Shown here piece by piece: positions 1 to 64,000 of a stretch of DNA of 64,000 nt (positions are counted from its first letter, which is position 1; each line of letters starts with the position of its first letter). This stretch comes from Sulfurimonas hongkongensis. Lineage in GTDB: Bacteria; Campylobacterota; Campylobacteria; Campylobacterales; Sulfurimonadaceae. Made by a program: the position numbers and the translations under genes. The stretch covers positions 186,001 to 250,000 of the forward strand of contig NZ_AUPZ01000013.1 in assembly GCF_000445475.1 (NCBI RefSeq), given 5' to 3'. The notes below the pieces were generated by a model that ran no database searches, was not told the origin of the DNA, and saw only the letters and a list, made by a program, of their open reading frames with translations.

Positions 1-322
1 CTTCTTCTAACTTTTCTTGAGTAGCTTTTAGGCTTTTTTGACTGCTTCTTAGTTCTTCTAACTGCTTTGTACTTGACTCATAAGTCGTCTCTTTTTTTGA
101 GAGCTCTTCTTTTAGGTTTTTTATATGTCTCTCTTGTGTTTCTATCTCTTTTTTTTGCTTTAGTATTGCCTTTGCAGTCTGTGCCATCTTCTCAGTTAGA
201 GTTGAGGAGCTTTTTGTATATGTACTAAGTTTTGAACTGGTTTTTTTTATATCAGCATCTACACTGGTTTTTGCAAAAACTACGCTTGTTGCTAAGATAA
301 TCACTAAAAATAGATGAATCAT
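1..322 (-). CDS. EnvC-like murein hydrolase activator, N-terminal part (cut by window edge)
   Basis: This frame is open from an ATG at 322 to the left edge, about 107 codons, so only the N-terminus is visible. It starts with a hydrophobic signal peptide (MIHLFLVIILATSVVFA) and continues as a Lys/Glu-rich heptad-like coiled coil. The ATG overlaps the ftsX stop as ATGA, so the gene is the third member of an ftsE-ftsX operon. In many bacteria FtsEX is followed by an EnvC-type coiled-coil/M23 protein that it activates to split septal peptidoglycan. The M23 domain would lie outside the window, so the assignment rests on context, signal peptide and coiled coil. Confidence 0.6.
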   Translation of the reverse strand, partial: MIHLFLVIILATSVVFAKTSVDADIKKTSSKLSTYTKSSSTLTEKMAQTAKAILKQKKEIETQERHIKNLKEELSKKETTYESSTKQLEELRSSQKSLKATQEKLEE

Positions 323-1131
323 ACCTCTTCTTTATGCCCGATAACTATCATAAATGCTAAAATTATAGATAGTGTCATTGATGCACCAAAAAGAGTAATT
401 GCATCATTTACAACATCAAAAATAACTATATTGATGCTAAGATTTTCAAACTGGTCTTGTATCAAAGGTGCTGATGATATATAAACAAAGAGACCAAAAG
501 TAATAATCCCAGCAATGATGGCATCTACAATGGCAAGTCTGAACAAAACAGCTGAGCGAAGCCAGATGGGTGCACCAAAGAGTGCCATGATACTCATTCT
601 TTCATTATGTTTAAACTGCCAAATACGAAGCTCTTTAAAGATAAGAAGAGTAGTTACCACAAAAACAACGATGGCAAAAACAAATACAACTGTTTTAAAT
701 AGCACTAAAAGTTTATATGTAGTGTCATGGTTATGAGAGAAATCCTCTATTTTGGTTATCGATTTTATCTTCAAAAGGTTTTCTCTTAGTTTCTTTATCT
801 GATGGGGACTTGGATATTGAGTTAGGCTGAGCTTATAAAACTTTGGAAGAGTTAGTTTTAAAAGTTCCTTATTCTTCTTAGTTATACCACTATTTAACCT
901 CTCTATAACACTGTCTGCTGAGAGTTCACTTACACTATATATAAGCTCACTTACATCCATTATCTCTCTATCTTGTAATTTTTTTTGACTTATGACAATG
1001 ATGGAGTAGTTGTTTGCTAAGTTTTGTTTATAAGCCTCCATAGTTCTATCTACAATTGTAAAAATTTGTATAGAAAAAAGTATGCTAACAAGTGCAATAA
1101 CTAAAGAGAAGTGATTTTTAAATGACTTCAT
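319..1131 (-). CDS. ftsX: Cell division protein FtsX (ABC transporter-like permease)
   Basis: Membrane partner of FtsE, which transmits ATP hydrolysis across the inner membrane to periplasmic peptidoglycan hydrolase activators at the septum. One N-terminal membrane segment is followed by a periplasmic stretch of roughly 110 residues and then three C-terminal membrane segments, the FtsX plan. I prefer the start at 1131 (MKSFKNHF) because GGGAG lies five bases upstream; an in-frame ATG at 1143 lacks such a site. The 5' end overlaps ftsE and the 3' end overlaps the EnvC-like gene, so the three genes should be translationally coupled. Confidence 0.85.
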   Translation of the reverse strand: MKSFKNHFSLVIALVSILFSIQIFTIVDRTMEAYKQNLANNYSIIVISQKKLQDREIMDVSELIYSVSELSADSVIERLNSGITKKNKELLKLTLPKFYKLSLTQYPSPHQIKKLRENLLKIKSITKIEDFSHNHDTTYKLLVLFKTVVFVFAIVVFVVTTLLIFKELRIWQFKHNERMSIMALFGAPIWLRSAVLFRLAIVDAIIAGIITFGLFVYISSAPLIQDQFENLSINIVIFDVVNDAITLFGASMTLSIILAFMIVIGHKEEV

Positions 1132-1789
1132 GTATGCTCCCATACTCTATGTTGTAGTGCTTATAATCAACATTTAAATTTCTTGGAATGTTATGAGTTA
1201 CAACTATAACGGTAGTGTTTAACTGCTCATTTGCACCCTCTAAAAGGTTCCATATAAGCTGAGATGAGTAGTCATCTAAGTTACCAGTTGGCTCATCTGC
1301 TAAGATGAGTATCGGGTTGTGTGCTAGTGCTCTAGCCATAGCAACTCTTTGTTGCTCTCCACCACTAAGTTCTAGTGGATATTTTCCTGCTTGATGTTTG
1401 AGTCTAACATGCTTTAGAAGTGAATCAACTTGACTTTTAGTTACACCTTTTTCATATCCATTTATAATGAGAGGAAGCATAATGTTTTTCTCAATTGTCC
1501 ACTCTTTTACAAGCTTATAGTCTTGAAAAACTATACCAATATGTCTTCTTAGGAAGTTAAGTTTAGAAGTTGTAACACCACGAAGCTCTACTCCACCAAC
1601 TATCAAACTCCCTTGTTTGGCCTTTAGAGAGCCATAAAGAGATTTAAGTAGAGTTGACTTTCCACTTCCACTAGCTCCAGTTATAAAGATAAAACTACCA
1701 GAGTCAATGGAGAAGTTTGCCTTGTTTATAATCGTCTCATTGTTTGAGTATGAGAGAGATAAATCTTGTGCTATTATTACCTTATCCAT
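1118..1789 (-). CDS. ftsE: Cell division ATP-binding protein FtsE
   Basis: Cytoplasmic ABC ATPase that pairs with FtsX. The Walker A motif GASGSGKST is at residues 38-46, the ABC signature LSGGEQQ at 141-147 and Walker B LILADEP at 161-167; at 223 aa the length is typical. Its start overlaps the 3' end of trmB by eight bases and its end overlaps ftsX, so trmB-ftsE-ftsX read as one leftward transcript. The ftsX partner directly downstream separates it from LolD/MacB-type ATPases, which otherwise share these motifs. Confidence 0.92.
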
Positions 1790-2954
1790 GAAAAACCTCT
1801 TCTAGACATTTGTGTGCTAAAAGATTACTCTTGGAGCTTAGTGGAAGTGATGGATAGTAGGATGCCACCCTGTCTCTTACGATTATGTAGAGATGCTCAG
1901 GTCTATCAAAACTACCAAGAGAGACTCTAAACATAACACCACCATCAAGTCTATAAACTCTCTCAAAATGGATAAATCCGCCATCAAACTTTTTTGTAAC
2001 TCCATGAAGAGCAAAAAGCGTATCATCACTTATACTCACATCACTAAAGTCAAAACTTCCCTCAATAAGTAGTGCATCTGATTCTTCTTCATTTATCATT
2101 GTCACATCATAAATGTTCTTTTGCATTTTTTTCCATCTATCTTCATACTTAGAGCTGATGGCGATATCTCTATTTTTGTTTATATGAAGTATGATTTTAT
2201 CAAACGCAATAAAAGTCTTATACGAGTAAGCATAGTAATTTTCACTATCTGTTCGAAGCTCTAATCTTCCATCAACTCTTAAAACTCTCCTAGCCTCTTC
2301 TATAAAAGAGGTGGAGATTACTCTACGATGTGGTTTTTTATCCCACGGAACTGGAAAGTGAACAAAGATCTTCTCTACTATGTTTGATGGAACGAGTTCC
2401 AAAAAAAGTCTTGCATCATAATCAAGCACAAACAAATTATCAATATTTTGGATACTAACTTGCTTTAAAACCTGCTCGATGGAGGGTCTATGAATCTCAA
2501 TGCCTATAAACAAAATATCTCTATTTTCTTTAGCCTGATGCAAAAGATGTCTGCCAGAGCCAAAACCCACCTCTATGCTTATGCGTTTATCATCTAAAAA
2601 GCCATCTGTAAAAAAGCTAATATCTCTTAATGCATTTGAAGTTTGCAAGTGGATATTTTTCTGTTTTAGAGGAACGTTTGAAGATATAACTTCTAGCTTT
2701 GCAAAGTCTGCATAAGCCAAAAGTGCTTTATGCACATTGTGAATGGAAGCTGGCCTTGTAAGCTTGTCTGTTTTTAAAAGATTTTTGGACTCTTCTTCTT
2801 TTCTTAGCAAAAAAAAGTCATCACCTTCAACACTTACTGAGATAAGAGTCTCATCTTCGTGCATAATATTTTTTGCGGCAAAATTAAAAGAGACTCCATC
2901 ATGACTTTTTTTAAACTCTATCTCTTTAAACTCTTTTATATGAAGGTGTGGCAT
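1782..2954 (-). CDS. trmB: tRNA (guanine-N7-)-methyltransferase TrmB
   Basis: Uses S-adenosylmethionine to make m7G46 in tRNA. The SAM-binding motif I ([10 protein letters not shown]) is at about residues 127-136 and the family HFPVPW-KKPHRR motif at 199-211. At 390 aa it is much longer than the roughly 240-aa enterobacterial enzyme, with about 110 extra residues before the methyltransferase core and a C-terminal extension. Long versions of this kind are usual in Campylobacterota as far as I know. It overlaps ftsE and lies 10 bases after the Fn3 lipoprotein gene. Confidence 0.88.
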
Positions 2955-2964
2955 CAGCTCTCAT

Positions 2965-4320
2965 TTAGTTAAAATCTTGAGTAGGTACAATTACCTCTAC
3001 TTCTTTGTTAACAGGTCTAGAAGGTTTATCTTGTGTTATCTCTTCTTTTTTAGAGTTATCTCTAACACCAGCTGGTGTTTTAACTTGAACTTCTATGCTA
3101 GGTTTTGATTTAATTCCATAAGCATCTATGGCGTAAACTTTGTAGTAGTAAGTAGTATTTGGTCCTATCTCAGGGTCAGTAAACTTTAAACCTTTTATAT
3201 CTACAAACTCCTCTTCTTTAGCATCAAACCAACCAGTTTTAGATTTTTTAACCACGCTATATTTCACAACTCTGCTATCTTTGTTTTTCCAATTTATTTC
3301 TATCTTGTTGTTCACTAACTTCGCTTCTAATAGAGATGGAGTTTGAGGCTTCATAAGAGTTATGCCTTGGATTGATATCTTATTATGAATACTCTCAAGT
3401 CCATTTTTTTCAACTACACTCACGCGATAAAAATACTCTTTTGCATCTTCTTCTACAATATCTGTAAATGTAGGGTTATAAAGTTTTGCAATAAGCTCAT
3501 AACTTCCATTTGAACTCGTTGAACGATAAAGATGATATCTAGCAAAATCTTTTGCCTCAGATTTTTCCCAGTTTATCTCTATCTTTCTTGGCAAATCAGT
3601 AGTAGCTACGATGTGTTTAACAGGGTTTGGAAGTGGTTTTGTCACAACTTGGACTATCTCACTAGGTGTTGATGTGATATTATCAAATGTCACAACTTTT
3701 ACACGATACTTATAAACATAGTCATCTTTTAGTCCTGTGTCTATGTACTCAGCATTGAGTCTTCCATCTATAGTAGCAATTCTTTTCCAACTCTCTTCTT
3801 CTAAGGTTTTTCTCTCAATAATGTATGATTTTACCTTTTGGTTTGCATGTGGTCTCCAGATTATTTTTGCAGCTCTTGGCATATTTTCTATACTTTTTAT
3901 CCAAACAACTGATTGTAAAACTGGAAGCGAGCTTACAATCTTCATCTCGCTCATTTGCGACTCTGCATTTTTAGAAAATGTTTTAAAACTATATGTGTAG
4001 CTTGTGTTTGGAATAACATCATTGTCTAAAAAGTGAGTTGTAAAACGATTTTCAAGAGTTTTATAATGACGAAGTTCACTACCTTCTAGGTTGTTTCTTT
4101 GCTTATAAACATAAATACCTTTTACTCTCTCATCTGTTATAGCATTCCACTCAAAAGCTATTGAGTTCATATCTTCAACTACGCCATTTTGGGTAAGCTT
4201 TACTATGGGTAGTGTTTTATCTATCTTAGTTTCATCACTTGGCTTTGGTGAAATACCACCACAACCACTAAATAGTAGTAGAGAAACTGCGCAAAATAGT
4301 GCTAGTGTTTGTAACTTCAT
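2965..4320 (-). CDS. Fibronectin type III domain lipoprotein
   Basis: Predicted lipoprotein. A short hydrophobic signal ends in a lipobox F-S-G-C with Cys20 as the lipidation site. The rest contains three to four Fn3-like beta-sandwich repeats, each with the W-x-P/Y-x-Y-x-V pattern (for example around YKYRVKVVTF, YFYRVSVVEK and YYYKVYAIDA). Fn3 domains usually bind proteins or carbohydrates; no enzymatic motif is visible. I prefer the start at 4320, which has GGAG seven bases upstream, over an in-frame ATG at 4338. The gene overlaps the 3' end of rluD by about 50 bases. Its partner is unknown. Confidence 0.75.
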   Translation of the reverse strand: MKLQTLALFCAVSLLLFSGCGGISPKPSDETKIDKTLPIVKLTQNGVVEDMNSIAFEWNAITDERVKGIYVYKQRNNLEGSELRHYKTLENRFTTHFLDNDVIPNTSYTYSFKTFSKNAESQMSEMKIVSSLPVLQSVVWIKSIENMPRAAKIIWRPHANQKVKSYIIERKTLEEESWKRIATIDGRLNAEYIDTGLKDDYVYKYRVKVVTFDNITSTPSEIVQVVTKPLPNPVKHIVATTDLPRKIEINWEKSEAKDFARYHLYRSTSSNGSYELIAKLYNPTFTDIVEEDAKEYFYRVSVVEKNGLESIHNKISIQGITLMKPQTPSLLEAKLVNNKIEINWKNKDSRVVKYSVVKKSKTGWFDAKEEEFVDIKGLKFTDPEIGPNTTYYYKVYAIDAYGIKSKPSIEVQVKTPAGVRDNSKKEEITQDKPSRPVNKEVEVIVPTQDFN

Positions 4321-5245
4321 TAATCTGCTCCATATCAAATTTTTTATCTATAAACTCTTTTGTTGCATTATCTAAAGACGCACTAAAAAAAAGTTTTTCT
4401 TTACTTTTTGGATGAGTAAAATATATTATATAAGCGTGAAGCAATATGCGTTCCGATTTGTCCATTTTTGGACTCTGTGCATAGATGTGATCACCCAAGA
4501 TATGACGATTTATACTCTCTAAATGAACCCTTATCTGATGCGTTCTTCCAGTAAAGAGTTTACATGCGATAAGTTGAAATTTTTCATCGCTAGAGTGTGC
4601 TAAAACCTTAAACATAGTCTTTGCAGTTTTTGATTTTCCATCATTACTACAAGCCATCTTAAGTCTGTTGTGATGGCTTCTTGAGATATTTTTCTCTATA
4701 ATAGTCAACTCTTCTTTTAGAGGTGGGTTTATAACTGCGAGATAGTATCTTCCCATACTTTTGTCTTGGAGTTGAAGAGATAAAAACTCATGGGCTTCAT
4801 TATTTTTAGCCACAACCATAGCGCCACTTGTTCCTTTATCTAGTCTGTGAACTATTCCATGTCTCTCTTGCCCACTGATAGTAGAGAGTCTTATACCTTT
4901 GTGTTTTAGCCAGTCAACTAAAGTAGGCTCTTTTACACTCGGCGCTGGATGGACTGTAACTCCGCTTGGTTTGTTAATAACTAAGATATCATCATCTTCA
5001 TAGAGTATCTCTACATCAAAGTCAATCTCTTGAGGTTTGGTGTGTTTTGCCTCTACAAGCTCTATAAGAACACTCTGTCCCTCTTTTAATTTTAGTCCAG
5101 TTTTTATAGTAGACTTATCATCTACTTTTACAAATCCGCTCTTTATCAAAGCTGCTATTTGTGAGCGGGTATCTTCTAGTTGTGATGCAAGAAATGCATC
5201 TAGTCTTTGTGGTTCATTACAAACAAAGCTCTTTGTCTCGCTCAT
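4268..5245 (-). CDS. rluD: Ribosomal large subunit pseudouridine synthase, RluD/RluC family
   Basis: Converts uridine to pseudouridine in 23S rRNA. An S4 RNA-binding domain (about residues 10-65) precedes the RluA-type catalytic domain. The signature HRLDKGTSG is at 133-141 and contains catalytic Asp136. The 325-aa length fits RluD-like enzymes. The exact target uridines cannot be told from the sequence, and RluC or RluA specificity is possible. It is the first gene of a leftward run and is divergent from rodA with a 93-bp spacer. Confidence 0.85.
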   Translation of the reverse strand: MSETKSFVCNEPQRLDAFLASQLEDTRSQIAALIKSGFVKVDDKSTIKTGLKLKEGQSVLIELVEAKHTKPQEIDFDVEILYEDDDILVINKPSGVTVHPAPSVKEPTLVDWLKHKGIRLSTISGQERHGIVHRLDKGTSGAMVVAKNNEAHEFLSLQLQDKSMGRYYLAVINPPLKEELTIIEKNISRSHHNRLKMACSNDGKSKTAKTMFKVLAHSSDEKFQLIACKLFTGRTHQIRVHLESINRHILGDHIYAQSPKMDKSERILLHAYIIYFTHPKSKEKLFFSASLDNATKEFIDKKFDMEQINEVTNTSTILRSFSTTI

Positions 5246-5305
5246 CTTGTGCCTTTGTGGATAAACTTAGTACCTCTACAAAAAAGCTCTTTAACTCTTT
5301 TGTGA

Positions 5306-5330
5306 TACAATTTATAAATTTTTTATGGAG
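5306..5330 (+). promoter_or_regulatory. Likely rodA promoter -10 and ribosome-binding site
   Basis: TACAAT at 5306-5311 fits a sigma-70 -10 box. GGAG at 5327-5330 lies eight bases before the TTG start at 5339. Both are in the divergent rluD/rodA spacer. Confidence 0.35.
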
Positions 5331-5338
5331 TTACAAAC

Positions 5339-6451
5339 TTGTGGAGATTTGATAAGCGTATTTTAGCACAATTTGATTTTTTTTCTATTATCCTTATCAT
5401 ACCTCTTGTAGTAACTTCAAACTGGCTTATAGGAGAAGTAGTGCCGGCTCTTGCACAAAAACAGAGTGCTTATGTTGGAGTTGCAGTGATCGCGTTTTTA
5501 TTTGTTTTTTTACTCCCTATCCGTAGAATGAGCTGGCTTATTCCTCTTATCTACTGGGCAAATATTGCTCTTTTGTTTGCAGTTGAATTTTTTGGACACT
5601 CAAGACTAGGTGCAAAGAGATGGATAAATATCCCTTTTATAGATGCAACCATACAGCCATCAGAGTTTGTAAAACCAGCTCTTATCCTTATGTTAGCCTA
5701 CCTTATCCACAAAAACCCACCCCCCCCAGATGGATATAGACTAAAAGATTTTTTAAAGATAAGTTTTTATATTTTGCTACCATTTACTCTTATAGTTAAA
5801 GAGCCCGACCTAGGAACCGCCCTTGTTTTAATGCTCATCGGATATGGCGTACTTTTTTACATTGGAGTCTATTGGAAGATTTGGATAACAATTCTTGCTA
5901 CTATCTTACTAGTTTCGCCTCTTGTTTTTAAGTTTGCTCTTCATGATTATCAAAAAACAAGAATAACAGACTTTTTAAGTGAAAAGCCATCATATCATGT
6001 ACAACAGTCCATCATAGCCATAGGTTCAGGAGGATTAACAGGAAAGTCAAAAGATGATGCAACGCAGACTCAGATGAGATTTCTTCCCATCTCTACAAGC
6101 GATTTTATTTTTGCTTTTTTAGTCGAGAGAAGTGGCTTTTTAGGTGCTTTAGCTATCATACTTATATATGTTGTCTTAATTCTTCATCTTATGAGTCTTA
6201 GTATCTACAATACGGACTATTTCATAAAAGTAGTTAGCATCTCCATCTCTTTTATGATCTTTATATATATGGGAGTAAATATCTCTATGACAATAGGTTA
6301 CGCCCCAGTTGTTGGAGTTCCTCTGCCTATGTTTAGCTATGGAGGAAGTAGTTTTATAAACTTCATGATTCTCTTTGCCATCATGCAAAATCTTATTACT
6401 TTTAGGTATAAAGATATGTATGATGTAAGAGGGACTAAGAGCTTTTTATAA
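5339..6451 (+). CDS. rodA: Rod shape-determining protein RodA (SEDS peptidoglycan polymerase)
   Basis: Polytopic inner-membrane glycosyltransferase that polymerises lipid II during elongation with a partner PBP2. About ten hydrophobic segments are visible. SEDS hallmarks include GAKRWI plus PSEFVKP near residues 90-113 and the C-terminal GVPLPMFSYGGSS. The start is TTG, since the only well-placed GGAG is eight bases upstream of it. A C8 tract at 5720-5727 encodes the PPPP of a cytoplasmic loop. FtsW is the alternative family member; the length (370 aa) and loop motifs favour RodA. Confidence 0.87.
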   Translation: MWRFDKRILAQFDFFSIILIIPLVVTSNWLIGEVVPALAQKQSAYVGVAVIAFLFVFLLPIRRMSWLIPLIYWANIALLFAVEFFGHSRLGAKRWINIPFIDATIQPSEFVKPALILMLAYLIHKNPPPPDGYRLKDFLKISFYILLPFTLIVKEPDLGTALVLMLIGYGVLFYIGVYWKIWITILATILLVSPLVFKFALHDYQKTRITDFLSEKPSYHVQQSIIAIGSGGLTGKSKDDATQTQMRFLPISTSDFIFAFLVERSGFLGALAIILIYVVLILHLMSLSIYNTDYFIKVVSISISFMIFIYMGVNISMTIGYAPVVGVPLPMFSYGGSSFINFMILFAIMQNLITFRYKDMYDVRGTKSFL

Positions 6452-6509
6452 AAATTTTATTTTCTTATAGAGTTTATCAAAAGCCTATTTAAAATATAGT
6501 GTTAACATT

Positions 6510-7226
6510 TTAAACTCTTTTTTCTAAAAATATCTCTATCTCACTAGCTATCTCATCTATTGCCTCTGTTGCTTTTTTATATAGCACTTTTGTATATAAC
6601 TCATCATTTATAGTAATACTTGGCTCAAGATTGTTTAAAATTGTCCTATCCACATAGGAGCTAAGAATATCTACCGCTATAACATTTCCACTTGTGCCTA
6701 TGACGACCAAAAGTTCACAGTCATCTATCTCTTGATTTATCTTGGCATACATAGGAGCAGCTTCGCCAAACATTACAATAAAAGGTCGGATTTTCCCACT
6801 TGCACAAGTTGGGCATTTACCATTAAAACTATCTTGTGTTTTTTTATAACCTATATCATAAACCAACCCACACTTCTCACACTCAACTTTTGTCAAATAT
6901 CCATGCAGATGCACTATATCTTCATGTGCAATGCCCGCCTTTTCAAAAAGATCATCTACATTTTGAGTGATGATAGCTATATCATCTTTGTATTTAGCCT
7001 TTAATCTTGCTATAACTCTATGTGCTCTGTTTGGCTCTTTATCTGCTAAATCTAATCTTCTCTTATCATAAAACTCTATAGTCGTCTCTCTGTTTGTCTC
7101 AAGACACCCAGCCGTGCAGATATCTTTTATATCATAGTGCTCCCAAAGTCCTTCACTATCTCTAAAAGTACTTATACCAGACTCAGCACTTATCCCAGCG
7201 CCACTTAAAATCACTACTTTTGCCAT
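6510..7226 (-). CDS. cobB: NAD-dependent protein deacylase (sirtuin, CobB type)
   Basis: Removes acyl groups from lysine using NAD+. Visible motifs are GAGIS (9-13), TQNVD (87-91), HLHG with catalytic His108, and zinc cysteines at 116, 119, 138 and 141. Tyr53 and Arg56 form the YxxR pair that marks class III sirtuins (CobB/SIRT5) and binds succinyl-lysine, so desuccinylase activity is likely beside deacetylase activity. It is convergent with rodA. In this bacterium it could act on acetyl-CoA synthetase (60684-62648), a classic CobB substrate, but that is inference. Confidence 0.9.
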   Translation of the reverse strand: MAKVVILSGAGISAESGISTFRDSEGLWEHYDIKDICTAGCLETNRETTIEFYDKRRLDLADKEPNRAHRVIARLKAKYKDDIAIITQNVDDLFEKAGIAHEDIVHLHGYLTKVECEKCGLVYDIGYKKTQDSFNGKCPTCASGKIRPFIVMFGEAAPMYAKINQEIDDCELLVVIGTSGNVIAVDILSSYVDRTILNNLEPSITINDELYTKVLYKKATEAIDEIASEIEIFLEKRV

Positions 7227-7269
7227 GTTAGTTTTTTCCTTTTTATAGATATTTCACTCAACTTATTAG

Positions 7270-8043
7270 TTAAATATCAACAACATAACTTACATTTCTT
7301 CCAGATGTACCCTCTTTGTGTTTTATACATCCACCCCCCCCACCAACTCCGAATCAAAAATCTTATTTAAAACTTTTATCTGCCCCTCATTGAGTGGTTG
7401 ATTCCTATGTATATCCCAAAACTTTGTTTTTTCTATAAGATGCTCTATATTTTTAAGTGCACATTGCACTGCATCTTTTAACACACTAAGATGCTAAATA
7501 AGCCAAGAAGTAATATCAAAAGTTCTATTATAAAAGAGATTTGTAGTTTTGTCTAGAGTAGTATAATATGCTTTTCTATTGTTGTTTATAGTGGTAGATA
7601 CAAAATAGAGTTTAAACTCACTGCCTGAAGCGTGTTTTAAAAGTATGTAGGCTGTAATAGCTCTTGCTATTCTTCCATTTCCTTCATCATAGGAATAGAT
7701 AGATACAAACCAAAGATGGGCTATTGCACATTTTATATAAATATTTTCATCACTGTTATTACAGTAGTCTAAAAAGTTTACAATGTCTTTATCTATGTTT
7801 GAGACTGGCACCGATTTATAGCGTACTTTCTCAAACCCAATTGCAACAGATACAACTTCCACCTTGTCTAAAATATGAACGAATACTCTCTCGTTTAAAA
7901 ATCTCACCCTCTGTTAAATATCTATTTACAGACTCATCAGTAAGTGCATCGATTTTGATTTTTCTAATATCATCTTCATTAAAAAAGCTTTGTCATACCA
8001 TCTAGTATCCCTCTTTGGTATTTTATTTCATTTATAATGTTTA
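7270..8043 (-). pseudogene. Decayed Fic-family (AMPylator-type) gene
   Basis: Pieces of one Fic protein can be read in order on the minus strand in different frames. The N-terminal piece (INEIKYQRGILDGM) stops at TAA TGA. A shifted piece follows (DALTDESVNRYLTEGEIF). The longest intact piece, 7494-7907, carries the core YSYDEGNGRIAR and ends in a TAG. After that stop the frame resumes (EHLIEKTKFWDIHRNQPL) until a C8 tract at 7334-7341, beyond which only another frame stays open to 7270. The family core is HPFx(D/E)GNGR; here the catalytic His is Tyr, so even the intact core would be inactive. Exact ends are approximate. Confidence 0.75.
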
Positions 8044-8156
8044 CTATTAAAATTTTTAGATATTTCAGTTAAATAAGTGTTACGAAGTGGTGCACTTTTG
8101 CACTGCGTTTTGGTACATTTTTGGATTGCGCTTGACAGCTTGGGCTATTGTGGTTA

Positions 8157-10644
8157 TTTCTAAGCTGCCTATTCGGCAGTTTACATATGCTATGGATAGA
8201 GTGCGAATTGTGAAATTTTCTAAGCTGCCTATTCGGCAGTTTACATCCTCTCCCTGCGTTACCATTACATACTCAATTTCTAAGCTGCCTATTCGGCAGT
8301 TTACGAAGATTGTCTTTCTTTTGAAGTATCTCTATATTTCTAAGCTGCCTATTCGGCAGTTTACTTGGAGAAGAACTGAGTCGTTGTGAGGAAATTTTTC
8401 TAAGCTGCCTATTCGGCAGTTTACTTGCTGCAACTTCAACATCTGCTGAATATTCATTTCTAAGCTGCCTATTCGGCAGTTTACATTGTCACGCTAGCAA
8501 ACGGCGAAGCGATAGATTTCTAAGCTGCCTATTCGGCAGTTTACGGAAACTGGAGCAGTGCTTTTGAAAAGCTAGTTTTCTAAGCTGCCTATTCGGCAGT
8601 TTACTATTAAGCTCGTATGTCTTGTATGTAGAAAAATTTCTAAGCTGCCTATTCGGCAGTTTACAAACTTATGACAAAGAGACAAATGCATACTCATTTC
8701 TAAGCTGCCTATTCGGCAGTTTACTTAATGAGGGTATCAAAGGCTCAGATATTATTTTTCTAAGCTGCCTATTCGGCAGTTTACGATGTTGCTACACCAG
8801 CTATTCAGTTTGTAATTTTCTAAGCTGCCTATTCGGCAGTTTACTGATTTAACAGCTACATAAACTTCATCATATTTTTCTAAGCTGCCTATTCGGCAGT
8901 TTACGGGTAGTTGAGACATACCCACTATCAAAATAATTTCTAAGCTGCCTATTCGGCAGTTTACTCCCATTCCAACACGACAAGCCCGGCTGGCCATTTC
9001 TAAGCTGCCTATTCGGCAGTTTACTGTAGAGAAAAATATTCAGAATACTTAATATATTTCTAAGCTGCCTATTCGGCAGTTTACTAACTTCGTTTGAATT
9101 TTGTCCTGAAATTAAATTTCTAAGCTGCCTATTCGGCAGTTTACTGTATCATCATCGTTGACTCTTGTGGCTGTTGTTTCTAAGCTGCCTATTCGGCAGT
9201 TTACTAAAGAACTTGCCACGAACTGCACCAAGGATGTTTCTAAGCTGCCTATTCGGCAGTTTACTTGAAGATTCTCAAAATGAAGCCTTATATAATTTTC
9301 TAAGCTGCCTATTCGGCAGTTTACCATGGTCTTTGGCTTGTGCTATTGTTTGGTTTTTTCTAAGCTGCCTATTCGGCAGTTTACAAGATTATGAATACAT
9401 CTTCGTAGATACACCATTTCTAAGCTGCCTATTCGGCAGTTTACTTGATAAAAACATATCCGCAGATATTGTAGTATTTCTAAGCTGCCTATTCGGCAGT
9501 TTACGTAGGCATCGACTTTAAAAGTAGCGGTTTTGTTTTCTAAGCTGCCTATTCGGCAGTTTACTCATCGTCTAGTTTTTCCAACAGTTCACTATATTTC
9601 TAAGCTGCCTATTCGGCAGTTTACCTACACTAAAATCACACCTAAAAGAGTTTGTATTTCTAAGCTGCCTATTCGGCAGTTTACAAATGCAATAATGTTT
9701 AAAATGAATTGCAGGTTTTCTAAGCTGCCTATTCGGCAGTTTACAACTTAGGAGTTTCTGGCAACAACGCAGTAATTTTCTAAGCTGCCTATTCGGCAGT
9801 TTACCCATAGTAACCCCTTATTTTATCTTTGAGAATTTTCTAAGCTGCCTATTCGGCAGTTTACTGTAGTTACTGCTACGGCAGGTAAATTTGCGGTTTC
9901 TAAGCTGCCTATTCGGCAGTTTACTAAAAAATTACGGTCAAGGAGGTTTATTTGTTTTTCTAAGCTGCCTATTCGGCAGTTTACAAACACTATGAGTATA
10001 AGAGAGCTTTATGAGTTTTCTAAGCTGCCTATTCGGCAGTTTACAAAGCTCTAATTAGCGAAATGTGTGAGGTGTATTTCTAAGCTGCCTATTCGGCAGT
10101 TTACTAGTTACTTACACCAAATGGGTATTCCTGAATTTTCTAAGCTGCCTATTCGGCAGTTTACCCCATTATATCTCTTAGTCTAACACTCCGAGTTTTC
10201 TAAGCTGCCTATTCGGCAGTTTACATGGAATATCCGCTATCACTAATTGAGCTTTTTTTCTAAGCTGCCTATTCGGCAGTTTACATACTATCTTATGGGA
10301 TGAAGCACACAAGAGTTTTCTAAGCTGCCTATTCGGCAGTTTACTAGGACTGATTCTGCGGAGGTTGGTATTAAGCTTTCTAAGCTGCCTATTCGGCAGT
10401 TTACAAGTCGTCAATGACGCTCTGATTAGGCACCACTTTCTAAGCTGCCTATTCGGCAGTTTACCAGCCAACCATTTACGGACATATCTGAATTGATTTC
10501 TAAGCTGCCTATTCGGCAGTTTACTTAGCCGCGAACCTGTTGACATGTGAGTTAGTTTTCTAAGCTGCCTATTCGGCAGTTTACAGCGTCTTGGAGGGTG
10601 TTAAAAAGCGACTAAGTTTCTAAGCTGCCTATTCGGCAGTTTAC
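8157..10644 (-). CRISPR. Type I-F CRISPR array, 42 repeats and 41 spacers
   Basis: A 28-bp repeat recurs with an exact 60-bp period from 8157 to 10644; I see no variant base in any copy, and every spacer is 32 bp. Read on the minus strand, the repeat begins GTAAACTGCC, contains the stem CTGCC/GGCAG around loop GAATA, and ends CTTAGAAA, the eight-base crRNA 5' handle left by Cas6f. The leader and the cas genes lie to the right, so transcription runs leftward and the newest spacer is at 10585-10616. All 41 spacers differ from one another. Even the trailer-end repeat at 8157-8184 is intact. Confidence 0.99.
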
Positions 10645-10783
10645 AGCAAAATGATATCTCAAAACATTACTATATCGAGTATTTGAGATATATTTACTTA
10701 AATAACCTTTATTTTTCATAGCATCTTCAAAGCACTTGTTTTAGGGGTTCTTAAAGCTATGAAAAAATTTAGGTGTTTTTATA
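10645..10783 (-). promoter_or_regulatory. CRISPR leader with two nested-loop inverted repeats
   Basis: AT-rich 139 bp between the cas6f stop and the first repeat. It holds a perfect 10-bp inverted repeat (ATATCTCAAA at 10654-10663, complement at 10682-10691) starting ten bases from the array. It also holds a perfect 11-bp inverted repeat (TTTTTCATAGC at 10712-10722, complement at 10756-10766). A TATAGT on the minus strand at about 10670-10675 could be a -10 box for the array. The position fits the leader of a leftward I-F array. Confidence 0.7.
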
Positions 10784-11359
10784 CTAAAAACATGGTACAG
10801 TTGAAGTTTTGCTTAAGCCATAAGGATTAAATAAACCTTTTTGTTCTTTCAAACAAATATTTTTTTCTATAAATATCTTCATCTGCTGGTTTGAAGAGTT
10901 ACTTTTCATCATTACAAATGGTAATTTAGTCTCTTGTGCACTCATACCGCTATAAACATCTAGAGCCTCTTCTAGCGTTTTTTCATGCCTTTTAGCATAT
11001 CTTCTTGCTAATCTTATAGGATTTGATTTAAACTGTTTTCTGCTAAAGGTTGCATATTCACCAATGTTAAGTGGAACTTTTTTAATCTCACTTATTGTTA
11101 CATAGTCTAAAAGATTTTTTAACCTCTCATGTGTATTTAAAGATGACAATTCTTCTTTTGCATCTGAGAATAATCTAAGTGTATCTCCAAGTGGAAAAAC
11201 TTCTTTATAGTGAGGAAAAGCAAAACCTACTCTACACATACCATCACTATCTTTATGCTCGACCAATGCTAAATGCATCTGTGCATAAACTTTTTGCCAA
11301 ATAAACCCGAGTGATATCTCAGTATCGCCTAGTAGTTTTATATCTATGTAGTATTTCAT
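10784..11359 (-). CDS. cas6f: CRISPR-associated endoribonuclease Cas6f (Csy4)
   Basis: Cuts the array transcript at the base of each repeat hairpin and stays bound to the crRNA 3' end in the Csy complex. The protein is 191 aa, close to the 187 aa of Pseudomonas Csy4. His29, the catalytic histidine position of that enzyme, is present (AQMHLA). An Arg-rich helix follows (RLARRYAKRHEK), matching the helix that grips the RNA stem. The C-terminus GLSKTSTVPCF resembles the family end. It is the last cas gene, two bases after csy3 and next to the leader. Confidence 0.93.
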   Translation of the reverse strand: MKYYIDIKLLGDTEISLGFIWQKVYAQMHLALVEHKDSDGMCRVGFAFPHYKEVFPLGDTLRLFSDAKEELSSLNTHERLKNLLDYVTISEIKKVPLNIGEYATFSRKQFKSNPIRLARRYAKRHEKTLEEALDVYSGMSAQETKLPFVMMKSNSSNQQMKIFIEKNICLKEQKGLFNPYGLSKTSTVPCF

Positions 11360-11361
11360 GA

Positions 11362-12378
11362 TTACGACTTTGAACTCTCGCCAAAAACACCACCACGAAC
11401 TAAAACAGCCATGACATAGTGCTCTTCATCTTTACTATCTAGTGTTGTGCCTGTAGCAAATTTATCAAAAAAAGTGAAAAAGTCTTGCTTCTCTTTTGGT
11501 GTTCTAAAAGCACGACCTAGATTAGTAACAGCTCCGTAAGGTTCTATGGCTATTGGTCTATTTTCAGTAGCGTACTCACTATACCAAGTATCTATACTTC
11601 TAAGAGCATTACCTAGTTTTTGGGAGTGCATTGATGCTACCTCATCAACAGTATAAAGAACCTTACTTTTTTTACTTTGACCCTTATCTAGAACCAACTC
11701 TTCACTAGGATAAACTTCTTGTGCTTTTCCAACTTGTGCATAACAGTTTATGTCTAACATCAAAAAGTCATCTTCACTAGCTAATGCACTGGCTATTTTC
11801 TCGCCTAATGAGATGACACCTTTATGGCTACTCTCTATAGAGCGGATACTAAACTCTTTTGCATCAAATGTCCATACTTGCTGACTTTTTAAATCTTTAA
11901 CTTGAACTTCTATCTGCTCTGCTCCGACACGGTTACGCCATAAAAAGCGAGCATTAGCTAGATTTAGAGCATATCTACGACCTAGTTCACTAAACTTTTC
12001 TTGTTCAATATACGCACCTACAGCATTTTTATAAGTCTCTAAAAAAGTAGCATCATTACACGCTGATGGCTCTTTGATGCCACCTAAAACTTTAAGAGTA
12101 AAGTGAAGCTTGAGCGTATCTTGTTCCTCTCCTAGTGCACAACTATCTACCGTTTGCAGGTTTGCTTTTTCTACCTCAGCATTAAGCTTTAAAGGGTCAT
12201 TTTTCACTGCATCTTTTAAGCGGTTACTTATTGTTCCTCTTACTGATTTTTCAACCAATTTTAAAGGGGTTTCTTTATCTCTGTTCTCCCAAGTTGTTCC
12301 ATACATATAACCATCAGATGGTACTAACTTTTTCTCAAACGATAAAACAGATGCGATTGCATTTTTTACTTTTGCCAT
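11362..12378 (-). CDS. csy3: Type I-F Cascade backbone protein Csy3 (Cas7f)
   Basis: Expected to form the six-subunit filament that holds the crRNA spacer in the Csy surveillance complex. The 338-aa length and the order csy1-csy2-csy3-cas6f match the family (about 340 aa). Family-like stretches include the N-terminal SVLSFEKKLVPSDGYMYGT and the C-terminal GGVFGESSKS. It is 32 bases after csy2 and two bases before cas6f. Confidence 0.92.
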   Translation of the reverse strand: MAKVKNAIASVLSFEKKLVPSDGYMYGTTWENRDKETPLKLVEKSVRGTISNRLKDAVKNDPLKLNAEVEKANLQTVDSCALGEEQDTLKLHFTLKVLGGIKEPSACNDATFLETYKNAVGAYIEQEKFSELGRRYALNLANARFLWRNRVGAEQIEVQVKDLKSQQVWTFDAKEFSIRSIESSHKGVISLGEKIASALASEDDFLMLDINCYAQVGKAQEVYPSEELVLDKGQSKKSKVLYTVDEVASMHSQKLGNALRSIDTWYSEYATENRPIAIEPYGAVTNLGRAFRTPKEKQDFFTFFDKFATGTTLDSKDEEHYVMAVLVRGGVFGESSKS

Positions 12379-12410
12379 TTGTTTTTCCTTTTATGTTTTA
12401 ATTATTTTTA

Positions 12411-13289
12411 TTACTTTTTTTGTTCACAAAGATAAAGAGAGTTCTCTTCATCATAACTATAACGCCATAGTATCTCATCTATTGATGTCATTTTATATGG
12501 CATTTTAAACTCTCCAAGAGTTACAACACTCTCTGCAAAACGGTGAGGAGTATTTGCATCTCTTTGGTTTTTAGCTTTTCCAATAGGCGAGATTCCTTGA
12601 AAACCTACAGCGATTGGAACTAACCAACCTGAGACTTTTCGCTTACTACTCCAAACTATTTTTTCATTTTCTTCTTCGCAATTATGGTGTAATGAAAGAT
12701 AATCTAATATAGCATCAACTGCATCTACTCCACTCTCCATAGCTTCTATCATCAAATCTTTTCGCTCTACAATAGCATAGCTCGGCATAAGTTTTTTTCT
12801 AAAGCGGACTAGTTCATCTTCCTCTTCATCATCTAACCTTGACAATGTAGGTTTTTTACATGATAAAACATCTCCACCTGCCATTTTCATACGACCTAGT
12901 AAATGATGATGTACTCTCTCTAAAAATCGCTCTTCTTCCATTTTTTCTAAGCCATCAAGCTCAATAACCAAACTTACATCAAGATGTATTCGAGCTTCTT
13001 CTATAAATGAGGGGCGGTTACCATCTTTGTCCAAAGGATTACCTGTTCCCACAATAGAATGAACATAATCTCCAACACCTTTGAAAGTTTGTAAATCTGC
13101 TTTATGACTTAGCACTCCAGTTGCTTTAAACTTCAGCTCCTTAAAGCCATCAACATTTAACTTTCTTTGTAAGGCGTGAGTAGCACCTAACCATGCAGTC
13201 ATAGCTGGAAAACCTATAGTAAATGGGCTTGAGAGTGCATTTGCGTTGTGTACCTTTATATGAGGCAATAATAATAATTGTCGTATCAT
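12411..13289 (-). CDS. csy2: Type I-F Cascade protein Csy2 (Cas5f)
   Basis: Predicted Cas5-like subunit that, with Csy1, caps the 5' handle of the crRNA and helps read the PAM. It begins RQLLLLPHIKVHNANALSSP and contains FTIGFPAMTAWLGATHALQR, which fit the Csy2 RAMP fold opening. At 292 aa it is somewhat shorter than the roughly 320-aa Pseudomonas protein. Start and stop overlap or abut neighbours: four bases with csy1 and 32 bases before csy3. The identity rests on both sequence and operon position. Confidence 0.9.
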   Translation of the reverse strand: MIRQLLLLPHIKVHNANALSSPFTIGFPAMTAWLGATHALQRKLNVDGFKELKFKATGVLSHKADLQTFKGVGDYVHSIVGTGNPLDKDGNRPSFIEEARIHLDVSLVIELDGLEKMEEERFLERVHHHLLGRMKMAGGDVLSCKKPTLSRLDDEEEDELVRFRKKLMPSYAIVERKDLMIEAMESGVDAVDAILDYLSLHHNCEEENEKIVWSSKRKVSGWLVPIAVGFQGISPIGKAKNQRDANTPHRFAESVVTLGEFKMPYKMTSIDEILWRYSYDEENSLYLCEQKK

Positions 13290-14533
13290 CGTAGTGCCTC
13301 CCTATGTTCATGTACTAAGTTTGCTATATCTTTTTTCTCTTCAATTCCAAACTTTTTATTGGTTCTTTTTTCATAGCTTTGAAATATCCAGCGAGTTATC
13401 TCTTTTTCTAGTTTATCTAGCCATGCATCTTCACTGTCTCGTTCTTCTTCATAGAGATGCGAAAGCCAGATTTTTTGATGAGATTTTAATTTAGAGTTTT
13501 TTTCATAATATTGTTCTATAGAAACAAAGCGAATAGTCCACATCTTCTCAATAATTTTATCCATTAACTGTCCATATCTACGAATACGACCATTACGAAT
13601 ATCAACATTGTTATAATCTGTACTAGCTAATCGATGCAATGCATCAAAAATTTCTGAAACTTCCCAAGCTCTTATAGAATCTTGAAAGAAATTACTTTTT
13701 GGAAAGTAGATATTTCTCTTTTTTAGTACTGGTGGTATTGAGAGTAGTAAATAAGCCTTGCCTCCATTTTTAGAGTTTAAAACAGAAATATTTTGGGGTT
13801 TTGTTCCTCCAAAACCTATAGTGGTTAAACCATAAATTTCACTATATCCGCTCTCACAATACTCTGCTTTTTTTCTTTTGTCTCGCTTCTCTTTGACCTC
13901 ATCGCCAAAACGCATAATATTAATACGCTCTTTTAAATGATACATAATCCCAGAATTACTTAATATAGAGAGCTGGTGGTAGTCTTGATTAACAGGAAAA
14001 TAGACTTGCTTAATTTTCTCACTTGTAACTAAATCATTTGATGAATTTATCATCTTTAAAAAACCATCTCTTAAGCTCTCATAGGTATGATTTTTAATAG
14101 TCAAAATTGATTTTGCTAACTGGCTCTCTAGCTCTATATGAGATATTAGTTTTTTTCCATCACTCATAACAAGGTTTAAAAACTTATGAACATCTAAGGC
14201 AGCTGCATTTCCTAAGGCATCACTCTCAACTTCTACATTTCCACTTCTAAGTAGTCCATCATTTTGTCTCTTTGCATCTGCAATGATTGGTGTTACATAG
14301 CCATTTTTATTTTTTCTTGAACTTGGATGAGAAAAAGTACAAGGGTGTGTAGATATAGAAATCTGCCCTGCTCTTTTTGCAGCATCAGGAAGCCATTTTT
14401 CTAGTGATAGTGCTTCCTCACAATCGGCTTGAAGTTTTATTACCTCTTCATCAGACATAGAACTTTTCTGATTCTTTTTCATCCAAATCTCTTTTCTTTC
14501 GTCAAAAAATTTAGATAATACTTCTTCTATCAC
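13286..14533 (-). CDS. csy1: Type I-F Cascade large subunit Csy1 (Cas8f)
   Basis: Predicted PAM-recognising large subunit of the Csy complex, 415 aa (Pseudomonas Csy1 is about 434 aa). The N-terminus is helical and charged. A recognisable family stretch reads THPCTFSHPSSR followed by the alternating hydrophobic segment around ALDVHKFLNLVMS. The gene lies 12 bases after cas2/3 and overlaps csy2 by four bases. Csy1 proteins diverge quickly, so part of the call comes from the fixed I-F gene order. Confidence 0.9.
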   Translation of the reverse strand: MIEEVLSKFFDERKEIWMKKNQKSSMSDEEVIKLQADCEEALSLEKWLPDAAKRAGQISISTHPCTFSHPSSRKNKNGYVTPIIADAKRQNDGLLRSGNVEVESDALGNAAALDVHKFLNLVMSDGKKLISHIELESQLAKSILTIKNHTYESLRDGFLKMINSSNDLVTSEKIKQVYFPVNQDYHQLSILSNSGIMYHLKERINIMRFGDEVKEKRDKRKKAEYCESGYSEIYGLTTIGFGGTKPQNISVLNSKNGGKAYLLLSIPPVLKKRNIYFPKSNFFQDSIRAWEVSEIFDALHRLASTDYNNVDIRNGRIRRYGQLMDKIIEKMWTIRFVSIEQYYEKNSKLKSHQKIWLSHLYEEERDSEDAWLDKLEKEITRWIFQSYEKRTNKKFGIEEKKDIANLVHEHREALR

Positions 14534-14545
14534 AATATTTACTCC

Positions 14546-17500
14546 TTATAATCTTACCAACCCAAACTGGTCACTATATTCAAACTCAGAACTCTCTTCA
14601 TATACTATAAAGTTCAATTCTCCATATCTGAGAGACACCTCCTCTTTTGTTTGATTGTTTTTTGTCGCATACTCTTTTACTAGTGCATCATAATCTCGAT
14701 GTAACCACAATCTAGTTGCATCTATATTATCCTCCACTCTACTAATTTGTAATATCTCTTCTCTATTTATCAGATTTTTATACTCATCTAACTCTGCAAA
14801 ATAGTAGTTGTCATTTTTTTTGCTATAAACTAAAAAAATGTTTGTATTTTTTAAACTCTCTCTAAAAGGGTGAAAATAAAGAGGATGTGCTGTTAAAAAC
14901 CAACTCTCATTTAGGTAGCCCTCAAAAGTATTAGCCCCTATTTTATCAAAAGAGGTTAAATCTTTTTGTGTCATGTAATGCTCTAAATCTATCAAAGAAT
15001 TTTTTTCATCTAGCTTTTGAGGTTTTTTAATCCTCGCTCGTGCATCTAGTCTTTTAGATATTTCATTTGCATCTATTAGTTTTGAAATATTATGAGTATT
15101 AAGTTGCTTATTTTCCTCATATCCAGGTCGGTTAAAATATTTCCCCTCTGCATCACTAGCCTTAAAAGCCTTATAATTGTATTGCATCAAGCCAATATTT
15201 GGCGCAACTACTTCGCCTACTCTATGTCTTCGCACTCGCCCTGCTAGCTGAATGATAGAACGAAAAGAAGATGGCTCTATAATAGCCCAGTCAAAATCAT
15301 GGTCTCGCCCAACCTCTTCTACGGGCGTAGCAACCAAAACAAATATAACATCCTGCGTTTGACTTGCATCTATATGAGAGCGAATTATTTCGTCTTTAAA
15401 CGCTTCTGGCTCTTCATCTTCTTTCTCTTTTCTCTTCAATACAGCATCAAGATGCTTTTCTTGTTCATGACGCAAAAGCAACACTTGATTTGAGTGATAA
15501 GCCATAACCTTTAGCTCTACATCATCATAATCAGCCATCGCCAAATATCTACTCAAAGCTACACAAGGAGGTGTGTTAGCAACTCTTACTACTCCAAAAG
15601 AGATGCGTTTATTACTTTTTTTATCAATAGTATGATGCTCTTTGTGTTTTTGTATAATTGCATCTTTTATTTTAGAGAAATAAACATCTGTTTTTGTCTC
15701 ATCCTCTTCAAACTCATTATCTTCTAACTCTTCATGACACTCTACTATCTCTACTTTTCTTTTTACAGGCTCTTTTTGTAGATTTTCTATTCGTTTATCT
15801 ATAAAATGATTGTGATTTTCTTCATACGTATCCAATGCTTTTTTACTCTCAAAGCTATCTATCTCTTTTACATCTGTTTTAAACTCATCTATCCATGCAC
15901 ACACTATTTTATTTTTTGCTTCATGGCTTTTTACATAGAGTCGCCAGCCTTTTTTATAGGCGTTGAAATACCCTTTTGCCAAATCAGGAGGAATTGTAGC
16001 CGATGAAATCATCACACCACGCCCTAACATTCCTGCTAAATGAACCAATCTACCGATGGCGATAAGGTCAGAGCCACTAAAATCATCTATCTCATCTATA
16101 ACTAAGTCAGAGGAGAGCATCCTCAAACTTGGCAATATATAACGCCCACCTTTTTTTGTAATTACCGCTCCCATAAGATGGTCTATTGTACAAACTAAAA
16201 CTGGAGCATACAAAAACTTTTTGTCTCGCTCATATTTTAAAACTGTTTTGAGTGCATCATCTGGAATATCAAACTCATAGATAACTTCTTCATCAAGCAA
16301 ACTCTCTAAAGACTCAGAACCAAAATCACTCTTTTGTTCATTCTCATTTTCTTTTTTTTGATTTTCATGAAGTTCCATAATTGCTTTTGAGCCTATCAAA
16401 ACAGCTAGTTCCTCTTTGTCTAACTTCATCCTCTCTCTATATTCATCCCCTGTTTGTAAGGTCAAAGTTCTTAGCCCCAAAGCTAAAACATACCGCATAG
16501 AATTACCATCACTAGAGATGGCTTGCATCACTTTAGCGTTTGCAAAAGTTTTTCCACATCCTGTACTTGCCATATTAACAGCAAAAAATCCTCTTTTTTT
16601 AGATTCTTCTTGCATCACTTCTCTTATTTTTGTAACCGCTTTATCTTGCCAAGAAAACTCTTTTGGACTTGCTTTTTTTAAGACTTTGTTATTTTGTACA
16701 AAAGGAGATTTGTGTTCAAACATAGGCAGATAATGAACGACAGCTGTAGCACTTTCATAAACACCACATAAATGTTCATCAAGTTTTTGTTTTAACTCTT
16801 TGGTTTTAGAATGAGTATTTGCGTAAAGCCCTGTTGTGTCTCTCCAGTTAGGGTCTTTTTCTTGTGAAGAGTAGTTATGATCACCTAGCATCAAACAAAG
16901 CCTACTATGATGCAAAACAGCTCTATAACTGCCATCACTAATGGCTTCATCTAAAAGGGATTGCTGTGCAAGTAGTTTATTTGCCCAGCGTTTGACAAGA
17001 GTTAGCCATTTAGAAGAGTTACTCAAAAGCCCATGAGGAAATATAAAACATTGTTCTAAGTGTTTTTGATACTCTTTTTCATCCATTTTATTTTCATATC
17101 CCCACGATTGTTGAATGTATTGGAGTGTGTCCTCTATAGAAAAAGAAGCTACGCCATTGTATTTATTAGCAATAATTGATTTAGAAGTAGCTGTACTTGG
17201 TAACTTATGATGAGAAACTATCAACCACATTACAAGTTGTGCTGAGGATGGAAGATTTTGTAATGCTTTTTCATTTACATCTTTAGCATTAGCCATAAGT
17301 AAAGTCTCATCAATCTCGCCATTACTCAAACGATGCAACCAGTTCTCTTTGTTTTGAGAGATAAAAGCGTTAAGCAAAAGACAACTTATCCACTCATGAC
17401 GAATGGGGTCAGCTTTGATTTTACTATTTGGTTTTAGCTTATCTTGAAAGAGTTTTGTTGATTTTCCCCAGTCATGAAAAAGAGCAGAGAGTGCTGTTAG

Positions 17501-17842
17501 AGCTTTAATGAGAGGCATATATTTCCACTCACTCTCTTTATAGTTATCTAAAATAGTTTTAGCTGTCCAGTGAACAGGAACAACTCCAGCTTCATTAAAT
17601 CTATCCTTATTCCCTACAACCCATAAAAAGTCGCTACGACTGCGACTGCGTATCCAGTGGCAACTTACAGCAGTACTTTTTGAAGCGGTTTTTCTAAGTA
17701 GTTTAAAAACAGCTCCTAACCCCTCCCCAGTAATGATAGTCTGCCAAGTATTGTCTCCGATGCGATTGGCGAAACTATCTAAAATTCTTCTTGATTTTTT
17801 AAGGGCATTTTTCTCACATTGTGAGACAAAAATAACCATCAT
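14546..17842 (-). CDS. cas3: Cas2/3 fusion: adaptation protein plus helicase-nuclease (type I-F Cas3)
   Basis: Fusion of Cas2 (about residues 1-95) to Cas3, the hallmark of type I-F. The HD nuclease has HDWGK (123-127), HH (211-212) and Asp321. The SF2 helicase has Walker A STGCGKT (426-432), DEID (583-586), SAT (614-616) and QLAGRVRRHR (865-874). All key residues are present, so degradation of DNA targets should be functional. At 1,098 aa it is near the usual 1,070-1,110. Its ATG overlaps the cas1 stop as ATGA; a second ATG is the next codon. Through its Cas2 part it also joins Cas1 in spacer acquisition. Confidence 0.96.
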   Translation of the reverse strand: MMVIFVSQCEKNALKKSRRILDSFANRIGDNTWQTIITGEGLGAVFKLLRKTASKSTAVSCHWIRSRSRSDFLWVVGNKDRFNEAGVVPVHWTAKTILDNYKESEWKYMPLIKALTALSALFHDWGKSTKLFQDKLKPNSKIKADPIRHEWISCLLLNAFISQNKENWLHRLSNGEIDETLLMANAKDVNEKALQNLPSSAQLVMWLIVSHHKLPSTATSKSIIANKYNGVASFSIEDTLQYIQQSWGYENKMDEKEYQKHLEQCFIFPHGLLSNSSKWLTLVKRWANKLLAQQSLLDEAISDGSYRAVLHHSRLCLMLGDHNYSSQEKDPNWRDTTGLYANTHSKTKELKQKLDEHLCGVYESATAVVHYLPMFEHKSPFVQNNKVLKKASPKEFSWQDKAVTKIREVMQEESKKRGFFAVNMASTGCGKTFANAKVMQAISSDGNSMRYVLALGLRTLTLQTGDEYRERMKLDKEELAVLIGSKAIMELHENQKKENENEQKSDFGSESLESLLDEEVIYEFDIPDDALKTVLKYERDKKFLYAPVLVCTIDHLMGAVITKKGGRYILPSLRMLSSDLVIDEIDDFSGSDLIAIGRLVHLAGMLGRGVMISSATIPPDLAKGYFNAYKKGWRLYVKSHEAKNKIVCAWIDEFKTDVKEIDSFESKKALDTYEENHNHFIDKRIENLQKEPVKRKVEIVECHEELEDNEFEEDETKTDVYFSKIKDAIIQKHKEHHTIDKKSNKRISFGVVRVANTPPCVALSRYLAMADYDDVELKVMAYHSNQVLLLRHEQEKHLDAVLKRKEKEDEEPEAFKDEIIRSHIDASQTQDVIFVLVATPVEEVGRDHDFDWAIIEPSSFRSIIQLAGRVRRHRVGEVVAPNIGLMQYNYKAFKASDAEGKYFNRPGYEENKQLNTHNISKLIDANEISKRLDARARIKKPQKLDEKNSLIDLEHYMTQKDLTSFDKIGANTFEGYLNESWFLTAHPLYFHPFRESLKNTNIFLVYSKKNDNYYFAELDEYKNLINREEILQISRVEDNIDATRLWLHRDYDALVKEYATKNNQTKEEVSLRYGELNFIVYEESSEFEYSDQFGLVRL

Positions 17843-18798
17843 GATTTTTTATCTTTGGGTAAGTAGTAAGCTGAGGCTTCTTTGACTTGCGTAAACATAA
17901 AGTCTAATGCTTTATGCTCTACAAAATTTTGTAAACATTGTGAGCGAAACTCTTTTTCACTCATCTTCTCTTTAGCACAGATAAATGCCCATGGTAAAAC
18001 AAGAGCATCTTTTATAAGATCAGCCACATCAAAGACTAAGGCACCTCTTCTAGTTTTACCATGCATCACTGCAAAACCGTGAGGAATTCCTAAAACCCAA
18101 AGAGTAGTCGCAGCTAAACCATATGCTAAATAATTTCCGTGGTTTAAAAAATCATTGGCTAAGTCAGCACTCTTGTGTTCTCTAGTAAAACCTGATAAGT
18201 TTGTCTTTTGAGCTGCATATTTGTAGAGTCTTTTAGTAAAATCTGCTTCAAGTTGAAGAAGCTTTCCAACATTATACGCATTGGCAATACTTGTTGAAAT
18301 GCTAGAAAACATACGCTCTAACTCAGGATCTTTTGCATCAAAACCTTCTAACTTTAGCTCACGATCTTTAGTCCAAACTTTTTGTATAAACTCGATTCTT
18401 GCTATTTGAAACCTTTTAGCAGTTTCAAGTCGCTTGGCATCATCAAACCAAAACTGCATCCAGCCTTGTATGTACTCTGTTGGTCTATACTCACTCTGTG
18501 GAGTAAACCACTCTATCTCATTTGCCATAAACAAAGGTGTTGCCCCACCTCCACAAAAACCTACAAGAACTCCAGCTTGTGCTAACATTCTCATAGCAGC
18601 TTGCGTTATCGAAGTTCCAGTTCCTAGAAGTAAACAAGTAGTGTTAGCAATAGGAATATTCCAGTACTGATACTCTTTTTTAACTTCACTAAGATAAAGA
18701 ACTCTTCCATCTTTTTGCATTACACGGCAATACTCAAGATAGTATATATTTGCTCTTTTTGAGTGTAAGATAGCTTTTAAGTCTGTTAAGTTTTCCAA
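17839..18798 (-). CDS. cas1: CRISPR adaptation integrase Cas1 (type I-F)
   Basis: Integrates new spacers at the leader end together with Cas2/3. At 319 aa it fits the I-F subtype (about 325 aa). The likely metal ligands are visible: Glu in LLQLEADFTK, His in AVMHGKTRRG, and Asp in LVFDVADL. The start is TTG at 18798, supported by AGGAG six bases upstream; no in-frame ATG lies nearby. It is the first gene of the operon, preceded by an AT-rich promoter region. Confidence 0.95.
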   Translation of the reverse strand: MENLTDLKAILHSKRANIYYLEYCRVMQKDGRVLYLSEVKKEYQYWNIPIANTTCLLLGTGTSITQAAMRMLAQAGVLVGFCGGGATPLFMANEIEWFTPQSEYRPTEYIQGWMQFWFDDAKRLETAKRFQIARIEFIQKVWTKDRELKLEGFDAKDPELERMFSSISTSIANAYNVGKLLQLEADFTKRLYKYAAQKTNLSGFTREHKSADLANDFLNHGNYLAYGLAATTLWVLGIPHGFAVMHGKTRRGALVFDVADLIKDALVLPWAFICAKEKMSEKEFRSQCLQNFVEHKALDFMFTQVKEASAYYLPKDKKS

Positions 18799-18836
18799 TT
18801 TTAACTCCTAAAATATAAGCAACATTTCTACTTTAA

Positions 18837-18860
18837 GCATATGTATAATATATAATTGAA
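18837..18860 (-). promoter_or_regulatory. Probable cas operon promoter region
   Basis: On the minus strand a run of TATA-like hexamers (TATATT, TATTAT) lies 40-60 bases upstream of the cas1 TTG. It is the only promoter-like sequence between the REP-like repeats and cas1. The precise -10 box cannot be chosen by eye. Confidence 0.35.
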
Positions 18861-18880
18861 CCCTCTGGCTAATCTATAGA

Positions 18881-18993
18881 CTAGATTCCGTGTCAAGCAC
18901 GGAATGACGGGACACGCGTCATCATGAACTCTACAGGACACTCGTCATTCTAAACAAGCAAACCGTCATCCTGAACTTGATTCAGGATCTAGC
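18881..18993. repeat. Inverted pair of REP-like hairpin elements
   Basis: The left element reads CTAGAT then stem ATTCCGTG (18885-18892), loop TCAAG, stem CACGGAAT (18898-18905) and ATGACGG. The right element is the same design inverted: stem ATCCTGAA (18968-18975), loop CTTGA, stem TTCAGGAT (18981-18988). In the same orientation both share CTAGAT, loop TCAAG and ATGACGG, while the stems differ with pairing kept. Between them GGACAC-CGTCAT occurs twice in imperfect form. This fits a REP/MITE-type dispersed repeat at the border between the cas operon and mnmA. Confidence 0.65.
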
Positions 18994-19032
18994 TTAATAA
19001 TTATTCAAAGCATTCCATTTAAAAATTTACTT

Positions 19033-20058
19033 CTAAACCCCACAAATCCATCCACCACCAATAAGCTTATCATCATCATAAAAAACGGCGGCTTGACCTA
19101 TAGCTACTCCAAAAACGCTCTCTTTTAAAGTTATAGATGCTCTATCTTGCTCTATCTTTACATGACACGCGACTGCTTTTGTTCTGTATCTTAGCTTCAC
19201 GCTTGTATCAAACTCTTGCTTGTCATTAAACATATTTAGATTGTTTATGGTTAAACTATTGCATGCTAGTTCTTCTTTTTTTCCAACTGTGATTTGGTTT
19301 TTAGTGGCATCTATGCTTAAGACATAGTGAGGTTCATGTGCGCCTAAAACTGTAAAGCCTTTTCTTTTTCCTATGGTGTAGTGCATATAGCCCTTATGCT
19401 CGCCAACTACATTTCCATCTCTATCCAAGACTTCTCCAACATTGTCTACTTGTACGTAATCTTTTAGCAAGTCAGTATAAGTAGTCTCAACAAAACAAAT
19501 CTCACTTGATTCACCTTGAGATGCAAAAGATTCTAGTCCTTTTATGGAAGCTGCAAACTCTTTTATATCACTCTTTTTACGCTCTCCTAGAGGAAATATC
19601 AACCTTGGTAAAATCTCTTTTTTTACATAAAACAGAAAGTAGCTCTGATCTTTTGTATCATCATCAGCTTGGTAAAAGTATTCTCCATCAGTCTTGATGT
19701 AGTGCCCAGTAGCAACATAGCGAGCCCCTACTCTATCTGCAAACTTTACCATCTCTCCAAACTTTAGCCCTCTGTTGCACAATGCACACGGATTTGGAGT
19801 TTCACCTTTTGCGTAAGTATCTATAAAGGGCTGAAAAACCTTCTCATTAAAAGTATCTTGCAGGTCTAGGACATGAAGTTTCATACCAACAAATTTGGCA
19901 GCTTTTTTTGCACGCTCAAGGTGGATTTCATGATAGTTTGGCTTTGAGTGAAGCTTCATATAAAGTCCCTCAACTTCATAACCATCTCGCTTTAGTAAGA
20001 GAGCTGAGACCGTAGAGTCAACTCCCCCACTCATACCAACTAATACTTTTTTTTTCAT
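19033..20058 (-). CDS. mnmA: tRNA-specific 2-thiouridylase MnmA
   Basis: Adds the 2-thio group to U34 of Lys, Glu and Gln tRNAs. The PP-loop GMSGGVDS is at residues 8-15. The catalytic cysteines lie in NPCALC (Cys91 or Cys94) and SSEICFVE (Cys188). The length of 341 aa is normal. It overlaps the LOG-family gene upstream by four bases (ATGA). The cas operon ends its regulatory region just downstream, so the CRISPR locus sits beside, not inside, a housekeeping operon. Confidence 0.94.
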   Translation of the reverse strand: MKKKVLVGMSGGVDSTVSALLLKRDGYEVEGLYMKLHSKPNYHEIHLERAKKAAKFVGMKLHVLDLQDTFNEKVFQPFIDTYAKGETPNPCALCNRGLKFGEMVKFADRVGARYVATGHYIKTDGEYFYQADDDTKDQSYFLFYVKKEILPRLIFPLGERKKSDIKEFAASIKGLESFASQGESSEICFVETTYTDLLKDYVQVDNVGEVLDRDGNVVGEHKGYMHYTIGKRKGFTVLGAHEPHYVLSIDATKNQITVGKKEELACNSLTINNLNMFNDKQEFDTSVKLRYRTKAVACHVKIEQDRASITLKESVFGVAIGQAAVFYDDDKLIGGGWICGV

Positions 20059-20840
20059 TTCTTTTTCTTATTTAATTTTATTTTTTTAAGAGAACAGAAA
20101 TCACGCAGAGCTTTGTAGTATGAAGAGTCTTCAAGCCCAACTTCTTTAAGCATTTCCATCTGCTTTAAGAGTGATTGCTCTATCTCATTTTTAACAACCT
20201 TTAGGTCGTCTGTAAATGTTATAATCTCAAAATCTTCTCTATCAATCATTCCACTACCGACAAGTTTCTCTTCTATAAACTCCATCAGCGGCTGGAAAAA
20301 ATCAACCCCAACGACAAAGATTCTAACACCTGTTACTTTTCCAGTTTGTATAAGTGTGAGTGCCTCAAAAAGCTCATCAAGAGTCCCGTATCCTCCAGGA
20401 AAAATAACATAAGCCATAGAGTACTTTACAAGCATCACTTTTCTTGAGAAAAAGTAGTCAAAACTTAGTTCTGTCGTAGTATATGGATTTGCAACTTGTT
20501 CAAAAGGCAAATCGATATTTAAACCTATAGATTCTATCTCTTTATGCTTATAAGCGCCTCTATTTGCTGCTTCCATAATCCCAGGTCCGCCACCTGTTAT
20601 AATGTTAAAGCCTCTTGAGGCTAGCATAGATGCTAGCTTTTGTGTTTGTTTGTAATATTTATCATTCTTTTTTGTTCTAGCACTACCAAAGATTGTAACA
20701 GTTGGTCCTAGCTCACCTAACTCACCAAGCTCATTATAGCCTTTTACAAAGTCAGCCAATATTCTAAAAGCACTCCAAGTATTGGCTGATTTTATATCTT
20801 TTACATATTTTTTTGTTAATATTTTTTTTTCTGATTTCAA
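20055..20840 (-). CDS. LOG-family nucleotide 5'-monophosphate nucleosidase
   Basis: Rossmann-like Lysine decarboxylase/LOG family protein. The family motifs GGGPGIMEA (83-91) and PGGYGTLDE (148-156) are complete. Characterised relatives cut the N-glycosidic bond of nucleoside monophosphates (cytokinin-activating LOG, PpnN). They do not decarboxylate lysine despite old annotations. The natural substrate here is unknown. It sits between fliY (two bases upstream) and mnmA (four-base overlap). Confidence 0.8.
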   Translation of the reverse strand: MKSEKKILTKKYVKDIKSANTWSAFRILADFVKGYNELGELGELGPTVTIFGSARTKKNDKYYKQTQKLASMLASRGFNIITGGGPGIMEAANRGAYKHKEIESIGLNIDLPFEQVANPYTTTELSFDYFFSRKVMLVKYSMAYVIFPGGYGTLDELFEALTLIQTGKVTGVRIFVVGVDFFQPLMEFIEEKLVGSGMIDREDFEIITFTDDLKVVKNEIEQSLLKQMEMLKEVGLEDSSYYKALRDFCSLKKIKLNKKKK

Positions 20841-20841
20841 T

Positions 20842-21708
20842 TTACGCCTTCAACTTGTTCAATCTGTCTCTTTTTGAACCTATAGTTTTAATCTGAACTC
20901 CAAAGTTTCCATCTATGATTACAACTTCGCCTTGAGCTATTACATGGTTATCAACTAAAATATCTAGTGGATCATTTGCTAATTGATTAAGCTCTATAAC
21001 TGAGCCTATGTCCATATTTAAGACATCTTTGAGTAGCATCTTTTTCTTTCCAATCCTTACACGTACAGGAAGTTTAACATCCATTATCAAAGAAATATTG
21101 CTCATCTCTTCAGAAGTAAGTTTTACTCCAGAAGGGTTACAGTTTTGCATAGAAGTGTCTTCAGACTGACTTGAATCTACTTCTGGTTCATCTTTTTTCC
21201 CATCAAGAGAATTACGAAGTTTCTCATCTATTATAAACATAAACAAAGAATTTAAATCACCTATATTGAACTTATAAACATACATTTTGCTGTAATCTTC
21301 CAGAGTTATCTCACTATTGTCTGAGACAAATTCAATATCATCTATCTTAAATGAGAGTACTGGTATATCTTTTTGTGCTGAGAGAGTATTTGCAATGGCA
21401 CCAAAAATATTTGAGACTATCTCTTTTGAAGCATCTAGTTCATCATCGCCTACATCTTCTCTATCACTTGCATCTTCACCCATCATCATATCAGAGAGTG
21501 ATGCTGCTAAGTTTGGAGTAAGTGCTACCATTGCTTTAGCATCTATATCTCCGCTAACACTTAACTTTACAAGAACTATAGGAGGAATTATACTTGAGAT
21601 TATGCTTAAATCCTGTTGCTCTTTTATCTCTAAAGTTGGTGCTTGACCAATTAGAGCTTCTACTGTTCCAACAGTCTCGTCCTCAAATAGTTTCATAAAA
21701 TCATTCAT
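20842..21708 (-). CDS. fliY: Flagellar motor switch protein FliY
   Basis: C-ring protein of the flagellar switch. The C-terminal SpoA/FliN-like domain (about residues 205-288) contains KLPVRVRIGKKK and the conserved V-I-D-GNFG-QI pattern. The middle region resembles a CheC-like domain. In Campylobacterota FliY acts with FliM and FliN in the C-ring. It overlaps fliM by eight bases, directly after it. Confidence 0.85.
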   Translation of the reverse strand: MNDFMKLFEDETVGTVEALIGQAPTLEIKEQQDLSIISSIIPPIVLVKLSVSGDIDAKAMVALTPNLAASLSDMMMGEDASDREDVGDDELDASKEIVSNIFGAIANTLSAQKDIPVLSFKIDDIEFVSDNSEITLEDYSKMYVYKFNIGDLNSLFMFIIDEKLRNSLDGKKDEPEVDSSQSEDTSMQNCNPSGVKLTSEEMSNISLIMDVKLPVRVRIGKKKMLLKDVLNMDIGSVIELNQLANDPLDILVDNHVIAQGEVVIIDGNFGVQIKTIGSKRDRLNKLKA

Positions 21709-22804
21709 CTATTCTTTCCTCTTTTGTTTTTTCTTCATCATCTACTATATCTCTAACTCCAGAAATCTTCTCATGTCTTAAATTTTCAAAATTCTCTAGT
21801 GCACGTTTTACTGCATCTTTTTCTGTATCTATCATCTGTGTAATTTGAATCGATTTTCTAAATCTTCTAAGTCCTATCTCGCCTCTAAATCTATCTTTTC
21901 CATCGATGCTCACAGTTACAACATCATCAGCTGGACTTGAGAGCCTTACAACATCTCCAACTTGAAGATCTAAAACATCCCTCATAGTAAGTTCTGCATC
22001 CCCTAGATTTGCTTCTACATTTACTTTAGCACCACCTAAGAGAACTTGAAGCTCTGTATTTCTACTCTTTTTAGAGCTTGTCTCATTTAGCATCAAGTCA
22101 CGGCTTGCGAGTTTTGGCAAGACTGGTTCTAGTGCAATAACTGGATAACAGATATTCATCATTCCAGAGGAATGCCCAATGATTATCTCCATAACCACCA
22201 TCACAACTATCTCATTTTGAGCAACAATCTGGACAACATTTGGACTTGACTCTTTAGACTCAATGGCAGGAAAAACCTCCATAACAGGTCCCCATGCCTC
22301 TTTTAATGTGCTCATCATAACACGTAAAATCGTCTCAAAAAGGCTTAGTTCTATATCTGAGAACTCTCGATTTGCATCAAAAGGTTCACCTTTTCCACCA
22401 AGAAGTCGGTCAAGCATTGGAAAAGCGATAGATGGATTTATCTCTATAATACCGCTTCCCTCTAGTGGTTTTATTGAAAACACATTAAAACTAGTCGGAC
22501 TTGGCAAGGACATCAAAAACTCGCCATAAGTCATCTGATCAACTGAGTGAAGTTGAATCTCAACTATAGAACGCATGATGGAAGAGATTTGAGATGCTAG
22601 TGAGCGAGCCATTTTATCATGTACACCACGAAATGCACGAAGCTGCTCTTTTGAGACTCTATTTGGTCTCTTAAAATCATAGAGTGTTACTTGTTGGTTT
22701 TGTACAAAAGAGCTACTTTCTGAGTCTTCTAAGACATCATCACCTTCATCATCAACGACATCTAGTAGTGCATCTATCTCTTCTTGTGAAAGTATATCTG
22801 CCAT
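21701..22804 (-). CDS. fliM: Flagellar motor switch protein FliM
   Basis: C-ring subunit that binds phospho-CheY and sets rotation direction. The N-terminus MADILSQEEIDALL is the conserved CheY-binding peptide. The CheC-like middle domain contains GYPV-like INICYPVIALEPVL, and a C-terminal SpoA domain follows (residues about 250-330). An acidic, KEE-rich tail ends the protein. It lies between fliA and fliY with a 1-bp gap and an overlap. Confidence 0.95.
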   Translation of the reverse strand: MADILSQEEIDALLDVVDDEGDDVLEDSESSSFVQNQQVTLYDFKRPNRVSKEQLRAFRGVHDKMARSLASQISSIMRSIVEIQLHSVDQMTYGEFLMSLPSPTSFNVFSIKPLEGSGIIEINPSIAFPMLDRLLGGKGEPFDANREFSDIELSLFETILRVMMSTLKEAWGPVMEVFPAIESKESSPNVVQIVAQNEIVVMVVMEIIIGHSSGMMNICYPVIALEPVLPKLASRDLMLNETSSKKSRNTELQVLLGGAKVNVEANLGDAELTMRDVLDLQVGDVVRLSSPADDVVTVSIDGKDRFRGEIGLRRFRKSIQITQMIDTEKDAVKRALENFENLRHEKISGVRDIVDDEEKTKEERIDE

Positions 22805-22805
22805 T

Positions 22806-23489
22806 TTACGCCCCTACACTCTCTTTGATTTTATGGATAACAGACTTATGAATCTGAGATATTCTAGACTCAGTAATATTTAAAATCTCACTTATCTCTT
22901 TTAGGGTAAGCTCCTCAAAATAGTAAAGCTGTATTATCATCTGTTCTCGCTCATTATAACCAGACAAAACACTCTTTATCATCTCTATAAGTTCTTCTTT
23001 TTCTATGAGAGCCAGAGCTGCTCCCTCATCTCCAACATTTAGTTGGTCATGCAGAGGCATAACTGTGTATATAGTAGATGCTATTCTCGCCTCATGAATT
23101 TTCTCCACCGTCTCTCCTAGCATCTCTGAGAGCTCTTCATCTGTTGGCTCTTCTTCATTTGTTAGTCTATGCTCTTCTATGGCATAGTCTATCGCTTTTA
23201 CAAGTTTTCTGCTAGCGCGGGACAAAACATCTAAGCTTCTTAAGTAATCAAGCATAGAACCATAAACTCTCTTTTTTGCATATCCCCAAAAAGAGTCATT
23301 TAAACTCTCATCATATCTTCTTGCTAGTTTTATCAACTCTTCAGTTGCTATAGCAAAGAGATCCATATAGTCAATAGAGCTTGGTAGTCTCTCTTTGAGT
23401 CTAAAAGCCATAGCTTTTACAGCAGGTAAGTACTGTATGGCTAGCTCATCTTCTTTATGCTTGATATCTTGTGTATAGGCGGAGATCAT
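22806..23489 (-). CDS. fliA: Flagellar sigma factor FliA (sigma-28)
   Basis: Directs RNA polymerase to late flagellar promoters. Sigma region 2 is seen in DYMDLFAIATEELIKLARRYD, and region 4 in EELTLKEISEILNITESRISQIHK, a helix-turn-helix. The length (227 aa) fits FliA. It lies in the flhF-flhG-small membrane protein-fliA-fliM-fliY cluster; it overlaps the upstream small gene by four bases. The cluster links the sigma factor to its assembly checkpoint. Confidence 0.94.
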   Translation of the reverse strand: MISAYTQDIKHKEDELAIQYLPAVKAMAFRLKERLPSSIDYMDLFAIATEELIKLARRYDESLNDSFWGYAKKRVYGSMLDYLRSLDVLSRASRKLVKAIDYAIEEHRLTNEEEPTDEELSEMLGETVEKIHEARIASTIYTVMPLHDQLNVGDEGAALALIEKEELIEMIKSVLSGYNEREQMIIQLYYFEELTLKEISEILNITESRISQIHKSVIHKIKESVGA

Positions 23490-23821
23490 GTCTTTTGTCC
23501 TGGCAAATCTTGTGAGTTTATCTTCATAGCTGCATCTGTTATTTTATATACAGAGTCTATAAGTTTTTCTCTCTTGTTTATCTCAGCCACAAAAAAATCT
23601 AACTCTTTCTCATGTGTCTCTTTAGGAAAAAAGTAAGATTTTGCAGTGAGTGTTTTAAAGTACAGAGCTATTATAACATGAGAAAAAAGATAGAAAAATA
23701 TTGTGATGAAAAATGTATATAAAAGAAGCCCCTCTGCATCAAAAGATTTTAATATTCCAAAGATTATTCCTACAAAAAAGCCTTGAACTGTAAAAAAATA
23801 TACAAAATTTTCACCTAGCAT
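23486..23821 (-). CDS. Small two-helix membrane protein of the flagellar cluster
   Basis: 111 aa with two hydrophobic segments (about residues 9-27 and 33-55) and a charged cytoplasmic-type tail (EKELDFFVAEINKREKL). A small hypothetical gene occupies the same slot between ylxH/flhG and fliA in H. pylori (HP1033), so the position is conserved and a flagellar or polar role is possible. No domain is recognised. It overlaps fliA and follows flhG by 21 bases. Confidence 0.6.
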   Translation of the reverse strand: MLGENFVYFFTVQGFFVGIIFGILKSFDAEGLLLYTFFITIFFYLFSHVIIALYFKTLTAKSYFFPKETHEKELDFFVAEINKREKLIDSVYKITDAAMKINSQDLPGQKT

Positions 23822-23842
23822 CTATATACCCCAAAAAATAGA

Positions 23843-24718
23843 CTAAAAATGTTGTATTAAGCGTTTTAATAAGCCACTCAACCCACTTTCATTAGGACTT
23901 ACCAGCATATTTCGTTCCAATCTAGCAGCTATCTTACTTGCAATTGCTGTTATATCAGTATGCGGCTGAGAGTTTGGATGGACTGCACTAAATAGCTCTC
24001 TTTTTTTGATAGATGAACTTACTTTTATATCGCTATTTATCTTTCCTAAGTACTGCAAATCCAGTTCTCCACCTATATTTGCTTTTGCAACTTTTTTGAT
24101 TTTCTCAAACACACCCTCTGCTTCTTTTTCGCCTTTTACTTGATTCATTATCAAGCCTATATCGTTTCTTAAAAGTGCTACTGTTTTTATAGTTGCATAA
24201 GCATCGGTTATAGCTGCTGGATCTGGAACAGTTACAACTATTACATCATCCGCAGCATTTAAAAACATCTGAATATGATCACCAATTCCTGCACCAGTGT
24301 CTATTATCATGACATCAAGTTTATCAAGAACCTGAGCCTCTTGCATAAACCTCTCAAAAAGTGCTGCATCTGAGTATTTTAGTATCTCATCTCCACTCTC
24401 TCCAGGGATTAGTATCAAGTTTCTTGTTATGGGTATGAGGATATCACTTACACTTGCTTCACCTTTTAACACATGCAAGATGTTTTTTTTGATCTTTACA
24501 TTAAACATAACATCAAGGTTAGCTAAGCCAATATCTGCATCAAATATTCCAACATTGAGTCCACTTTGGGACAAAACATAGGCTAAGTTAGAGCTTATCG
24601 TACTCTTCCCAACTCCACCTTTTCCACTCGTAATAGCGATAAATCTCGTCTTTTTAGACTTTTTAGCTGAGTTAGTTGCTACTAGTTCTTGTAGCTTTTG
24701 AGCTTGATTGCCCATCAT
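23843..24718 (-). CDS. flhG: Flagellar number regulator FlhG (YlxH, MinD/ParA-like ATPase)
   Basis: MinD-family ATPase that limits the number of polar flagella by acting on FlhF. The deviant Walker A motif SGKGGVGKST is at residues 31-40, and the switch II stretch VMIIDTGAG appears about 100 residues later. A C-terminal amphipathic segment (SGLSGLLKRLIQHF) may bind the membrane. It overlaps flhF by four bases, as in most polar flagellates. MinD itself is excluded by the FlhF neighbour. Confidence 0.93.
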   Translation of the reverse strand: MMGNQAQKLQELVATNSAKKSKKTRFIAITSGKGGVGKSTISSNLAYVLSQSGLNVGIFDADIGLANLDVMFNVKIKKNILHVLKGEASVSDILIPITRNLILIPGESGDEILKYSDAALFERFMQEAQVLDKLDVMIIDTGAGIGDHIQMFLNAADDVIVVTVPDPAAITDAYATIKTVALLRNDIGLIMNQVKGEKEAEGVFEKIKKVAKANIGGELDLQYLGKINSDIKVSSSIKKRELFSAVHPNSQPHTDITAIASKIAARLERNMLVSPNESGLSGLLKRLIQHF

Positions 24719-25989
24719 GCTTTACTCCTGTTAAAACCGTTTAAGAGACACTCGACTAAAAAGTCACTACTAGCACAAACTAAATCTTCTGGAACTTCTT
24801 GTCCAACTGAGAAATAGCTAATAGGGCTCTTTGTCTCATAAGCAAGTGAGAAAATATTACCAAATCCTCTAGTCTCATCAAGTTTTGTAAACATCACTGT
24901 ATCTATATTTAAGCTAGAGAAATTTTCATAAGTAACTTTAAGGTCATCATACTTGATGGAACTTGGCATCACAAGAACCACATCTATGCTATATTCTGTA
25001 TCGTTGGCTTCAAGACACTCATAAATCTTAGAGATTTTGCCTTTATCATAAGGACTAGAGCCCATCGTATCTATAAGAATATAGTCACAATACCTTAGGG
25101 AGTTTAAGGCAGTTGAAAACTCTGGAGGATCAACTACAGTCTCAATGCCTAGCTTCATCATTCTTGCATACTGCATCAACTGCTCAACCGCACCGATACG
25201 GTAAGTATCTAAAACAACTAACCCCACTTTATATTTTTTTTGCATCAAGTAAGAGTAACGAGCCGCTAGTTTTGCTATAGAAGTTGTTTTTCCAGCTCCT
25301 GTTGGACCTACTAGCATAATGACTTTTTTTGTACCTACAGTTGGAAGAGATTCACGCCTAATTGGTATCATTTTTCTTAGTAAAGTTTGGAAGTATCTCT
25401 TTACCGTCGAGGAGTTCTCTTTCATCTTTGATGGCATATGTTCTAGCGTCATCTGCATGATGGCATCTAGATGGTCTCTATCCATTCCACTTTGAGATGC
25501 GAGTCTATATATCTCGGCAAACTCTGGAGGGATTTGGCTTTGCAGAGTTGGTGCTTTTTCATCCCAAAACATATTTTGAATAAGCTTTACTTTATCGCCT
25601 AGTTTATTTATCTCGCTCTTTATCTCTTTTAACTCTTTTGGCTCATAAGAGTTTGGCGATATTTTTTGAGGCGAATACTCATACAGAGGATCTCGCACAT
25701 TTGCAATTTCAGATATCTGAGCTGCTGCACTTGAGATATCATAAAGAACATCTTGACTCTCTTCTTTTATAGGTCTTTGCTGATTTAGAGGTTTAGTCGG
25801 TTTTTTAGGATAAGTGGGATGTATATCATCTTCCTCAATACCTATTACTATCTCATAAAGAGGCTCTCTACCTAGTGCCTTTTTCTGTATTTCACGCGTC
25901 TCTATTAGCATTCCATCATTGCCAATCTCTAACTTTGCTTTTTTTAGAGCCTCTGATGGAGAGCGACCTGTAAATGTAAGTATTTTCAT
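24715..25989 (-). CDS. flhF: Flagellar biosynthesis GTPase FlhF
   Basis: SRP-type GTPase that sets the place and number of polar flagella. The G1 loop GPTGAGKT is at about residues 228-235 counted from the chosen start, with DTYRIGA and DTMG downstream; the N-terminal B domain begins KILTFTGRSPSEAL. The start at 25989 is chosen because its ATG overlaps the folK stop as ATGA; an in-frame ATG 48 bases upstream would lie deep inside folK. Length 424 aa is typical. Confidence 0.94.
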   Translation of the reverse strand: MKILTFTGRSPSEALKKAKLEIGNDGMLIETREIQKKALGREPLYEIVIGIEEDDIHPTYPKKPTKPLNQQRPIKEESQDVLYDISSAAAQISEIANVRDPLYEYSPQKISPNSYEPKELKEIKSEINKLGDKVKLIQNMFWDEKAPTLQSQIPPEFAEIYRLASQSGMDRDHLDAIMQMTLEHMPSKMKENSSTVKRYFQTLLRKMIPIRRESLPTVGTKKVIMLVGPTGAGKTTSIAKLAARYSYLMQKKYKVGLVVLDTYRIGAVEQLMQYARMMKLGIETVVDPPEFSTALNSLRYCDYILIDTMGSSPYDKGKISKIYECLEANDTEYSIDVVLVMPSSIKYDDLKVTYENFSSLNIDTVMFTKLDETRGFGNIFSLAYETKSPISYFSVGQEVPEDLVCASSDFLVECLLNGFNRSKA

Positions 25990-26474
25990 CTTTTTATGTC
26001 CATAAGTGGAATAGTTACACTCTCTCGCTTGGACCAACTCTCATGTGGAATAGTGAGCCTTGGAGTTTTTATGACCCTATTTTCAAAAAAGATAATATCC
26101 AAATCTAATGTCCTTGGAGCGTTTGCAAAACTTCGTTTGCGTGCAAATTTTTTCTCTACTCTATGTAAGTACTCTAAAAAAGCCAAAGGCTGCATACTTA
26201 CTTTAAGTACAATTATTGAGTTTAAAAAATCATCTTGAGCCACAAAACCAAAGGGAGGATTTTTCAAAATCAATGAAGTTTCTAAGAGTTCTACTCTTTT
26301 ATCTCTTTTTAAAAACATATAGAGATGCTCAAAGCGGCGCTTTACATCCCCAACATTTCCACCAATACCTACAGTCACTCTATATCTATGAGAAGATTTC
26401 TCTCTTAGCTTCACGCCAAAACGCAAGCCCTTAAAAGTGATTAGACTCTCATTTAGCTTACGCTTTATATACAT
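25986..26474 (-). CDS. folK: 7,8-dihydro-6-hydroxymethylpterin pyrophosphokinase FolK
   Basis: Transfers pyrophosphate from ATP to hydroxymethyl-dihydropterin in folate synthesis. The signature RTLDLDIIFFEN with conserved Asp pair, and IPHESWSKRE, are present. FolB, the preceding pathway enzyme, is encoded at 48168-48497. It shares operon position with aroQ and flhF, as in H. pylori, where folK lies in the same flagellar block. It may start at the ATG at 26474. Confidence 0.9.
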   Translation of the reverse strand: MYIKRKLNESLITFKGLRFGVKLREKSSHRYRVTVGIGGNVGDVKRRFEHLYMFLKRDKRVELLETSLILKNPPFGFVAQDDFLNSIIVLKVSMQPLAFLEYLHRVEKKFARKRSFANAPRTLDLDIIFFENRVIKTPRLTIPHESWSKRESVTIPLMDIKR

Positions 26475-26476
26475 TT

Positions 26477-26965
26477 TTACTTAGCTGATTGCCCGGCTTG
26501 TTGTTGCTTTTGCATCTCTTGAGCTGCTTTTATCTCATTCATGATTTGTAACATTCCAACCATCGCTAAGTGGTATCCAAAAGGGCCAAAACCTACAACA
26601 GATGAAGTACAAACTGGAGCTATCATGCTATCTTTTCTAAACTCTTCACGACGATGGATATTGCTGATATGAACTTCAATAGTTGGAAGATTAACAGCAG
26701 AAATAGCGTCTCTTATAGCAATAGACGTATGAGTATATGCTGCCGCATTTATGATGATACCATCTGCATCTCCATAACACTCTTGAATCTTATCTACTAT
26801 CTCGCCTTCTAAGTTACTTTGAAAAAACTCAACCTCCATGCTATTTTGGCTAGCAAACTCCTTCATTTGTGCATGAATTTGTTCTAATTTCATAGGACCA
26901 TATATTTGTTGTTCTCTAATGCCAAGCATATTTAAGTTTGGACCTTGGATGACTACTATTTTCAT
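26477..26965 (-). CDS. aroQ: 3-dehydroquinate dehydratase, type II
   Basis: Dehydrates 3-dehydroquinate in the shikimate pathway. The N-terminal GPNLNMLG motif, catalytic Tyr22 (QQIYG) and the EVHISN segment with conserved Arg residues (HRREEFR) are present. The C-terminus has an unusual Gln-rich tail ([16 protein letters not shown]) beyond the family core of about 145 aa. It is two bases upstream of folK and probably heads this operon. Confidence 0.95.
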
Positions 26966-27030
26966 TTTCTACCTTTTTGTAAATCTTAAATTTCAAGAGC
27001 CCATTTTAACAAAACTATTATTAAAAAGAG

Positions 27031-27375
27031 TTACACTCTTGAGTTGTGATGTTTTTTTTCTATTAGATTTTTGCAATCAGTAATCATCTCGTATAGATCC
27101 ATCTCTCTTCCAGAGATATTGCAAACATCTCTGCCTTTAGCATCTACAAAAATATATGATTCTGACTCATGAAACTCTCCTTTCATATGCTCTGAAAATA
27201 TAACATACTCAGCATCTTTAAGCTTAGGAAACTCTGAAGATAAGCTTTTGAATTTTTTAGAATCCTTCACAAGTTTTTTTATAGATAAAATATCTCTTTG
27301 TAAGCTATTTTTTAACACATCAGATAAATCACTAAACACTTCTTCTAAGTTTTCAAACTTTACAAACTCTCTCAT
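27031..27375 (-). CDS. Uncharacterised 114-aa protein
   Basis: No family recognised. The protein is charged and mostly alpha/beta, without signal peptide or membrane segment. It contains EYVIFSEHMKGEFHESESYIFVDAKG-like strands (cut here into parts: VIFSEHMKG, ESESYIFVD), and ends in a basic His-rich tail (KKHHNSRV). It is transcribed alone, leftward, between aroQ and the divergent mqo gene. AAATCTCC on the plus strand gives a GGAG ribosome-binding site before the ATG. Confidence 0.55.
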   Translation of the reverse strand: MREFVKFENLEEVFSDLSDVLKNSLQRDILSIKKLVKDSKKFKSLSSEFPKLKDAEYVIFSEHMKGEFHESESYIFVDAKGRDVCNISGREMDLYEMITDCKNLIEKKHHNSRV

Positions 27376-27461
27376 AAAAATCTCCTTTTACATAATTTTC
27401 AAATATTTCTTAGATTATATCACATTCTATACTTTGTATCTCAAGCTTTAAGTTTTTTTAA

Positions 27462-27475
27462 ACGATTTTTATCGT
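27462..27475. promoter_or_regulatory. Small palindrome in the mqo upstream region
   Basis: ACGAT-TTTT-ATCGT is a perfect 5-bp inverted repeat 49 bases upstream of the mqo ATG, in the divergent spacer with the 114-aa gene. It could be an operator, but short AT-rich palindromes arise often by chance. Confidence 0.2.
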
Positions 27476-27523
27476 AGTATCTTAATAACAACAACTAATA
27501 ATTCAATCATATAAAGAGAGATT

Positions 27524-28891
27524 ATGACACAAAACCATTACAACGTAATAGTAGTAGGAGGTGGTGTATCTGGATCTGCCCTATTTTACGAGCTTGGCCG
27601 CTACACAGATATAAAGAGTATCTGTCTGCTTGAAAAATATGGCTCACTCTCATCACTAAACTCTAACGGCTCCGCAAACTCACAAACTATCCACTGTGGA
27701 GATATCGAGACGAACTACACCTTAGAAAAAGCCAAAAAAGTTAAGAGAACTGCCAAGATGGTTGAGAAATATTGTCTAAACCATGGTTATGAAGGCAAAG
27801 TAATATTTTCGCACCAAAAGATGGCGCTAGGCGTTGGTTATGAAGAGGTCACTTACATCAAAAACCGCTACAAAGAGTTTAAGTCTCTCTACCCCTACTT
27901 AGAGCTCTACACAAAAGAGGATTTAGCCCTGATTGAGCCTGCCGTTATTTTTGATGAAGATCACAATGAGAGACCTGAGGATATAGTTGCCATGGGTGCA
28001 AGAGGCGAATATACAACAGTTGACTTCAAAGCTTTGAGTGATTCTTTTATAGACAATACTCTAAAGATAAAAGACAAGGTAACTGATATATTTTTTAACA
28101 ACGAAGTAAAGGAGATTCAAAAGATAGGTAGCGTCTATCATATACAAACGACAATGAGTCAGTTTACCGCTGACTTCGTTGTTGTTGATGCAGGTGCTCA
28201 TTCACTCTTTCTTGCTCACAAAATGGGTCATGGACTTGATTTTGGTTGTCTTCCGATGGCTGGGAGTTTTTACATGGCAAACCGTAAAATTCTAAATGGA
28301 AAAGTTTATATGGTGCAAAATCCAAAACTCCCATTTGCTGCCCTACACGGTGATCCTGATATCTTAGTAAGTGGTTTTACAAGATTTGGTCCAACTGCTT
28401 TGATGCTACCAAAACTAGAGAGGTTTAAGTCTGGAACTTATCTTGACTTTTTTAAAACACTAAGACTTGATACTAATGTTGTTAAAATCTTTTATGACCT
28501 ACTAAAAGACTCAGATATAAGAAACTATGTGCTTAAAAACTTTATGTTTGAAGTTCCATATATTAACAAAAAACTCTTCCTCCAAGATGCAAAGAAGATA
28601 GTCCCATCTCTAAGTGAGAATGACATCTCTTATGCTAAAGGTTTTGGTGGGATAAGACCCCAGATTCTTGATAAAAAAAACCAAAAACTTATGCTTGGAG
28701 AGGCCTCTATAAATACAGGCGAAGGAATCATCTTTAACATGACACCATCGCCGGGAGCTACTTCTTGTTTAGGTAATGCACTTCGTGATGTAGAGCATAT
28801 TTGTGAGTATTTGGGTTATGAGTTTAACAAAAAACTCTTCTATGATGAGTTAGTAGAAGATGACAAACAAGGAGATGGACATGAAGAGTAA
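27524..28891 (+). CDS. mqo: Malate:quinone oxidoreductase (FAD-dependent)
   Basis: Peripheral membrane flavoenzyme that oxidises malate to oxaloacetate and reduces menaquinone, replacing NAD malate dehydrogenase. The dinucleotide-binding motif VVGGGVSGSALFYEL is at residues 9-23, followed by NGSANSQTIHCGD, typical of the Campylobacterota form. A second FAD contact region is near the C-terminus (FNMTPSPGATSCLGNA). At 455 aa the length fits. A glycosyltransferase gene overlaps its 3' end. Confidence 0.87.
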   Translation: MTQNHYNVIVVGGGVSGSALFYELGRYTDIKSICLLEKYGSLSSLNSNGSANSQTIHCGDIETNYTLEKAKKVKRTAKMVEKYCLNHGYEGKVIFSHQKMALGVGYEEVTYIKNRYKEFKSLYPYLELYTKEDLALIEPAVIFDEDHNERPEDIVAMGARGEYTTVDFKALSDSFIDNTLKIKDKVTDIFFNNEVKEIQKIGSVYHIQTTMSQFTADFVVVDAGAHSLFLAHKMGHGLDFGCLPMAGSFYMANRKILNGKVYMVQNPKLPFAALHGDPDILVSGFTRFGPTALMLPKLERFKSGTYLDFFKTLRLDTNVVKIFYDLLKDSDIRNYVLKNFMFEVPYINKKLFLQDAKKIVPSLSENDISYAKGFGGIRPQILDKKNQKLMLGEASINTGEGIIFNMTPSPGATSCLGNALRDVEHICEYLGYEFNKKLFYDELVEDDKQGDGHEE

Positions 28892-29999
28892 AAAGAAGCT
28901 TTTATATATTACTGACCAACAAGAGTATTCTGAACATGGCACAATCGGACCACTCTTTAATGGCTACTTAAAAGAGTATTTAGACGTAAATATTGTCTAT
29001 TTTACAAAGTTTAAAAATAGTTTTCAAGAAAAGGGTAATGATTTTGTAGTTCCCATTCAGTATAAAAAAGAGATAAGTTGTTATCTTGACTCTAAGGGAG
29101 TTGATTTATCTTTATATGATTATGTTTTTGTTCGTAACAAACCTGATATTCTAAAAAATATCTTAGCAAACAGGCAAAAATATGGTTACAAAGTTGGGTA
29201 TAGACTCTCCTTTCCTAAAAAAGAGGAGTATTATGAGACAAAAAAAGCAAAAAATAGTGTCACTTTTATTGATAGTGTAAAAAATTACTTTACTGCACAA
29301 AGCAAGAAAAATCTCTTAGCACAGTGTGATATCTTTATGCCAACTTCTAAAGATATGGAAGATACTTTTTATGCAAATAGTGGAGTTCTGAGCTTTCCAC
29401 TTCCTGCAGGACTAGACCCAGCTAAGATAAAACCACATAAAGAATCAAGTGGAGATGAGAGACACTTTATCTATGTAGGAACTCTTGATTCTCTTAGAGA
29501 TTTTGAAAAAGTCTTGGTCGCCTTTAGTAACCTAAAGTCAAAAATGTGGCATCTAAATATCTCTACACGTGATTCAGAATTTGCAAGAGCTGTTATAGCA
29601 AAATATCCTACTATCAGTGATAAAATAAGCCTTTTAAAAGCTGACACGCTAGATGAATTAAGAGAGCATATAGATGCTTGTGATGTGGGTATTGCTCTAC
29701 TTCCAAACATCCCAATCTACTCAACTGCCATCCCTGCTAAGACTATGGATTACTACACGTGTGCAATCCCTACACTTCTAACTGATAACCTAAAAAACCG
29801 CACGCTTTTTTGTGATGAAGATGCACTTTTTTGTGAGTTTAAAAGTGATGAAATTGCTAAAAAGCTAAACTCCATTATAGAGATGAGCCAAGCAGATATA
29901 GCAAAGATGGGACACGCTGGACAAGAAAAACTACTCCATCACAAACGAAACTACCAAATAATGGCAAAAGAACTCTACGAAAAACTAGAATCACTTTAA
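28881..29999 (+). CDS. Glycosyltransferase family 1/4-like protein
   Basis: GT-B fold protein with a C-terminal nucleotide-sugar binding half: IYVGTLDSLRDFEKVLVAF, then IALLPNIPIYSTAIPAKTMDYYTCAIP with the acidic/aromatic patterns of GT4 enzymes. Donor and acceptor are unknown. I chose the ATG at 28881 because AAGGAG lies six bases upstream; an ATG at 28860 would extend further into mqo. The overlap with mqo (11 bp) implies co-transcription, although a shared function is not obvious. Confidence 0.7.
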   Translation: MKSKKKLLYITDQQEYSEHGTIGPLFNGYLKEYLDVNIVYFTKFKNSFQEKGNDFVVPIQYKKEISCYLDSKGVDLSLYDYVFVRNKPDILKNILANRQKYGYKVGYRLSFPKKEEYYETKKAKNSVTFIDSVKNYFTAQSKKNLLAQCDIFMPTSKDMEDTFYANSGVLSFPLPAGLDPAKIKPHKESSGDERHFIYVGTLDSLRDFEKVLVAFSNLKSKMWHLNISTRDSEFARAVIAKYPTISDKISLLKADTLDELREHIDACDVGIALLPNIPIYSTAIPAKTMDYYTCAIPTLLTDNLKNRTLFCDEDALFCEFKSDEIAKKLNSIIEMSQADIAKMGHAGQEKLLHHKRNYQIMAKELYEKLESL

Positions 30000-30019
30000 T
30001 AAGCTTTTTAAAGCTTATT
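29998..30019. terminator. Inverted repeat after the glycosyltransferase gene
   Basis: Perfect 10-bp arms AATAAGCTTT (29998-30007) and AAAGCTTATT (30010-30019) with two bases between them begin in the stop codon. The stem is AT-rich with no clean U-tract after it, so a terminator role is uncertain. TATAAT at 30023-30028 follows and could serve the next gene. Confidence 0.4.
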
Positions 30020-30056
30020 AAATATAATCAGCCTAACTTTAAAACTAAGATAAAAA

Positions 30057-31274
30057 ATGCAAATAATCTCTCCAAATTATATTTTAACACCAGATAAACT
30101 ACTAAAAAATCAAGCCATTGCGTATGATAAAACCATACACAAAATAGCACCACTCCATCAGCTAAAAGAGCTATATCCAGATGCAAAAGTAACCCAGCTT
30201 CAAGAAAATTCACTTATCATGCCAGGACTCATAAACTCCCATGTTCATATAGAGTTTAGTGCAAACAAAACCACTCTAAGCTATGGGGACTTTATGAACT
30301 GGCTCTATAGCGTTATAGAGAACCGAGAAGAGCTTGTTGGTGAATGCGATAGTGCTTGTATGAGCAAGGCGCTTGAGTCTATGCTTGATGGTGGCATCAC
30401 AACATTTGGAGCTATTAGTTCGCATGGGATGGATTTGGATGCTTGTGCCACATCTGCTCAAAATGTTGTATATTTTAATGAGTTAATCGGCTCTCAAGCT
30501 ACTATGGCAGATGCACTTTTTGGTGACTTTATCTCAAGACTAGATGCATCAAAAGCGATTAAAAGAGAGGGGTTTTACCCAGCTGTAGCTATTCATTCGC
30601 CCTACTCTGTTCATCCAGTTCTTATAAAAAAAGCTCTTGAAATTGTAAAGAGTGAAAAGTTAAAACTCACTGCTCACTTTATGGAGAGCGATGCAGAGAG
30701 AGATTGGCTTGATGATAGTAGCGGAGATTTTAAAAATTTTTTTAGCAAACTTTTAAAGCAAAATGCAAATGTCAGTGACGCTAGTGAATTTTTAGAGCAC
30801 TTTACCGCTCATAGCACGCTCTTAACTCACGCTGTAAAGGCAAATGAAGATGAGTTAAATAGTATTGCAACTAATGCTCATACAATTATCCACTGCCCCA
30901 TTTCAAATAGACTTTTAGGAAATGGTGCCCTTGACCTAGAAGCATTAGAAGCAAAAAATATAAACTGGGTTTGTGCAACTGATGGACTTAGCTCTAACTA
31001 TAAACTTGACTTGTTTGAAGAGATGAAAGTAGCGCTTTTTATGCACCATAAGATACCACTTTTAGAACTTGCAAAAAAACTTATCTTAAGTGTTACAAAA
31101 AATGCAGCAACTGCTTTAGGACTTAATACTGGCGAGATAAAAGAAGGTAAAAATGCAGATATGCTTGTGCTTGACTTAGAAAAAAAGCCAAATGAAGAGT
31201 TAGCAATTCATTTAATCTTACATAGATATAATATCTCTAAAATTTATATAAACGGTAAAGCGATAAAAGGTTAG
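30057..31274 (+). CDS. mqnF: Aminodeoxyfutalosine deaminase (futalosine menaquinone pathway)
   Basis: Amidohydrolase predicted to deaminate 6-amino-6-deoxyfutalosine, the step used by Campylobacterota to make menaquinone (H. pylori HP0267 is the described relative). Metal-binding HVH is at residues 62-64 (NSHVHIEF); further motifs are HSPYSVHP, HFMESDAERDW, HCPISNRLLGNG and CATDGLSSN. A general cytosine/guanine deaminase cannot be excluded from motifs alone. It is followed three bases later by sppA. A possible -10 box TATAAT is 29 bases upstream of the ATG. Confidence 0.8.
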   Translation: MQIISPNYILTPDKLLKNQAIAYDKTIHKIAPLHQLKELYPDAKVTQLQENSLIMPGLINSHVHIEFSANKTTLSYGDFMNWLYSVIENREELVGECDSACMSKALESMLDGGITTFGAISSHGMDLDACATSAQNVVYFNELIGSQATMADALFGDFISRLDASKAIKREGFYPAVAIHSPYSVHPVLIKKALEIVKSEKLKLTAHFMESDAERDWLDDSSGDFKNFFSKLLKQNANVSDASEFLEHFTAHSTLLTHAVKANEDELNSIATNAHTIIHCPISNRLLGNGALDLEALEAKNINWVCATDGLSSNYKLDLFEEMKVALFMHHKIPLLELAKKLILSVTKNAATALGLNTGEIKEGKNADMLVLDLEKKPNEELAIHLILHRYNISKIYINGKAIKG

Positions 31275-31277
31275 ATA

Positions 31278-32147
31278 ATGCAGTTTTTAAAAAAGATATT
31301 TTCTCCCATAGGTGCCACTCTCAAGTTCATTCAAGAACATTTCAAGGCTATGATTTTTGTTCTTATTCTCTTTTTGATTTTCGCACCAGCAAGTCAGGAG
31401 AATCTAATTCCAAACAATTTAGAGCAGATAAACCTAAGTGGACCTATTATGGAAGTATCAGAGGTTTTAGCGCAGATTGAAAAAGCAGAATCAAATAATA
31501 ATATAAAAGGGGTTTTACTTGTAGTTGACTCCCCAGGTGGCGCAGTCTCTCCATCTATAGAGATAGCTTATGCTCTAAAGAGGCTAAAAAAGAAAAAACC
31601 AGTAATAGTCTATGCGAGTGGCACACTAGCTAGTGGTAGCTACTACGCTAGCATCTGGGCAGATGAAATCATCGCAAACCCAGGCTCTATGGTTGGTAGC
31701 ATTGGTGTTATTATGCAAGGGGCAAACCTTAGTGAACTTATGGATAAAGTTGGCATAAAAACTCAAAGTGTTCAAGCTGGAAAATATAAACAAATTGGGA
31801 CTCCAAACAGAGAGTGGGAAACTTACGAGGTAAATGAGTTAAACAAGGTTATACAAGGAACTTACGATATGTTTACTGGGGATGTAGCAGATGCGAGAGG
31901 CTTAGACATCAAAAAAAGAGACTCGTTTGCAAACGCGCACATCTTTACAGCATCTCAAGCAAAAGAAGTAGGTTTGATAGACTCGTTAGGAGTTAGTTAT
32001 GATGCAAAGATGAGAGTCATAGAACTTAGCGGTGTAAAAAACCCTATCTGGAACAAAGAGGATAAGTTTGATAAGTTTATGAAAAAACTAACTGCATCTA
32101 CAGCAGTCGTTCTTCACACTTACTTTCCATCTATAGTTTTGAAATAA
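31278..32147 (+). CDS. sppA: Signal peptide peptidase SppA (S49 family)
   Basis: Inner-membrane serine peptidase that clears cleaved signal peptides. One membrane segment (about residues 24-38) precedes the S49 domain. The Ser in GTLASGSYY (Ser119) and a Lys in QAGKYKQIG (169 or 171) fit the Ser/Lys dyad, and VDSPGGAV forms the oxyanion loop. At 289 aa it is the short, single-domain type. It is probably co-transcribed with the deaminase gene. Confidence 0.87.
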   Translation: MQFLKKIFSPIGATLKFIQEHFKAMIFVLILFLIFAPASQENLIPNNLEQINLSGPIMEVSEVLAQIEKAESNNNIKGVLLVVDSPGGAVSPSIEIAYALKRLKKKKPVIVYASGTLASGSYYASIWADEIIANPGSMVGSIGVIMQGANLSELMDKVGIKTQSVQAGKYKQIGTPNREWETYEVNELNKVIQGTYDMFTGDVADARGLDIKKRDSFANAHIFTASQAKEVGLIDSLGVSYDAKMRVIELSGVKNPIWNKEDKFDKFMKKLTASTAVVLHTYFPSIVLK

Positions 32148-32513
32148 AAGTGAGATTTTAAAGCTGACAGGGCTTTTGGAAGTGAGGCTTTAGCCTCGCC
32201 TATTTTGCGGGACTCATCGTGGAGAACGCCATTGGTTAGCGTTTCTCAAAACCTCGCTTTCTTTAGTTTTCAATGAAATTCTACATCTTACTTTTTTAAA
32301 AAAGTAAGCAAAAACCATGTCACGAGTTGGATTTCTTAACGCTTTTTTTCGGTCGTTTCGTCTAAAAATGCAAAACTCACTTCGCTCAAACAGTTGCATT
32401 TTCTTAACGACTCCACTCGATCAAAAAAGCTAAAATCCAAAGTGACAAAAAGAGTCTAACTCTCGTCACACCTCACCTGAGGTGTGACACATATATAGTT
32501 GATGCTGTTTATT
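32148..32513. repeat. Palindrome-rich intergenic element, no gene
   Basis: This 366-bp gap between the convergent sppA and FmdE-like genes holds no credible coding frame. It contains a series of hairpins. GAGGC-TTTA-GCCTC is at 32184-32197. A hairpin at 32222-32247 has loop CATTGGTTA. A perfect 22-bp palindrome at 32287-32308 has arms CTTACTTTTTT. An 11-bp inverted repeat GTCACACCTCA is at 32465-32475 with its complement at 32478-32488. The segment around ACTTCGCTCAAACAGTTG has the look of a dispersed chromosomal repeat. The last hairpin could end transcription from both sides. Confidence 0.55.
32222..32247. repeat. Hairpin with conserved loop CATTGGTTA (copy 1)
   Basis: GAGAACGC, loop CATTGGTTA, then GCGTTTCTC, with one bulged T. 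The same nine-base loop closes a stem of different sequence (GTATGC/GCATAC) at 49442-49462. The stems differ but both pair. Confidence 0.6.
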
Positions 32514-33113
32514 CTAAACCTCCACAACCTCTATAACACTACTACTATTTTCAAAGATTCTTCTAACTCTATCTTGCCAAAGTTCACCAAACTCTTTTAT
32601 CTCTTGTGGCTCGGCTTGCCCACTCATCATCTTTTGCATAAGTTCTTGCATCTTAGCATCTGGTGCAATGGAAGATGGGTTATAGTAAACATCTACACAT
32701 TTACCACTATCTACTCTTGTAAAACGAGCTGATGAGTCTATCTTGGAGTTAAAATCCATCAAAGAGTGTCTTGCAAACTTTCCTGCAAGCCCTTTAAAAC
32801 CACTCACGTCTGTTGCACCTGTAATTTGAGAGATAACACTGCTTATAACACCAGCAACACCCTCTTCAAGAGCCTCTTTAAACTCTACTTTTACCTCTCC
32901 ACGAACTGCTAACTCATCTGTGTATAGAGCTTTTAATGCCTCTTTTGTTATAAGGTAAGCCCCTGCAACTGTAGGACAACTATGCCCTGCTGACTTTACA
33001 ACATCAAGATAACAAAACTCATACTCGCCCTTGTCAAATGCGCCTAGAATCCCCGAGAGTGGATCTTTAACTTTTATAGTCTCTACACTATTAAAAAAAT
33101 CTGGATAACTCAT
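32514..33113 (-). CDS. FmdE-like domain protein
   Basis: 199 aa; the segment KSAGHSCPTVAGAYLITKEA resembles the FmdE (formylmethanofuran dehydrogenase subunit E-like) zinc/metal motif GH-x-CP. A glycine-rich middle (AGVISSVISQITGATDVSGF) follows. FmdE-like proteins occur in many bacteria that lack methanogenesis, with unknown function, perhaps metal or pterin related. It overlaps xseA by four bases at its start. No signal peptide is seen. Confidence 0.55.
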   Translation of the reverse strand: MSYPDFFNSVETIKVKDPLSGILGAFDKGEYEFCYLDVVKSAGHSCPTVAGAYLITKEALKALYTDELAVRGEVKVEFKEALEEGVAGVISSVISQITGATDVSGFKGLAGKFARHSLMDFNSKIDSSARFTRVDSGKCVDVYYNPSSIAPDAKMQELMQKMMSGQAEPQEIKEFGELWQDRVRRIFENSSSVIEVVEV

Positions 33114-34300
33114 ATAATTTTTTCCTTTTTTATAACTTTGGCACTTATACTTATCTCGTGAGTCTGTGCTAAAAACTCATCCCCAATTTCAAGCTCGTTT
33201 ATATCTATAGGCTTGGATTTAAAAGATATCTGTGCAAAGCCTTTTTTATTTTTGTATTTTGGATGGTTTGATTCTAGCATCTTTTGAAGATTTTGAACTT
33301 GACTTTGAGCAACACTCACTTTGTGTTTTATTCTGCTTATAAAAGAATCTCTTAGTAGCTTAACTTCTTCTATCTTTTGAAGCAACTTTTTATCTACAGA
33401 GTTTGCATTATAGAGCTTGCTAAGGTGTGACAACTCTTGTTTTAAGTTTTGTATCTTTTGCATGATAAGTTGAGTGTGTTGTAAGGATAGGGAGTCAAGC
33501 GTTTGATAAAGCTCATTTATATCTGGCAGCGTCATCTCCATAGCAGCACTAGGAGTAGGAGCTCTTAAGTCACTCACAAAATCACTAATAACCCAGTCTA
33601 TCTCATGACCCACCGCTGAGACTATAGGAGTCTTTGCCAAAAAGATAGCATCTGCTACTATCTCTTCATTAAAAGCCCACAAGTCTTCAATACTTCCACC
33701 ACCACGACCAACAATGATAAAGTCATACTCTTTTATGTCAGCTAAAGTTATGGCATTTACAATAGATGCTGCTGCACTCTCACCCTGAACTAAAACATCA
33801 TAAACATCTATAGACAAAGCTTTATATCTTTTATTTGCAACCCTTAACATATCTTGCAAGGCAGCACCCGTTGCTGATGTTATAAAGGCTATTTTTTTAG
33901 GAAACTTTGGAAGAGTTTTTTTTATACTTGGCTCAAAATAACCCTTAGATGAGAGCTTTTGCTTTAACTGCTCATAAGCAAGGGCTAGTGCTCCTTGACC
34001 TGATGGCTCAACGCTAAAACAGTTTAACTGGTAAGCTCCACGAGGTTTATAAAGAGTTAAAGCTGCATTTATAATGACTTTCATGCCCTCTTCAAGTCGA
34101 AACTTTAGCTTTGAAGCATTTCCTCTAAACATCACAGCACTGATAGTAGAGTCTTTATCTTTGATGCTAAAGTAGATATGTCCGGAGTTATGATGTGTGA
34201 TGCGAGAGAGTTCTCCCTCAACTATAACATGACTAAAACTAGTCTCTAAAAGAGTCTTGATTTGTTCATTTAGATTTGAGACTGATAGTATATTCATCAC
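33110..34300 (-). CDS. xseA: Exodeoxyribonuclease VII large subunit
   Basis: Catalytic subunit of the single-strand DNA exonuclease. An N-terminal OB fold (VIVEGELSRITHHNSGHIYFS) precedes the catalytic domain with TSATGAALQDML, VGRGGGSIEDLWAFN and VSAVGHEIDW, and then a long coiled coil. The xseB partner is not in the window. At 396 aa it is a little shorter than the E. coli protein. It follows ubiE by one base. Confidence 0.93.
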   Translation of the reverse strand: MMNILSVSNLNEQIKTLLETSFSHVIVEGELSRITHHNSGHIYFSIKDKDSTISAVMFRGNASKLKFRLEEGMKVIINAALTLYKPRGAYQLNCFSVEPSGQGALALAYEQLKQKLSSKGYFEPSIKKTLPKFPKKIAFITSATGAALQDMLRVANKRYKALSIDVYDVLVQGESAAASIVNAITLADIKEYDFIIVGRGGGSIEDLWAFNEEIVADAIFLAKTPIVSAVGHEIDWVISDFVSDLRAPTPSAAMEMTLPDINELYQTLDSLSLQHTQLIMQKIQNLKQELSHLSKLYNANSVDKKLLQKIEEVKLLRDSFISRIKHKVSVAQSQVQNLQKMLESNHPKYKNKKGFAQISFKSKPIDINELEIGDEFLAQTHEISISAKVIKKEKII

Positions 34301-34301
34301 T

Positions 34302-35036
34302 TTAAACTTTAATCTTTCTCGCTATTATAAGTGTTGAGATATCCATAGAAAAACTCTTAGTGTAGAGTACCTCAAATTTAGCATCTTTTAGTTCATTTTG
34401 CATGTTCTCTACAGTTGAGAAATCTCCTATAGAGTTTGGTAAGTACTCATAGGCTTCTAAGTTTTTAGAGATAAACCCACCTACTTTTGGTAGAATTTTA
34501 TTCATATAAAAGTCTCTTATACGCCCTAGTAGTGATGGGTTTTCATTTTTCATAAACTCTAAGATAATCACAAGCCCATCATCTTTTAAAACTCTGTTAA
34601 ACTCAACTAGAGCCTCTCCTCTTTGGACAACATTTCTAATGCCATAAGTAATGCTTAGAAAATCCGCACTCTTTTCTTGTAGTGGAATCTCTGTCGCTTT
34701 TGAGATGTGATAGTTAAATTTTGGAAACTTCTCTCTTGCAACATCTACCATTCCAACTGATGGATCAACTCCGACAATCTCGCCAACTGCAATGCCAGCG
34801 ACCTCTGAACGAGACTTCCAAAAGTCCATCATATCGCCAGTTCCACAAGCTACATCAACTATCCTGTCTATAGAATCTTTTGCGTAAAATTCATAGGCCA
34901 AGTCACAAGCCTTGCGTCTCCAGCTCTTATCTACGCCCATACTCATAACACGATTTGCAGTGTCATAGGTTGGCGCGATATTATCAAACATCGATACTAT
35001 TTTTGTCTGTTTTTCTTCTTTTTGTACATCTTGCAT
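34302..35036 (-). CDS. ubiE: Demethylmenaquinone/ubiquinone methyltransferase UbiE (MenG)
   Basis: SAM-dependent methyltransferase performing the last C-methylation of menaquinone. Motif I is VDVACGTGDMMDFW, with the family-specific YDTANRVMSMGVDKSWRR at the N-terminus and ITYGIRNV in the middle. Because the organism appears to use menaquinone, the demethylmenaquinone role is the likely one. It acts in the same pathway as the aminofutalosine deaminase at 30057-31274. It lies between ribD and xseA with single-base gaps. Confidence 0.93.
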   Translation of the reverse strand: MQDVQKEEKQTKIVSMFDNIAPTYDTANRVMSMGVDKSWRRKACDLAYEFYAKDSIDRIVDVACGTGDMMDFWKSRSEVAGIAVGEIVGVDPSVGMVDVAREKFPKFNYHISKATEIPLQEKSADFLSITYGIRNVVQRGEALVEFNRVLKDDGLVIILEFMKNENPSLLGRIRDFYMNKILPKVGGFISKNLEAYEYLPNSIGDFSTVENMQNELKDAKFEVLYTKSFSMDISTLIIARKIKV

Positions 35037-35037
35037 A

Positions 35038-36048
35038 TTATATTTCCCTTTTCATCCACAGCATTATATCTTTGTCTTCTTGGTTTGTATATAAAATCTC
35101 AAAGCCGGCCTTTGCATCTTCAAATCCACTTACGCCACCCATAGTAGGTGCTAAAAAACATAGATATATATCTACTATATCTTTAGTAAGTTCAAACATA
35201 TTAAAACTGCCCTCTATCATAATGTTTTTATAGTTTTTTATCCGTTTAAGGCTATCTTCTATATAGACCTCTCGCGATGGTACACTAAATAGTGGTATCT
35301 CTCTATCAAACTCAACACCCCTTGAGAGTATCAAAACATCTGGGGCTTTTCCATCTACAAGTCTTGCATCAAGAGTTGGTCTATCTTCTCTTACTGTGTT
35401 GCCACCGATAATAAGCAAGTCACAAACATCTCTCATAGCGTGGACTTTTTGCCTTGAACTTTGCGAGCTAATAACTCCTGTATCTGTAGTTGCATTTAGT
35501 CTTTGTGCCCATTTAAAAAAGACAAACTGATCTTTGTTAAATCTCTCAAATGGCAAAATTAAGTCTTTAGCTCTTTTTTGCAGAGTTGTATATTTTACAT
35601 CAACCTTATTTTCAAGCATCATAGAAGCTCCATCAGATGCAACTATATTTGCATCTCTTACTCCAACAAAAACCTCTTTAATGCCAAGAGAGCAGATAAG
35701 AGATGCGCAAGAAGGGGTTTTACCAATATGTGAACATGGTTCAAGGGTGCTATATAGTGAGATATTTTTAAAGCAGTTGTTATGATGGAGGAGTAAATAG
35801 TTGTGAATTTCACTTGAGTCTACAAGGTCTAAAATTTTAGCATCATTTGTAAGTTTGAAGTAAGCACTTTGAAGTGCTAAAACTTCTGCATGAGGCATAC
35901 CAGCACATTTATGAGCCTCTATCGCTAAGAGCTCTTTATTTTCCCCAACTATAGTACATCCTACAGCTGGATTTGGATATGTTAATCCTTGATATTTCCA
36001 GGCTTCATCTATGGCAAGAGACATAAAAAAATCATCATCTATTAGCAT
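35038..36048 (-). CDS. ribD: Riboflavin biosynthesis bifunctional deaminase/reductase RibD
   Basis: Deaminates and then reduces the pyrimidine intermediate of riboflavin synthesis. The N-terminal deaminase domain has zinc ligands in MPHAEVLAL and TLEPCSHIGKTPSC. The C-terminal half is reductase-like (SQSSRQKVHAMRD, LLIIGGNTVREDRP). At 336 aa it is slightly shorter than E. coli RibD (367 aa). The C-terminal domain is divergent but contains the expected NADPH-site pattern. It is 22 bases downstream of rimP. Confidence 0.88.
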   Translation of the reverse strand: MLIDDDFFMSLAIDEAWKYQGLTYPNPAVGCTIVGENKELLAIEAHKCAGMPHAEVLALQSAYFKLTNDAKILDLVDSSEIHNYLLLHHNNCFKNISLYSTLEPCSHIGKTPSCASLICSLGIKEVFVGVRDANIVASDGASMMLENKVDVKYTTLQKRAKDLILPFERFNKDQFVFFKWAQRLNATTDTGVISSQSSRQKVHAMRDVCDLLIIGGNTVREDRPTLDARLVDGKAPDVLILSRGVEFDREIPLFSVPSREVYIEDSLKRIKNYKNIMIEGSFNMFELTKDIVDIYLCFLAPTMGGVSGFEDAKAGFEILYTNQEDKDIMLWMKREI

Positions 36049-36070
36049 AATAGTATCTTAATGATTTTCT

Positions 36071-36517
36071 CTACCACTCAAAGTAGGTTCTAGCTTTTTT
36101 TATGTCACTAAATTCAAATTCTACTGGCTCATTATCAACGATAACAAAGAGTTTTGAGCCCTCTACTTTTTGTAAAAGCCCTTTGATTTTATCTTTTTGT
36201 AGCCCAAAAGAGATATTTTCGCCAACTGACTTTTTAAAGTGATCTATAGTAGTGAGTTTTCTCTCAATCCCAGGACTCCCAACTTCAAGTCTATACTCGC
36301 CTGAAACAGGAGGTGAGACATCAAGAAGAGGAGAAATGAGATGAGTAAGTTCTACACAATCATCAAGACTAACGCCAGCTCTCTTGCCGTCAACTATTTT
36401 TTTAGAGATTACGCTAACACGGTAAATTGCCTCATCATTTTCACTCACAACTGCACTGTCGTAGAGTTCAAGATCAAGCGAAGAGACTAAAGACTCTATA
36501 TCACTATGTAAGCTCAT
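36071..36517 (-). CDS. rimP: Ribosome maturation factor RimP
   Basis: Needed for 30S subunit maturation. The 148-aa protein has the usual alpha/beta N-terminal domain and an SH3-like C-terminal domain; GVSLDDCVELTHLISPLLD and YRLEVGSPGIERKL are characteristic family stretches. It overlaps rbfA by four bases, and the order infB-rbfA-rimP is a common translation cluster. Confidence 0.92.
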   Translation of the reverse strand: MSLHSDIESLVSSLDLELYDSAVVSENDEAIYRVSVISKKIVDGKRAGVSLDDCVELTHLISPLLDVSPPVSGEYRLEVGSPGIERKLTTIDHFKKSVGENISFGLQKDKIKGLLQKVEGSKLFVIVDNEPVEFEFSDIKKARTYFEW

Positions 36518-36870
36518 GACTCTTCCTTTTCTATCTTTTTAAACAGCTCTTCTAGGTTTTGAGATTTTTCAAACTGCGTATCAAACTCAAATGTTAACTT
36601 TGGGCATCTGTACCAACCTTGGTCTTTAAGACAAAAGTCTTCTACTATAGGTCTGGCTTTGTTTAGTTGTTTTAAGTATGCAATTTTTTCGCTCTCTTTA
36701 AAGTTACTAGGATTTATATAAACCTTAGCATCACTCCTTCCACGAGAGCATTTTACTTCTAAGATTTCTAAATCATGAAGTCTTTTATCATTTAAATGTC
36801 CCAAAGCTTCTGGAATCAGCTCTACTAAGATTGACTCCATTCTTTTAAGTTTTATCTCAGCTTCATTCAT
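36514..36870 (-). CDS. rbfA: 30S ribosome-binding factor RbfA
   Basis: Assists late 16S rRNA maturation. The 118-aa KH-like protein has the family stretch DLEILEVKCSRGRSDAKVYI and ends with DTQFEKSQNLEELF, which fits the H/D-x-S-x-x-I-x-x-L region. Its place between infB and rimP supports the call. The gap to infB is 31 bases. Confidence 0.9.
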   Translation of the reverse strand: MNEAEIKLKRMESILVELIPEALGHLNDKRLHDLEILEVKCSRGRSDAKVYINPSNFKESEKIAYLKQLNKARPIVEDFCLKDQGWYRCPKLTFEFDTQFEKSQNLEELFKKIEKEES

Positions 36871-36901
36871 AAACTAAACTTATCCTTTTTTTTCAAAAAT
36901 T

Positions 36902-39538
36902 CTATAGTGAGATTTTTTGTTCTATCTTTTTAAATGTCTCTATCGTATCACCTACAATTACATCATCGTATCCACTAATAACTACACCACACTCATAACC
37001 ATTACCAACTTCTTCAACATCATCTTTAAAGCGTTTTAGTGAAGTCAACTCGCCTTCATAAATGACCACACCATCACGGATTACACGAACCATTCCACCA
37101 CGAACAAGCTTGCCATCTACGACAACACATCCAGCAACCATTCCCTTAGGTATCTTAAATGTATCTCTAACTTCTGCTTGACCTGTGTTTTCTTCAGTGA
37201 ATTTCGGAGCCATCATGCCTGTTAACATCATAGTAATATCATCAAGTAGTTTATAGATAATAGAGTAAGTTCTAATATCTACATTTTTCTGCTTAGCAAG
37301 TGCTTTTACACTACCAGTTGGGCGAACATTAAAACCTAAAAGTACACAATTTTCAGAATTTGAAACGAGTTCAACATCATTTTCAGTTATCCCACCAACA
37401 CCACTTGAGATAATATTGATTTTTACTTCATCATTTCTTAGCTCACTTAGTGACTCTTTAAGTGCTTCAAGAGTTCCATGAACATCAGTCTTTAAAACAA
37501 CTTTAAGTGATTTTAATTTACCCTCAGCTATCATAGAAGTCATATCTTCAAGAGTTGATTTTGTAGAGTGTGAAAGTTCTATATGTCTATCATACTCATG
37601 ACGCTTTTGAGCGTACTCTTTAGCTTCTTTATCACTCTCCATTGCCATCATAACTTCGCCTGATGCAGGGACTTCATTAAGACCTACAACAACTGCAGTA
37701 TAACTTGGAAGTAGGGATTTTATCTGCTTATTATTCTCATCTATTAGAGCTTTAATGCGACCATAAGAACTTCCACAAACCACATAGTCTCCGACCTTTA
37801 AAGTACCATTTTGAACGATTACAGTAGCAACTGGACCACGACCTTTCTCTAGTGAAGACTCAACAACTGTAGCCTTAGCCATAGCATTTTCATTTGCGCG
37901 AAGCTCTAGCACTTCAGCAGTTATAAGGATGTTTTCAAGAAGGTCATCTATTCCCATTCCACTTTTTGCAGATACTGGGATAAATTCTACATCTCCGCCC
38001 CAATCAACTGGGCTTATGCCATGTTCTGCCATTTGACCCTTAACCATATCTGGTTGAGCTGTCTCTTTATCCATCTTGTTTAGTGCTACGATAACAGGCG
38101 CACCCGACTCTTTTGCTATCTTTATAACTTCTAAAGTTTGAGGCTTAACACCATCATCAGCAGCTACAACGATTACAATAATATCAGTTACATCTGTACC
38201 GCGTTGACGCATATGTGAAAACGCAGCGTGACCTGGGGTATCTAAAAATGTTATAGCTTCGCCGTTTTGTTGTACTGTATAAGCTCCAATGTGCTGCGTG
38301 ATGCCACCAGCTTCACCCTCAGATACTTTTGCTTTACGAATAGCATCAAGAAGTGAAGTTTTACCGTGGTCAACATGTCCCATAATAGTAATAACAGGAG
38401 GTCTTTTAGTAGCATCTGGATCTTTCTCTATATCTTGTGCTAAATCTTCTTCATAGTTAAATGCATCTTTTGGATCAACTATCGTGACTTCAACATCAAA
38501 TTCTTCGCTTAAAATCTCAATCTCATCATTTCCTAAAAAGTCATTTTTAGTCATCATAAGACCTAAATCAAAAAGAACCTTTATAACCTCTGACATAGGT
38601 CTCTTTATAGCCTCTGCAAACTCATAAACACGAATATCCTCAGGAATCTCTACATGAGTTACTATCTCTTCTTCTTGATTTGGTTTTATATATTTTTTTC
38701 TCTTATCACGAGAGACTCTTCTGCCACGAGGTGCTTGTCTTTTGTTAGCATTTCGCCCTATTGGTTTTGGAGTACGTGGTTTTCTAGGTTCTTCTGCAGG
38801 AAGAGGTGCTCTCTCTGTTGAATTTAAATCAAGCAGAGTTACCTGATCATCCATATCCATAGATACTTCGCTCATAGATCCACCAAATATATCTATCTTA
38901 GTTCCAGTCTCTTTTTTTCTAGTGGGTGCACTACTTTGTTTTGATTTTTTCTTTTGCGCTAACTCTTCTAAAACCTCAGCACTGACCTTACCATAAGATG
39001 ATACAGGTGCTTGTTTCTTAGGAGCTTCATAGACCTCTTCTTGCTTTGGTTTTTTCTTTTTAACGATCTTTAACCCAGTTTTTTTAATCTGACGAGCAGC
39101 TACTGGCTCAACTACCTTAATAGAGCTAGTATTTTTCTCTGATTTGATTTGAGCCTTATCTTTTACACTCTCTTCTTTTGTAGTTTCATCTTTTTTCAAA
39201 TCTGTTTGAGAGACCTCACTTTTAGAGGGTTCTTCTTTGAGTATTTCTTTAGTCTCTTTTGTTGAAGGTTCTGTCTCCTGTAGTTTTTTTTCTACCTGAG
39301 GAGCTTCTTCTTTTTTTGGAGTATCATTTTTTGCTTTTGGAGATTCTTTTTCTTTTTGGATCTCTTGAATCGGTTCGCCATTCATTATAAAATTTGCCAA
39401 TCCCTCAGCTTGCTCCATAGTAACAACGCTTTGTGCCGATTTTACTTCAAGACCCATTTTTTTTGCTTTTTCTAAAACATCTTTAGAAGCAATACCAAGC
39501 TCTTTGGCAATTTCGTGTACTCTAACTTTTTCTATCAT
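36902..39538 (-). CDS. infB: Translation initiation factor IF-2
   Basis: GTPase that places initiator tRNA on the 30S subunit. A long Lys/Glu-rich linker (about residues 60-290) lies between the N-terminal domain and the G domain. The G1 motif GHVDHGKT is at 387-394, followed by DTPGHAAF and NKMD. Domains II to IV follow to residue 878. The start overlaps the ylxR-like gene by 17 bases. The N-terminus [17 protein letters not shown] is the usual IF2_N fold. Confidence 0.97.
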
Positions 39539-39785
39539 CAGTGATGATCTCCTTTAGTTTGTTTATCAATCTATCTCTATCTGGACTTTTGCATTCGCGC
39601 ATAAGTGCTTTGGTGACTTTTTTTTCAGATAAGATACATTCATTGCATAAATAAAAACTTCTTCCATAACCTTTAAATCTCTCTAATGAACCATCAGTGC
39701 ATTGAAGTCTCAGCATCTTACTTTGTGCATCTCTAGCTCTACAAGAGACACACATTCGAAGGGGTTGATGAAATTTTTTCGCCAT
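39522..39785 (-). CDS. ylxR: YlxR/DUF448 RNA-binding protein
   Basis: Small 87-aa protein of the YlxR family, usually encoded beside infB and nusA. The motif [10 protein letters not shown] at the N-terminus and [12 protein letters not shown], the family's GRGAY-C signature in altered form, are present. Four cysteines in two CxxC-like pairs suggest structural metal binding, though that is inference. Its 3' end overlaps the infB start by 17 bases. Confidence 0.85.
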
Positions 39786-39816
39786 TATATCTAAATCTTA
39801 CTTGAATTAACAGAGA

Positions 39817-40698
39817 TTATCTCTCTATTATCAATCCATCATTGTCAAAATCCAAAATTTTTACAATAAAATCTGGAAATTTTTGGCTTAGTTTGTTCGC
39901 TATCATAGCTGCATCTTCATCATAAGCCATAGAAAAAAATGTTGAACCACTCCCTGAGAGCGTACTCATCAAAGCTCCACTCTCATAAGCTGTTTTTTGA
40001 ACCGAAAAGAGTTCTGGTAAAATTTTCATTCTAGCTTTTTGATGAAATCTATCTTGGGTGGCAAGTTTTAACATCTCCCAATCTTCATTAAAAAAAGCTC
40101 CAACAGTCAATGCTGTATGAGATAGATTAAATATTGCATTCTCTTTTGAGTAAGATTTTGGCAAAAGTGTTCTAGCTTTTGATGTATTTATGGGTTTATT
40201 TGGAATAGTAACTATAGCTTTTATATATGATGGAAGATGTTTTTTTTGTGAAAACACCTTGTTTTTCTCAACTGCTGCAACATTAAACCCACCCATAACA
40301 GCAGGAGTAATATTATCAGGATGAGACTCATAAACAAGAGCATGATTTAAAATCCTTCTTTTTGAGACTCTAATCCCAGCTGCCTCATGTGCACTAGCAA
40401 TAGCACTAACTATTACAGCAGAGGAGCTTCCTAAACCTCTAGACATTGGAATCTGGTTATAAAAAGTAAACTTAAAATTTTGCTTTTTTTGAGTTAGTCT
40501 GCTGTAGTGGTCGTTAAAGATTCCAACAAAGAGATTGTTTCCCTTTAATCTAGGGTTGTTTTCTCCCTCACCTTTTATGCTAACGCTGAAAAACTTTGAT
40601 GGATGAAACTCCACTTTATTCCTCAACTCAACTGCTAAACCTAAAGAGTCAAATCCTGGTCCTAAGTTGGCACTTGTTCCTGGTACGCTTATTATCAA
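39817..40698 (-). CDS. thrB: Homoserine kinase
   Basis: GHMP kinase that phosphorylates homoserine in threonine synthesis. The N-terminal [18 protein letters not shown] and the ATP loop [14 protein letters not shown] are both complete, and the C-terminal [13 protein letters not shown] is the third GHMP motif. Length 293 aa is typical. It lies between tsaB and ylxR. Confidence 0.93.
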
Positions 40699-40706
40699 TT
40701 ATTTTC

Positions 40707-41165
40707 CTATCCAACAGCACCGATGCCATAAAGCGGTGTTGCTGTTGTGCTAAACTCTTTATAATCAAGCACATCTGGGAGCCAAAACTCCATCGCTGGT
40801 GCTGTTTCTAATTTACGAGTAGTAATTTGTGATGAAACTCTAACAAAAAATAGCTTTCCAATCGCTTTTATAGGTGCATTTTTATTAAAATAAAAAGCAT
40901 CTGTAGCAAAAAGTGGAATGTTTTTTAAGATACTAAGCGATTTTAGAAAAATATATGCTACTTTTATAGCCATAAAACTACCAGGTCCATTTGCATAAAA
41001 GAGTTTATTTATTTGAAATCTTTTAAAAATATCTTGATATATTTTTGGTAAAACTTCTGAACTCATCTGTTTACTCTCTATAGTCTCTATAAGCTTTGCA
41101 TCTTCATAGATGCCAATTTTTATGGGCGAAGATAGAGCGACTAAGACAACATCTACTTCTCTCAA
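40707..41165 (-). CDS. tsaB: tRNA threonylcarbamoyladenosine biosynthesis protein TsaB-like
   Basis: Partner/scaffold of TsaD in t6A synthesis. It has the actin-like ASKHA start ([19 protein letters not shown]) and the family stretch [16 protein letters not shown], a variant of GPGSFTGxR. At 152 aa it is shorter than E. coli TsaB (231 aa), lacking the C-terminal half. It overlaps lpxC by four bases. Confidence 0.75.
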
Positions 41166-42046
41166 GCGTATGCCTTCTCAAGCTCAGCTGTTTTTTCTCC
41201 AACTAACTCTATAACTTCATAATTTTCAGGACTGCTGAGTAGCTCTATGGTCAACTTATGGTTTAAGTCATGACTGCCAGCCATCGCTTCATAGTTTCCT
41301 ACGAAATTCATCCCAATCAAAGACATATCTCCAATAGCATCAAGAATCTTATGTCTTACAAACTCATCAGAGAACCTCAAACCCTCAGGATTTAATATCT
41401 TTTTATCATCTAAAACTATTGCATTTTCAAGTGTTCCACCAAGAGCTAAACCTTTTGAGCGCAAATATTGGACTTCCTGCAAAAAACCAAAAGTTCTAGC
41501 TCGTGCTATCTCTTTTTTATAACTCTCTTTAGTAAATTCTAAAACATACTCTTGTTTGTTGATAACAGGATGAGGAAACTTAATAGTAAAATCATATTTA
41601 AGATCAGTTGAGGGGGATAGTTTTACATACTTTTCGCCCTCTTGAACTATAACTTCTTTTTTGATTCGCATCACTTTTTTTGGCTTGTCCAACTCCTGTA
41701 TACCCGCTTCATCTAAAAGCATACAAAAACTAGCGCTACTTCCATCCATAACTGGAATCTCATCTGCATCAACTATGATTTTTAAGTTATCAAGCCCATA
41801 AGCGTAAACTGCTGAGAGCATATGCTCTATGGTGGAGATAACAACTCCATCTTTACCAATAACTGTAGCCATTTTAGTGTCTACTACATTCTCTGGGATC
41901 AGCGCGATAGCTACATCAACATCACTTCTATAAAATATGATTCCGCTGTTTGATTCCAGTGGTTCTAGTCTTAAGCGAACAGGCGTTCCTTTATGCAAAC
42001 CAATTCCAACTAATTCAACGGGTTTTTTTATAGTAGTTTGGTACAT
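41162..42046 (-). CDS. lpxC: UDP-3-O-acyl-N-acetylglucosamine deacetylase LpxC
   Basis: Zinc amidase performing the committed step of lipid A synthesis. Zinc-binding motifs [12 protein letters not shown] and [15 protein letters not shown], and VMDGSSASF, are present; the C-terminal catalytic His is in [10 protein letters not shown] place the start at 42046 (MYQTTIKKP) because AAGGAG lies ten bases upstream. An upstream TTG at 42085 lies inside the tandem repeat. Translation may be affected by the repeat hairpin abutting this ribosome-binding site. Confidence 0.95.
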
Positions 42047-42047
42047 A

Positions 42048-42311
42048 TTATTTGTCTCCTTGAATCCGAACAAGTCCAGATTCAATTCCTCTCACTAAAG
42101 CTACGCCTATCGGCGAGAGTCTTCTTTTTTTTCTGTCTCCTTGAATCCGAACAAGTCCAGATTCAATTCCTCTCACTAAAGCTACGCCTATCGGCGAGAG
42201 TCTTCTTTTTTTTCTGTCTCCTTGAATCCGAACAAGTCCAGATTCAATTCCTCTCACTAAAGACTTATCTTTTTTTAAAAAAGTTACTCCTAGCGGCAAG
42301 AATAATTTCAT
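42048..42311 (-). CDS. Small repetitive ORF coupled to lpxC (87 aa)
   Basis: The frame starts at ATG 42311 with AGGA six bases upstream, 20 bases after the M23 peptidase stop. It ends with TAA at 42048-42050, one base before the lpxC ATG. The N-terminal 11 residues are [11 protein letters not shown]; the rest is a 27-residue unit ([14 protein letters not shown] plus [12 protein letters not shown]) repeated by the DNA tandem repeat. No family is known. Good ribosome-binding site and tight spacing argue for translation; the repetitive, basic content argues for a leader peptide or an accident. Confidence 0.4.
42053..42262. repeat. 81-bp tandem repeat (2.6 exact copies) upstream of lpxC
   Basis: TGTCTCC recurs at 42053, 42134 and 42215, giving an 81-bp period; copies 1 and 2 are identical by eye and copy 3 runs 48 bp before diverging, with a degenerate continuation to about 42300. 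On the minus strand each copy folds two hairpins. One is a 12-bp stem with loop TT (42060-42085 in the copy next to lpxC), with only G-U wobbles as irregularities. The other is CGCC-TATC-GGCG inside CTCTC/GAGAG. The period is a multiple of three and keeps a reading frame open. Confidence 0.95.
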
Positions 42312-42331
42312 TGTCTGTCCTATATTAAATT

Positions 42332-43693
42332 TTAACTTCTATCTATAACACTTTTTGCTGTCTTTATTACATCTTGTATATTTAACTTCATCCACTCTTT
42401 GTCCATCCACTCAGCGGGGCGAACTTCTATGCCCTGAACTAAAACACCAAAATGAAGGTGATCTCCCATAGCGTAACCACTTTTGCCTGTATTTGCTATG
42501 TTTTGTTTTACTTTAGTTATATCTCCAACACCTACTTTTACACTAGAACAGTGCCCATAAAGTGTGTATAGTCCTAAACCATGAGAAATGATTGGCATAT
42601 GTCCATAGATGCCATTATAATCAGCAAAAACCACATCTCCACCATTTTGCGGTTTTATCTCTGCATGAGCGTTACTCGCCATGTCTAAGCCTAGATGGTA
42701 TGACTCACTTATATATTCATTTTTATATGAGTATTTTCTATGATCTCCAAACGAAGCAACAACTTGTGCATTTTTTAATGGATACATCTCATTTATCTTA
42801 AAATCACTTATCATCTCTTTTGAGACTTTAGAAGTTATCTCTTTTATTAACTTCTCATTTTTGAACCTTACATCTTCATTGATAAGTTTAAACTGAGCTA
42901 TTGGATCGCTAACACCCTGAGTTTCTACATACTCCTCAGCTAGCTCTGCAATTTTTCCTTTTAAAAAATTATCACTTAGATTTATATTTGAGACTCTATA
43001 TTTTTTGTCTTTTATATATAGTGGTATGTAAGATTTACTCTCATTAGAAGCGAAATCTCGTGCTACTATAGTTGCTTTAAAACTTTGTTCTGTTACAGGC
43101 CATGCAAGTAGTGAGATATAATAGCCCTCTTTATAAAAAGGTTGTGGTATAAACTTTTTGTTAAAGCTTGTCTCTATGTAAAAATCTTTCAAGTTCTCAT
43201 CATTAACTTTAAATATCACAAGAGCAGAACCTCCCTTATTTATCTTGTATGAGTTACTTATTATGGAGAGTTCTGGTCTTTTTTTATCAACTTTTAACTC
43301 AAACTCTTTTATAGCTTTATTTCCTTTAAAAAAACTCCACTTACTAGCATCATTTGCTTCAACTATTACTTTGATACTCCTGTCTTTCATGCCATAAGCA
43401 CTTCTTGGGGGTTCAACCTCTAGTTGAACCTGTTTTTTGGGAACTATTAGTTTTTCATGATAAAGAGTGTTTTGTTCATCTTTTGTTTTTAAAATCACGC
43501 TGTATGACTTTACACCACTAGTATCATCTATCTCTATACTCAGTGGTTTTTTTAAGTTCCAGTAACCGTTAGTTTGCATTGTTATGATTGGAGACTCTCT
43601 CTCAAACATAGAAGATGTATAGACATAAATGCCCGCTACTACCATCAAAGCCAATATCAGCTTAATACCCAGTGAAGAATTTCTTTTTGACAA
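42332..43693 (-). CDS. M23-family peptidoglycan metallopeptidase
   Basis: Single N-terminal membrane anchor (about residues 9-26), a roughly 270-residue beta-rich region, and a C-terminal LytM domain. Zinc ligands are seen in SYHLGLDMAS and GDHLHFGV, with GLYTLYGHCSS between them. It is predicted to cut peptide cross-links in peptidoglycan from the periplasmic face, possibly affecting cell shape as the helical-cell Csd-type endopeptidases do in H. pylori. It abuts the unknown gene at 43694 and the small ORF before lpxC. Confidence 0.88.
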   Translation of the reverse strand: MSKRNSSLGIKLILALMVVAGIYVYTSSMFERESPIITMQTNGYWNLKKPLSIEIDDTSGVKSYSVILKTKDEQNTLYHEKLIVPKKQVQLEVEPPRSAYGMKDRSIKVIVEANDASKWSFFKGNKAIKEFELKVDKKRPELSIISNSYKINKGGSALVIFKVNDENLKDFYIETSFNKKFIPQPFYKEGYYISLLAWPVTEQSFKATIVARDFASNESKSYIPLYIKDKKYRVSNINLSDNFLKGKIAELAEEYVETQGVSDPIAQFKLINEDVRFKNEKLIKEITSKVSKEMISDFKINEMYPLKNAQVVASFGDHRKYSYKNEYISESYHLGLDMASNAHAEIKPQNGGDVVFADYNGIYGHMPIISHGLGLYTLYGHCSSVKVGVGDITKVKQNIANTGKSGYAMGDHLHFGVLVQGIEVRPAEWMDKEWMKLNIQDVIKTAKSVIDRS

Positions 43694-44368
43694 CTATTTT
43701 TCCTTAACTTTTATAATTTCATCTTTACTATTTTTTAGAGCTACTATCTCTACATAAGGCAGATGCAGTGCTTCTTTTAAAATCTCATCACAATCCCTAA
43801 TACTAGCACCACTTGATTTCAAATCATCTTCACATATTCTAAAGATTGCCTCTTTTGCATTGTTTTGCAATATCATAGACTTAAACATCAAAGACTTTAG
43901 TCTAAGAAGTGCAAGACTCTTAGTTTGAAGTAAGCCTTTAGTGCAAAGTTCATACTCAGCTTTGAGATCTATTAGCTCCTTTGCCGCAGCAAAAATCATG
44001 CCATTTGCATCAGGATTTAAGAAGCCATCACTCTCTTGAAGAAGTCCTCCATAGAGTGCTGTAGCCATTTTTTTATTGATTTTAAGAGACTTTTTTTTCA
44101 ACTGTGTAAAAAAATCCAAAGAGCTAAAGTCTATCTCTATTACTAAATCTGCACTTAAGATTTTTTTTGTTTTAATCTTATCAAACCACGGCAAAAATGA
44201 GAACCTTTGATCTAAGTTTTCATCTTCACAAACAAGAGTGATTTTTTTGTGCTTTATGAGTACAAGTGTGTATAAAGCACTCGATAATGCTAAGTGTTTA
44301 GCATCAGTAACTATCATAACACTTTTAGCTTCTTCAATTTTTTCTAAAATACTTACTATATTGTACAT
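43694..44368 (-). CDS. Uncharacterised protein, possibly a degenerate DHH-family relative
   Basis: 224 aa without signal peptide or membrane segment. The opening resembles a DHH/NrnA-type Rossmann-like half (VMIVTDAKHLALSSALYTLV, then ADLVIEIDFSS), but the DHH metal triad is not visible, so activity is unlikely if this relation is real. A middle stretch ALYGGLLQESDGFL recalls the Y-x-G-I-x-x-D-T motif of DHH enzymes. It sits between flhB (13 bases upstream) and the M23 gene with no gap. Confidence 0.4.
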   Translation of the reverse strand: MYNIVSILEKIEEAKSVMIVTDAKHLALSSALYTLVLIKHKKITLVCEDENLDQRFSFLPWFDKIKTKKILSADLVIEIDFSSLDFFTQLKKKSLKINKKMATALYGGLLQESDGFLNPDANGMIFAAAKELIDLKAEYELCTKGLLQTKSLALLRLKSLMFKSMILQNNAKEAIFRICEDDLKSSGASIRDCDEILKEALHLPYVEIVALKNSKDEIIKVKEK

Positions 44369-44381
44369 TTGAGATTGTACA

Positions 44382-45431
44382 CTATTTCTTATTCATTTTA
44401 TAAACAAAGGCTAAAACTTCAGCTACTGCTGCAAAAAGTTCATCTGGTATCTGTTTGTCTATCTCTACATCTTTATACAAAGCCCTAGCTAATGGAGGAT
44501 TTTGATATACATGCACACCATTTTCTCTCGCTATTTTTTTGATTTGTTGGGCGATATTGTCCATGCCTTTTGCTACTACAAAAGGTGCTCTTTTTGACTC
44601 TTCATATTTTAATGCCACTGCATAGTGAGTTGGGTTTGTAATGACCACATCAGCGTTTGGAACTTCTGCCATCATTCTTTTTCTTGATGCTTCCATCTGG
44701 ATTTGACGAATTTTTCCCTTTACCATTGGATCTCCATCCATGTTTTTCATCTCATCTTTAACCTCTTGTTTACTCATCTTTAGTCCATCAAAGTACTGTT
44801 TTCTTACAATAATAATATCAATAATTGCGAAAACAAAAACAATAAAAAGCATAACAAAAGCTAAAATTATCGCCTTATCTCTAAGCCATGAGAGTTGGTC
44901 GCCTAAACCAAAAAGTGCTACGGTTGGGAGCTCTAATATAAAGTAAAAGAAAAACACAAAGCCGATTCCCAAAGTGGTAAAAGATTTAAAAGTGACCTTA
45001 ATTCCCTCTATAAATTTTTTTATGGATATCAGATTTTTCATTCCCTTGATGGGATCTAGCTTACTAAATTTTGGCTCGATAGCTTGGAGAGTAAACAAAA
45101 AACCAAACTGAGACAAAGCAGCTACAACCCCAGCTAAAGCAACTGAGAGGGCAATTGGCATAATAATTAAGAGAAACTCTTTTATCGTAACTATGGCAAT
45201 ATCAAGCATAAAAAGCTTGTCTAGTGGAGTTCCTACAAGTGAGAAGTAGTATTTAAAAAGGTTTAAAACATGAGTAGCCATATAAGGAAAAAGCATCAAA
45301 AAAGCTAATATAGCTACAAAAAGAGTTACAACCCCAGAAGCATCCTGAGACTTTGGAACATTCCCCTCTTTCCTAGCATCCTCAATCTTTTTGGAGGTGG
45401 GTTCTTCGGTTTTTTCTGCATCATCTGCCAT
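44382..45431 (-). CDS. flhB: Flagellar export apparatus protein FlhB
   Basis: Inner-membrane substrate-specificity switch of the flagellar type III export gate. Four membrane segments (about residues 34-56, 80-110, 145-170, 187-210) precede the cytoplasmic autocleavage domain, in which NPTH is at 266-269. The N-terminus ADDAEKTEEPTSKKIEDAR is typical. The start and ribosome-binding site (GGAGAG) are duplicated 138 bp upstream, and a short frame from that copy ends at the flhB ATG. Confidence 0.96.
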   Translation of the reverse strand: MADDAEKTEEPTSKKIEDARKEGNVPKSQDASGVVTLFVAILAFLMLFPYMATHVLNLFKYYFSLVGTPLDKLFMLDIAIVTIKEFLLIIMPIALSVALAGVVAALSQFGFLFTLQAIEPKFSKLDPIKGMKNLISIKKFIEGIKVTFKSFTTLGIGFVFFFYFILELPTVALFGLGDQLSWLRDKAIILAFVMLFIVFVFAIIDIIIVRKQYFDGLKMSKQEVKDEMKNMDGDPMVKGKIRQIQMEASRKRMMAEVPNADVVITNPTHYAVALKYEESKRAPFVVAKGMDNIAQQIKKIARENGVHVYQNPPLARALYKDVEIDKQIPDELFAAVAEVLAFVYKMNKK

Positions 45432-45569
45432 TTAACTCTCCTGAAGAACATACAAAAAACCTATATTAGGTTTTTCTTTAGTAGCATAGCGCTTAGCGTA
45501 AAAAAAGGGACTTGTTCCTTTTTTGTTCAAATGGTAGCAATCTTCGGTTTTTTCTGCATCATCTGCCAT
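45432..45569 (-). CDS. 45-aa upstream ORF made by the flhB 5' duplication
   Basis: From the duplicated ATG at 45569 the frame MADDAEKTED continues into the spacer (CYHLNKKGTSPFFYAKRY) and ends in TAA at 45432-45434, directly next to the flhB ATG at 45429-45431. It carries the same GGAGAG site as flhB. Its first nine residues equal those of FlhB. Whether the peptide matters, or only its translation, cannot be told; it may also be a meaningless by-product. Confidence 0.35.
   Translation of the reverse strand: MADDAEKTEDCYHLNKKGTSPFFYAKRYATKEKPNIGFLYVLQES
45455..45475. terminator. Second copy of the terminator-like hairpin, upstream of flhB
   Basis: Arms AAAAACCTA (45455-45463) and TAGGTTTTT (45467-45475), loop TAT. 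It lies 24 bases upstream of the flhB ATG, inside the 3' part of the upstream ORF, where folding and translation would exclude one another. Confidence 0.5.
45501..45524. terminator. AT-flanked hairpin in the flhB duplication spacer
   Basis: AAAAAAGGGAC-TT-GTTCCTTTTTT forms an 11-bp stem with one G-U pair and A/T runs on both sides, the form of a bidirectional intrinsic terminator. Confidence 0.5.
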
Positions 45570-45592
45570 TTAACTCTCCTAGAAGAACACAC

Positions 45593-45615
45593 AAAAAACC
45601 TATATTAGGTTTTTT
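45593..45615. terminator. Hairpin terminator downstream of nadC
   Basis: Perfect 10-bp arms AAAAAACCTA (45593-45602) and TAGGTTTTTT (45606-45615) with a three-base loop lie nine bases past the nadC stop. On the minus strand the stem ends in a U-run, fitting intrinsic termination, so flhB would need its own promoter. Confidence 0.65.
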
Positions 45616-45624
45616 GTAAAATTC

Positions 45625-46440
45625 TTAATCAATCTTCATGGATAAGTCTATCCAATTAGCTTGATGAATCAACGCACCGCTACTTATGGCATCAACTCCA
45701 CTTTTTGCATAAGATTCTATAGTTTCAAGTGAAATATTCCCACTCGCTTCTAGTAAAATATGTGAAAAATTCTCATCTCTAAAAGCTACTACCCTAGCTA
45801 TTTTATCAGGTGACATATTATCACACATAACTATATCAGCACCGCTCTCCATCGCCTCTTTTGCCATCTCATAAGTCTCAGCTTCAACTTCTATGTTTGC
45901 AGTAAAAGGTATTTTTTTTCTTGCTTTGTTAATGTAGTCTTTTAGGTTTTTGATAGTTTTTAGGTGAGTATCTTTTATCATGAGCGAGTCATCTAAACCC
46001 ATACGATGATTCACCGCTCCGCCGATTCTTGTAGCATACTTTTCAAAAACTCTTAGATGCGGTCTAGTCTTTCTAGTATCAAGCAGTTTTACACCATATG
46101 GTTTTACTATATCTGCGTATTTTCTTGTAAGTGTAGCTATGGAGCTTGCGTGTAATAAGATATTTAAAAGTGTTCTCTCTATACTTAAAATTGTGTGCGA
46201 GTCTCCACTTAGTGTGGCTATAATATCACCACTTACAAAACTTTGCGAATCACACTTATGCCAGATAATCTCAAAGTTCTTTATCTCGCTTAGTGCGTTT
46301 AGGTAGATCTCTCCAGCTACAACTCCATCACTCTTAGCTATTATTTTAGCCTTTGCACCTACGCTTGGCTCTACTAATGCATACAAATCTCCACGACCTA
46401 TATCTTCTCTTAGCGTGGCTGATACAAACTCTTTTATCAT
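45625..46440 (-). CDS. nadC: Nicotinate-nucleotide pyrophosphorylase (carboxylating)
   Basis: Quinolinate phosphoribosyltransferase of NAD synthesis. Recognisable motifs are LREDIGRGDL, LLDTRKTRPHLR, IGGAVNHRMGL and EVEAETYEMAKEA with the active-site Arg/Lys/His set. I place the start at 46440 (MIKEFVSA), whose ATG overlaps the nadA stop as ATGA; an in-frame ATG 36 bases earlier would lie inside nadA. Length 272 aa is normal. Confidence 0.94.
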   Translation of the reverse strand: MIKEFVSATLREDIGRGDLYALVEPSVGAKAKIIAKSDGVVAGEIYLNALSEIKNFEIIWHKCDSQSFVSGDIIATLSGDSHTILSIERTLLNILLHASSIATLTRKYADIVKPYGVKLLDTRKTRPHLRVFEKYATRIGGAVNHRMGLDDSLMIKDTHLKTIKNLKDYINKARKKIPFTANIEVEAETYEMAKEAMESGADIVMCDNMSPDKIARVVAFRDENFSHILLEASGNISLETIESYAKSGVDAISSGALIHQANWIDLSMKID

Positions 46441-47435
46441 AGTGCCAACATTCTCTCTAGCGCTACCTTTGCCCATTTTTGAACTTTTGGATCTATCTCT
46501 ATCTCATTTAAAGGTTCGCCATCATCTATGGACTTTAGTGTTAGATAAACATCTTCTAAGGTTGTCTCATTCATAGTTGGACACTCTGGTTTTGTAGATG
46601 AGAGAACATATGTGTTTTTCTTCCTTAGACGGTTTACAAGGTTAAACTCCGTCCCAACTGCAACTTTTTGCTCTAGTGGCAACTCTTTTATATATTTTAT
46701 TAGTTGAGAAGTTGAACCTACAAAATCTGCAGCATTACAAATAGCTGGATCACATTCAGGATGCACAGCTATTAAAATACCTGGATATTTCTTACGGTAA
46801 AATTCAATATCTTCTACACTAAAGAGTTGATGGACTGAGCAAAAACCGTTATAACAGATAATATCTACATCATTTGGGTCTTTACCATCCCCTATTACGC
46901 ATGATTTTAGCCCCATCTGATTTGCTATGTTTTGGCCTAAACATCTATCTGGAACAAAAAGAATTTTTTTACCCTCTCCCATCGCTGTTGTGATGATTGT
47001 TTTAGCATTTGAGCTTGTACAAACCATACCACCCATCTCGCCTACTTTTGCTTTTACATCAGCATTTGAATTTATATAAGTAATAGGCATAATATTTTCT
47101 TTTTTTATCCCATGATCTTCTAAAAACTTAACTGAATCATCATAGTACATGGAGTCAATCATTCTAGCCATAGCACAGCAAGCTGCCTTTGGCATCACAA
47201 CCCTTTTATGTGGAGAGAGAATTTTTACACTTTGTCCCATAAAGCCAACACCACTAAAGACAACAAACTCAGCATCATCATCTCTTGTTTTTATAGCAAG
47301 CTCTAATGAATCCCCTGTGATATCTGCCATCTCAAAAACTTCATCTCTTTGGTAAAAATGTGCAACAAGAGTTACACTTAATTTCTTTTTTAACTCAATA
47401 ATTTTTTGCTTTAATTCTTCATTTGTAAACTTCAA
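46437..47435 (-). CDS. nadA: Quinolinate synthase NadA
   Basis: [4Fe-4S] enzyme that condenses iminoaspartate and DHAP into quinolinate, the substrate of NadC encoded next. Conserved AHFYQRDEV, PKAACCAMARMI, CTSSNA, PDRCLGQN, VHPECDP and TEFNLVNRL are present, with three cluster cysteines among them. The start is probably TTG at about 47435 (LKFTNEELK), preceded by AGGGAAG; an ATG at 47513 would run across the divergent plsY promoter. Confidence 0.93.
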   Translation of the reverse strand: MKFTNEELKQKIIELKKKLSVTLVAHFYQRDEVFEMADITGDSLELAIKTRDDDAEFVVFSGVGFMGQSVKILSPHKRVVMPKAACCAMARMIDSMYYDDSVKFLEDHGIKKENIMPITYINSNADVKAKVGEMGGMVCTSSNAKTIITTAMGEGKKILFVPDRCLGQNIANQMGLKSCVIGDGKDPNDVDIICYNGFCSVHQLFSVEDIEFYRKKYPGILIAVHPECDPAICNAADFVGSTSQLIKYIKELPLEQKVAVGTEFNLVNRLRKKNTYVLSSTKPECPTMNETTLEDVYLTLKSIDDGEPLNEIEIDPKVQKWAKVALERMLAL

Positions 47436-47533
47436 CAAACTTCCCTTAGTTTTTAATTTTAAAATTATATCGCATTTTATAAACTTATAACTATAACTAA
47501 AGTAAAATGTCACAACTAATATTTGAGGTTTTT

Positions 47534-48148
47534 ATGGAATTTTTATTAAATACAAATGTACAGTTTTTTATAGCTGCTTATCTAGTTGGCGGTATACCTT
47601 TTGGGCTTCTCTTGGCTAAGCAATTTGCTGGAGTTGATATAAAGAGTAGTGGTAGCAAAAGTATTGGTGCTACAAATGTTTTAAGAGTTGTAAAGGAAAA
47701 AGACCCAGTCCTAGCAAAAAAATTAGGCATTGCTACTTTAGCTTTAGATGCTATAAAGGGTGTAGTGGTATTGGTTACTGCTTACTTTGTAGGTCTTAGC
47801 GAAGCTACGCTTTGGGCTATTGCAGTTTTAGCTGTTATTGGACACTGTTTTAGTCCTTACCTAGGACTTGAAGGTGGAAAAGGTATAGCTACTGGTTTTG
47901 GTGTTATGATGTTTATGCTTCCACTAGAGACTATTATAGCTCTTATTGTATGGGCGATTGGCGCTAAGACTATCCGCATCTCTTCCATCTCTTCACTAAC
48001 TGCGGTTGCGTCACTTTTAGTTGCTAGTTTTATATTGCATCCCGAGATGGCTCATGCTCCTGTTGTTTTTATAGTATTTATACTTTTTTATAAACATATC
48101 CCAAACATTATTCGCCTGATTCAAGGACAAGAAGTAAGAGTAGTTTGA
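47534..48148 (+). CDS. plsY: Glycerol-3-phosphate acyltransferase PlsY
   Basis: Inner-membrane enzyme transferring acyl from acyl-phosphate to glycerol-3-phosphate. Family motifs SSGSKSIGATNVLR, HCFSPYLGLEGGKGIATGFG and the C-terminal YKHIPNIIRLIQGQE are present, with five hydrophobic segments. The start at 47534 (MEFLLNTN) has GAGG upstream; an ATG at 47507 lacks a site. Length 204 aa fits. It is divergent from nadA. Confidence 0.93.
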   Translation: MEFLLNTNVQFFIAAYLVGGIPFGLLLAKQFAGVDIKSSGSKSIGATNVLRVVKEKDPVLAKKLGIATLALDAIKGVVVLVTAYFVGLSEATLWAIAVLAVIGHCFSPYLGLEGGKGIATGFGVMMFMLPLETIIALIVWAIGAKTIRISSISSLTAVASLLVASFILHPEMAHAPVVFIVFILFYKHIPNIIRLIQGQEVRVV

Positions 48149-48167
48149 CCAAAGCAAGGACTGATAA

Positions 48168-48497
48168 ATGACTATTCATATAGAAGATCTGAAATTTCAG
48201 TGCATTATTGGAATTTTAGATTTTGAGAGAGTGTCACCCCAAGATGTTATTGTAAATATTTTAATAGAGTATAACCATGAAAATGGTTTTATAAACTATG
48301 CAGAGATAGTAGATACTGTAAAGATTATTATGATAAAAAGTGAATTTTTACTTATAGAAGATGCTCTTGAGGCTATAAATTTAAACTTAACTAAAGAATT
48401 TTTAGCCATAAACAGCATCTACTTAAAAATTACAAAACCCTCCATTTTAAGGGATGCAAAGGTTAGTGTAAGCAAACATTTTACTCCCATATCTTAA
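48168..48497 (+). CDS. folB: Dihydroneopterin aldolase FolB
   Basis: Cleaves dihydroneopterin in folate synthesis, the step before FolK (25986-26474). The 109-aa protein opens with IEDLKFQCIIGILDFER, resembling the family's L-x-x-x-x-x-I-G-x-x-x-x-E, and the C-terminal KITKPSILRDAKVSVSK matches the K-P-x-A region. It is somewhat shorter than the 120-aa E. coli enzyme. It is 19 bases after plsY. Confidence 0.83.
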   Translation: MTIHIEDLKFQCIIGILDFERVSPQDVIVNILIEYNHENGFINYAEIVDTVKIIMIKSEFLLIEDALEAINLNLTKEFLAINSIYLKITKPSILRDAKVSVSKHFTPIS

Positions 48498-48554
48498 TTA
48501 TAAGTTAAAGAATTATTAAATATACTTGAAAAACACTTTAAACTTAGCTAAAAA

Positions 48555-48560
48555 TATGAT
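48555..48560 (+). promoter_or_regulatory. Likely -10 box for the HsrA-like regulator gene
   Basis: TATGAT, followed by ATCATT to give a near-palindromic ATGATATCAT, lies 37 bases upstream of the ATG at 48597. HsrA of H. pylori autoregulates, and its site could overlap here, but this is inference. Confidence 0.35.
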
Positions 48561-48596
48561 ATCATTTCGCAAATATTCACTTATAGGAAAAAATTT

Positions 48597-49271
48597 ATGC
48601 GAATTCTGATTATAGAAGATGAAGTTACATTAAACAAGATGCTAGCTGAGGGATTAAAAGAGTTTGGTTACCAAAGCGATGTAGTAGAGACTCTTAAAGA
48701 TGGAGAGTACTATCTTGATATTCGTAATTATGATTTAGTTTTAATGGACTGGATGCTACCAGATGGTAACTCTGTTGATATTATCGGCGATATAAAAACA
48801 AACACTCCAAAGACTATTGTAGTAGTTTTATCTGCAAGAGATGATAATGAAAGCGAGATAGAAGCTCTAAGAAATGGGGCTGATGACTATATCAGAAAAC
48901 CTTTTGATTTTGATGTTTTAATTGCTCGCATAGAGGCTCGCCTTCGTTTTGGCGGAAGCAATATTATAGAGATTGAAGATTTAATAATAAATCCTGAAGA
49001 AGAAAAAATAACTTACAAAGAACAAGAGATAGAGCTAAAAGGCAAACCTTTTGAAGTTTTAACTCATCTTGCTCGCCATCGCGATCAAATAGTTTCAAAA
49101 GAACAGCTCCTTGATGCAATCTGGGAAGAACCTGAACTTGTTACTCCAAATGTTATTGAAGTTGCGATAAACCAAATTAGACAAAAGATGGATAAACCTC
49201 TAGGTATAACTACTATTGAGACCGTTCGTCGTCGTGGCTATCGTTTTTGTTTTCCTAAAGAGGTACATTAA
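48597..49271 (+). CDS. hsrA: OmpR-family response regulator, HsrA (HP1043)-like, with intact receiver
   Basis: The C-terminal DNA-binding domain (GKPFEVLTHLARHRDQIV, IWEEPELVTPNVIEV, ETVRRRGYRFC) closely matches the HsrA/HP1043 type that is essential in Helicobacter. Unlike that phosphorylation-independent orphan, this receiver keeps the usual residues: acidic Glu7/Asp8, phospho-acceptor Asp51 in LVLMDWMLPDG, Ser79 and Lys101 (YIRKPF). A histidine kinase follows 332 bp downstream on the same strand, so it may be a normal two-component partner. Confidence 0.87.
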   Translation: MRILIIEDEVTLNKMLAEGLKEFGYQSDVVETLKDGEYYLDIRNYDLVLMDWMLPDGNSVDIIGDIKTNTPKTIVVVLSARDDNESEIEALRNGADDYIRKPFDFDVLIARIEARLRFGGSNIIEIEDLIINPEEEKITYKEQEIELKGKPFEVLTHLARHRDQIVSKEQLLDAIWEEPELVTPNVIEVAINQIRQKMDKPLGITTIETVRRRGYRFCFPKEVH

Positions 49272-49277
49272 TTTAAA

Positions 49278-49500
49278 CACTAAAATGAGCAAAGCCCATT
49301 TTAGTGGCAGGGACAAGATTGTCCCTACAACCCCCTAAAGCTACAAAAAAACGAGTTTTTTGAGATTTTTACATTAAAGATTGAGCAAAGCCCATTTTAG
49401 TGGCAGGGACAAGATTGTCCCCACAACCCCCTTAGCATGGAGTATGCCATTGGTTAGCATACCTAAAAGCTACAAAAAAACGAGTTTTTTGAGATAAATC
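49278..49500. repeat. Imperfect direct repeat full of hairpins between regulator and kinase
   Basis: Copy A (49286-49366) and copy B (49382-49495) are nearly identical. Copy B carries 32 extra bases (49432-49463) containing the CATTGGTTA-loop hairpin, plus one extra A. Each copy has GGGACAA-GA-TTGTCCC and AAAAAAC-GA-GTTTTTT palindromes. The first copy is preceded by CACTAAAATG (49278-49287) pairing with CATTTTAGTG (49297-49306), seven bases after the hsrA stop and possibly its terminator. I see no coding frame in the gap 49272-49603. Confidence 0.85.
49442..49462. repeat. Hairpin with conserved loop CATTGGTTA (copy 2)
   Basis: GTATGC (49442-49447), loop CATTGGTTA, GCATAC (49457-49462): a perfect 6-bp stem. 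TTAGCAT occurs at 49432-49438 and again at 49454-49460, the second overlapping loop and stem. Confidence 0.6.
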
Positions 49501-49570
49501 ACACTTAAATGTCAATAATAAATTGCTCGTTTAGACAAGTCTCTTTTACCTTATAAAACTTCATTTTAGA

Positions 49571-49576
49571 TATAAT
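49571..49576 (+). promoter_or_regulatory. Likely -10 box for the histidine kinase gene
   Basis: TATAAT 28 bases before the ATG, in the context TATAATTTCACA, which is also found upstream of tyrA (55901). The kinase may thus be transcribed separately from the regulator. Confidence 0.45.
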
Positions 49577-49603
49577 TTCACATATTTAACACTAGGCTTA
49601 TTT

Positions 49604-50902
49604 ATGTTTTTAAAAAGAAGTATTCGTATAAACTTTCTCATCCAACTTATCTTTGCATCTATGTCACTTATATTTATATTTTCATCCTTTTTATATCTCT
49701 ATATTGAGAACTCCATTTATGATGAAAAGCGTGAAGAGCTACAACAATATGCTAAAAATATAGCAAATAACCAATCCCTTTTTAATGCAGATTCAGAAAC
49801 TACAGATGCACTACTTGGCATCGAAGTAGAAGTCATACATATAAAAAGAGTAAACCAAGATATAGATCTCTATGAAAGCACAAAAAACAAACAAACATAC
49901 TTAACCTTAATCTATCCCTTTAACTTTGAAGAGTTAAGCTACCTCAAAATCACAAAAAAAGTAACTTCTACAAAAATGCTTCTTAATAAAATTTTGCGTT
50001 ATATTTTTATCATAAATATAGTAGGTTTTATCCTTGTAATTATCTACGCTATCGCACTATCAAAGATGTTAATATCACCCATACGGACCATCAGTTTAAG
50101 ACTCTCAAATATGAATGAACATCTTATGCGACCCATTAAAGTAGAGGAGCTACCACAAGAGTTTGAACAACTAGGAAGCACCATAAACCATCTAATATCT
50201 AGAATACAAAACTTTGTGAAGTATCAAAAAGAACTCTTTATCGGAACGGCTCATGAGTTAAAAACTCCTCTAGCAGTCATTAAGCTTAAAAACCAAGTTA
50301 CTCTTATAAAAAAAAGAACTCCAGAGGAGTACATAGAAGCTTTAAAAATCACAAATAAAACCATAGATGAGATGAATATCATAGTCTCAGATATCTTAAA
50401 CATTGGCCGTCAAGAAGGTGCACAGCTTGAGAAACCTGTAGAAGTTGATGTTATATCTCTTTTGCGTGAAAAAGCAAACGACTTTAATCTACTCGCCAAA
50501 AATGAAGGTAAAACTCTTCGTATGCACTTTGAACCAAATGCTTTTATGGCTACTCTGCAGACTTCACTTCTAAATCAAATAGTTCAAAATTTTTTACAAA
50601 ATGCACTAAAATTTACTCCAAAAAACAAAGCTGTAACCCTTAGAAGTTCTCAAAGTGAATTTGGGCTACTCATAGAGGTTATAGATGAGGGTTGTGGTAT
50701 AGATGAGAGCGTTGATCTTTTTGCTCCTTTTACAAGACAAGGAAATAAGTCTGGTGTAGGACTTGGTCTTTTTTTGGCAAAAAGTGCGGCTGACGCACTA
50801 GGCGCAAAGATACGCGTGAAAAACAGAACCGATGGAATAGATGGAACTATCTCATCACTAGAGATAAACTCAAAATTGTCATGCTTACTTCCTAAAAGCT
50901 AG
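49604..50902 (+). CDS. Sensor histidine kinase (HisKA/HATPase_c)
   Basis: Two membrane segments (about 12-33 and 131-153) enclose a small periplasmic sensor domain of about 95 residues. A HAMP-like region (154-205), the H box GTAHELKTPL with His217, and the ATP-binding N, G1 and G2 boxes (QNFLQNALKFT, DEGCGI, GVGLGLFLA) follow. The signal is unknown. Its likely partner is the HsrA-like regulator just upstream, although a 332-bp repeat-rich gap separates them. Confidence 0.9.
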   Translation: MFLKRSIRINFLIQLIFASMSLIFIFSSFLYLYIENSIYDEKREELQQYAKNIANNQSLFNADSETTDALLGIEVEVIHIKRVNQDIDLYESTKNKQTYLTLIYPFNFEELSYLKITKKVTSTKMLLNKILRYIFIINIVGFILVIIYAIALSKMLISPIRTISLRLSNMNEHLMRPIKVEELPQEFEQLGSTINHLISRIQNFVKYQKELFIGTAHELKTPLAVIKLKNQVTLIKKRTPEEYIEALKITNKTIDEMNIIVSDILNIGRQEGAQLEKPVEVDVISLLREKANDFNLLAKNEGKTLRMHFEPNAFMATLQTSLLNQIVQNFLQNALKFTPKNKAVTLRSSQSEFGLLIEVIDEGCGIDESVDLFAPFTRQGNKSGVGLGLFLAKSAADALGAKIRVKNRTDGIDGTISSLEINSKLSCLLPKS

Positions 50903-51003
50903 ATAATTTAAAAGAAGATAAAGCTTTAATCTGATATAAATCGGACACTAATATATAGATAAGAATTTATATAAAAGATTACTATAAAATATAAGGTTTT
51001 TGA

Positions 51004-51255
51004 ATGGCTCTACTAATAAATGATGAGTGTATTGCATGTGATGCATGTCGTGAAGAGTGTCCGACGATGGCTATAGAAGAGGGTGATCCTATCTACTTTA
51101 TAGATCCAGATAGATGTATCGAGTGTGTTGGTATATATGATGAACCTGCTTGTATCTCTGTGTGCCCTGTTGATTGTATAGTCTTGGATAAAGACAATGT
51201 AGAATCAATTGCAGAGTTACAATTTAAATACAAAAATCTACAAGACGAAGAGTAA
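51004..51255 (+). CDS. 2[4Fe-4S] ferredoxin, YfhL/FdxN-like
   Basis: 83-aa ferredoxin. The first cluster motif is CIACDACREECP. The second is spaced CIECVGIYDEPACISVCP, with eight residues between the second and third Cys, the insertion typical of YfhL-type ferredoxins, rather than two. It acts as a low-potential electron carrier in the cytoplasm. The ppx/gppA gene starts 10 bases after its stop. A TATAAA about 21 bases upstream may be its -10 box. Confidence 0.9.
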   Translation: MALLINDECIACDACREECPTMAIEEGDPIYFIDPDRCIECVGIYDEPACISVCPVDCIVLDKDNVESIAELQFKYKNLQDEE

Positions 51256-51265
51256 AGTTTTCTTT

Positions 51266-52726
51266 ATGCCAAAGCGAGTAGCAGTTATAGACATTGGTTC
51301 TAACTCAGTTAGATTAGTTGTTTATGAAAGAACTTCTCGCTTTGCTTTTCATCTACTCAATGAGTCTAAAAGCAAAGTTAGACTCTCTGAAAATGCCTAT
51401 CAAAACAGTGGCAATCTCTCCGAAATTGCCATGAGTAGAACCATAGATGTGCTAAGAGATTTTTTAAGCATCATATCTTCATATAAAGCTAGAAAAACTC
51501 TCTGCATAGCTACTTCAGCTCTAAGAGATGCTCCAAATAAAAAAGAGTTTTTGCAAAGAGCTAAAAAAGAGTTAAAACTAAATATAAAAATTATAGATGG
51601 CCAAAAAGAGGCTTATCTTGGGGCAATTGCCTGTGCAAACCTTCTTCCAGCTCAACAAGAGTCTCTTACTATTGATATTGGTGGTGGCTCGACAGAATTT
51701 GCACTGATAAATAATAAAGATATCTCAAATACAATCTCATTAAATCTTGGAACTATCAGAATAAAAGAGCTCTTCTGCGATGATAGAAAAAAAGATGAAG
51801 CTATAGAGTATATAGATGAAAAACTAAGTGTTTTAGATGGTCTGAATGCTTCTGCTTTAGTTGGTATTGGCGGTACCTTCAGAGCACTCTCTAGTGCAAT
51901 TTTAACAAGAAAAAAACATCCTCTAAACAAACTACATGCTTTTAGTTATAGTGCAAAGGAGCTTTATGATTATCTCTCACAAGTTATGGATGCAACAAAA
52001 AATGAGCTTAAAAAGCTAGGTATCAAAGCAGATAGATTTGATATTATAAGGCCAGGTGCTTTAATACTTCAAAGAGTTTTAAAAAAACTCTCTATAAAAG
52101 ATATTGTAACAAGTGGAGTCGGGGTAAGAGAAGGCGCATTTCTTGCAGATTTACTTAGAAACTCTAAGGATAGATTTCCCGAGCATTACAGTATCTCAAC
52201 TAGATATATCTTAGACTCACACATAAGCGAGAAAGCTATAGCAAGCCAGTTAAGCTTCCTTGTAAAGAAAATTTTTGATCTTACTCACAAACATCTTGCT
52301 ATAGATAAAAGTTATAGAAGAGATTTAAGCATAGCTGCAAAACTTTATCCTTGTGGTAATTCTATTCATTTCTACTCTAAAAATAAACATAGCTACTACA
52401 TACTCCAAAGTGCGTTAGAATATGGTTTTACTCATAAACAGATAACTCTAATTTCTACACTTTGCAAATACGCTAAAAAGAAACTTCCATCTTCTTCTCA
52501 TATACAAAAATATAAAGAACTTCTACCAGAAAAAAACACTCTAGATGCTCTTAGCTTTATACTCTCTTTAAGCGTTTCACTTGTAGCTCATAGACCTAGA
52601 AATTTAAAATATAATTTTGTTTTTGAAGATGGGATATTAAATATTAATGCAGATGAAACTCTCCATCTAAGTAGAGAGTCTTTTAATAAACTAGACACCA
52701 TAGAGAATTTAAAAGTTATTTTTTAA
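51266..52726 (+). CDS. Exopolyphosphatase / pppGpp phosphohydrolase (Ppx/GppA family)
   Basis: ASKHA-fold phosphatase. The N-terminal VAVIDIGSNSVRLVVYE and the second phosphate loop LTIDIGGGSTEFAL match the family, as does the third motif VGIGGTFRAL. It is predicted to hydrolyse polyphosphate and/or pppGpp; the motifs do not separate the two. I prefer the start at 51266 (MPKRVAVID), since the upstream ATG at 51209 lies within the ferredoxin gene. The C-terminal HD-like region (DRRDLSIAAKLY-like, near RRDLSIAAKLYP) is degenerate. Confidence 0.86.
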   Translation: MPKRVAVIDIGSNSVRLVVYERTSRFAFHLLNESKSKVRLSENAYQNSGNLSEIAMSRTIDVLRDFLSIISSYKARKTLCIATSALRDAPNKKEFLQRAKKELKLNIKIIDGQKEAYLGAIACANLLPAQQESLTIDIGGGSTEFALINNKDISNTISLNLGTIRIKELFCDDRKKDEAIEYIDEKLSVLDGLNASALVGIGGTFRALSSAILTRKKHPLNKLHAFSYSAKELYDYLSQVMDATKNELKKLGIKADRFDIIRPGALILQRVLKKLSIKDIVTSGVGVREGAFLADLLRNSKDRFPEHYSISTRYILDSHISEKAIASQLSFLVKKIFDLTHKHLAIDKSYRRDLSIAAKLYPCGNSIHFYSKNKHSYYILQSALEYGFTHKQITLISTLCKYAKKKLPSSSHIQKYKELLPEKNTLDALSFILSLSVSLVAHRPRNLKYNFVFEDGILNINADETLHLSRESFNKLDTIENLKVIF

Positions 52727-52735
52727 GATTCTCTA

Positions 52736-54967
52736 CTAAAATCTCTGCCCCATGCTAAATTCAAATGCGGTAGTTTTGTCTCCTTCTTCTTCTGCCAAAG
52801 GTTGTGAAAACATAAGCTGAATAGGACCAACTGGCGAAAACCACTCAAGTCCTAGACCATAGCCACCTCTAGAATACTCACTTAAGGAGCTATCACCTAT
52901 AAAACCCCAGTCTACGTAAGTAACAAGCCTCATTTTTGCTTTTGGGACTAGTGGAAAACTCACCTCTACATTGTTAGAAAAGGTCTGCTTTGCACCTACT
53001 CTAGCTACGCTGCCATCAGTTCTGTCTTCAGTTGGGGAAATTGAATAAGACTCATATCCTCTAACACTTCCCATACCACCCATATAAAATTTATCTGCGA
53101 TTGGTAAATAGCCAGTATCCTCTGCATAATAAAATCTAGCCTTATATCTAAAGATAGCATCAAAGCCTATATACTCTTCTAGTCCAGTAAATTTGGCAAA
53201 ATTCGTTCTACTTTTAAGGAAGTCTGCATCACCACCAACCCCTGCATTTTCAAAACTTTGACTCATAGTATATCCCTCTCTAGGAAGATAATAATCATCT
53301 GTATTGTCAAACTTAACATTTACAATAACTGAACTTTTAGAATAGCTTTCAAAGTATCTTGGGTCTAATTCTTCGGGGTCAATAGTTACATCACTATAAC
53401 TATTATCAGAGAAACTATAGCCTAAGTATCCGCTAATATATCTAGTAAATCTATGCCCTACTCCAAAGCTTAAACCTTGAGAATCAACACTATAATCATT
53501 ATACTCATAAAATGATTTAAATATAGAGAAGTTACCACTAAAGTCACTATCATTTAATCTTGAATTAGAGATATTAAAGGAGTAGTTTTGTGAAGTCTCA
53601 GACTTCTCAACTTGTACTCCCATGTCTATACCAGAACCCCAAATATTTCTATCGTTTACTGCCACAGTAACTAAAAGTCCACCATAACTTCCATATCCAC
53701 CACCGAGTTGGATGTTCCCAGTTGGAGCCTCTTTTACCTTAACAACAAGATCCATAGTAGAGTTATCTACTCTTTTTTCTTCTATAGTATTTCCATCAAA
53801 AAAACCTAGTCTTCCTAGTGAATTTCTTGAATCTTTTAAATCAGTTAATGAGTACATATCACCAGGTCCGAGGTATAACTCTCTTCTGATGATTCTATCT
53901 AGTGTTCTATTGTTCCCTGAGATAACTACATTTCTTATCTTTACTTTATCGCCGGGTGTGATTTTAAAGACGACTTCAACTGTATTGTCATCCTTGTTCT
54001 TTTTTAAGTCAGGAACAACTTGAACAAAAGCGTAACTTAGGTCTGCAATAAGAGTCTTTACCTTCTCTGCATCTTCACGAAAGGTCTTGATATTAAAAGG
54101 CTCACCTACTTCTAAGCTTACAATCTCTTTAATCTTATCTTCATCTATAACTTGCTTAAGTTGATTTATAGAGATGCCACTAATAGTATAAACTTCGCCC
54201 TCTTCTATCTGATAGCTCATCTCAGCTGTATAGTGGTCAAAGTTTACTCTAGTAAATGGCTCATCAACCTTTGCATCTAAATACCCATATTGCATATACA
54301 AGTCACGGATTCTAAGCGGGTCATATGAAAGATCTAGAAGTTTCATCTCCCCATCATTTCTACCCCAAAACCAACCCATAAACTGCTTCTCTTTGTTCGC
54401 TATAACGTCATTGAAAAGATCACTATCAAGCCCTAAAACACCACTATAGTCTATTTTTTGAATAACTATTTCTTCACCTTCATTTACTATAAAAGTTACT
54501 TTTATGCTTCCATTGTCAAGTATCTCTTCTTCTACCTCGACAACACTATCTATCTTTCCACTTTGTGCTATGGCTTCTTGAATTCTTTTTTTTGCAGCTT
54601 GGAGTTTCTTTTTATCATAGAGTGAGCCTTTTTTAATCTGAACTACTGTCTCTAAAATATCTTTATCGCTCTCTTTCCAACCTTTTAACTCAATTTTTGA
54701 GATGATAGCTTTTTCTTTAAAGTGAAAGGTAAGCTTGCCATCATCAAACTCAGCCCAAACATCATCAAAATAGCCTTGCTTAAAGTACTTTTTTATAGAC
54801 TCATCTATAGTCTCTATATCGACATCATCTCCAACACTAAACTCAAGCATTCTAAGAGCAACAGGTTTTGAAATGTGTACCATTCCAACATAATCAATAG
54901 ACTTTATAGTCATAGCAGATAGATTAATAGTAAGTAGGGTTAGCAGTAGTGCTAAAAATATTCTCAT
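52736..54967 (-). CDS. bamA: Outer membrane protein assembly factor BamA
   Basis: Omp85-family protein that inserts beta-barrels into the outer membrane. A signal peptide (about 1-18) precedes five POTRA domains (about 20-400) and a 16-stranded barrel. The conserved lid motif is visible as MGGMGSVRGYESYS (VRGY), and the C-terminus ends in a phenylalanine (FSMGQRF), the Bam signal. It is convergent with ppx/gppA. Confidence 0.95.
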   Translation of the reverse strand: MRIFLALLLTLLTINLSAMTIKSIDYVGMVHISKPVALRMLEFSVGDDVDIETIDESIKKYFKQGYFDDVWAEFDDGKLTFHFKEKAIISKIELKGWKESDKDILETVVQIKKGSLYDKKKLQAAKKRIQEAIAQSGKIDSVVEVEEEILDNGSIKVTFIVNEGEEIVIQKIDYSGVLGLDSDLFNDVIANKEKQFMGWFWGRNDGEMKLLDLSYDPLRIRDLYMQYGYLDAKVDEPFTRVNFDHYTAEMSYQIEEGEVYTISGISINQLKQVIDEDKIKEIVSLEVGEPFNIKTFREDAEKVKTLIADLSYAFVQVVPDLKKNKDDNTVEVVFKITPGDKVKIRNVVISGNNRTLDRIIRRELYLGPGDMYSLTDLKDSRNSLGRLGFFDGNTIEEKRVDNSTMDLVVKVKEAPTGNIQLGGGYGSYGGLLVTVAVNDRNIWGSGIDMGVQVEKSETSQNYSFNISNSRLNDSDFSGNFSIFKSFYEYNDYSVDSQGLSFGVGHRFTRYISGYLGYSFSDNSYSDVTIDPEELDPRYFESYSKSSVIVNVKFDNTDDYYLPREGYTMSQSFENAGVGGDADFLKSRTNFAKFTGLEEYIGFDAIFRYKARFYYAEDTGYLPIADKFYMGGMGSVRGYESYSISPTEDRTDGSVARVGAKQTFSNNVEVSFPLVPKAKMRLVTYVDWGFIGDSSLSEYSRGGYGLGLEWFSPVGPIQLMFSQPLAEEEGDKTTAFEFSMGQRF

Positions 54968-55055
54968 TGAAGTTCCATAGATATAAAATAAGTGAAGATT
55001 TTACCTTTTATATGGTTAATCTTAAGTTACACGAGCTATAAATTTTGTCATTTGT

Positions 55056-55811
55056 CTACTTTATAACAAACCAAGGATTTAAAAGGTCTTGCTTGTTGTA
55101 CACCATAGGCTTATTCGTCTTAAAATCATAACTCATCTTTCCAGCTTCCCTTACTATTGCATCAGCTGCTGCCGTATCCCACTCCATAGTTGGAGCAAGT
55201 CTTGGATAGATATCAGCACTTCCATCTGCAACCATACAAAGTTTTAGTGAACTCCCTTTTGAGACTTGTTCTACCTCTTTTGTATCAAGAGCGTCTATAA
55301 ATTTTTGAGTTTTAGATGAGAGGTGTGATTTTGATGCCACAACAAAAAGTTTTTCTTTTTTATTCTCATTTGTATATAAAGGTAGCCTTTTATCATTTAA
55401 GTAAGCACCCTCATCCTTTTTAGCCGCATACATCAAATCTAGTGCTGGAGCATAAACAACACCTAAGACTGGAGTATCTTTACGTATCAAAGCTATATTT
55501 ACAGTAAACTCTCCATTTTTTTTAATAAACTCTTTTGTTCCATCTATAGGGTCAATACACCAGTAATAGTTCCACTTTTTTCTAACTTTATACTCTACGA
55601 TGCTATTTTCTTCAGAGAGGATTGGAATCTCTGGATATAGACTAAAAAGTGAGTTACAGATAATCTCATTTGACTTAATGTCAGCTTCTGTGAGTGGCGA
55701 GTTATCTTCTTTATACTCAATTTCAAAATCTCTTTCATAGATTTTCATAATTTCATCGCCTGCAACTTTTGCTATAGTTTTTATATCTTTTAAACTTACC
55801 TTATCAAACAT
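55056..55811 (-). CDS. cysQ: 3'(2'),5'-bisphosphate nucleotidase CysQ
   Basis: Inositol-monophosphatase superfamily enzyme that hydrolyses PAP from sulfate activation. Metal-binding motifs are SEENS, CIDPIDGTKEFI and MEWDTAAADAI. The KEFI after DPIDGT is the CysQ form rather than that of SuhB. Length 251 aa is typical. It is leftward, 88 bases upstream of bamA, and divergent from tyrA. Confidence 0.88.
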   Translation of the reverse strand: MFDKVSLKDIKTIAKVAGDEIMKIYERDFEIEYKEDNSPLTEADIKSNEIICNSLFSLYPEIPILSEENSIVEYKVRKKWNYYWCIDPIDGTKEFIKKNGEFTVNIALIRKDTPVLGVVYAPALDLMYAAKKDEGAYLNDKRLPLYTNENKKEKLFVVASKSHLSSKTQKFIDALDTKEVEQVSKGSSLKLCMVADGSADIYPRLAPTMEWDTAAADAIVREAGKMSYDFKTNKPMVYNKQDLLNPWFVIK

Positions 55812-55900
55812 CTAAAATCCTTTTGTCTTGAGATTATGCCAAAATTTTTTTAAACAAAGGTTTTTTACTTAAAAATTAGGCTAAAAACCAAAAACTCATG

Positions 55901-55906
55901 TATAAT
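55901..55906 (+). promoter_or_regulatory. Likely -10 box for tyrA
   Basis: TATAAT in TATAATTTCACA, 24 bases before the ATG at 55930, in the divergent cysQ/tyrA spacer. The same twelve bases precede the histidine kinase gene. Confidence 0.45.
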
Positions 55907-55929
55907 TTCACAAAAAAAAGAATATAAAT

Positions 55930-56760
55930 ATGAATGTAGCAATAGTGGGACTTGGACTCATGGGTGGTTCTTTAGCTTTGAGTCTGAAAAAATTGGATTT
56001 TGTAAAGAGAGTTGTTGGAAGTGATCACAACAAAGAGCACAAAAAAGTAGCACTTCGGCTTGGGCTCGTTAGTGAGATAGTAGAGTTTGAAGAGGTTTAT
56101 AACTATGATGTCATCTTTCTAGCTATCCCTGTTGATGGGGTTATCTTAGCTTTAGAGAAACTACAAAATGTGCCATCAGACACTACTATTATAGACCTTG
56201 GAAGTACTAAGTCAAAGATAGTTGCATCTACTCCAGAGTCCATTAGAAAAAACTTTATAGCAGCACATCCAATGACTGGAACAGAAAACTACGGTCCAAC
56301 GGCAGCCATAGAAGGACTTTATGAAGACCAAGTTGTAGTCTTGTGTGATTTAGAAGATAGTGGTGAAATCCAAAGAGAAGTTAGTAAAAAAATCTTCAAA
56401 GCACTAGGCATGAAAAAGTACTTTATGAGAGCTGTTGAGCATGACCGTCACGCTGCTTTTATCTCTCATATGCCTCACGCTATCTCCTACTCTTTAGCAA
56501 ATACAGTTATGAAACAAGAGAATAAAAACAATATCATAGCCCTAGCAGCTGGTGGTTTCCGCTCGATGAGTCGCCTTGCAAAAAGTTCGCCAAATATGTG
56601 GGAAGATATCTTTAGACAAAACAAAACAAATCTTCTTGAAGCAATAGAACTCTTTGAAGGTGAACTTAAGATGCTAAAGAGTTCCATTGAAAAAGAGGAG
56701 TGGAGCGAGGTAAACAAAACCATGCAGGATGGTTATAAGCTCCATGATATTTTAAAATAA
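55930..56760 (+). CDS. tyrA: Prephenate dehydrogenase TyrA
   Basis: NAD(P)-dependent oxidative decarboxylation of prephenate in tyrosine synthesis. The Rossmann motif GLGLMGGSLAL is at residues 7-17. Active-site motifs AAHPMTGTENYGP and the H-x-x-F-x-S-H-M-P-H pattern (HAAFISHMPH) are complete. Length 276 aa shows a monofunctional enzyme without chorismate mutase or ACT domain. Confidence 0.95.
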   Translation: MNVAIVGLGLMGGSLALSLKKLDFVKRVVGSDHNKEHKKVALRLGLVSEIVEFEEVYNYDVIFLAIPVDGVILALEKLQNVPSDTTIIDLGSTKSKIVASTPESIRKNFIAAHPMTGTENYGPTAAIEGLYEDQVVVLCDLEDSGEIQREVSKKIFKALGMKKYFMRAVEHDRHAAFISHMPHAISYSLANTVMKQENKNNIIALAAGGFRSMSRLAKSSPNMWEDIFRQNKTNLLEAIELFEGELKMLKSSIEKEEWSEVNKTMQDGYKLHDILK

Positions 56761-56806
56761 CAGCTACTTCAACCTTTATTGTAAAGACAAAATATAGTTT
56801 GTAAAT

Positions 56807-56947
56807 ATGAACTCAAAACAACTATTTATTTGTCCTTATTTCTCAGTTAAATATCCTTCATTTTGCAACTGCAAAACTCTAAAAAAGATGTATAGTTCCA
56901 TTGATGATTTTTATATAAAAAAAGAGGATTTTAAGTGGGAAGTTTAA
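56807..56947 (+). CDS. Possible 46-aa Cys-containing small protein
   Basis: Frame from ATG 56807 to TAA 56945-56947, overlapping the DUF2156 start by 13 bases. It contains CPYFSVKYPSFCNC with three cysteines, and a lysine/aspartate-rich end. The amino-acid make-up looks protein-like and it fills most of the tyrA-DUF2156 gap, but no convincing ribosome-binding site precedes the ATG. Confidence 0.3.
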   Translation: MNSKQLFICPYFSVKYPSFCNCKTLKKMYSSIDDFYIKKEDFKWEV

Positions 56948-57915
56948 CTGTAAATAGAAAGAAATTAAAAAAGTTTACAATAGATACAAGACCTATTATG
57001 GAGAAGTATCTCTCAAGGGTAGACGCTGAGCTTAGCGACTATACTTTTGCCGCAAATTTTATCTGGCTTGCAAATAGCAGTGGATTTTATGCTGTTATAA
57101 ACAAATGTTTTTGTCTTTTTGTTATGACTGGCGGAGAGCTTACAATGCTACTGCCTCCTTTGGGAAAAAAGAAAAACATCACAGATGCCATCATAAAGTG
57201 TTTTGAAATTATGAATGAAAACAACTCTTCGCACTACTACTCACGCATAGACTATGTCCAAGGCTCGATGGTAGAAGAGTTTATCCAAGATGCTGATGAA
57301 GCTCAGAGCATGTTTGAGATGTTGGAGTCTTATATAGTTGAGAAAAAATTAGTTGATTATATCTATGAAGTTGAAGCTCTTATAGGTCTTAGAGGAAACA
57401 GTTATCACACAAAAAGAACTGAAATAAACAAGTTTGTAAAGTCTTATCCTGACTATAAAATAGAAGAGTTAGACAGCATTAAACATAAAGTTGAGATTAT
57501 GAATCTTTTTAATAAATGGACATCAGATAGAGTTAGATATATGCCAAAAGAAGAGGCAGAAGTTTACTTAGAGGGAATACATCAAGAGAGAAGTGCAGTT
57601 AAACAGATGCTAAAACACTACGCAGAGCTATCTTTGCTTGGGATAGTTATATATATAAATGGCGAGCTAAAAGGTTTTACAGTTGGAGAGCGTATAAGAT
57701 TGGACACAGCTACTGTTATCATAGAAAAAACAGACTTTGAGATTTTAGGATGTGCACAGTTTATATTTAGAGAATTTTCTAAGATATTAAAAGATCATTA
57801 TAAGATCACATATATAAATGTAGGCGATGATATGGGCTTTGAAAACCTTCGTAAGGTAAAGATGTCATATCGTCCTTCTAAGCTTGTTGCAAAATATACT
57901 ATCTACCAAAAATGA
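56935..57915 (+). CDS. DUF2156 (phosphatidylglycerol lysyltransferase C-terminal-like) protein
   Basis: 326 aa in the acyl-CoA N-acyltransferase superfamily, in the LPG synthase C-terminal domain group (DUF2156). Visible family stretches are YLSRVDAELSDYTFAANFIW and INVGDDMGFENLRKVKMSYRP. It lacks the membrane half of MprF, so it is a cytosolic member with unknown substrate. The start is GTG with GAGG eight bases upstream. It overlaps the acetyltransferase gene by four bases. Confidence 0.75.
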   Translation: MGSLTVNRKKLKKFTIDTRPIMEKYLSRVDAELSDYTFAANFIWLANSSGFYAVINKCFCLFVMTGGELTMLLPPLGKKKNITDAIIKCFEIMNENNSSHYYSRIDYVQGSMVEEFIQDADEAQSMFEMLESYIVEKKLVDYIYEVEALIGLRGNSYHTKRTEINKFVKSYPDYKIEELDSIKHKVEIMNLFNKWTSDRVRYMPKEEAEVYLEGIHQERSAVKQMLKHYAELSLLGIVIYINGELKGFTVGERIRLDTATVIIEKTDFEILGCAQFIFREFSKILKDHYKITYINVGDDMGFENLRKVKMSYRPSKLVAKYTIYQK

Positions 57916-58361
57916 AACTAAGAGAAGCTAAAACATCTGATGTTAATGCTTTGTACGGCTTAGAGAGAGAACTCTTTTGCTCTAAAAACTACCCTCTCTC
58001 AAAAGGTTCCCTTTACTACCACGCTAAAAACTCTCTTGTACTCTTATCGGAAGTAGAAGGTACTCTTGCTGGGTATATTTTAATCCTTACAAAAAGAAAA
58101 GATGCAAAACTATACTCCCTTGGAGTAAAAGACTCTTTTAGAGGAAGAGGCATCTCAAAAGCTCTGCTACAGCAAGCTTCAAAAAATCTTAAGGATTTAG
58201 GATTTCAAAAGTTTATCTTAGAAGTAAGAGTAGATAATATCGTTGCATTTTCTCTGTATGAAAAAAATGGTTTTAAAGTTGCAAAAAAATTAAAAGCTTT
58301 TTATAAAGATGGCTGTGATGCTTATCTTATGGAGTTAAACTATGGCAGTGAAAAATTATAA
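57912..58361 (+). CDS. GNAT-family N-acetyltransferase, RimI-like
   Basis: 149-aa GNAT enzyme with the acetyl-CoA motif A LGVKDSFRGRGISKALLQQA (shown in part: RGRGISKALL) and the C-terminal VAFSLYEKNGF, which is RimI-like. The natural substrate may be the ribosomal protein S18 N-terminus, or another small molecule. It overlaps the DUF2156 gene and the following membrane-protein gene. Confidence 0.82.
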   Translation: MKLREAKTSDVNALYGLERELFCSKNYPLSKGSLYYHAKNSLVLLSEVEGTLAGYILILTKRKDAKLYSLGVKDSFRGRGISKALLQQASKNLKDLGFQKFILEVRVDNIVAFSLYEKNGFKVAKKLKAFYKDGCDAYLMELNYGSEKL

Positions 58362-58948
58362 AAATATCTATACTGAACTAAATAAGAGCAAATTTTTAAA
58401 ACTCCAAATCATTGTACTCTTTTTTACAACATATATAGACTGGATTATCATGCCCTATATCACAAAACTAGAAGCTTACACTTGCCTTTATGATAAGCTT
58501 TTATATGCTTCTTGGTGCAACTGATGGCCTAATTCAGCCTCTTTTTAAAAGAATGAAAATTTACAATATCTACCTTTTTGTAATCATTTTAGACATTATC
58601 CAAGTTATCAGTTACTCACTCTCGATGTATGATATGGTAGTATTTACTTATGTCATACTTAGTATCTTCACACTTCAAGCCATAACTTTTGAGATATCAA
58701 GGATTCACACAGTTGACTTTATGAAAAATGAGATAGATATTAAAGACTACCTTATGCTAAGATCGTTTTTTGTCTCAGCTGCCATTATTGGAGGTGCTGT
58801 AACTGCTATGATATTTGACTACCTTGGGATAAGACTATTAAATATGCTTATCTTTTTAGCAGTTCTGGGAATTTTTGCAGTGTTTATAGAATACAAACTA
58901 TATAAAAAGTTTAAGATTGCGTTTGCAAATCTACAGTTTGACTCTTAA
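58342..58948 (+). pseudogene. Frameshifted membrane protein gene
   Basis: Two overlapping frames make up one apparent 200-aa protein. The first (58342-58524) begins MAVKNYKNIY and contains a membrane helix (IIVLFFTTYIDWIIMPYI). The second (58490-58948) continues with FMISFYMLLGATDGLIQPL and several more hydrophobic segments. A single indel in about 58470-58520 would join them. Together they resemble a truncated transporter-like multi-helix protein. A natural frameshift, a sequencing error or a programmed shift are all possible. The start overlaps the acetyltransferase 3' end by 20 bases. Confidence 0.6.
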
Positions 58949-58949
58949 A

Positions 58950-58977
58950 GGTAAGCAAGGGATTTTAGTTATTTTTT
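58950..58977 (+). repeat. 28-bp direct repeat, left copy
   Basis: GGTAAGCAAGGG followed by ATTTTAGTTATTTTTT, two bases after the membrane-gene stop. An identical copy is at 59702-59729, next to the tRNA gene. The pair flanks the toxin-antitoxin islet. Confidence 0.85.
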
Positions 58978-58991
58978 ATTACCTAAAATTG

Positions 58992-59007
58992 GTGTATAAT
59001 TATACAC
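58992..59007 (+). promoter_or_regulatory. Toxin-antitoxin operator palindrome overlapping the -10 box
   Basis: GTGTATAATTATACAC is a perfect 16-bp palindrome, and it contains TATAAT at 58995-59000. It lies 19 bases before the antitoxin ATG. Antitoxins of the ribbon-helix-helix type usually bind such sites and repress their own operon. Confidence 0.6.
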
Positions 59008-59026
59008 ATAAACAAGGAATGACAAA

Positions 59027-59242
59027 ATGAGTACAGTTAGATTAAACATTACATTACCAGCTTCCGTAAATGAAGATATAAATCATTATGCTAAAGAGTT
59101 AAATGAAAAGAAAAGTCATATTATTTCTTCTGCACTTGATATGTATTTTGACTACCTAGATATTAGGGTGGCCGAAAAAAGACTTAATGATAACGAGCCT
59201 ACTATATCTCTTGAAGAGTTAAGAAAAGAATTAGGACTTTAA
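59027..59242 (+). CDS. Ribbon-helix-helix antitoxin (RelB-like)
   Basis: 71 aa. The N-terminal STVRLNITLPASVNEDINHYA is a ribbon-helix-helix DNA-binding fold, and the C-terminal part (ISLEELRKELGL) should wrap the toxin. AAGGAATG lies just upstream of the start. It precedes the toxin gene by one base. The usual job is toxin neutralisation plus autorepression through the upstream palindrome. Confidence 0.82.
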   Translation: MSTVRLNITLPASVNEDINHYAKELNEKKSHIISSALDMYFDYLDIRVAEKRLNDNEPTISLEELRKELGL

Positions 59243-59243
59243 T

Positions 59244-59528
59244 TTGTATGTTCTTGAGTTTTTTAATTCTGCTAAAAAAGATTTAAAATCAATAGATAAA
59301 CAAAATCAAGCTTTCATACTTGATTCTCTTGAAGCGTTTGCACAAAGTTTTTCTTCTACTAATGAAAAATCACTTATGCGCTCTGCTAAAATTAAAAAGC
59401 TTAAAGGACAAAAAGAGACACTTTACCGCTTAAAACTCCGAACATATAGAGTTATATATAAAAAGTATGAAGACAGGCTTGTGATTTTAGTCTTACATGT
59501 AACTACTCGTGAGGGTACTTATAAGTAG
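59244..59528 (+). CDS. RelE/ParE-family toxin
   Basis: 94 aa. The family fold is recognisable: YVLEFFNSAKKDLKSIDKQ at the N-terminus, KKLKGQKETLYRLKLRTYRVIYKK in the middle with the core R-x-G-x-Y-R-x-x-Y strand pattern, and a final basic strand. The start is TTG at 59244. RelE-type mRNA interferase and ParE-type gyrase poison cannot be told apart safely; the L-R-x-x-x-Y-R-x-I-Y arrangement fits RelE. It is translationally coupled to the antitoxin. Confidence 0.82.
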   Translation: MYVLEFFNSAKKDLKSIDKQNQAFILDSLEAFAQSFSSTNEKSLMRSAKIKKLKGQKETLYRLKLRTYRVIYKKYEDRLVILVLHVTTREGTYK

Positions 59529-59534
59529 TATTTA

Positions 59535-59631
59535 TACGCCAATTCAAGTTTAAAGTGCAACACTCTTAAAATTCAATAGGCGGGTAAACAGAAAAGGTTA
59601 ACTGCAAAAAGCTCAAACTTGAATTGGCGTA
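59535..59631. mobile_element. 97-bp terminal inverted repeat element (MITE-like)
   Basis: Perfect 17-bp inverted arms at 59535-59551 (TACGCCAATTCAAGTTT) and 59615-59631 bracket 63 bp with no coding frame. It starts six bases past the toxin stop. The arms' size and the non-coding core fit a miniature inverted-repeat element or a paired IS end. No transposase is present in the window, so the source is unknown. Confidence 0.5.
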
Positions 59632-59701
59632 ATTTATCTACAATCAAACTACAAAGATTTTGATAGAAGTATCTCTATTTATCAATAATTTTAACTTTAG
59701 G

Positions 59702-59729
59702 GGTAAGCAAGGGATTTTAGTTATTTTTT
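59702..59729 (+). repeat. 28-bp direct repeat, right copy
   Basis: Exact copy of 58950-58977, 35 bases from the tRNA-Ser 3' end. The distance between copies is 752 bp. Confidence 0.85.
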
Positions 59730-59763
59730 TAAGGGGCTACAAAGTCCTAAAAATAGGGCTTCA

Positions 59764-59853
59764 TGGTGGACAGAGAGGGATTCGAACCCTCGGTACAGTT
59801 ACCCATACGCATCCTTAGCAGGGATGTGGTTTCAGCCGCTCACCCATCTATCC
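59764..59853 (-). tRNA. tRNA-Ser (anticodon GCU)
   Basis: 90-nt class II tRNA with an encoded CCA end. The acceptor arm GGATAGA pairs with TCTGTCC, with a T·G pair. The anticodon stem CATCC/GGATG holds loop CTGCTAA with anticodon GCT (plus-strand positions 59817-59819), reading AGC and AGU. The T arm carries GGTTCGAATC. The long variable arm fits serine. The toxin-antitoxin islet lies just downstream of its 3' end. Confidence 0.95.
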
Positions 59854-59947
59854 GTTGAAGAGTGCAATTATAGTCACTCCTTGATAATAACAAGCTTAAA
59901 TATTAGAACTTTTGAGTATATATTTTATATCAAAAAAAGTAGAGTTT

Positions 59948-60631
59948 TTAAAGCCCTTTTATTATTCTCTCAACAACTTCTGATGGATTTGAAGCTTGAT
60001 AAATTGGACGACCAACTACTATGAAGTCAACCATAGCATTTTTTGCATATGCAACGTTTGCTACTCTTTGTTGATCACCTGCATCCTCTCCAAAAGGACG
60101 AATACCTGGAGTTAGAGTCATAAACTCTTTAGTTGTAGCACTCTTAATAGAAGTACTCTCAAAGGCTGAGCACACTACTCCATCAAGTCCACTGCTCATT
60201 GCATCTTTTGCAAACTGGTCAGCTTTAAATGCAATATCCTTTTCATAAACCTCTAAAAACTCATCTTCGCTAAAAGAGGTAAGAGCTGTTACAGCTAAGA
60301 CTATTGGTCTAGTCTCATACTTGCTAAGTCTCTTCATAACCTCACTCATAGCTCTTTTACCAGCCGATGCATGAATATTAAACATATCAACACCCAAGCC
60401 CACGATGGACTCTGCTGCGTCTGCCATTGTATTTGGTATGTCATAGAGTTTTAAATCCAAAAATATTTTAAAGTCAGGATTTATCTTTTTGATTTGGACT
60501 AAAAAATTCTCTCCATCCCTTATATAACTACGAAGCCCGACTTTTAGCCAAACATCATACTTCTTTATCTTTTTAACCAGCTCTAAGTTCTCTTCTTTTG
60601 TGGGCAAATCAAGTGCTACACATAACTGCAT
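59948..60631 (-). CDS. pyrF: Orotidine 5'-phosphate decarboxylase
   Basis: Makes UMP from OMP. The conserved active-site region IFLDLKLYDIPNTMADA is present, with Asp/Lys of the catalytic tetrad, together with TPGIRPFGEDAGDQQR, which binds phosphate. Length 227 aa is normal. It is followed by tRNA-Ser on the same strand. Confidence 0.94.
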   Translation of the reverse strand: MQLCVALDLPTKEENLELVKKIKKYDVWLKVGLRSYIRDGENFLVQIKKINPDFKIFLDLKLYDIPNTMADAAESIVGLGVDMFNIHASAGKRAMSEVMKRLSKYETRPIVLAVTALTSFSEDEFLEVYEKDIAFKADQFAKDAMSSGLDGVVCSAFESTSIKSATTKEFMTLTPGIRPFGEDAGDQQRVANVAYAKNAMVDFIVVGRPIYQASNPSEVVERIIKGL

Positions 60632-60683
60632 CTAAACTCTTTTATATTTTATTTATGAAAGTATATCAAATCCTAAGTCTTAT

Positions 60684-62648
60684 TTATAAAGAACAACTTT
60701 GAACTTTACTAGCTATTGTTGCCACTATACTTGGATCTTCAAGAGTTGAGATATCTTGGGTAACAACTTCACCTTTAGCAATAATACGCAAGATTCTTCT
60801 CATGATTTTTCCTGAGCGAGTTTTAGGTAGTCCTGATACAAAAACCATATCATCACAAAGAGCGATATTTCCAATCTCTTTTTTGATAATATTGTTAATA
60901 GTTCTAACCTCTTCAACTTCATCGGCAAGACCTTCATCCTCTTTTAAAACGATGTAGGCAAAGATGCCCTCACCTTTTAATGGATGCGGTTTACCAACAA
61001 CTGCAACCTCTGCAACATTTGAGTGTTTCTTGATGGCAGCTTCAACTTCAGCTGTTCCCATTCTATGTCCACTTACATTGATAACATCATCTGTACGTCC
61101 TGTGATTGTAATGTAGCCATCTTCATCATACATAGCACCGTCACCTGTAAAATATACAGCTCTGCCATCTTTTTTCACATCGCTATAGTAAGACGTTATA
61201 TATCTCTCTTCATCACCCCAAACATTGCGAATTTGTGCTGGCCAAGGGCGAGTTACACACATATATCCAGTCTCACCTACTTCTGATTTTTCTCCAGTTG
61301 CGGGGTCAAGCACCTCAGCCATAATACCCGGAAGTGGTAGAGTCGCACATCCTGGTTTTATAGGAGTAGCACCTGGAAGAGGAGAGACCATGTGTCCGCC
61401 CGTTTCAGTCTGCCAGTAAGTATCAACTATAGGGCATCTGCCTCCGCCAACTTCTTCATGGTACCATTTCCAAGCTGGAGGATCTATTGGTTCGCCAACT
61501 GTTCCTAGAACTTTTAAAGAGCTAAGATCATATTTTGCAGGCTCATCTTCTCCCATTTTATGTAAAACACGGATTGCAGTAGGAGCTGTATAAAATTGGT
61601 TAACTCTATGATCTTCAACCATTGCCCAAGGGCGCCCTGCATCTGGGAATGTGATAACACCCTCAAACATTACAGTAGTAGCTCCCATAGCAAGTGGTCC
61701 ATAAACTATATAAGTATGTCCAGTAATCCAACCAATATCAGCTGTACACCAGTAAGTATCATTTTCTTTTACATCAAAAACCCATTCCATAGTCATCTGT
61801 GCCCAAAGAATATATCCAGCAGAATTGTGTTGAACACCCTTTGGTTTTCCAGTTGAGCCTGATGTATATAGTAAAAATAGCGGATCCTCAGCATCCATAA
61901 CCTCAGCCTCGCAGACTGATGACTTATCTTTTATGAGCTCGTTGTATGAGTAGTCTCGCCCTGCCACCCAAGCCACATCTTCATTGTTTCTCTCAACAAC
62001 TAGAACTTTTTTAACTGGAGTTTTACCTTCAAGCGCTTCATCAACAACTGGCTTTAGCATATAAGGACGCTCTTTTCTATAAGCTCCATCTGCTGTTATA
62101 ACCACTTTGGCCTCCGCATCTTCGATTCTATCACGAAGAGCTTCTGAAGAAAATCCACCAAAAACTATAGAGTGAATAGCACCTATTCTAGCACATGCTA
62201 GCATCGCATAAGCAGCTTCTGGAATCATTGGCATATAGATAATAACTCTATCTCCTCTTTTTACATCAAAATCCTCTTTTAAAAGGTTAGCAAATCTGTT
62301 TACATGTTTATATAAATCTAAGTAAGTAATAGTCTGAATATCTCCTCTATCGCCTTCAAAAATGATAGCCGCTTTATTTTTGCGAGTCTCTAAATGGCGA
62401 TCGATACACTGCTGAGCAACATTTAACTTTCCACCACCAAACCACTTAACAAAGGGTGCTTTGCTCTCATCTAATACATCAGTAAATGGTTCTATCCAGT
62501 CGATCTTTTCTTTAGCTGCATCGCCCCAAAAACCCTCATAATCCTCCATAGCACTCTCTTGAAGTTCATAATATTCACACATATTTTTAATATTTGCCAC
62601 TTTTGCAAACTCTTTGTTTGGTTTAAAAACTTGTTTTTTTTCTATCAT
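60684..62648 (-). CDS. acs: Acetyl-CoA synthetase
   Basis: AMP-forming ligase that activates acetate. The nucleotide motif [19 protein letters not shown], the hinge [15 protein letters not shown] and the C-terminal [14 protein letters not shown] with the acetylatable Lys are complete. At 654 aa it fits Acs. That lysine is the usual target of acetylation and CobB-type deacetylation, and a CobB-type sirtuin is encoded at 6510-7226. The 3' neighbour DnaQ/DUF294 pair may be co-regulated. Confidence 0.97.
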
Positions 62649-62704
62649 TTTTTTTCCTTTTTTTATTATTTAGTACATCAAAGCAACTATTCCCTTTGAC
62701 TACG

Positions 62705-63319
62705 TTAAGCTTTCTTCAATTTTAAAAATATCATGGCTGTCATGATTGCATCATTGACTGCATTATGGGCACCCATATTGGGGACACCACAATTTTTTAA
62801 AATTGTATCAAATCTCAAATCAATATTTCCTTGAGGTATCAAAGAAATTGTCTCATCAAAGTATATTTCAGAGACTTCTATCTTTTTGTTAGGAAGAGTA
62901 ATACCCAACATTGGCTTAATATATTTGTTTATCATACTAACATCAAACTCTAAGTAGTAACCAACGAGTGGTCTTGAACCTATAAAGTCTAAAAACTCAC
63001 GAATTGCGACCTCCGTAGTCTTAGCATTTTCTAGATCTATCGGTCTTATGCGGTGAATCTCTATACTTTTTGAGCTCATTTCACAAGAGTTTTTTATAAA
63101 AACTTCAAAAGTTTGTGAAGTTAGTATCTTATTGTTTTTTACCTTTACTGCCCCTATAGAGACAATCTCATCTTTTTTAGGGTTTAATCCTGTTGTCTCT
63201 GTATCAAAAACAACATACTCGCCACTCAAATCCTCTTGAAATAAAAACTCATACTTTTTCTCTTTAAGTCTTGAACGATTTGCCTTTGTTTTCATCTTTT
63301 GTATAAAAGAAAATAGCAT
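62705..63319 (-). CDS. DnaQ-like 3'-5' exonuclease
   Basis: DEDDh exonuclease. Exo I is FDTETTGLNP, Exo II is VGYYLEFDVSMI and Exo III is GAHNAVNDAIMT. At 204 aa it is a stand-alone DnaQ-like protein. In relatives this gene pairs with an upstream DUF294 nucleotidyltransferase; here it overlaps that gene by one base. A role in DNA polymerase III proofreading is not implied, since many such proteins act elsewhere. Confidence 0.85.
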   Translation of the reverse strand: MLFSFIQKMKTKANRSRLKEKKYEFLFQEDLSGEYVVFDTETTGLNPKKDEIVSIGAVKVKNNKILTSQTFEVFIKNSCEMSSKSIEIHRIRPIDLENAKTTEVAIREFLDFIGSRPLVGYYLEFDVSMINKYIKPMLGITLPNKKIEVSEIYFDETISLIPQGNIDLRFDTILKNCGVPNMGAHNAVNDAIMTAMIFLKLKKA

Positions 63320-64000
63320 TATGAGACCATATTTAAGTGAAAGTGAAAGCTCATAAACTTTTTAAACTTGTTTATGATTTTAAAACTATCTTTTAGCAGA
63401 TCTCTTTGAATCTTCTCCAAAGATTGCGGATTTATATAGTCACTCTCATCCAAAGATTTCGCCTCTAACGTTGCCTTTAAGCGAATCGCACTAAGTGTGT
63501 CAAAACTCTCTATAAGCTCTGTAGCAAAAACTTTGTCAATAATGCCCTTGTTATTGAGCTCTTTTATCCTCTCTATAGTGTTTGTTTGGGTTATTTCATA
63601 CTCCAAACATAGAGTTCTAACTCCATGAACAAGTGCAAAAAGTCCACCTTTTTTTAAATCAAGTCTATTTTGTTGCCCTTTTTCTAAAACAAACCCTGAA
63701 AACATAGTGAGTGGAGTCTCAAAATTAAGAACTGCTTTTGCAACATGAGCTAAAACATCATCTCTTTGATGGAAGTGCTGATGGAGATGCGTAATGAGTG
63801 AGCTTAAAAGCTCTTCATCTCCTGCTACACACTTTGCGTCTAAAAAGATGCTTAAATTTTGAACATCAGCTTCACCCATACTCTGTGTCCATCCAGCTAT
63901 TAACTTCTTATATCCACTCTCATCTCTTCTCCAAAACTCGTTACTTACCATGATATTGCCAGGACACTTTGGAAAACCGAGCTCTAACAAATATGAGTTT
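63319..64000 (-). CDS. DUF294-type nucleotidyltransferase, C-terminal part (cut by window edge)
   Basis: The frame is open to the right edge, so the N-terminus is missing. It contains NSYLLELGFPKCPGNIMVSN followed by EFWRRDESGYKKLIAGW, the end of a GlnD/DUF294-like nucleotidyltransferase domain, and then the helical DUF294_C domain (KGGLFALVHGVRTLCLEY). Relatives often carry cyclic-nucleotide or CBS domains before this part. It is coupled to the DnaQ-like gene, and acs follows. It may tie acetate activation to a regulatory modification, which is inference. Confidence 0.75.
   Translation of the reverse strand, partial: NSYLLELGFPKCPGNIMVSNEFWRRDESGYKKLIAGWTQSMGEADVQNLSIFLDAKCVAGDEELLSSLITHLHQHFHQRDDVLAHVAKAVLNFETPLTMFSGFVLEKGQQNRLDLKKGGLFALVHGVRTLCLEYEITQTNTIERIKELNNKGIIDKVFATELIESFDTLSAIRLKATLEAKSLDESDYINPQSLEKIQRDLLKDSFKIINKFKKFMSFHFHLNMVS

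Follow-up and report, generated by a model that had tools for sequence, protein, structure and literature searches.

The 5′ end of flhB in Sulfurimonas hongkongensis is duplicated around an inserted copy of a dispersed three-hairpin element. Homologous insertions are found in 26 species, sister species have empty sites at the same position, the two copies of the gene start are homogenized, the insert turns over and the short reading frame that crosses it is open more often than expected by chance. We consider it probable that a REP/BOX-like repeat was captured within the 5′ end of flhB, that the duplicated start makes it tolerable and that initiation at flhB is coupled to the short frame. A flagellar gene can survive a folded repeat within its start, and the presence of such inserts at one spot in flhB in at least 26 related species, with rapid turnover, constitutes an unusual natural experiment on the tolerance of repeats and mini-genes before working genes.

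Organization of the flhB start

The analysed stretch of 64 000 nucleotides (hereafter the window; contig C13 of genome G000) contains flhB on the minus strand (44382–45431; 349 aa), identified from the list of open reading frames and from 80 FlhB loci of Sulfurimonadaceae and related bacteria with identities of 66–95%. The nearest named relative in flhB is Sulfurimonas sp. STCSWMC_194, with an FlhB that is 95% identical. The reading frame directly upstream (45625–46476, minus strand), which we take from its sequence to be nadC (quinolinate phosphoribosyltransferase), is the same neighbour in relatives; 10 nt separate its end from the first copy of the block described below.

A 74-bp block at the flhB start occurs twice, at 45403–45475 and 45541–45614, with a 65-bp spacer between the copies. 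The resulting direct repeats, at a spacing of 138/139, agree at 40 of 40 nt between 45403–45442 and 45541–45580 and at 97% of 33 nt between 45443–45475 and 45582–45614, a similarity far above chance that bears out the 5′ duplication of flhB proposed in an earlier note on this DNA. The duplicated block comprises a hairpin, a ribosome-binding leader, an ATG and nine codons. The repeat search places the P1 hairpin, the leader TTCTTCAGGAG, the true ATG and the first flhB codons in the flhB-proximal copy (45403–45475, minus strand), and an extra ATG in the upstream copy (45541–45614, minus strand; 97–100% identical). P1 (AAAACCTA/TAGGTTTT), recognized from the repeats and from folding, lies at 45454–45475 on the minus strand, with its second copy at 45593–45614. 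A Shine–Dalgarno-like AGGAG precedes the true flhB ATG at 45438–45442 (minus strand) and recurs at 45576–45580. The frame that opens at the extra ATG (MADDAEKTEDCYHLNKKGTSPFFYAKRYATKEKPNIGFLYVLQES; 45432–45569, minus strand) is 45 codons long and its TAA (45434–45432) adjoins the flhB ATG (45431–45429); this feature of the earlier description is confirmed by the list of reading frames, and counterparts are present in 26 species.

The description of the locus as a duplication of the promoter-proximal part of flhB is correct in that this part is duplicated, but it is an incomplete account, as the duplication comes with the insertion of a dispersed element. A ribosome-binding leader forms part of the duplicated block, and the sequence between the copies is not unique but belongs to a dispersed repeat. 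A chance repeat is ruled out by the 40-bp exact match and by the same structure in 26 species, and an assembly artefact by its presence in other assemblies and in the single-contig genomes G115 and G133. A recent simple tandem duplication in the window strain is likewise ruled out, because the sister locus L028 and others carry the same insert; only the copies have been re-homogenized.

A dispersed three-hairpin element

The spacer (45476–45540, plus strand) is one copy of a dispersed palindromic element, the core of which matches a covariance model at 45474–45532 on the plus strand with a score of 81.4 bits. The element is in reverse orientation at this gene, with flhB transcribed from the other strand. 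A search of the window genome shows that the spacer recurs elsewhere as DNA matches, in some places as tandem arrays. Aligned copies share the order P1, CTTTAGT, P2 with a conserved loop, AGCG, and P3, in which the tip is constant and the stem varies. In the window, P2 (AGC-ATAGC-GCT) occupies 45483–45493 on the plus strand, with a stem that covaries in the alignment of copies and flhB inserts, and P3 occupies 45501–45524 on the plus strand (stem 45501–45510/45515–45524, loop CTTG), as supported by the fold and by covariation in the family and in the flhB inserts. Overall, 94.5% of cells are paired and 23 double changes are found versus 6.5 after shuffling (0/500), in an alignment that includes five sequences read by eye from flhB inserts, two of them near-identical.

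The motif GGGACTTGTTCC occurs 18 times in the window genome and its reversed control not at all. The covariance model gives 63 matches in this genome at E ≤ 0.1, the copies being read as stretches around the matches. Tandem arrays are located at G000:C10:69349–69849, C3:23050–23461 and C9:15798–16216, with units of 111, 87 and 90 bp, respectively, and about five copies each. The element is present in 123 of 135 Sulfurimonas genomes and in 16 of the 70 genera sampled across Campylobacterales. Rfam searches with the element gave no significant match (none above the gathering score) and we found no description of it in Sulfurimonas in the literature. The interest of the family lies in its wide occurrence in Campylobacterales without a significant Rfam match and in its position close ahead of many housekeeping genes.

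The genomic context was read from the strongest matches, which favour flhB copies because some of these went into the model. Outside flhB (L187–L266), a co-oriented gene usually comes next, with a median start 47 nt downstream. For the non-flhB copies of Sulfurimonas with both neighbours called, the arrangements are +E+ (34), −E+ (3), −E− (10) and +E− (2). The genes that follow include dnaK, a nifU-like gene, ribH, flgD, flgG, rpmF and glmS, and the element recurs before orthologues of the first four. In other genera of Campylobacterales (L267–L286) the element takes the form CTGCC..GGCTAGCTTTAGTGCCACAGCGGCTAGCGTAG-stem, often 5–30 nt before a start codon. The co-oriented gene at a median of 47 nt, the closely following starts in other genera and the recurrence before orthologous genes would all fit a family of cis-regulatory RNA leaders, not a mobile repeat, with flhB as one target. 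We regard this as unlikely: the targets are unrelated housekeeping genes, some copies lie between convergent genes, others form tandem arrays of two to five units and the orientation at flhB is the opposite one.

GTAG-tagged REPs are short multi-copy intergenic palindromes, stem-loops of 20–40 bp with a GTAG tetranucleotide at one end, clusters of which are reiterated in tandem with flanking DNA (PMC3733652, which also mentions Rickettsia palindromic elements, RPEs). The present element resembles them in being made of stem-loops in many copies, as the 63 genomic matches and the covarying P3 stem show. The foot of P3 is mixed: GTAG is found there in 19 of 20 copies from other genera and in 13 of 19 flhB copies, but the window copy has GTAA and many Sulfurimonas copies have GAAG. 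The element differs from GTAG-tagged REPs in its three linked hairpins in place of one, in the lack of a nearby REP-associated tyrosine transposase and in its placement within a gene start together with a duplication. Mobilization by a REP-associated transposase is not supported, as none is near the window copy, the 67.7 kb examined around 21 Y1_Tnp loci contained no element and the element-rich genomes G005, G014 and G020 are without Y1_Tnp. The element is consequently filed as REP/BOX-like and not as a member, owing to the absence of transposase association.

Pneumococcal BOX elements are modular multi-hairpin repeats that are co-transcribed with genes and can give rise to expressed open frames at the ends of operons (PMC3049150). 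The present element differs from BOX in sequence and in host phylum, and many species have its flhB insert at a single conserved site together with a duplicated start. RPEs are palindromic repeats within coding regions that are tolerated in translation. The element at flhB is likewise a palindromic repeat inside a coding region but, unlike in the RPE case, FlhB does not become longer: with the start duplicated, the element falls in a separate upstream frame and flhB is complete downstream.

The insert across species

Of 80 FlhB loci, which are the best matches (79 loci from named genomes and that of the window) and not a random sample, 16 carry the window-type insert. The addition of further genomes of the genus raises the number of distinct carriers to 26, counted as species, most of the relatives being metagenome assemblies. 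The breakpoint is constant in all 26, after ACnGAAGA at flhB codons 8–10. A TTCTTCTAGGAG-like leader is present in every insert and a CGTTCAAA edge in most, and both are absent from the dispersed copies of the element. The unduplicated form, which the earlier note had proposed to seek in related genomes, is found in sister species, whose sites are cleanly empty; the empty/filled pairs L030/L029, L060/L061, L032/L065 and L081/L087 are otherwise collinear. The empty site of L030 (..AAAGTTATAATCC-ATGG..) equals the upstream junction of L029 and L039; in these two and in L042 the first copy retains the native nadC–flhB junction without the leader. Many carriers are without the P1 hairpin ahead of the first copy. 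In the single-contig genome G116 (L189) the element and leader directly follow nadC, with no upstream flhB start. In locus L092, a different insert of ∼170 bp occupies precisely the same position of flhB, and here too start and leader are duplicated.

On a quick flhB tree, the presence of the insert calls for a minimum of 14 changes and shows no clustering (198 of 500 shuffles are as low). Distances between inserts correlate with those between flhB genes (Mantel r = 0.57, p = 0.0018) and the mean divergences are 0.28 and 0.27, respectively. Since the insert distances track those of flhB and are of about the same size, the insert is probably old, mostly inherited and often lost, and the correlation speaks for common descent followed by many losses rather than for independent insertions. 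Some lateral transfer may have taken place alongside inheritance.

Repeated insertion of the element at a hot spot in flhB, with the local start duplicated anew each time, would account for the scattered distribution on the tree, for the match between the first copy of every lineage and its own flhB and for the distinct insert that L092 has at this position. This course of events seems improbable, given the leader common to 26 of 26 inserts and the edge common to most, neither of which occurs in the dispersed copies, the agreement of insert with flhB distances and the identical variant bases in the first copies of L028, L039 and L048.

Over its first 29 nt, the upstream copy agrees better with the flhB of its own genome than with those of other genomes, with none of 10 000 permutations as high; judged from these sequences, the relation of the first copy to its own flhB is one of concerted evolution. 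In the upstream copy, L028, L039 and L048 have the variant bases CAAATAACAG in common. The two window copies are identical at this site, and hence fully homogenized, whereas the sister L028 retains the variant, which places the homogenization after the split from L028. Flanking direct repeats were detected at 19 of 78 element loci (∼2% in shuffled pairs) and 18 of these 19 are at flhB, so that duplication of a gene edge is ruled out as a general property of the element and the start duplication is special to flhB. In the window genome, a long flank repeat is found at flhB only. Flank repeats were noticed by eye in other genomes at L126 (33 bp, before metG) and L132 (24 bp).

The upstream frame and related loci

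In 18 of the 26 carriers, the stop of the upstream frame lies between −10 and +12 nt relative to the flhB ATG. If the consensus is mutated at random, 5.9 frames are expected to stay open, and with column resampling 9.5 ± 2.1 (maximum of 17 in 1000 runs), both estimates ignoring shared ancestry. The frame is broken in the remaining eight, one having only five codons. Pairwise differences in the core block are spread evenly over the three codon positions (150/128/131), without a bias that would reveal selection on the peptide, and there is thus no sign that the peptide matters; an open frame above expectation indicates that translation up to the flhB start probably does. The pattern suggests that ribosome passage, not the peptide, is maintained. 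The frame is not indispensable, because it is broken in eight carriers and the upstream start is absent from G116. Translational coupling of the upstream frame to flhB is plausible on this basis.

The inserts could instead be neutral selfish debris on which nothing depends, with the frame open because the inserts are young or constrained by their hairpins. Rapid turnover (14 changes), clean empty sites, the absence of codon-position bias and the eight broken frames among 26 are compatible with such passengers. An insert divergence of 0.28 compared with 0.27 for flhB indicates, however, that the inserts are not young, the 18 open frames exceed the maximum of 17 in 1000 column resamplings, and leader and stems are conserved; we consider neutrality rather unlikely.

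Under the preferred explanation, capture with frame-coupled initiation, a palindromic element of three hairpins would have entered the flhB of an ancestor of Sulfurimonas species, behind codon 9. A new ribosome-binding leader and a duplicate of the initial ∼30 nt of flhB would have become part of the insert, thereby re-creating a complete flhB downstream, and the original start would now open a short frame that passes through the element and stops at the new start. Normally nadC lies close to flhB and a Shine–Dalgarno sequence is slight or absent, so that flhB probably depends on ribosomes leaving nadC. An insert would break this supply, and the duplicated start, with a frame leading to the new start, would keep ribosomes arriving. 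The short frame would be translated and its terminating ribosomes would feed or permit initiation at flhB, termination–reinitiation presumably replacing the nadC–flhB juxtaposition. Recombination between the direct repeats could remove the insert and restore the empty site exactly, and the copies may be kept alike by gene conversion or by repeated contraction and expansion. Several observations run against this proposal: the even codon positions, the frame broken in 8 of 26 carriers, the missing first copy in G116 and the leaderless first copies of L029, L039 and L042; the insertion route to the ∼30-bp duplication and the leader is also unaccounted for. Owing to the rapid turnover at one spot, matched sister species with and without the upstream frame are available and offer a ready comparison for asking if expression depends on short upstream frames and hairpins.

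A further possibility, to which we give little credence, is that the family is an undescribed structured leader, Campylobacterales-wide, that serves as a portable 5′ cassette with its own ribosome-binding site. At flhB and lpxC the cassette would include a short frame that ends at the downstream start, and at flhB recombination between the duplicated starts would turn the cassette on and off in the course of evolution, tuning flagellar export by translational coupling.

The earlier note had likened the locus to an attenuator, in which translation of the upstream frame decides whether terminator-like hairpins, P1 among them, halt transcription before flhB. The hairpins exist, but only the one on the nadC side scores as terminator-like. 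This sole match on the flhB strand (45590–45618; 0.3 expected) lies beside nadC, has three G–C pairs and precedes the upstream start; none was scored between the upstream frame and the flhB start. The P1-type hairpins AAAAAACCTAATATAGGTTTTTT of the two copies have folding energies of −11.3 and −8.1 kcal/mol, the weaker, unflagged one being just ahead of flhB. The spacer hairpin pairs better on the other strand (−7.8 versus −6.0 kcal/mol on the flhB strand), and the consensus fold of the flhB inserts is also somewhat better there (−14.26 versus −13.0), the latter owing in part to a conserved G–T pair. A scan of 45350–45700 for sigma-70-like promoters found none. In favour of attenuation, the hairpins lie within the presumed transcribed leader, the single terminator-like match exceeds the 0.3 expected, the two P1 copies can pair together in the predicted fold and the frame is open above chance. 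The stems are, however, A–T rich and weak, many carriers have no P1 ahead of the first copy, 8 of 26 carriers no longer have the frame, and the closed genome G116 has no duplicated start yet keeps element and leader. Attenuation is therefore unsupported and we consider it very unlikely; from their predicted folds, the hairpins do not look like a conserved flhB attenuator. The locus shares with leader-peptide attenuators a short upstream frame, hairpins and a downstream gene start; it differs in that no conserved regulatory codons and no conserved strong terminator were seen and in that the frame is dispensable in about a third of carriers.

Other repeats occur in the window. Upstream of lpxC (42048–42311), a related element is repeated 2.6 times in frame with an 81-bp unit, forming an 87-codon frame with its TAA one base before the lpxC ATG; similar frames ending in ..KGDK-stop before lpxC are present in L028 (109 codons), L038 and L067. 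At 49277–49500, in the gap that separates a response regulator from a histidine kinase, another hairpin element (AGCAAAGCCCATTTTAGTGGCAGGGACAAGATTGTCCC) is present in two partly repeated copies, one of which contains a further small hairpin, ATGGAGTATGCCATTGGTTAGCATACC, that is also found within the flhB insert of L067. A CRISPR array of type CRISPR-DR4 with a 60-bp period extends over 8157–10644.
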